Translations under genes and position numbers: made by a program
The notes under the pieces: model-generated
Told to the model about the DNA's origin: nothing
The model's input: the letters and a program-made list of their open reading frames with translations, nothing else
Database searches by the model: none
Part shown: positions 1 through 14,981 of the stretch, in pieces
Layout: every line of letters starts with the position of its first letter
How positions within the stretch are numbered: position 1 is the first letter of the stretch
Source: Chloroflexota bacterium
GTDB taxonomy: Bacteria; Chloroflexota; Dehalococcoidia; UBA1127; JACQUN01
Direction: 5' to 3'
Length of the DNA: 14,981 bases
Assembly (NCBI GenBank): GCA_016210285.1
Contig: JACQUN010000060.1
Span: 1 to 14,981, forward strand

Positions 1-664
1 TGATTGCCAGAGTGCGCCCCCTGTGGTCCTCGGCCAGTACCCCCAGGATCTCCTTGGTGCGCGGGTCCTGGACGAGTTCCATGGCTGGGGTGCGGTACAG
101 AACCTCGATACCGCGCTTCTGCACGTTCCGGGAGAGGAGGTCGAACCAGCCCCAGCCCGTCTGGTACGCGCGGATCCCATAGATTGAATCGGCGCCTGGC
201 AACTCAGGGTGCGCGACCGCCAGTGCGAAGCCTTGCTCTTTCTCTTCGGGAGTGGCCGTCTTCATGTTAGGCCGCAGGAAGTACGTCTCGTAGTCGGCCC
301 CGAGGGACCACAACCACTCGTGATTGCGCGCCACTTCCTGTGCCCACGCCCACAGCGTATCGTCAGGGACGTCGCTCATCCCGAACACCGCAATCTTGGC
401 CTTCTGATACGTGAAGAGGTCCTCCGCATTGGTCGCACAAAGGTGGAGCGCCCCGCTCATCCTGCTGTTGGGGTGGTGCCGCACCTCCACGACGTTCCCC
501 TGCGAGTCCACCACATCCGCCGGCAGCTTCTCCAGTATCAACACGCTGGATCCAGCATCGTGTGCGGTGATGGCGGCGGTTGCCCCAGCCCCGCCGTACC
601 CCACGATGACCACATCCGCTTCCATGTGCCAATCGGGAAGGTCTACGTACGACCTAGTCGTCAT
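1..664 (-). CDS. FAD-dependent oxidoreductase (fumarate reductase / 3-ketosteroid dehydrogenase-like), N-terminal part, cut by window edge
   Basis: Reading the minus strand from ATG at 664 gives an open frame of 221 codons with no stop before base 1, so the C-terminus lies outside the window. Residues 15-46 form a Rossmann FAD-binding fold: a hydrophobic strand (ADVVIVGYGGAGA), GxGxxG at G22-x-G24-x-x-G27, and the ribose-binding acid E45 ending the second strand (SVLILEK). A later stretch (about 66-75, PNSRMSGALHLC) resembles the substrate-side region of the fumarate reductase/KstD flavoprotein group. Known members reduce or dehydrogenate C=C bonds in fumarate, urocanate or steroids; the substrate cannot be told from this half. 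The start is well supported: AAGGAGGT at 676-669 lies 4 nt before ATG, behind a near-consensus promoter at 702-729. No cytochrome or membrane partner is visible upstream. Family confidence is good, substrate unknown. Confidence 0.85.
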   Translation of the reverse strand, partial: MTTRSYVDLPDWHMEADVVIVGYGGAGATAAITAHDAGSSVLILEKLPADVVDSQGNVVEVRHHPNSRMSGALHLCATNAEDLFTYQKAKIAVFGMSDVPDDTLWAWAQEVARNHEWLWSLGADYETYFLRPNMKTATPEEKEQGFALAVAHPELPGADSIYGIRAYQTGWGWFDLLSRNVQKRGIEVLYRTPAMELVQDPRTKEILGVLAEDHRGRTLAI

Positions 665-679
665 GCCGACCTCCTTGAG

Positions 680-725
680 AGTCTACGACAGTCTCCGTGC
701 CAGTATAGACAGTCTACGATAGTTG
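680..725. promoter_or_regulatory. Operator-like repeats around the flavoprotein promoter
   Basis: AGTCTACGACAGT (680-692) recurs as AGTCTACGATAGT (711-723), a 12/13 direct match offset by 31 bp, about three helical turns. A perfect 11-bp palindrome, TAGACAGTCTA (706-716), overlaps the -10 element and the core motif GACAGTCT appears in both halves. One copy sits between -35 and -10, the other downstream of -10, where a bound dimer would block RNA polymerase. This is typical of TetR or similar repressor sites, but no regulator gene for it is visible in the window. Confidence 0.55.
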
Positions 726-729
726 TCAA
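702..729 (-). promoter_or_regulatory. Sigma-70 promoter of the flavoprotein gene
   Basis: On the minus strand TTGACA (729-724) is followed after 16 bp by TATACT (707-702), and the AAGGAGGT SD and ATG of the flavoprotein follow within 40 bp. Only one base departs from the two consensus hexamers. Such a strong core promoter overlapping operator-like repeats suggests a gene that is held off by a repressor. Confidence 0.8.
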
Positions 730-884
730 GAGGGTGTCCTATGGTTAGTTGAAATCGAGACGGCTCCCGCCTGTTCAGACTACTTTCAGGTCCTTGTCCG
801 CATTGATATTCAGTTCCCTTCGCAGCGCTTCCCGCAGCAGGACCCCCCACCTCTTCCTGAACACCGTCCATCAACACAATTGGA
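730..884. other. Intergenic stretch with only a short coding-like tail
   Basis: No full gene is visible between the flavoprotein promoter and the next forward promoter. On the minus strand about 866-775 reads as a short basic, amphipathic peptide ending ...RELNINADKDLKVV and a TGA stop, but the frame is closed by a stop only a few codons upstream and there is no SD. It may be the tail of a decayed gene or chance. Confidence 0.3.
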
Positions 885-913
885 TTGACACCTGGCCTCC
901 AGCGTGTTAGGCT
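885..913 (+). promoter_or_regulatory. Sigma-70 promoter for the zinc-knuckle protein gene
   Basis: TTGACA (885-890), a 17-bp spacer and TAGGCT (908-913). It lies about 110 bp upstream of the ATG at 1024 and is the only good forward promoter in this gap, leaving a leader of roughly 100 nt with no clear structure. Confidence 0.6.
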
Positions 914-1023
914 AGTTGCACCTGACCCTTGGAGCAGCGGACCGGCCTCTATAGTTGTGGTAAGTTCGCTGGAGCCGCCCGCCATGGTAAGTGCGCTTTT
1001 CTCTATCCAGAGAGGAGCTCGTC

Positions 1024-1218
1024 ATGACATCCCCCTTCGTTTTACACACCTGCGCCCACTACTGGGTGATTGATACCCCCAGCGGCCCGACGAGCAAAGG
1101 GGTCTGCAAGCTCTGCGGCGCCGTGCGGGAGTTCCGCAACTCCCTCCCGAACATGGGCTGGGAAAGGGAAGCCGGGGCTGGGCACGCCCACGCCGAGGAT
1201 AGGGAACCAGGGGCATAG
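1024..1218 (+). CDS. Small zinc-knuckle protein (64 aa), function unknown
   Basis: A 64-residue protein starting at an ATG preceded by GAGAGGAG (about 1010-1017). Residues 8-12 read HTCAH and residues 28-31 read CKLC, so C10/H12 and C28/C31 can form one four-ligand zinc site. Between them is WVIDTPSGPTSKGV and after it VREFRNS, a pattern (W-[IV]-[DE]-P-x-G-x-x-S-x-G-x-C-x-x-CG) that I recall from short uncharacterised proteins common in Chloroflexota. The C-terminal 20 residues are low-complexity and polar. One zinc knuckle and this size suit nucleic-acid or protein binding, but no function can be assigned. It has its own promoter (885-913) and is followed by a hairpin at 1249-1272, so it looks monocistronic or only partly co-transcribed with the methyltransferase. 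That it is a real gene is likely from SD, promoter and motif spacing. Confidence 0.75.
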   Translation: MTSPFVLHTCAHYWVIDTPSGPTSKGVCKLCGAVREFRNSLPNMGWEREAGAGHAHAEDREPGA

Positions 1219-1248
1219 GGATTGCCGTCCTCGCACGCTTCGCCTCTC

Positions 1249-1276
1249 AGGGGCAGGGCTAAACCTGCCCCTTTGT
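1249..1276 (+). terminator. Hairpin between the zinc-knuckle gene and the methyltransferase gene
   Basis: AGGGGCAGG (1249-1257) pairs perfectly with CCTGCCCCT (1264-1272) around a 6-nt loop, followed by TTTGTG. It starts 31 nt after the stop at 1218 and ends 23 nt before the ATG at 1295. The short T run makes it a weak intrinsic terminator; it could also be a read-through attenuator for the next gene. Confidence 0.55.
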
Positions 1277-1294
1277 GATACTGGGGAAACGGCC

Positions 1295-2560
1295 ATGGAC
1301 GATGTCCAGCAGGAGCTAGTGGCTCTCATCCAGCAGGAAAGGCGCATCAGCTTTGCCCGCTTTATGGAACTGGCCCTCTTTTCTCCCCGTGGTGGCTACT
1401 ACTCCTCCCCAGAGGGGATTGGCGCCCACGGGGACTACTTCACCAGCCCCCTGGCGCACCCCGTCTTTGGTGCGCTCCTCTCCCTTCAACTGGAGCAGAT
1501 GTGGAGGTTGCTGGGCAGTCCACCGACCTTCACCGCCGTGGAGCCAGGGGCAGGGAACGGCCTGCTAGCTCAGGCCATCGTGGAGTACAGCCAGCACCTG
1601 GCCCCGGACTTCTCCCACGCCCTCCGCTATGTGGCCCTGGACCGCTACCCCGTGTCCCCTGACCTGGCCTGGCCCAGCCGCCCACCGGCAAGCCGCCTCG
1701 TAGCCCAAGGTATCCCGCTGCGAGGAGTCGTGGGCTGCGTTCTCACCAACGAGCTCCTGGACTCGTTCCCAGTGCACCGATTCAAGGTCCAGGGAGGCCG
1801 CATCCTGGAGGTGTTCGTCACCCTGCAGGGGGACCGCTTCGTGGAGACCTTGGCGGAGCCCTCAACGCCAACCCTGGAAGCCTACCTGCACGGCCCTGGC
1901 TTTACCCTCCCTGACGGGTTCCAGGGGGAGGTGAACCTGGCGCTTGACCCGTGGATGCAGGAGGTAGCGGCTGCCCTGGAGCGGGGCTTCGTCCTGACCA
2001 TTGACTATGGGGCCCTGGCCCCTGAGCTCTACTCTGCGGCCCGGACTGGGGGGACCCTACGCTGCTACTACAAGCATACGCTCAGCGGCAACCCCTACGT
2101 GCGCGTCGGCCAGCAGGACATCACCGCCCACGTGGACTTCTCCGCCCCGATGGAGCTGGGCGCCCGCTGCGGCCTGGAGTGCCTTGGTTACACTACCCAG
2201 CGAGAGTTTCTCCTGAACCTGGGCTTTGAGGCCTTCCTGAAAGGACTGGCCCAGAAGCGCCTGCCCCAGCGGGAGTACCTGTCGAACCGCATGGGCATGG
2301 AGGAGCTGGTGCGCCCCGAGGGACTGGGGAGATTCAAGGTGCTGGCCCAGGGGAAAAGGGTTGATGTCGCGCGGCTCAACGGCTTCCACCCCGAGAACCC
2401 ACTGCACCAAGAGTTGCTAGGGCGCAGCGACACACTCCCGGTGCCTTTGCTCACCCAGGAGTACACCCCGCTCCTGGAGGGGCGCTACCCGCACCTGGCC
2501 TTCGACCCGCAGGAGCTGTGGCCGTGGGGGCCGAGGGAAGGCAAGCCCCTTGGAGGATAA
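1295..2560 (+). CDS. MidA/NDUFAF7-family SAM-dependent methyltransferase (DUF185)
   Basis: A 421-residue class I methyltransferase of the MidA (COG1565, Methyltransf_28) family. The N-terminus has the family opening (ISFARFMELALFSPRGGYYSS, spread over residues 18-38), which contains F-x-x-x-M-x-x-x-L-x-x-P-x-x-G-Y-Y. SAM motif I is E83-PGAGNG. The family hallmark NELLDSFPVHRF starts at N152 and a VLTIDYG strand end lies near D237. The eukaryotic relative NDUFAF7 dimethylates an arginine of a complex I subunit; the bacterial target is not settled, so the substrate is inference only. The frame is open back to 1070, overlapping the zinc-knuckle gene, but ATG 1295 gives the family N-terminus, has GGGGA 8-9 nt upstream and leaves room for the 1249-1272 hairpin. 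No complex I genes are nearby. Confidence 0.88.
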   Translation: MDDVQQELVALIQQERRISFARFMELALFSPRGGYYSSPEGIGAHGDYFTSPLAHPVFGALLSLQLEQMWRLLGSPPTFTAVEPGAGNGLLAQAIVEYSQHLAPDFSHALRYVALDRYPVSPDLAWPSRPPASRLVAQGIPLRGVVGCVLTNELLDSFPVHRFKVQGGRILEVFVTLQGDRFVETLAEPSTPTLEAYLHGPGFTLPDGFQGEVNLALDPWMQEVAAALERGFVLTIDYGALAPELYSAARTGGTLRCYYKHTLSGNPYVRVGQQDITAHVDFSAPMELGARCGLECLGYTTQREFLLNLGFEAFLKGLAQKRLPQREYLSNRMGMEELVRPEGLGRFKVLAQGKRVDVARLNGFHPENPLHQELLGRSDTLPVPLLTQEYTPLLEGRYPHLAFDPQELWPWGPREGKPLGG

Positions 2561-2612
2561 GGGGCCAAGCTATCGCAGAACCAGCGACAGCCACGAGGGG
2601 CTGCGGAGAGGA

Positions 2613-2999
2613 CTAGCCGGTGCCATTGGGGGACTCCGGGCCCTTCCCGTCCAGCGCCTCCAGCACTCGAAACAGCTCCCGGTCGCTGGGGTCAGGGTCT
2701 CGGTAGGGCTTCACCCAGACGCCGGAGTACTTCTCCACCAGGTAGCGATCGTCATCCACAATCATGTCCGGCTTGACAGGGCAGTCGCTATCCTTGTCCA
2801 GGCACTCCTCCACCCAGGCCTCCAGCCCATACGTCCTCACAAGGCGTTCAGCGTGGGGCTTTCCGGTAGCAGACCAGAGGTAGATGGTGTGGCCCAGAGC
2901 CCTCACGCGGGAGAAGACCTCCCGGACTCCTGGGCGCAACGCCCAACTGTTCCCTACCGAGTAAAGGAGCGTCAGGTCCACGTCAAAGAAGATGCGCAT
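2613..2999 (-). CDS. Small HAD-superfamily hydrolase
   Basis: A compact 128-residue HAD phosphatase. Motif I is FFDVDLT with nucleophile D6 and acid/base D8; motif II is the serine in YLWSATG (S43); motif III lysine is K76 (PVKPDM); motif IV is the acidic run VDDD (82-84). There is no cap domain, since only about 30 residues separate motifs I and II, so it belongs to the capless group that often acts on large phosphorylated substrates, proteins or nucleic-acid ends. The C-terminus (ESPNGTG) is unstructured. The ATG at 2999 has GAGG only 1 nt away, an unusually close SD, yet no earlier start gives motif I a better context. It is convergent with the MidA gene (52 bp between stops) and divergent from the peroxiredoxin, with its own promoter at 3029-3057. 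Substrate unknown. Confidence 0.82.
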   Translation of the reverse strand: MRIFFDVDLTLLYSVGNSWALRPGVREVFSRVRALGHTIYLWSATGKPHAERLVRTYGLEAWVEECLDKDSDCPVKPDMIVDDDRYLVEKYSGVWVKPYRDPDPSDRELFRVLEALDGKGPESPNGTG

Positions 3000-3028
3000 T
3001 CCTCGAATCCCAAACCTCAGATAGCCTC

Positions 3029-3057
3029 AGCGTAGCCGAAACGCGACTTTTCGTCAA
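3029..3057 (-). promoter_or_regulatory. Sigma-70 promoter of the HAD hydrolase gene
   Basis: Minus strand TTGACG (3057-3052), 17-bp spacer, TACGCT (3034-3029), about 30 bp before the ATG at 2999. One mismatch in -35 and two in -10. Confidence 0.6.
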
Positions 3058-3115
3058 GCCCTTCCTGGGACGGCTGGCGAGGGTCCAGCGAGCACACTTT
3101 GGGAGCAGGTAGCTG

Positions 3116-3148
3116 TTGGAAAAAGGCGACTGATAAGGTACAATTATC
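3116..3148 (+). promoter_or_regulatory. Promoter of the peroxiredoxin gene with an overlapping inverted repeat
   Basis: TTGGAA (3116-3121), a 17-bp spacer and TACAAT (3139-3144) form a good sigma-70 promoter. The inverted repeat GATAA (3132-3136) / TTATC (3144-3148), separated by 7 bp, straddles the -10 element and could be an operator. Its regulator is not in view. Confidence 0.6.
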
Positions 3149-3159
3149 CTGCTGCTGTC

Positions 3160-3180
3160 CCCAGGCGGAACGCGCCTGGG
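3160..3180 (+). promoter_or_regulatory. Leader hairpin upstream of the peroxiredoxin SD
   Basis: CCCAGGCG (3160-3167) pairs perfectly with CGCCTGGG (3173-3180) around a 5-nt loop. It begins about 10 nt after the expected transcription start and ends about 15 nt before the SD. No T run follows, so it is not a terminator; a 5'-end stabiliser is the simplest reading. Confidence 0.45.
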
Positions 3181-3205
3181 AGTTTGACGCATTGAGGGAG
3201 GGACC

Positions 3206-3667
3206 GTGCCCGCTGAGATCGCGCAGTCTGCGCCAGAGTTCGCCAAGACAACCAATGCCAATGAGGGTATCAGCCTGAGCAGCCTTAGGGGGAAAAACGT
3301 CATCCTGGCCTTCATCGTCCACGCCTTCACCGGTGGCTGAGCGGACGAGCTCTCCAACCTCCGGCGCGACTACCGGAGGTTCCAGGAGGCAAATGCCCAG
3401 GTACTGGGCATCAGCACTGACACCCGCCACGCCCTGAACATGTTCGCCGCCACCATGGGGGGACTTCCCTTCCCGCTCGTCTCGGACTACCACCCCATCG
3501 GCGAGGTCGCCAAGGCATACGGGGTCTGGAATGAGGGGCAGGGCCGCGCCTTCCGCGCCTGCTTCATCATCGACAAGGACGGAGTGATGCGCTGGAAGAA
3601 GGTGTACGAGCGGGGCATACCGGACACGAATGAGCTGCTGGCGGAGTTGGCCAAGCTGCCCACCTAG
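3206..3667 (+). CDS. Peroxiredoxin with selenocysteine (in-frame TGA) at the peroxidatic position
   Basis: GTG 3206 follows GGGAGG (3196-3201 region) at normal spacing. The frame runs 153 residues to TAG 3665-3667, interrupted only by TGA at 3338-3340, codon 45. Before it: residues 1-44 with the AhpC/TSA opening (SAPEFA, then SLSSLRGKNVILAFIVHAFTGG). After it: ADELSNLRRDYRRFQ, VLGISTD, FPLVSDY, VAKAYGV and FIIDKDGVMR, all collinear with AhpE/Bcp-type peroxiredoxins. The family active site is T-x-x-C-[TS]-x-E; here T42-G-G-TGA-A-D-E, so the stop falls exactly on the peroxidatic cysteine. A SECIS-like hairpin lies 15 nt downstream (3356-3381). Conserved catalytic Arg is R117. The expected role is reduction of peroxides, with the selenolate as nucleophile. 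The usual Pro three residues before Thr is His (H39). Only one Cys remains (C119). An ordinary nonsense mutation or sequencing error of TGC is the alternative; conceptual translation without Sec decoding would miscall this gene as a 75-residue fragment or pseudogene. Confidence 0.85.
3356..3381 (+). promoter_or_regulatory. Candidate bacterial SECIS element
   Basis: AACCTCCGG (3356-3364) pairs perfectly with CCGGAGGTT (3373-3381) around the loop CGCGACTA. The stem begins 15 nt after the TGA and the apical loop starts 24 nt after it. Published rules for bacterial SECIS elements ask for a stem-loop just 3' of the UGA, a small apical loop with a G among its first two bases and a UGA-to-loop distance of roughly 16-37 nt; the loop here opens C-G and meets all three. 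It lies inside the coding region, as in bacterial fdhF-type genes, where SelB binds the loop. Confidence 0.72.
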
Positions 3668-3749
3668 CGGGGACGGCTGGCCCCGTCCGACCCCCTCGCC
3701 GCCATGCCAACCGAAAAAGCGCAGGGCAGAGGTGGTCGTGCACCCGTTC

Positions 3750-3790
3750 AGGGTCGCTTCCACGGTGTGCTATAGTGGAAGCGACCCTTT
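3750..3790 (+). terminator. 14-bp perfect hairpin between the peroxiredoxin gene and trmI
   Basis: AGGGTCGCTTCCAC (3750-3763) pairs perfectly with GTGGAAGCGACCCT (3775-3788) around an 11-nt loop, with TTTGT after it. It lies 83 nt after the peroxiredoxin stop and 12 nt before the AAGGAG of trmI. As a terminator the T run is short. The loop and second arm contain TATAGT (3771-3776), a possible -10 without a clear -35, so the same dyad could instead be an operator or a leader structure for trmI. Confidence 0.6.
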
Positions 3791-3812
3791 GTACTCCCAG
3801 CAAGGAGCGACC

Positions 3813-4673
3813 GTGGCGAGGCGAAGCCCCATCTTCCAGGAAGGGGACCTGGCCCTCCTGGTGGACCGGAAGGGGCGGCGCTATCTCCTCAAGCTGGACG
3901 CCTCGGCGGTGTTCCATACCCACATGGGGCCATTGCCTCACACGACCATCATCGGCCAAACGGATGGGTGTCGGCTCACCATCGGCGGACAGCGGGTTCT
4001 GGCGCTGAAGCCCACGCTCGCAGAGTACATCCAGGAGATCCCACGGGCAACGCAGATCATCTACCCCAAGGACATCGTCGCCATTCTCACGCATGGCGAC
4101 ATCTTCCCCGGCGCCAAAGTGGTGGAGCCGGTCCTGGGCACCGGGGCACTCACCCTGGCCCTCATGCAAGCGGTGGGCGGCTCAGGGCAGGTGGTCTCCT
4201 ACGAAATCAAGGGGGAGATAGTAGCCAGGGCGCTGAAGAACATCCACCGGGTGTTTCCAGAGCCGGCAAACCTGACGGTAAAGGTCGCCGACATCTACCA
4301 GGGGATCCAGGAGCGGGACGTAGACCGCCTGGTCCTCGACCTTCCTGAGCCCTGGCGTCTGGTGGCGGGCGCTGCGGAGGCGCTCGCCCCGGGGGGCGTT
4401 CTCCTCAGCTACCTGCCCACGGTCCTCCAGGTGCATCGCCTGGTGATGGCCCTGAATAGCCACCCCCTCTTTGATCAGGTGGAGAGCTTTGAGCTCCTCC
4501 TCCGGCCCTGGCACGTCACCGCCCGCAGCGTGCGCCCCGTCCACCGGATGGTCGCCCACACGGGATTCATCACCATCGCCCGCAAGTGCGCGCAGGGCAA
4601 GCTCCTTCGACCCGAGGACACGGAGCTGCCCCCACAGGAAGGGGTTGAGCAAGAGCCTGCCCTGGAGCCTTGA
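3813..4673 (+). CDS. trmI: tRNA (adenine-58-N1)-methyltransferase TrmI
   Basis: A 286-residue class I methyltransferase. The N-terminal small beta domain (residues 1-75: GDLALLVDRKGRRYLLKL and similar) precedes the TrmI marker QIIYPKDIVAIL (81-92), which leads into SAM motif I at E105-PVLGTGALT; V-V-S-Y-E (127-131) ends strand 2 and the catalytic-loop motif is DLPEPW beginning at D176. The C-terminal R-P-V-H-R-M-V-A-H-T-G-F segment also fits the family. The enzyme methylates N1 of A58 in the T-loop of tRNA as a homotetramer, using SAM. Start GTG 3813 has AAGGAG (3802-3807) 5 nt upstream; a longer frame to 3630 overlaps the peroxiredoxin gene and has no family sequence. Motif I reads EPVLGTGA where most members have E-x-G-T-G-S-G, a small variation. 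It heads a probable operon with the HD gene 21 nt downstream. Confidence 0.92.
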   Translation: MARRSPIFQEGDLALLVDRKGRRYLLKLDASAVFHTHMGPLPHTTIIGQTDGCRLTIGGQRVLALKPTLAEYIQEIPRATQIIYPKDIVAILTHGDIFPGAKVVEPVLGTGALTLALMQAVGGSGQVVSYEIKGEIVARALKNIHRVFPEPANLTVKVADIYQGIQERDVDRLVLDLPEPWRLVAGAAEALAPGGVLLSYLPTVLQVHRLVMALNSHPLFDQVESFELLLRPWHVTARSVRPVHRMVAHTGFITIARKCAQGKLLRPEDTELPPQEGVEQEPALEP

Positions 4674-4694
4674 GGCTGGAGCCGAGGAGGAGCC

Positions 4695-5267
4695 ATGAAG
4701 CGAGACGAGGCCCTGAAGCTACTGCAGGAGTTCGTCAAGAGCGAGTCACTGATGAAGCACCTCCTCTCGGTGGAGGCGGCCATGCGGGCCTACGCCCGCC
4801 AGCACGGGCAGGATGAGGAGCAGTGGGGAGTCGCCGGCCTGCTCCACGACTTTGACTGGGGTATCTGCCCCCGCCCGGAGGACCACCCCATGTTCGGGGC
4901 CAGGATCCTTCGGGAGCGGGGTGTCCCCGAGGAGTTGGTGAGGGCGGTCCTCACCCACGGAGACCACTCGGGCATCCCGCGAGAGACCCTCATGGAGAAG
5001 TCCCTCTTTGCAGTGGACGAGCTGGCGGGGTTCATCATCGCCGTAGCGCTGGTCAGGCCGTCCAAGAGCCTGGACGAGGTAAACGCCCAGGCGGTGCGCA
5101 AGAAGATGAAGGACAAGACCTTCGCGCGGGCCGTGCGCCGGGAGGACATCACCAGGGGCGCGCAGGAGCTGGGGATTGACCTGGACCAGCATATTGAGTT
5201 TGTGGTGCAGGCCCTGAAGCCCGTGGCGCGGGAGCTGGGCCTGAACGCCACAACCGCCACAGCCTGA
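4695..5267 (+). CDS. HD-domain hydrolase
   Basis: A 190-residue single-domain HD protein. Likely metal ligands are H22 (MKHLLSVE), the HD pair H51-D52 in GLLHDFDW, H64 and H88 (HP... and LTHGDHSG), and D108 (FAVDELAGF). The arrangement matches short HD/HDIG-type phosphohydrolases, which cleave phosphoester bonds in nucleotides or related molecules; the substrate is unknown. There is no attached GAF, PAS, response-regulator or RelA domain. ATG 4695 has an excellent SD (GAGGAGGAG ending 3 nt before). It follows trmI by 21 nt and very likely shares its transcript, which hints at, without proving, a role linked to RNA or nucleotide turnover. Confidence 0.85.
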   Translation: MKRDEALKLLQEFVKSESLMKHLLSVEAAMRAYARQHGQDEEQWGVAGLLHDFDWGICPRPEDHPMFGARILRERGVPEELVRAVLTHGDHSGIPRETLMEKSLFAVDELAGFIIAVALVRPSKSLDEVNAQAVRKKMKDKTFARAVRREDITRGAQELGIDLDQHIEFVVQALKPVARELGLNATTATA

Positions 5268-5343
5268 TGCTCCTCTGGCAGCGCGTCTTCCCCTGGGGGG
5301 AGCGGGGGGACGAAGAGCGGCATGTGAGCGGGGGACGGCCCCG

Positions 5344-5832
5344 GTGATCCGAACGGCGACCCTGGCCGACCTGGAGGGAATTCTGGCCATTGAGCGGGCC
5401 TCCTTTCCGCCCGAGGAGGCCTTCTCCCGTGCCCAGTTCCGCTACCTCCTCGTCAAGGCCCAGGGGGTCGTCCTGGTGGACGAGGAGGGGGGGGAGGTAC
5501 GCGGGTTCCTGGTCCTGGAGTGGCCTGGCCGCTCCTCCATCGCTCGTGTGTACGACATCGCGGTGCAGGCCCGCTACCGCGGCCAGGGGATAGCCCAGGC
5601 GCTGCTGGAATGCGCAGCGGGGCTCGCGCAGGCACGGGGCCGCCGCTGGCTCAGCCTGGAAGTCCGTGAGGATAATGCCCCTGCAAGAAGCCTCTACGAG
5701 ACGACGGGATTCGTGCTTACCCAGCGCCTGCCGGACTACTACGGGCCAGGACGCCACGGGCTGCGCTACCGCAAGGCGCTAATTCCTGGGGGCAATCCTC
5801 CTTTGCCAAGGACTTCACCCCCCTGCCAGTGA
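5344..5832 (+). CDS. GNAT-family N-acetyltransferase, RimI-like
   Basis: A 162-residue GNAT protein. Acetyl-CoA motif A is V-Y-D-I-A-V-x-x-R-Y-R-G-Q-G-I-A (residues 69-84, pyrophosphate loop R79-GQG), and motif B is LEVREDNAPARSLYETTGF (105-123) followed by a Tyr pair (D131-YY). This LEVR-x-x-N-x-x-A-x-x-L-Y-x-x-x-G-F pattern is the RimI type, which acetylates protein N-termini such as ribosomal protein S18, but many relatives with other targets share it. Start is GTG 5344 with only a G-rich weak SD (GGGGGA); no ATG alternative exists, since an ATG at 5321 runs straight into TGA. It follows the HD gene by 76 nt on the same strand. The last dozen residues are Pro-rich and likely unstructured. 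Confidence 0.82.
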   Translation: MIRTATLADLEGILAIERASFPPEEAFSRAQFRYLLVKAQGVVLVDEEGGEVRGFLVLEWPGRSSIARVYDIAVQARYRGQGIAQALLECAAGLAQARGRRWLSLEVREDNAPARSLYETTGFVLTQRLPDYYGPGRHGLRYRKALIPGGNPPLPRTSPPCQ

Positions 5833-5962
5833 CAGAAAAACGCGGCGCGGGTTTCCAAAGAAGAGGAGTATCGTGGCGGCTGGCGTGGATGTATACTCTC
5901 CCCGCACTTCAGAAAGAGGATAGGCGCCCCGAGCCCTTCAGTGACGAAAGGAGGAGGAGACC

Positions 5963-6865
5963 ATGCCAACAGAGGGTATCAGGAGATTCTGGGAGCAGAC
6001 ACGGGCGGCCCTGGCCGAAGTGGAGATGAATGCCATCGTAGAGCCGGTGGAGCAGAGCGACGCCTTTACTATGGAGGGGGCTATCAAGAGCCGAACCATC
6101 CACCGAGTGATCATGACCAGCTTTGAGGGCAGACGCATCCGGGCCTGGTACGCCGTGCCAGCAGGTGAGCCGCCTTCTCGGGGGTGGCCTGCGATCATGG
6201 AAGTGCCTGGGTATGGTGGCATCATGCCGCTCCCCCTGCACCTGGTGCAATACGGTTATGCGACTCTCTCCCTCTTTCCCCGGGGCCAGGGAGAGAGCCT
6301 TGAGGAATGGCAAATAGAGAGTGGCACCAGGCTGATCTATAACGTCACTGACCGCTACCGCTACTACTACCGAGGGGCCTACATGGACTGCCTTCGGGGT
6401 CTAGATCTCTTGCAGAGCCGCAAGGAGGTGGACAAGAGCCGGGTTGGTGTCTGGGGCTCGAGTCAGGGGGGTGGGTTGGCCCTGGCCACCGCTGCCTTGG
6501 ACCATCGGGTATCCGCCGCTGTCGCTGGTGTGCCGTGGCTCTGCAACTTCCCCGTGGCGGCCGAGATCACCGCCCGACCCTACGTGGAGCTGCATGATTA
6601 TCTGGCGGAGCACCCTCAGGACCGGGCTGCGGCCCTGGCCACCCTGTCCTTTTTTGACCAGGTCAACCTCGCCGACGCCATCGTCGCCCCCACCCTCATC
6701 GCGAGTGCCATCATAGATGAGGTGCACCCCCTGCGGACGGTCATGCCCGTGTTCGAGAGGATTCCCGCCATGAAGTCCATCATCGTGTATCCTGACCTGG
6801 ACCACGGCTACCGGGCCGACTTCACCAATCACGGGAAGTTCTGGATGGACCGTTACCTGCGCTGA
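5963..6865 (+). CDS. Alpha/beta hydrolase, acetyl-xylan esterase (CE7)-like
   Basis: A 300-residue serine hydrolase. The nucleophile elbow is G165-S-S-Q-G-G with S167; R107-G-Q matches the RGQ motif of carbohydrate esterase family 7; the acid is probably D252 (IDEVHP) and the catalytic His is H281 (DLDHGY). CE7 enzymes normally carry HE at the histidine, so DHG is a departure and this may be a CE7 relative rather than a true cephalosporin-C deacetylase. Known CE7 members deacetylate xylo-oligosaccharides and cephalosporin C in the cytoplasm; no signal peptide is seen here. ATG 5963 is preceded by AAAGGAGGAGG (5948-5957), a very strong SD. A TATACT at 5892-5897 could be a -10 box but lacks a matching -35. 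No sugar-degradation genes adjoin it. It is convergent with phnE. Confidence 0.82.
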   Translation: MPTEGIRRFWEQTRAALAEVEMNAIVEPVEQSDAFTMEGAIKSRTIHRVIMTSFEGRRIRAWYAVPAGEPPSRGWPAIMEVPGYGGIMPLPLHLVQYGYATLSLFPRGQGESLEEWQIESGTRLIYNVTDRYRYYYRGAYMDCLRGLDLLQSRKEVDKSRVGVWGSSQGGGLALATAALDHRVSAAVAGVPWLCNFPVAAEITARPYVELHDYLAEHPQDRAAALATLSFFDQVNLADAIVAPTLIASAIIDEVHPLRTVMPVFERIPAMKSIIVYPDLDHGYRADFTNHGKFWMDRYLR

Positions 6866-6981
6866 TGCCCCTTCGCCAGATCATGGTGCTGGCAGGGGTC
6901 ATCCAGAAGTCGCGAGAGGGTTCAGCCGGCCAGGGGGAGGTCGGGGTCGCTGGAAAGAGGGTCAGCGCGAGGAGGGTTCGC

Positions 6982-7773
6982 TCAGGAGGGTTGGCTGAGG
7001 GCGGGAAGAACGAGCCCTCGCACCCTCGCGCTCACCTGGTCAATAAGAATCACCACCACCAGGGTGACCAGAAGGGCCATCATCAGGTTCTGGTACTGAA
7101 GGAGCTGCACGTAACCCAGCAAGTAAAAGCCGATGCCGCCTGCCCCCACGAACCCCATGATGGATGAGGCGCGCACATTGTACTCAAAGATGAACAGGAG
7201 CTGGCTGAGGATAGTGTTAGCCGCCTCAGGCAACAGGGCATAGCGCATCAACTGCAGGCGGTTGCACCCGACACTCCGTACCGCCTCGGTGACCTCCTGG
7301 TCTATCCCTTCAAAGGCCTCATAGTAGAGCTTGCCAAGGTATCCCAGGGTGTAGAAGGCGATGCCCAGAGCTCCAGCTCGAGGCCCCAGGCCAAAGGCCA
7401 CCACGAAGACGATGGCCCACAGAAGGGAAGGCACCGTCCGGACGATCCCCAGGAAGACCTTCAGGGGGGTGGTTATCCAGAGCGGGAAAAGGGTACGGGT
7501 GCTGGGCAGCGCCAGGGGAAGGGCCATGACAAAACCCAACAAGGTCCCCACAAAAGCGATTTGAAGGGTTTCTAGCATAGCCCGAGAAAGGGCGGGGAGG
7601 ACTGCTGCATTTGGCGGGAAGAGGGAAGTGGAGAAGATGGCTATATTGCCGATGCCCCGTCCCCATCGGGAAGCATCCAGCAGGCCCATATTCCCCATGG
7701 CCAGCAGGGCCAGGAGAGCAATAGTGACATGGGGTAGCCAGGAGCGCACCCAGCGCTGGCTCACTTCATCCAC
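6982..7773 (-). CDS. phnE: Phosphonate/phosphite ABC transporter permease PhnE
   Basis: A 263-residue inner-membrane permease with about six hydrophobic segments (for example residues 16-33, 62-90, 104-130, 135-145, 205-222 and 232-250). The cytoplasmic coupling EAA loop is EAVRSVGCNRLQLMRYALLPEA (split here by its key residues E-A-x(3)-G at about 166-171 and L-P at 183-184), which docks on the ATPase. The pattern and length are those of PhnE, the single permease type that works as a dimer with PhnC. ATG 7773 lies inside the last codons of phnC: the genes overlap by 13 bp, so they are translationally coupled. It is the last gene of the phnDCE unit and converges on the CE7-like gene 116 bp away. 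No C-P lyase or phosphite dehydrogenase gene is present, so the imported compound stays open. Confidence 0.88.
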   Translation of the reverse strand: MDEVSQRWVRSWLPHVTIALLALLAMGNMGLLDASRWGRGIGNIAIFSTSLFPPNAAVLPALSRAMLETLQIAFVGTLLGFVMALPLALPSTRTLFPLWITTPLKVFLGIVRTVPSLLWAIVFVVAFGLGPRAGALGIAFYTLGYLGKLYYEAFEGIDQEVTEAVRSVGCNRLQLMRYALLPEAANTILSQLLFIFEYNVRASSIMGFVGAGGIGFYLLGYVQLLQYQNLMMALLVTLVVVILIDQVSARVRGLVLPALSQPS

Positions 7774-8525
7774 CTCATAAGAGTCTCCAGATTGACTGCC
7801 GATGCTGACCCTTCGTGGACCTTCTCACCATCGCTAAGAAACACCGCCTTGTCCCCATAGCGGGCCACCAGCTCTAGCTCGTGGGTGGTGATGACAAGGG
7901 TCACTCCCTGCCGGGCAATGCCCCGGACGATGTCCATGATCTCCAGGGCTCGTGGGGTGTCCAGTTGCGAGACGAACTCGTCCGCCAGGATGACCCGTGG
8001 GTTCTGCATCAGGGCCCGGGCGATAGCCACTCGCTGGCGCTCGCCGCCGCTCAGGTGATAGCCCTTCTCGTCCAGCTTGTGTCCAAGGCCCAGGGTCTGC
8101 AAAACCTCCCGCGCCTGCAGTACGTACTCCGTGGGGAAAACCCGCACCAGGGAAGCCAGGGTACTGGTCCTCCCGAGGGCGCCAACCAGGGCATTCTGGA
8201 GGACGGTCAAGTTCCGCACTAGCCCGAGGGTCTGCGGGATGTATGCCACCCGGCGGCCCAGCTCCCGCCCCACCTTGCCACGTAGCCCGCCGGTGACCTC
8301 AGCCCCTAGCACCATGATAGACCCTCGCTGGGGTCTCACGAGCCCCTTCAGGGCTTTGAGAAGCGTGGTCTTCCCGCTGCCGCTAGGCCCTAGAATCATG
8401 CAGAGGATTCCAGGCTCTACCTGCAGGCTGACGCCTTTCAAGACCGGTTGCGACCGGTTATAGGAAAACCAGACATCCTGGGCCTCAATGGCCCGGGGTG
8501 TCTCTCTCCCCATTACTTCCGCCAT
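7761..8525 (-). CDS. phnC: Phosphonate/phosphite ABC transporter ATP-binding protein PhnC
   Basis: A 254-residue ABC ATPase. Walker A is G46-PSGSGKT, Q-loop Q98 (YIPQ), signature LSGGERQ (158-164), Walker B VILADE (D182, E183) with D-loop SQLD, and switch H215 (TTHE). The order phnD-phnC-phnE and the PhnE and PhnD partners identify it as the phosphonate-type importer motor. The start is uncertain: the frame stays open to 8618. ATG 8525 gives a short N-terminus close to typical PhnC; ATG 8513 is also possible; ATG 8579 has a better SD (AGGGGA, 5 nt away) but adds an 18-residue basic extension (MLRQQRIRPCPG...) not expected in the family. Two tandem hairpins lie between it and phnD. Confidence 0.87.
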   Translation of the reverse strand: MAEVMGRETPRAIEAQDVWFSYNRSQPVLKGVSLQVEPGILCMILGPSGSGKTTLLKALKGLVRPQRGSIMVLGAEVTGGLRGKVGRELGRRVAYIPQTLGLVRNLTVLQNALVGALGRTSTLASLVRVFPTEYVLQAREVLQTLGLGHKLDEKGYHLSGGERQRVAIARALMQNPRVILADEFVSQLDTPRALEIMDIVRGIARQGVTLVITTHELELVARYGDKAVFLSDGEKVHEGSASAVNLETLMRWMK

Positions 8526-8630
8526 TCGTAGCTTCCCATCAGGGCCTGGACAGGGCCGTATCCTTTGCTGCCTGAGCATGGTATCCCCTTGTACGCTCCT
8601 GGGCAACAGGGCCATCAATCGGGGCAGTCA

Positions 8631-8694
8631 CCTGGTGAGATGGTGCACCAGGGAGCGGGAGACGGCACCGCAGTCCTCAGGCTGCGGTGCCGTC
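8631..8694 (-). repeat. Two tandem hairpins in the phnD-phnC intercistronic region
   Basis: GACGGCACCGCAG (8661-8673) pairs perfectly with CTGCGGTGCCGTC (8682-8694), loop 8 nt, starting 8 nt past the phnD stop. Next to it CCTGGTG (8631-8637) pairs with CACCAGG (8646-8652), and the perfect palindrome TGGTGCACCA (8641-8650) lies within. No T run follows on the transcribed strand, so these are not standard terminators. Position after the binding-protein gene is typical of hairpins that protect the upstream message or reduce downstream expression. Confidence 0.65.
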
Positions 8695-8701
8695 ATGCCC
8701 A

Positions 8702-9697
8702 TTACCGCAGACTTTCCGTGAAGGCGAGCCTGGTGAGGTCCAGCGCCTTAGATAGCCCAGACAGGTGCTCTTCGGTGCTGGTCGCCTGGAACCGGACGAA
8801 GATTCCGGAGATGAACTTCCGCATCAGGGGCCGGTTTTCCGGCGTCCCCAGTTCCAGCAGGGCCTCCTGGAGCTTGGAGCGCAGCGGCTCCCTCAACTCC
8901 TTGCCGAATACTACAGCGTGGGAAGGGATGGGTCCCTGCTGCTCCAGGATCCGGGTGCCGTCCAGGACCTCCCGGTACAGCCTCTCCGAGACATCTCCTG
9001 CGATGATGGTGACATCTACCTGGCCCTGCTTCAGGGCCTGCCACGCCTGGGCGTACCCGCCAGCAAAGAGCACCTCACCGAAGAACTGCTTGGGGTCAGG
9101 CTCTTTTCCTGCAGGGTCAACAAGGCCCAGCTCCATCAGCCGGGCCATCGGGAAAACGTATCCCGAAGTGGATAGCGGGCTGGAAAAGGCCACCTTCTTC
9201 CCCTTCAGATCGCTGAGAGTCCGGTAGGGGCTATCCTTGCGGACGACCCAGTAGGAGAAGTAGAAGGGCTTCTCCTGCATCTCCTGACCAATGACCACCT
9301 CCCGGACCTCGGCCAGGGCCACCGTCGCGCCGGCGTTCTTGGCCGCCAGAGCTGCGGGCCAAGCGCTCAGAAAAGCGGCGTGGGCATGGCCAAACCTGAG
9401 TGCCTCAATAACGCCCCCGTAGAGGGTAGGAACCACGATCTCAACATCTGCTCCTGTGCGTGCTTCCAGAAAGCGCTCCAGCTCCTTGGACTCTGCGGAT
9501 AGAGCCTCTGGGCTGGCCGTGGGGAGGATGGCGATGACCAGCTTGTCTTTGGTCGCCTTTACCTCCGGGGTTGGCGCCTGGGCTGCTGCAGCCTGGGTAG
9601 GGAGAGCGCTAGGCGCAGGAGCCGGGCTGGCACGGCAGGCCCCCAGCAGGAGACCACCGAAGAGGACTGCCAGGACGACAAAGACCAACCGGACCAA
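8702..9697 (-). CDS. phnD: Phosphonate/phosphite ABC transporter substrate-binding lipoprotein PhnD
   Basis: A 331-residue binding protein. Residues 1-21 are a lipoprotein signal: V-R, a hydrophobic run, and lipobox L18-G-A-C21, followed by a Pro/Ala linker (SPAPAPSALPTQ). The mature part has the PhnD-like fold markers: LVIAILPTASPE at strand 1, LEARTGADVEIVVPTLYGGVIEAL, the FGHAHAAFLSAWP loop, SYWVVRKDSPYRTLSDLKGKKVAFSSPLSTSGY and GQVDVTIIAGD. The start is best placed at TTG 9697, because AGGAGG (9708-9703 on the minus strand) precedes it by 5 nt; the TTG at 9712 would overlap that SD. Phosphonate, phosphite, methylphosphonate or, for the wider TauA/PhnD clan, other anions could be the ligand. 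The gene is the first complete one downstream of the promoter at 9953-9981. Confidence 0.88.
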   Translation of the reverse strand: MVRLVFVVLAVLFGGLLLGACRASPAPAPSALPTQAAAAQAPTPEVKATKDKLVIAILPTASPEALSAESKELERFLEARTGADVEIVVPTLYGGVIEALRFGHAHAAFLSAWPAALAAKNAGATVALAEVREVVIGQEMQEKPFYFSYWVVRKDSPYRTLSDLKGKKVAFSSPLSTSGYVFPMARLMELGLVDPAGKEPDPKQFFGEVLFAGGYAQAWQALKQGQVDVTIIAGDVSERLYREVLDGTRILEQQGPIPSHAVVFGKELREPLRSKLQEALLELGTPENRPLMRKFISGIFVRFQATSTEEHLSGLSKALDLTRLAFTESLR

Positions 9698-9774
9698 GGT
9701 GCACCTCCTCAATTCAGCTTGCGCCGCAAGAACCGTTCACGCGCCGGGTTGGGATTTCCAACGCTTGTGCCGTG

Positions 9775-9915
9775 TCAACATGACGACATGCCTTCACTCC
9801 ACCACGAGGCGCAGCTCCATCCCTGGGAGACCCGCTGGATCCTGCCAAGAGGAAGACCGAGGAAGATGGTGTAGCCCGCAATGGCGCCCAACAGGAGAAG
9901 TTGAGGCAGTGGCAT
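9775..9915 (-). pseudogene. Truncated ZIP-family metal transporter (N-terminal remnant)
   Basis: Minus strand ATG 9915 opens a 46-codon frame whose first 30 residues, MPLPQ then LLLLGAIAGYTIFLGLPLGR, resemble the first transmembrane helix and the GLPLGR loop of bacterial ZIP (zinc/iron/manganese) transporters. After residue 30 the sequence turns into an unrelated Trp/Cys/Ser tail and stops at 9775; no continuation is found in the other frames before phnD. A whole ZIP protein has about 250 residues and eight helices. The start signals are intact: GGGGAGG lies 5 nt before the ATG and a perfect consensus promoter is 38 bp upstream. It therefore looks like a gene whose 3' part was deleted, leaving expression signals. 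The ZIP assignment rests on one helix and is my recognition of a pattern, not an alignment. Confidence 0.55.
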
Positions 9916-9952
9916 CGGGGCCTCCCCGTTCAGGATTTCACACGTCGGGTAA

Positions 9953-9981
9953 ATTATAGACTAAGCTGAAAGATTTGTCAA
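9953..9981 (-). promoter_or_regulatory. Perfect-consensus sigma-70 promoter of the ZIP remnant and phnDCE
   Basis: Minus strand TTGACA (9981-9976), spacer of exactly 17 bp (9975-9959) and TATAAT (9958-9953): no mismatch in either hexamer. It drives transcription through the ZIP remnant toward phnD. An unregulated promoter of this strength would be unusual for a transporter, which supports control by a repressor. Confidence 0.85.
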
Positions 9982-9995
9982 TGCTAACGCTAGAA

Positions 9996-10010
9996 TTAGG
10001 CTGCACTAAC
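9996..10010. promoter_or_regulatory. DtxR/IdeR-box-like operator candidate
   Basis: TTAGGCTGCACTAAC resembles the first 15 bases of the DtxR/IdeR consensus TTAGGYTAGSCTAAC, matching everywhere except the three central bases. TTAG and CTAA are inverted around 6 bp. It sits in the divergent region between the 9953-9981 promoter (15 bp upstream of its -35) and the promoter of the DtxR-family gene. Lying upstream of the -35 it is not in the standard repressing position, so it may serve the other direction or be one of several sites. Confidence 0.45.
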
Positions 10011-10050
10011 ATCCAGGTGCAGCACGTGGAAAGCATCCGCATCTCTGTTC

Positions 10051-10079
10051 TTGCGCGGACCTGAGGCCCTCCGTATAAT
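10051..10079 (+). promoter_or_regulatory. Sigma-70 promoter of the DtxR-family gene
   Basis: TTGCGC (10051-10056), spacer 17 bp, TATAAT (10074-10079). It leaves a leader of about 190 nt before the GTG at 10279. In that leader I see no hairpin of note; reading frames through it have no SD. Confidence 0.6.
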
Positions 10080-10278
10080 GAGTATGTGGCGAATCCATGG
10101 GCACACCCTCTCCCTGGACACTGCTGGGTGCACATCAACAACCGCGCTCAGCCCCCAAAACACAAAGCCTCAAGGTGTGTGCATCCTAAAACCAGAAGTG
10201 AGGCTGTCAACGCCCCTTCGGTCCCGCAGGAGAGGGCCCCACGAGTGGGTGCTGCCATGTCCGAGATGGGAGGAGCCG

Positions 10279-11004
10279 GTGGAGAAGGCGACGGTGCAGA
10301 TGTTCCTGGGGGAACCCAAGCCCGAGGTCTCCCTGGTGGTAGAGAACTACCTCCAGGCTATCTACAAGCTCGGCGAGCGGGGTGAGCGGGTCTTCCCCTC
10401 GCGCCTGGCGGACGTCCTGGATGTCTCCGCTGCCACGGTGGTGGGGATGCTGAAGCGCTTGACCCGGCAGAACCTGGTGCGCATCTCCGAGGCCAAGGAG
10501 ATTGCCCTGACGCCCCGGGGACGGGAGCTGGCGGAGGGCGTCGTGCGGAGGCACCGCCTGGCCGAGCGGATGCTAACGGAACTGCTGGGCGTCGAGTGGC
10601 ACCACGCCCATGAGGAGGCCCACCGCTTTGAGCACGCCATCTCCCCCCTCGTGGAGGAGCGCATGGCCAAGGCCCTGGGCTTCCCCAAGACCTGCCCCTT
10701 CGGCCACCCCATCCCTGGCTACGGAGGGGAGCTCAACCCGCCCTTCTCGAAGCGCCTCGACCACGCCGTCCCCGGGGAGGCGCTGGTGGTGGAGCGCGTG
10801 CCTGAGGAGGATGCCCGCCTGCTGGAGTTCCTGGCCCAGAGCGGCCTCAAGCCTGGGGCCCGGATCGCCGTCCAGGAGGTGGCGCCCTTCAAAGGCACCA
10901 TTACCGTCCGGGTGGGAGACAGGGACGTAGTCCTGGGCTCCTCCGTGGCGGGCACCCTCCTGGTTCGAGCAGGGGAGGTCCCTTCAGAGGATACACACCA
11001 GTAG
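10279..11004 (+). CDS. DtxR/MntR-family metal-dependent transcriptional regulator
   Basis: A 241-residue regulator with three parts: a winged helix-turn-helix (about 18-80, VENYLQAIYKL...SRLADVLDVSAATVVGMLKRL), the metal-binding dimerisation domain (about 85-150) and a C-terminal FeoA/SH3-like domain (about 160-232). Aligned by eye to DtxR, the ancillary-site ligands are kept (H92, E96, H111 for H79, E83, H98), and E118-H119 match E105-H106. The two ligands that set metal choice differ: H115 replaces Cys102 and N23 replaces Met10; neither matches MntR's Asp8/Glu99. So Fe(II), Mn(II) or Zn(II) cannot be chosen. GTG 10279 follows GGGAGGAG by 4 nt; a frame open to 10051 is unlikely. The divergent ZIP remnant and the 9996-10010 box suggest metal-uptake control and autoregulation. 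Confidence 0.88.
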   Translation: MEKATVQMFLGEPKPEVSLVVENYLQAIYKLGERGERVFPSRLADVLDVSAATVVGMLKRLTRQNLVRISEAKEIALTPRGRELAEGVVRRHRLAERMLTELLGVEWHHAHEEAHRFEHAISPLVEERMAKALGFPKTCPFGHPIPGYGGELNPPFSKRLDHAVPGEALVVERVPEEDARLLEFLAQSGLKPGARIAVQEVAPFKGTITVRVGDRDVVLGSSVAGTLLVRAGEVPSEDTHQ

Positions 11005-11083
11005 CCTTCCGCGTCCCCAACAGGCTGGGAGAGCGCCCACGAACCGCAGCTCTGGCCCGGCGCTCCTCCCGCACCTCCTCAGG

Positions 11084-12382
11084 CTAGGGGCGCCGCCCCT
11101 GGCGGCTCCCTCCGGTTGCGTGGGCCGGGGGTCGTATGATCATGGTGAGGGGCACCGAGAGGAACACGATGAGCGAGAGGACGAGGAGCGCCCAGCGGTA
11201 GCTCTGGGTCATGTCCACCATCCACCCGATGAACACCGGGGCCAACACGCTCCAGAGTACCCCCATCGTGGTGATCCATCCCAGCACCGAGCCAAAGCTA
11301 CGTCGCCCGAAATACTCCGCCAGGATGGCTGTCCTCGACGGAACGCTCGCCCCGAAACCGAGGCTGAAGAGAACCACATAGGCGACAACCATCCACAGGT
11401 TCCCCCCCAGGGCGAGGGCCACACCACCCAGCACCTGCATGGCGGAGCTGCCAGCTACCACCAGGCGCTGATCAATGGTGTCGGCGAGGACACCACCCAG
11501 CCACCGCCCCGCCAGGCTCGCGAAACCCACCAGCATCACCGCAATCCCGGCCCCCTTCGGGCTGAGGCCCAGGCTCTCCAGGGCCGGCCCCTGGTGCACA
11601 AAGATCCCGGACGAGAGGGCGCCTGCCAGCCCCAGCGCCAGGGCCAGGAGCCAGAAGGTAGGGCTGCGCAGCACCGCCCGCATGGGGACGTCCACTTCGT
11701 CCGTCTCAGGGTTTCTTGCGGCTGCGACCCCTGGGGTGTTGCCAGCCACACGGGGGTCGTCGCCATCGGGGGTCAGCCCGTACGCTTCGGGCGCGCCCCG
11801 CAACACCAAGGCGCATGGGAAGCCCAGGGCCCAGCTTCCCAGTCCAACCGCTACCAGGGCCCAGCGCCAGCCGAAATGAGCGATGAGGAACACGATGGCC
11901 GGCACCAGGACTGCCCCCAGCCCCGAACCAATGGAAGCCAGGCCCATGGCTCGGCCGCGCTTGCGTCGGAACCAGTTGCCGATGGTCGTCGTGGTCACGA
12001 GGTAGGCGCCCAGGGACAGGCCCAGGGCGAGGATGATGAACCCCAGGAAGAAGGTGACAAGGTTCTGAGTGGCCGCCAGGGCCAGGAACCCCAGTCCGAT
12101 GGTCGCTACACCCACCAACATGGTGCGCCGGGGCCCAAAACGGTCTATCAGGAAGCCGATGAAGGGTGCGGCCATCCCCGTCTCTGTGCGCTGCAAGGAG
12201 AAGGCTACCGACGTGACGGCCCGGCTCCAGCCGAACTCATGGATAATGGGGTTGAAAAAAGCGGTGAACCCGTACCAGAAGACCCCGGAGGTGTAGAAGT
12301 TCGACACCCCGCTGGCAAAAACAATCCACCAGCCGTAGAAAACCTTCCGCTGGCTCCGCACCGGATGAGAGGCCCGGACCAT
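11084..12382 (-). CDS. MFS transporter, oxalate/formate- or monocarboxylate-type (OFA-like)
   Basis: A 432-residue 12-helix major facilitator. It opens KVFYGWWIVFASGVSNF, the usual start of OFA/monocarboxylate-porter relatives; the loop 2-3 motif A is G-F-L-I-D-R-F-G-P-R-R; helix 5 contains G-S-G-L-G-A; and a Pro/Asp-rich cytoplasmic loop (GDDPRVAGNTPG...) splits the halves. Relatives carry oxalate, formate, lactate or other small carboxylates across the inner membrane; the substrate is not visible from sequence. ATG 12382 has AAGGAG 3 nt upstream. The frame continues open to 12502, but that part runs through a terminator hairpin and has no family sequence. The gene is convergent with the DtxR-family gene (79 bp between stops) and divergent from the DUF47-pit unit. 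Confidence 0.88.
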   Translation of the reverse strand: MVRASHPVRSQRKVFYGWWIVFASGVSNFYTSGVFWYGFTAFFNPIIHEFGWSRAVTSVAFSLQRTETGMAAPFIGFLIDRFGPRRTMLVGVATIGLGFLALAATQNLVTFFLGFIILALGLSLGAYLVTTTTIGNWFRRKRGRAMGLASIGSGLGAVLVPAIVFLIAHFGWRWALVAVGLGSWALGFPCALVLRGAPEAYGLTPDGDDPRVAGNTPGVAAARNPETDEVDVPMRAVLRSPTFWLLALALGLAGALSSGIFVHQGPALESLGLSPKGAGIAVMLVGFASLAGRWLGGVLADTIDQRLVVAGSSAMQVLGGVALALGGNLWMVVAYVVLFSLGFGASVPSRTAILAEYFGRRSFGSVLGWITTMGVLWSVLAPVFIGWMVDMTQSYRWALLVLSLIVFLSVPLTMIIRPPAHATGGSRQGRRP

Positions 12383-12404
12383 GTGCTCCTTCCAGGGTGC
12401 ACAG

Positions 12405-12427
12405 AAAAAGGGGGCGGAAACCGCCCC
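12405..12427 (-). terminator. Intrinsic terminator inside the MFS gene leader (candidate attenuator)
   Basis: On the minus strand GGGGCGG (12427-12421), loop TTT, CCGCCCC (12417-12411), then C and five T (12410-12405). This is a compact, textbook Rho-independent terminator for minus-strand transcripts, and it ends only 14 nt before the AAGGAG of the MFS gene. Its place between any upstream promoter and the start codon suggests transcription attenuation; there is no upstream minus-strand gene that it would otherwise end. Confidence 0.7.
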
Positions 12428-12495
12428 GCTCCTCCTAAGTTTACTCCATCCAGACGGGATGTACAGCGGACCCGTGGAGCTGCCCTCCATCGCCG
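12428..12495 (-). promoter_or_regulatory. Leader region of the MFS gene with short pairing elements
   Basis: On the minus strand upstream of the terminator are TGGAG-N5-CTCCA, ACGGG-N12-CCCGT and a free AGGAGGAG close to the terminator stem. These could compete with one another, but I recognise no known riboswitch class. No clear minus-strand promoter was found upstream. Confidence 0.3.
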
Positions 12496-12524
12496 TTGAC
12501 AAAGCGCCCGGGAGTTGTTATGCT
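12496..12524 (+). promoter_or_regulatory. Sigma-70 promoter of the DUF47-pit leader
   Basis: TTGACA (12496-12501), spacer 17 bp, TATGCT (12519-12524). The inverted repeat GTTGT (12514-12518) / ACAAC (12529-12533) flanks the -10 element. Transcription would start near 12531, about 210 nt before the DUF47 start codon. Confidence 0.7.
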
Positions 12525-12530
12525 TTTCAC

Positions 12531-12710
12531 AACGATGAATACTGGGAGGATTCGGCAACGAGGCCCCGCCTGGATGCGGCGGGAGACCATCAAAGGGGCC
12601 TGCGGCGGTGTATCCCCGGAAAGAAGAAGCTGGGGAAAGCAGGGCACTCCCTTGAAAAGCACCACTGATGCGAAAGCGCCCTTCCCGGAAAGGGAAGGGC
12701 GCTTTCCTTT
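12531..12710 (+). ncRNA. Structured leader or small RNA ending in a 15-bp hairpin
   Basis: Between the promoter at 12496 and the DUF47 SD lies a run of stems: AGGCCCC (12561-12567) with GGGGCCT (12595-12601); the mutually exclusive CCCGCC (12565-12570) with GGCGGG (12578-12583); TCCCC (12613-12617) with GGGGA (12632-12636); AGGG/CCCT (12641-12652). It closes with GAAAGCGCCCTTCCC (12672-12686) and GGGAAGGGCGCTTTC (12692-12706), a perfect 15-bp stem with loop GGAAA, then CTTT. Competing stems followed by a terminator-like hairpin just before a gene are the layout of an attenuator; release of a short RNA is the alternative. I do not recognise it as SRP, 6S, T-box, TPP, cobalamin or yybP-ykoY RNA. 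The open frame through it lacks an SD and protein-like content. Confidence 0.45.
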
Positions 12711-12743
12711 GGAGCCAGCACGTTGAAGAAGGTGGGAGGAGCT

Positions 12744-13397
12744 ATGGCAAGACCGCACTTTATCCCAAGGTCGCTGAACTTCCTACCCAGGGAGGAGAAG
12801 TTCTTCTTTCTCCTCCACCAGGGTGCGGTGAATATCCAGAAGGTCTCCAAGAAGCTTCAGAACCTCATGGAGCAGTATGAGAATGTGCCGGAGAAGGTGG
12901 CCGAGATCAAGGTGCTGGAGGAGTTCGGCGACACGATTATCCACGACATCATGCACGCCCTCCACCGCACCTTTGTGACTCCTATCGACCGGGAGGATGT
13001 GGCCCAGCTCGCGGAGCGGCTGGACGACGTGGTGGATTCCATCGATGAGGCAGCCCACGACATGCTGGAATACAAGATCGAAGCCACCACGCCCCGGTCC
13101 CGGGAGCTGGCTGAGATCATCGTCAAGTGCGCCGATGAGCTGGAGAAGGCCACCTCCAAGCTCCACTTTCGGGGCGCGCGGCTGGAGGAGATCCTGCCCC
13201 ACGCAGTGGAGATCAACCGCCTGGAGAATGAGGCCGACCATGTTGTCAGCAAAGCCATGGCGGAGATCTTTTCCAATGGAATGGACCCCATCACCATCAT
13301 CAAGTGGCGCGACGTCTATCAGCAGCTCGAGGCGGCGACCGATCGGGCCGAAGACGCCGCCAACGTGCTGGAAGGGATCGTCCTGAAGCACATGTAG
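12744..13397 (+). CDS. DUF47 / PhoU-like accessory protein of the Pit transporter
   Basis: A 217-residue all-helical protein of the DUF47 family (COG1392, YkaA-like), distantly related to PhoU. It begins R-P-x-F-I-P-R...REEKFFFLLHQGAVNI and has the acid-rich metal-binding repeats E-x-x-x-D: EFGDTIIHDIMHALHRTFVTPIDREDV (key residues D73, H77, D89, D92 area), LDDVVDSIDEAA, and in the second half EINRLENEADHV. The C-terminus I-x-x-W-R-D-V-Y-x-x-L-E-x-x-x-D-x-x-E-D-A-A is the family signature. These proteins are nearly always encoded beside pit and probably gate it. ATG 12744 has GGGAGGAG 2-3 nt upstream at GCT; the TTG at 12723 would only add seven residues. It precedes pit by 71 bp on the same strand. 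Confidence 0.9.
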   Translation: MARPHFIPRSLNFLPREEKFFFLLHQGAVNIQKVSKKLQNLMEQYENVPEKVAEIKVLEEFGDTIIHDIMHALHRTFVTPIDREDVAQLAERLDDVVDSIDEAAHDMLEYKIEATTPRSRELAEIIVKCADELEKATSKLHFRGARLEEILPHAVEINRLENEADHVVSKAMAEIFSNGMDPITIIKWRDVYQQLEAATDRAEDAANVLEGIVLKHM

Positions 13398-13468
13398 CAC
13401 CTGGAACATGGACACGCCTTCCTTGATCACGGCCAGTCTGGAATTGGGAGGGGCCTCGACATCGCCCG

Positions 13469-14464
13469 ATGTTTGAGAACTCGCTGACCTTACTCGTCAT
13501 CGTCATCGCCGTTGCGGTTATTTTCGACTTTGCGAACGGCTTCAACGACGCAGCCAACGCCATCGCCACGGTTGTCTCCACCAGGGTTCTGAGACCGCTC
13601 TATGCAGTGCTCATGGCGGCGTCGTTTAACTTCGTCGGCGCCGTCACCGGGACCGCCGTGGCCAAGGTGATCGGGAAAGGCATCGTCGCGCCGGAGGCCA
13701 TCACCCTTGTCACCGTTGCCGCAGGAGTAGCGGCGGCTGCTGTGTGGGTGATCCTCGCCACCCGGGCGGGTTTGCCGATCAGTGGCAGTCACAGCCTCAT
13801 CGCCGGCGTGGCTGGGGCGGGGGTTGCTACTGGTGGCTTTGGCGTCCTGATAGCAAGCGGGGTGAGTAAGGTCCTGCTGGGCGTTCTCTTCGCCCCCCTC
13901 TTCGGCTTCCTTGGCGGCTACCTTCTCATGCTGGGCTTCTACTGGCTTTTCCGCCGCGCGAGGCCCAGTATAATAGGCGGCATTTTCGGTCGGCTCCAGA
14001 TCCTCTCGGCGGCGGCCATGGCCTTTAGCCACGGCTCCAACGACGCCCAGAAGACGATGGGGGTCATCTCCCTGGCCCTTTTCGTGGGCGGTGCTATTGA
14101 CAAGTTCTACATCCCCTTCTGGGTGATCGTCCTCTCGGCGGTGGTGATGGCCGCTGGGACCTATGCCGGCGGGTGGAAGGTTGTGCGAACCCTGGGAGTG
14201 GGCATTGTGCAGATGCGGCCCGTCCACGGCTTTACTGCCGAGAGCGCCGCTGCGGGTATCATTGAAACCGCGACCCGCCTGGGGTTCCCCTTGAGCACCA
14301 CCCACGTCATCTCCTCCACCATCATGGGCCAGGGGGCCACCCGGCGCCTCTCAGCGGTGCGCTGGGGCGTGGCGCGGCGCATCGTGCTGGCATGGGTGCT
14401 GACCTTCCCCTTCGGCGCCCTCCTGGGGGCGGGACTGGAGAAGCTGCTCCAGGCAGCCCTCTAG
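13469..14464 (+). CDS. pit: Inorganic phosphate transporter, PiT family
   Basis: A 331-residue membrane carrier of the PiT family. Both PiT signature repeats are present: [19 protein letters not shown] from residue 20 and [16 protein letters not shown] from residue 185, and each half also has the S-x-S-H/S-T-T-H loop (PISGSHSLI near 103, [10 protein letters not shown] near 275). About ten hydrophobic helices are seen. The protein imports metal-phosphate or phosphate with a cation gradient. The length is short compared with E. coli PitA (about 500) but normal for the compact bacterial and archaeal class. ATG 13469 has only a distant G-rich SD (GGGAGGGG ending about 16 nt upstream), and no earlier start codon is in frame, so translation may depend on the preceding DUF47 gene. 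Its TAG overlaps the stop of the convergent helicase gene. Confidence 0.92.
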
Positions 14465-14981
14465 CGGGCTGTCTGTCCTACTTTCTCCAGAGGCGCATAG
14501 GAGTACAGGAGGCGCTTGACCCCCCCACTGTTGAAGGCCACCGTGACCTCATGGTCATGGCCAGAGGCCACACAGCTCACCACCACCCCTTCGCCGAACA
14601 CGGCATGGCGCACCCGGTCTCCCGCCCTGAGGAGTGGCTTGGCTGGGAGGGATACAGAAAGTCTGGCCCCATCCGCGAGACGCTCTACGGGGGCCTGTGC
14701 CGGAGACATCGCCGTCGGGGATGCGATCAGGTCGGGGGGGATATCCCGCAGGAAGCGGGAGGGAGCCCCGGGGGCGTTGCCGCCCATGACATGGCGGCGG
14801 AAGGCCCGCACCAGGTACAGGCGCTCCTGGGCACGGGTCATCCCCACGTAGCAGAGGCGCCGCTCCTCCTCCATCTGGGCCGGGTCATCGCGGGAGCGAG
14901 CATGAGGCAGCAGCCCCTCCTCCATCCCCACCATGAAGACCACGGGGAACTCCAGCCCCTTGGCCTGGTGCAGGGTGATAA
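14461..14981 (-). CDS. pcrA: ATP-dependent DNA helicase UvrD/PcrA, C-terminal part, cut by window edge
   Basis: The minus-strand frame enters from the right edge and gives the last 172 residues of a superfamily 1A helicase. Motif V is [17 protein letters not shown] followed by GLLPH, and motif VI is [20 protein letters not shown], with the arginine finger region. After a linker ([13 protein letters not shown]) comes the Tudor-like C-terminal domain: [15 protein letters not shown] and [14 protein letters not shown], the module that contacts RNA polymerase in PcrA/UvrD. The enzyme unwinds DNA 3'-5' in repair and removes stalled complexes. The N-terminal ATPase half lies outside the window, so UvrD and PcrA cannot be told apart by more than this C-terminal domain. 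Its TAG (14463-14461) shares two bases with the pit stop. Confidence 0.93.

Follow-up and report, generated by a model that had tools for sequence, protein, structure and literature searches.

Peroxiredoxins with selenocysteine (Sec) in a TxxU motif (Prx, PF00578/COG1225) are named among the bacterial selenoprotein families in passages of PMC13188914 and PMC9312934, appear also in a passage of PMC1794560, and are counted in part of PMC2398784 among the abundant marine selenoproteins. The longer motif, PxxxTxxU, is called highly conserved in a passage of PMC13188914, and the active-site proline itself is described, again in passages of the papers, as a barrier to solvent (PMC3337327) and as strictly conserved (PMC5719442). 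By family description, the PrxU type of Eubacterium acidaminophilum is like the gene presented here: it belongs to PF00578, has Sec at the peroxidatic position of TxxU and combines UGA with a downstream hairpin. The Prx-like thiol:disulfide oxidoreductase selenoproteins are also assigned to PF00578 in a passage of PMC13188914, but they carry Sec at the Thr position and keep the Cys (UxxC, as in WUGTC), unlike our gene.

Among enzymes that use cysteine the closest one is the 1-Cys peroxiredoxin AhpE of Mycobacterium tuberculosis, which is the best match by both sequence and structure, is collinear with our protein and has the same Thr and catalytic Arg; however, AhpE has Cys45 and Pro38 where our protein has Sec45 and Val38. 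The reductant of AhpE is the mycothiol/mycoredoxin system. Bcp4 of Sulfolobus solfataricus (3hjp) is a Bcp-class enzyme that, unlike our gene product, is not a selenoprotein judging by the title of its structure.

Since Sec-peroxiredoxins with TxxU are already listed, the gene is one more member of a known family, and the feature that sets it apart is the missing Pro of PxxxTxxU. The family description treats this residue as conserved to a high degree, though not as defining; 57 of the other 81 Chloroflexota Sec forms that we compared have replaced it, like the window gene. In the portions of the open-licence PMC literature covered, no account of a Sec-peroxiredoxin from Chloroflexota, or of a motif without the Pro, was seen. 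The main text of five selenoprotein reviews and surveys from 2008 to 2026 holds no word starting with "chloroflex"; a 2006 survey has two, and the passage shown concerns something other than Sec-peroxiredoxin.

The peroxiredoxin gene and its in-frame TGA

The window, i.e., the whole stretch of 14,981 nucleotides analysed, carries on its forward strand an AhpE/Bcp-like gene of 153 codons (3206..3667) with a GTG start and a TAG stop. Direct reading of the frame gives a single internal stop, the TGA of codon 45 (3338..3340), which falls on the peroxidatic residue. A previous reading from the sequence alone (hereafter the sequence-only reading) had proposed that this codon specifies Sec within a frame collinear with the AhpE/Bcp family on both sides, and this collinearity was borne out: the Pfam AhpC-TSA profile (PF00578) spans the TGA (residues 5–130, E = 9.9e-33), and the alignment with M. 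tuberculosis AhpE runs across it with two one-residue gaps, both elsewhere. The active-site motif is T42-G-G-U45-A-D-E48, exactly as had been claimed, although the description of TxxCxxE as universal was too broad; the motif is common, and many Chloroflexota forms have Q at its end. Thr42 (3329..3331) is the catalytic Thr of TxxU by direct reading and by alignment with AhpE. Arg117 (3554..3556) aligns with the catalytic Arg116 of AhpE and is invariant across a 53-sequence alignment; for AhpE an R116A mutant structure (4xih) exists. Apart from codon 45 the only Cys is C119, in agreement with the near absence of other cysteines noted before. The AlphaFold model of the protein has a mean pLDDT of 96, and its best Foldseek matches are structures of M. 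tuberculosis AhpE (TM 0.93 and rmsd 1.5 to 4x1u).

The GTG start at 3206 is supported by the homologue of a Chloroflexota MAG (locus L001), which opens with MPAEIGEVAP where the window protein has VPAEIAQSAP. The Shine-Dalgarno sequence and the promoter that had been pointed out are represented by GGGAGG, 4 nt before the GTG (3196..3201, forward strand), and by a promoter-like site, TTGGAA-17-TACAAT (3116..3144, forward strand), which matches the consensus at 9/12 positions, a consensus match only, with two overlapping matches to the motif vs. 0.2 expected by chance. The gene is flanked on one side by a HAD-like protein on the reverse strand (2613..2999), named by eye and with no Pfam family found, and on the other by a TrmI-type tRNA m1A58 methyltransferase on the forward strand (3813..4673), for which TGA is the ordinary stop codon. 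The latter served as taxonomic marker; its best named matches are from Chloroflexi, SAR202 and Dehalococcoidia, and by this gene the closest of 400 Chloroflexota genomes is G286. Comparison of the window with plasmids gave no DNA match. Farther along the window we found a phosphonate-type ABC transporter cluster (6982–9712, reverse strand) and, on the forward strand, a DUF47/PiT pair for phosphate transport (12723–14464); the binding protein and DUF47 were assigned by Pfam, the other genes by eye.

TGA codon and Sec-decoding genes in the relatives

Of the 120 best database homologues, 116 have Cys at the codon 45 position and the other four are gapped there; in many Chloroflexota loci this codon is TGA. 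The L001 protein is 47% identical to that of the window, and the TGA occupies this codon in its gene too, as it does in L002, apparently a near copy of L001 in another bin; the L001 locus has no synteny with the window outside the peroxiredoxin gene. The best match at the level of the order (L190/L219, genome G452) is 59% identical, has TGA at the equivalent of codon 45 and keeps the gene order HAD-peroxiredoxin-TrmI, with identities of 64, 59 and 67%, respectively. L192 (genome G420) has the same codon as well. A draw of 400 genomes over the phylum gave a peroxiredoxin match in 191; among the 150 matches listed, on which this reading is based, weaker ones lying outside, 61 had a TGA, located in 53 of them at TxxU and in eight at the Thr position. 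For 147 genomes of the order to which the closest relatives belong, the 103 best peroxiredoxin matches include 98 with a TGA, accompanied in one case by a TAA; the 29 of these that were read all had the TGA at TxxU. The frames of the relatives, which the sequence-only reading had singled out as a test, are mostly intact apart from this TGA, with extra stops in G488 and within the part of L098 that was read. After filtering, the phylum draw and the window together gave 54 Sec and 87 Cys genes, counts that leave out L031 and L002 (copies of L001), the eight UxxC loci and two Ser loci.

Several of these loci have features of their own. The eight loci with TGA at the Thr position (L146, L148, L158, L161, L164, L167, L170 and L172) keep the Cys (WUGTC and kin), i.e., the UxxC pattern, and represent a second class of Sec peroxiredoxin-like proteins in the same phylum. 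At L195/L220, L198/L232 and L213/L227 the Sec-peroxiredoxin adjoins an intact Cys-peroxiredoxin with Pro, and at L045 and L057 it continues in frame into a C-terminal glutaredoxin domain.

The genes for Sec decoding, a further check put forward by the sequence-only reading, were looked for in the relatives and are present there. The nearest relative, G452, has tRNA-Sec (anticodon TCA), SelA and SelB, the SelB match covering the first 345 of 581 positions, and G001 has tRNA-Sec with the same anticodon, SelA, SelB and SelD. G002, a near twin of G001 in these genes, gave no clear tRNA-Sec, its two best matches reading as tRNA-Trp and tRNA-Leu. The SelD genes of G002 and G001 (L023 and L024) contain one in-frame TGA each, and SelD is probably a selenoprotein itself in these genomes. 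At the cut-offs used, eight close relatives had tRNA-Sec in seven cases, SelB in six and SelA in five, and tRNA-Sec was found in 10 of twelve others. Over the phylum draw it was detected in 296/400 genomes, and more often in those with a listed TGA-containing peroxiredoxin (55/60) than in the others (241/340; p = 4e-4). It went undetected in five of those 60, and also in G434 and G513; incomplete bins may be the explanation for the tRNA-Sec, SelB and SelA genes missing from some relatives. A genome-wide reassignment of UGA, for example to Trp, would also leave the frame open, but it is extremely improbable given that TGA closes six of the window's other 14 gene calls, so that UGA is an ordinary stop here too, that the position is Cys in the database homologues and that the tRNA with anticodon TCA in the relatives is tRNA-Sec.

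Downstream of the TGA, the 108 codons compared with L190 differ at 47 third, 32 first and 27 second positions, and GC3 stays at 0.90. This predominance of third-position differences together with the high GC3 makes the downstream frame look constrained, which argues against the TGA being a nonsense mutation or a sequencing error in an ordinary Cys peroxiredoxin, as does the fact that other assemblies, with homologues of 47–59% identity, and many further loci carry it at this codon; we regard such an accident as very improbable. A further rival is that UGA ends translation and that the back part arises as a product of its own, with translation starting anew at an internal codon (reinitiation). 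A public record, P0003 (95 aa, "redoxin domain-containing protein"), is in fact annotated from an internal start. However, by eye it is the same as the C-terminal portion of L192, whose frame is continuous, the conservation extends over both sides of the TGA, and no activity would be expected of a peroxiredoxin that lacks its N-terminal half and the residue for catalysis. Genes for selenoproteins are prone to annotation in truncated form. We consider reinitiation, too, most unlikely.

RNA folding after the TGA

A putative SECIS hairpin follows the TGA on the forward strand (3352..3388), with an outer stem (3352–3355/3385–3388), an inner stem (3356–3364/3373–3381) and a loop (3365–3372). With 9 bp and, 24 nt after the TGA, a loop of 8 bases whose second base is G, it satisfies the bacterial SECIS rules published in PMC13188914, in the passage that sets them out, as coded in this analysis, and the hairpin claimed before was in this sense confirmed. 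The strict rule in our simplified coding separates poorly, being passed by 16/52 Sec and 15/87 Cys genes. In the comparison with synonymous shuffles, the 48 nt after the TGA of the window gave a folding z of -3.1, the mean z after codon 45 was -1.17 for Sec genes (n = 52) vs. -0.15 for Cys genes (n = 87), L045 and L057 being absent from these counts, and in the order of the window the means were -2.04 (28 Sec) and -0.46 (19 Cys). The corresponding p-values (7e-8 and 8e-6) are too strong because the rows are related. Against dinucleotide shuffles the outcome depended on the segment chosen (3, 12, 13 and 167 of 200 shuffles folded as well in four segments), and the window hairpin is only mildly unusual by this measure.

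Across 29 Sec genes, the outer stem pairing +12..18 with +42..48 was formed in 79.8% of the cells, vs. 48–52% in five slid controls and 67% in a sixth, with modest covariation. RNAalifold gave no consensus structure for the 29 aligned Sec segments of the order, the pairs of the window hairpin were weakly conserved across the other 51 Sec loci, much as in the Cys loci, and Rfam gave no SECIS match. The folding data support a loosely conserved SECIS. The conservation of the TGA across divergent homologues, the Sec-decoding genes of the relatives and the Sec-specific folding of the downstream RNA together support the selenocysteine interpretation of the sequence-only reading, which had also stated, correctly, that Sec-peroxiredoxins are known in some bacteria. 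Judging from this comparative evidence, the catalytic centre of the window peroxiredoxin almost certainly bears selenium, through a stop codon read as Sec.

The missing active-site proline

Where PxxxTxxC has its Pro, seven residues before U45, the window gene has Val38 (3317..3319, forward strand), according to direct reading and alignments. The sequence-only reading was right that the Pro is absent, while the residue that it gave in its place, H39, was off by one. The Pro is kept in all 116 scorable sequences of the 120 best database Cys homologues. Over 188 Chloroflexota genes (from which the copies L219, L220, L227 and L232, and L203, presumed to be a near twin of L001, were left out, as they were from the order-level RNA set), it is kept in 24/82 Sec and 88/106 Cys forms, i.e., it is absent in 58/82 Sec forms, the window included, vs. 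18/106 Cys forms. A two-trait rate model put the rate of Pro loss in Sec lineages at 26–29 times that in the others, with p about 9e-5 for the IQ-TREE and the FastTree trees alike; removal of 25 rows belonging to a large Cys clade gave 8e-5.

An effect of ancestry, in which a few old Sec clades lost the Pro with no functional link to selenium, has to be weighed seriously. Only seven independent Sec/Cys contrasts lie on well-supported branches, over which the sign test was not significant, and neither were the independent-pairs tests of Sec vs. Pro, which are stricter than the rate model (median p of 1 and 0.25). A model with the dependence reversed, Sec gain or loss following from the Pro state, is likewise better than independence, by a smaller margin (p = 0.0095), so the direction of the dependence is not fixed. 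Among the Pro-less Cys forms, five (L221–L225) resemble the Sec clade, with TKGC in four of them, which indicates that Pro can be lost without a strict need for Sec. Their genomes are of 1.4–1.9 Mb; the idea that such forms occupy genomes devoid of tRNA-Sec was dropped, four of the five having kept it. On the other hand, ancestry alone has to face the much faster loss in Sec lineages and the minimum of 16 Pro-state changes that the tree requires, and we consider it possible but doubtful.

We incline, with somewhat better than even confidence, to the view that Sec frees the peroxiredoxin active site from its near-invariant Pro, PxxxTxxU having changed repeatedly in Chloroflexota to V/I/A/H/L/S/TxxxTxxU. 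Judged on the sequences compared, a functional relaxation of the catalytic constraint by selenium is likely, not proved. SelB with Sec-tRNA-Sec would decode the UGA of codon 45, aided by the downstream hairpin. Thr42 and Arg117 would hold the selenolate at position 45, which would then reduce peroxides to alcohol or water, and an external thiol such as glutaredoxin or thioredoxin would regenerate the enzyme, glutaredoxin being hinted at by its fusion in L045 and L057. The Pro that shields the active site from solvent might have turned dispensable because a selenol is already ionised and very reactive, and it would have been replaced several times in the Sec lineages of Chloroflexota, here by Val38. 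The product is most likely a one-Sec peroxidase of the AhpE type with an outside thiol as reductant. The explanation that we prefer as a whole, a one-selenocysteine AhpE/Bcp-type peroxiredoxin in which UGA is decoded as Sec and the Pro is dispensable in Sec lineages, has in our estimate a probability of about 0.93.

Sec-peroxiredoxin is widespread in Chloroflexota and is represented in the databases at least once by a truncated "redoxin" piece, P0003 being the public example that holds the back part of such a protein. From this family, and with tRNA-Sec in 296/400 sampled genomes, it seems that a good part of a large environmental phylum can use selenium in a basic antioxidant enzyme. If upheld in assays, the link between Sec and Pro would be a direct test of the role of the active-site Pro, and if true also of how the swap of sulfur for selenium alters the constraints on an enzyme. 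If true, the relaxation by Sec would amount to a natural experiment on the reason for the near-constant presence of this Pro in Cys enzymes.
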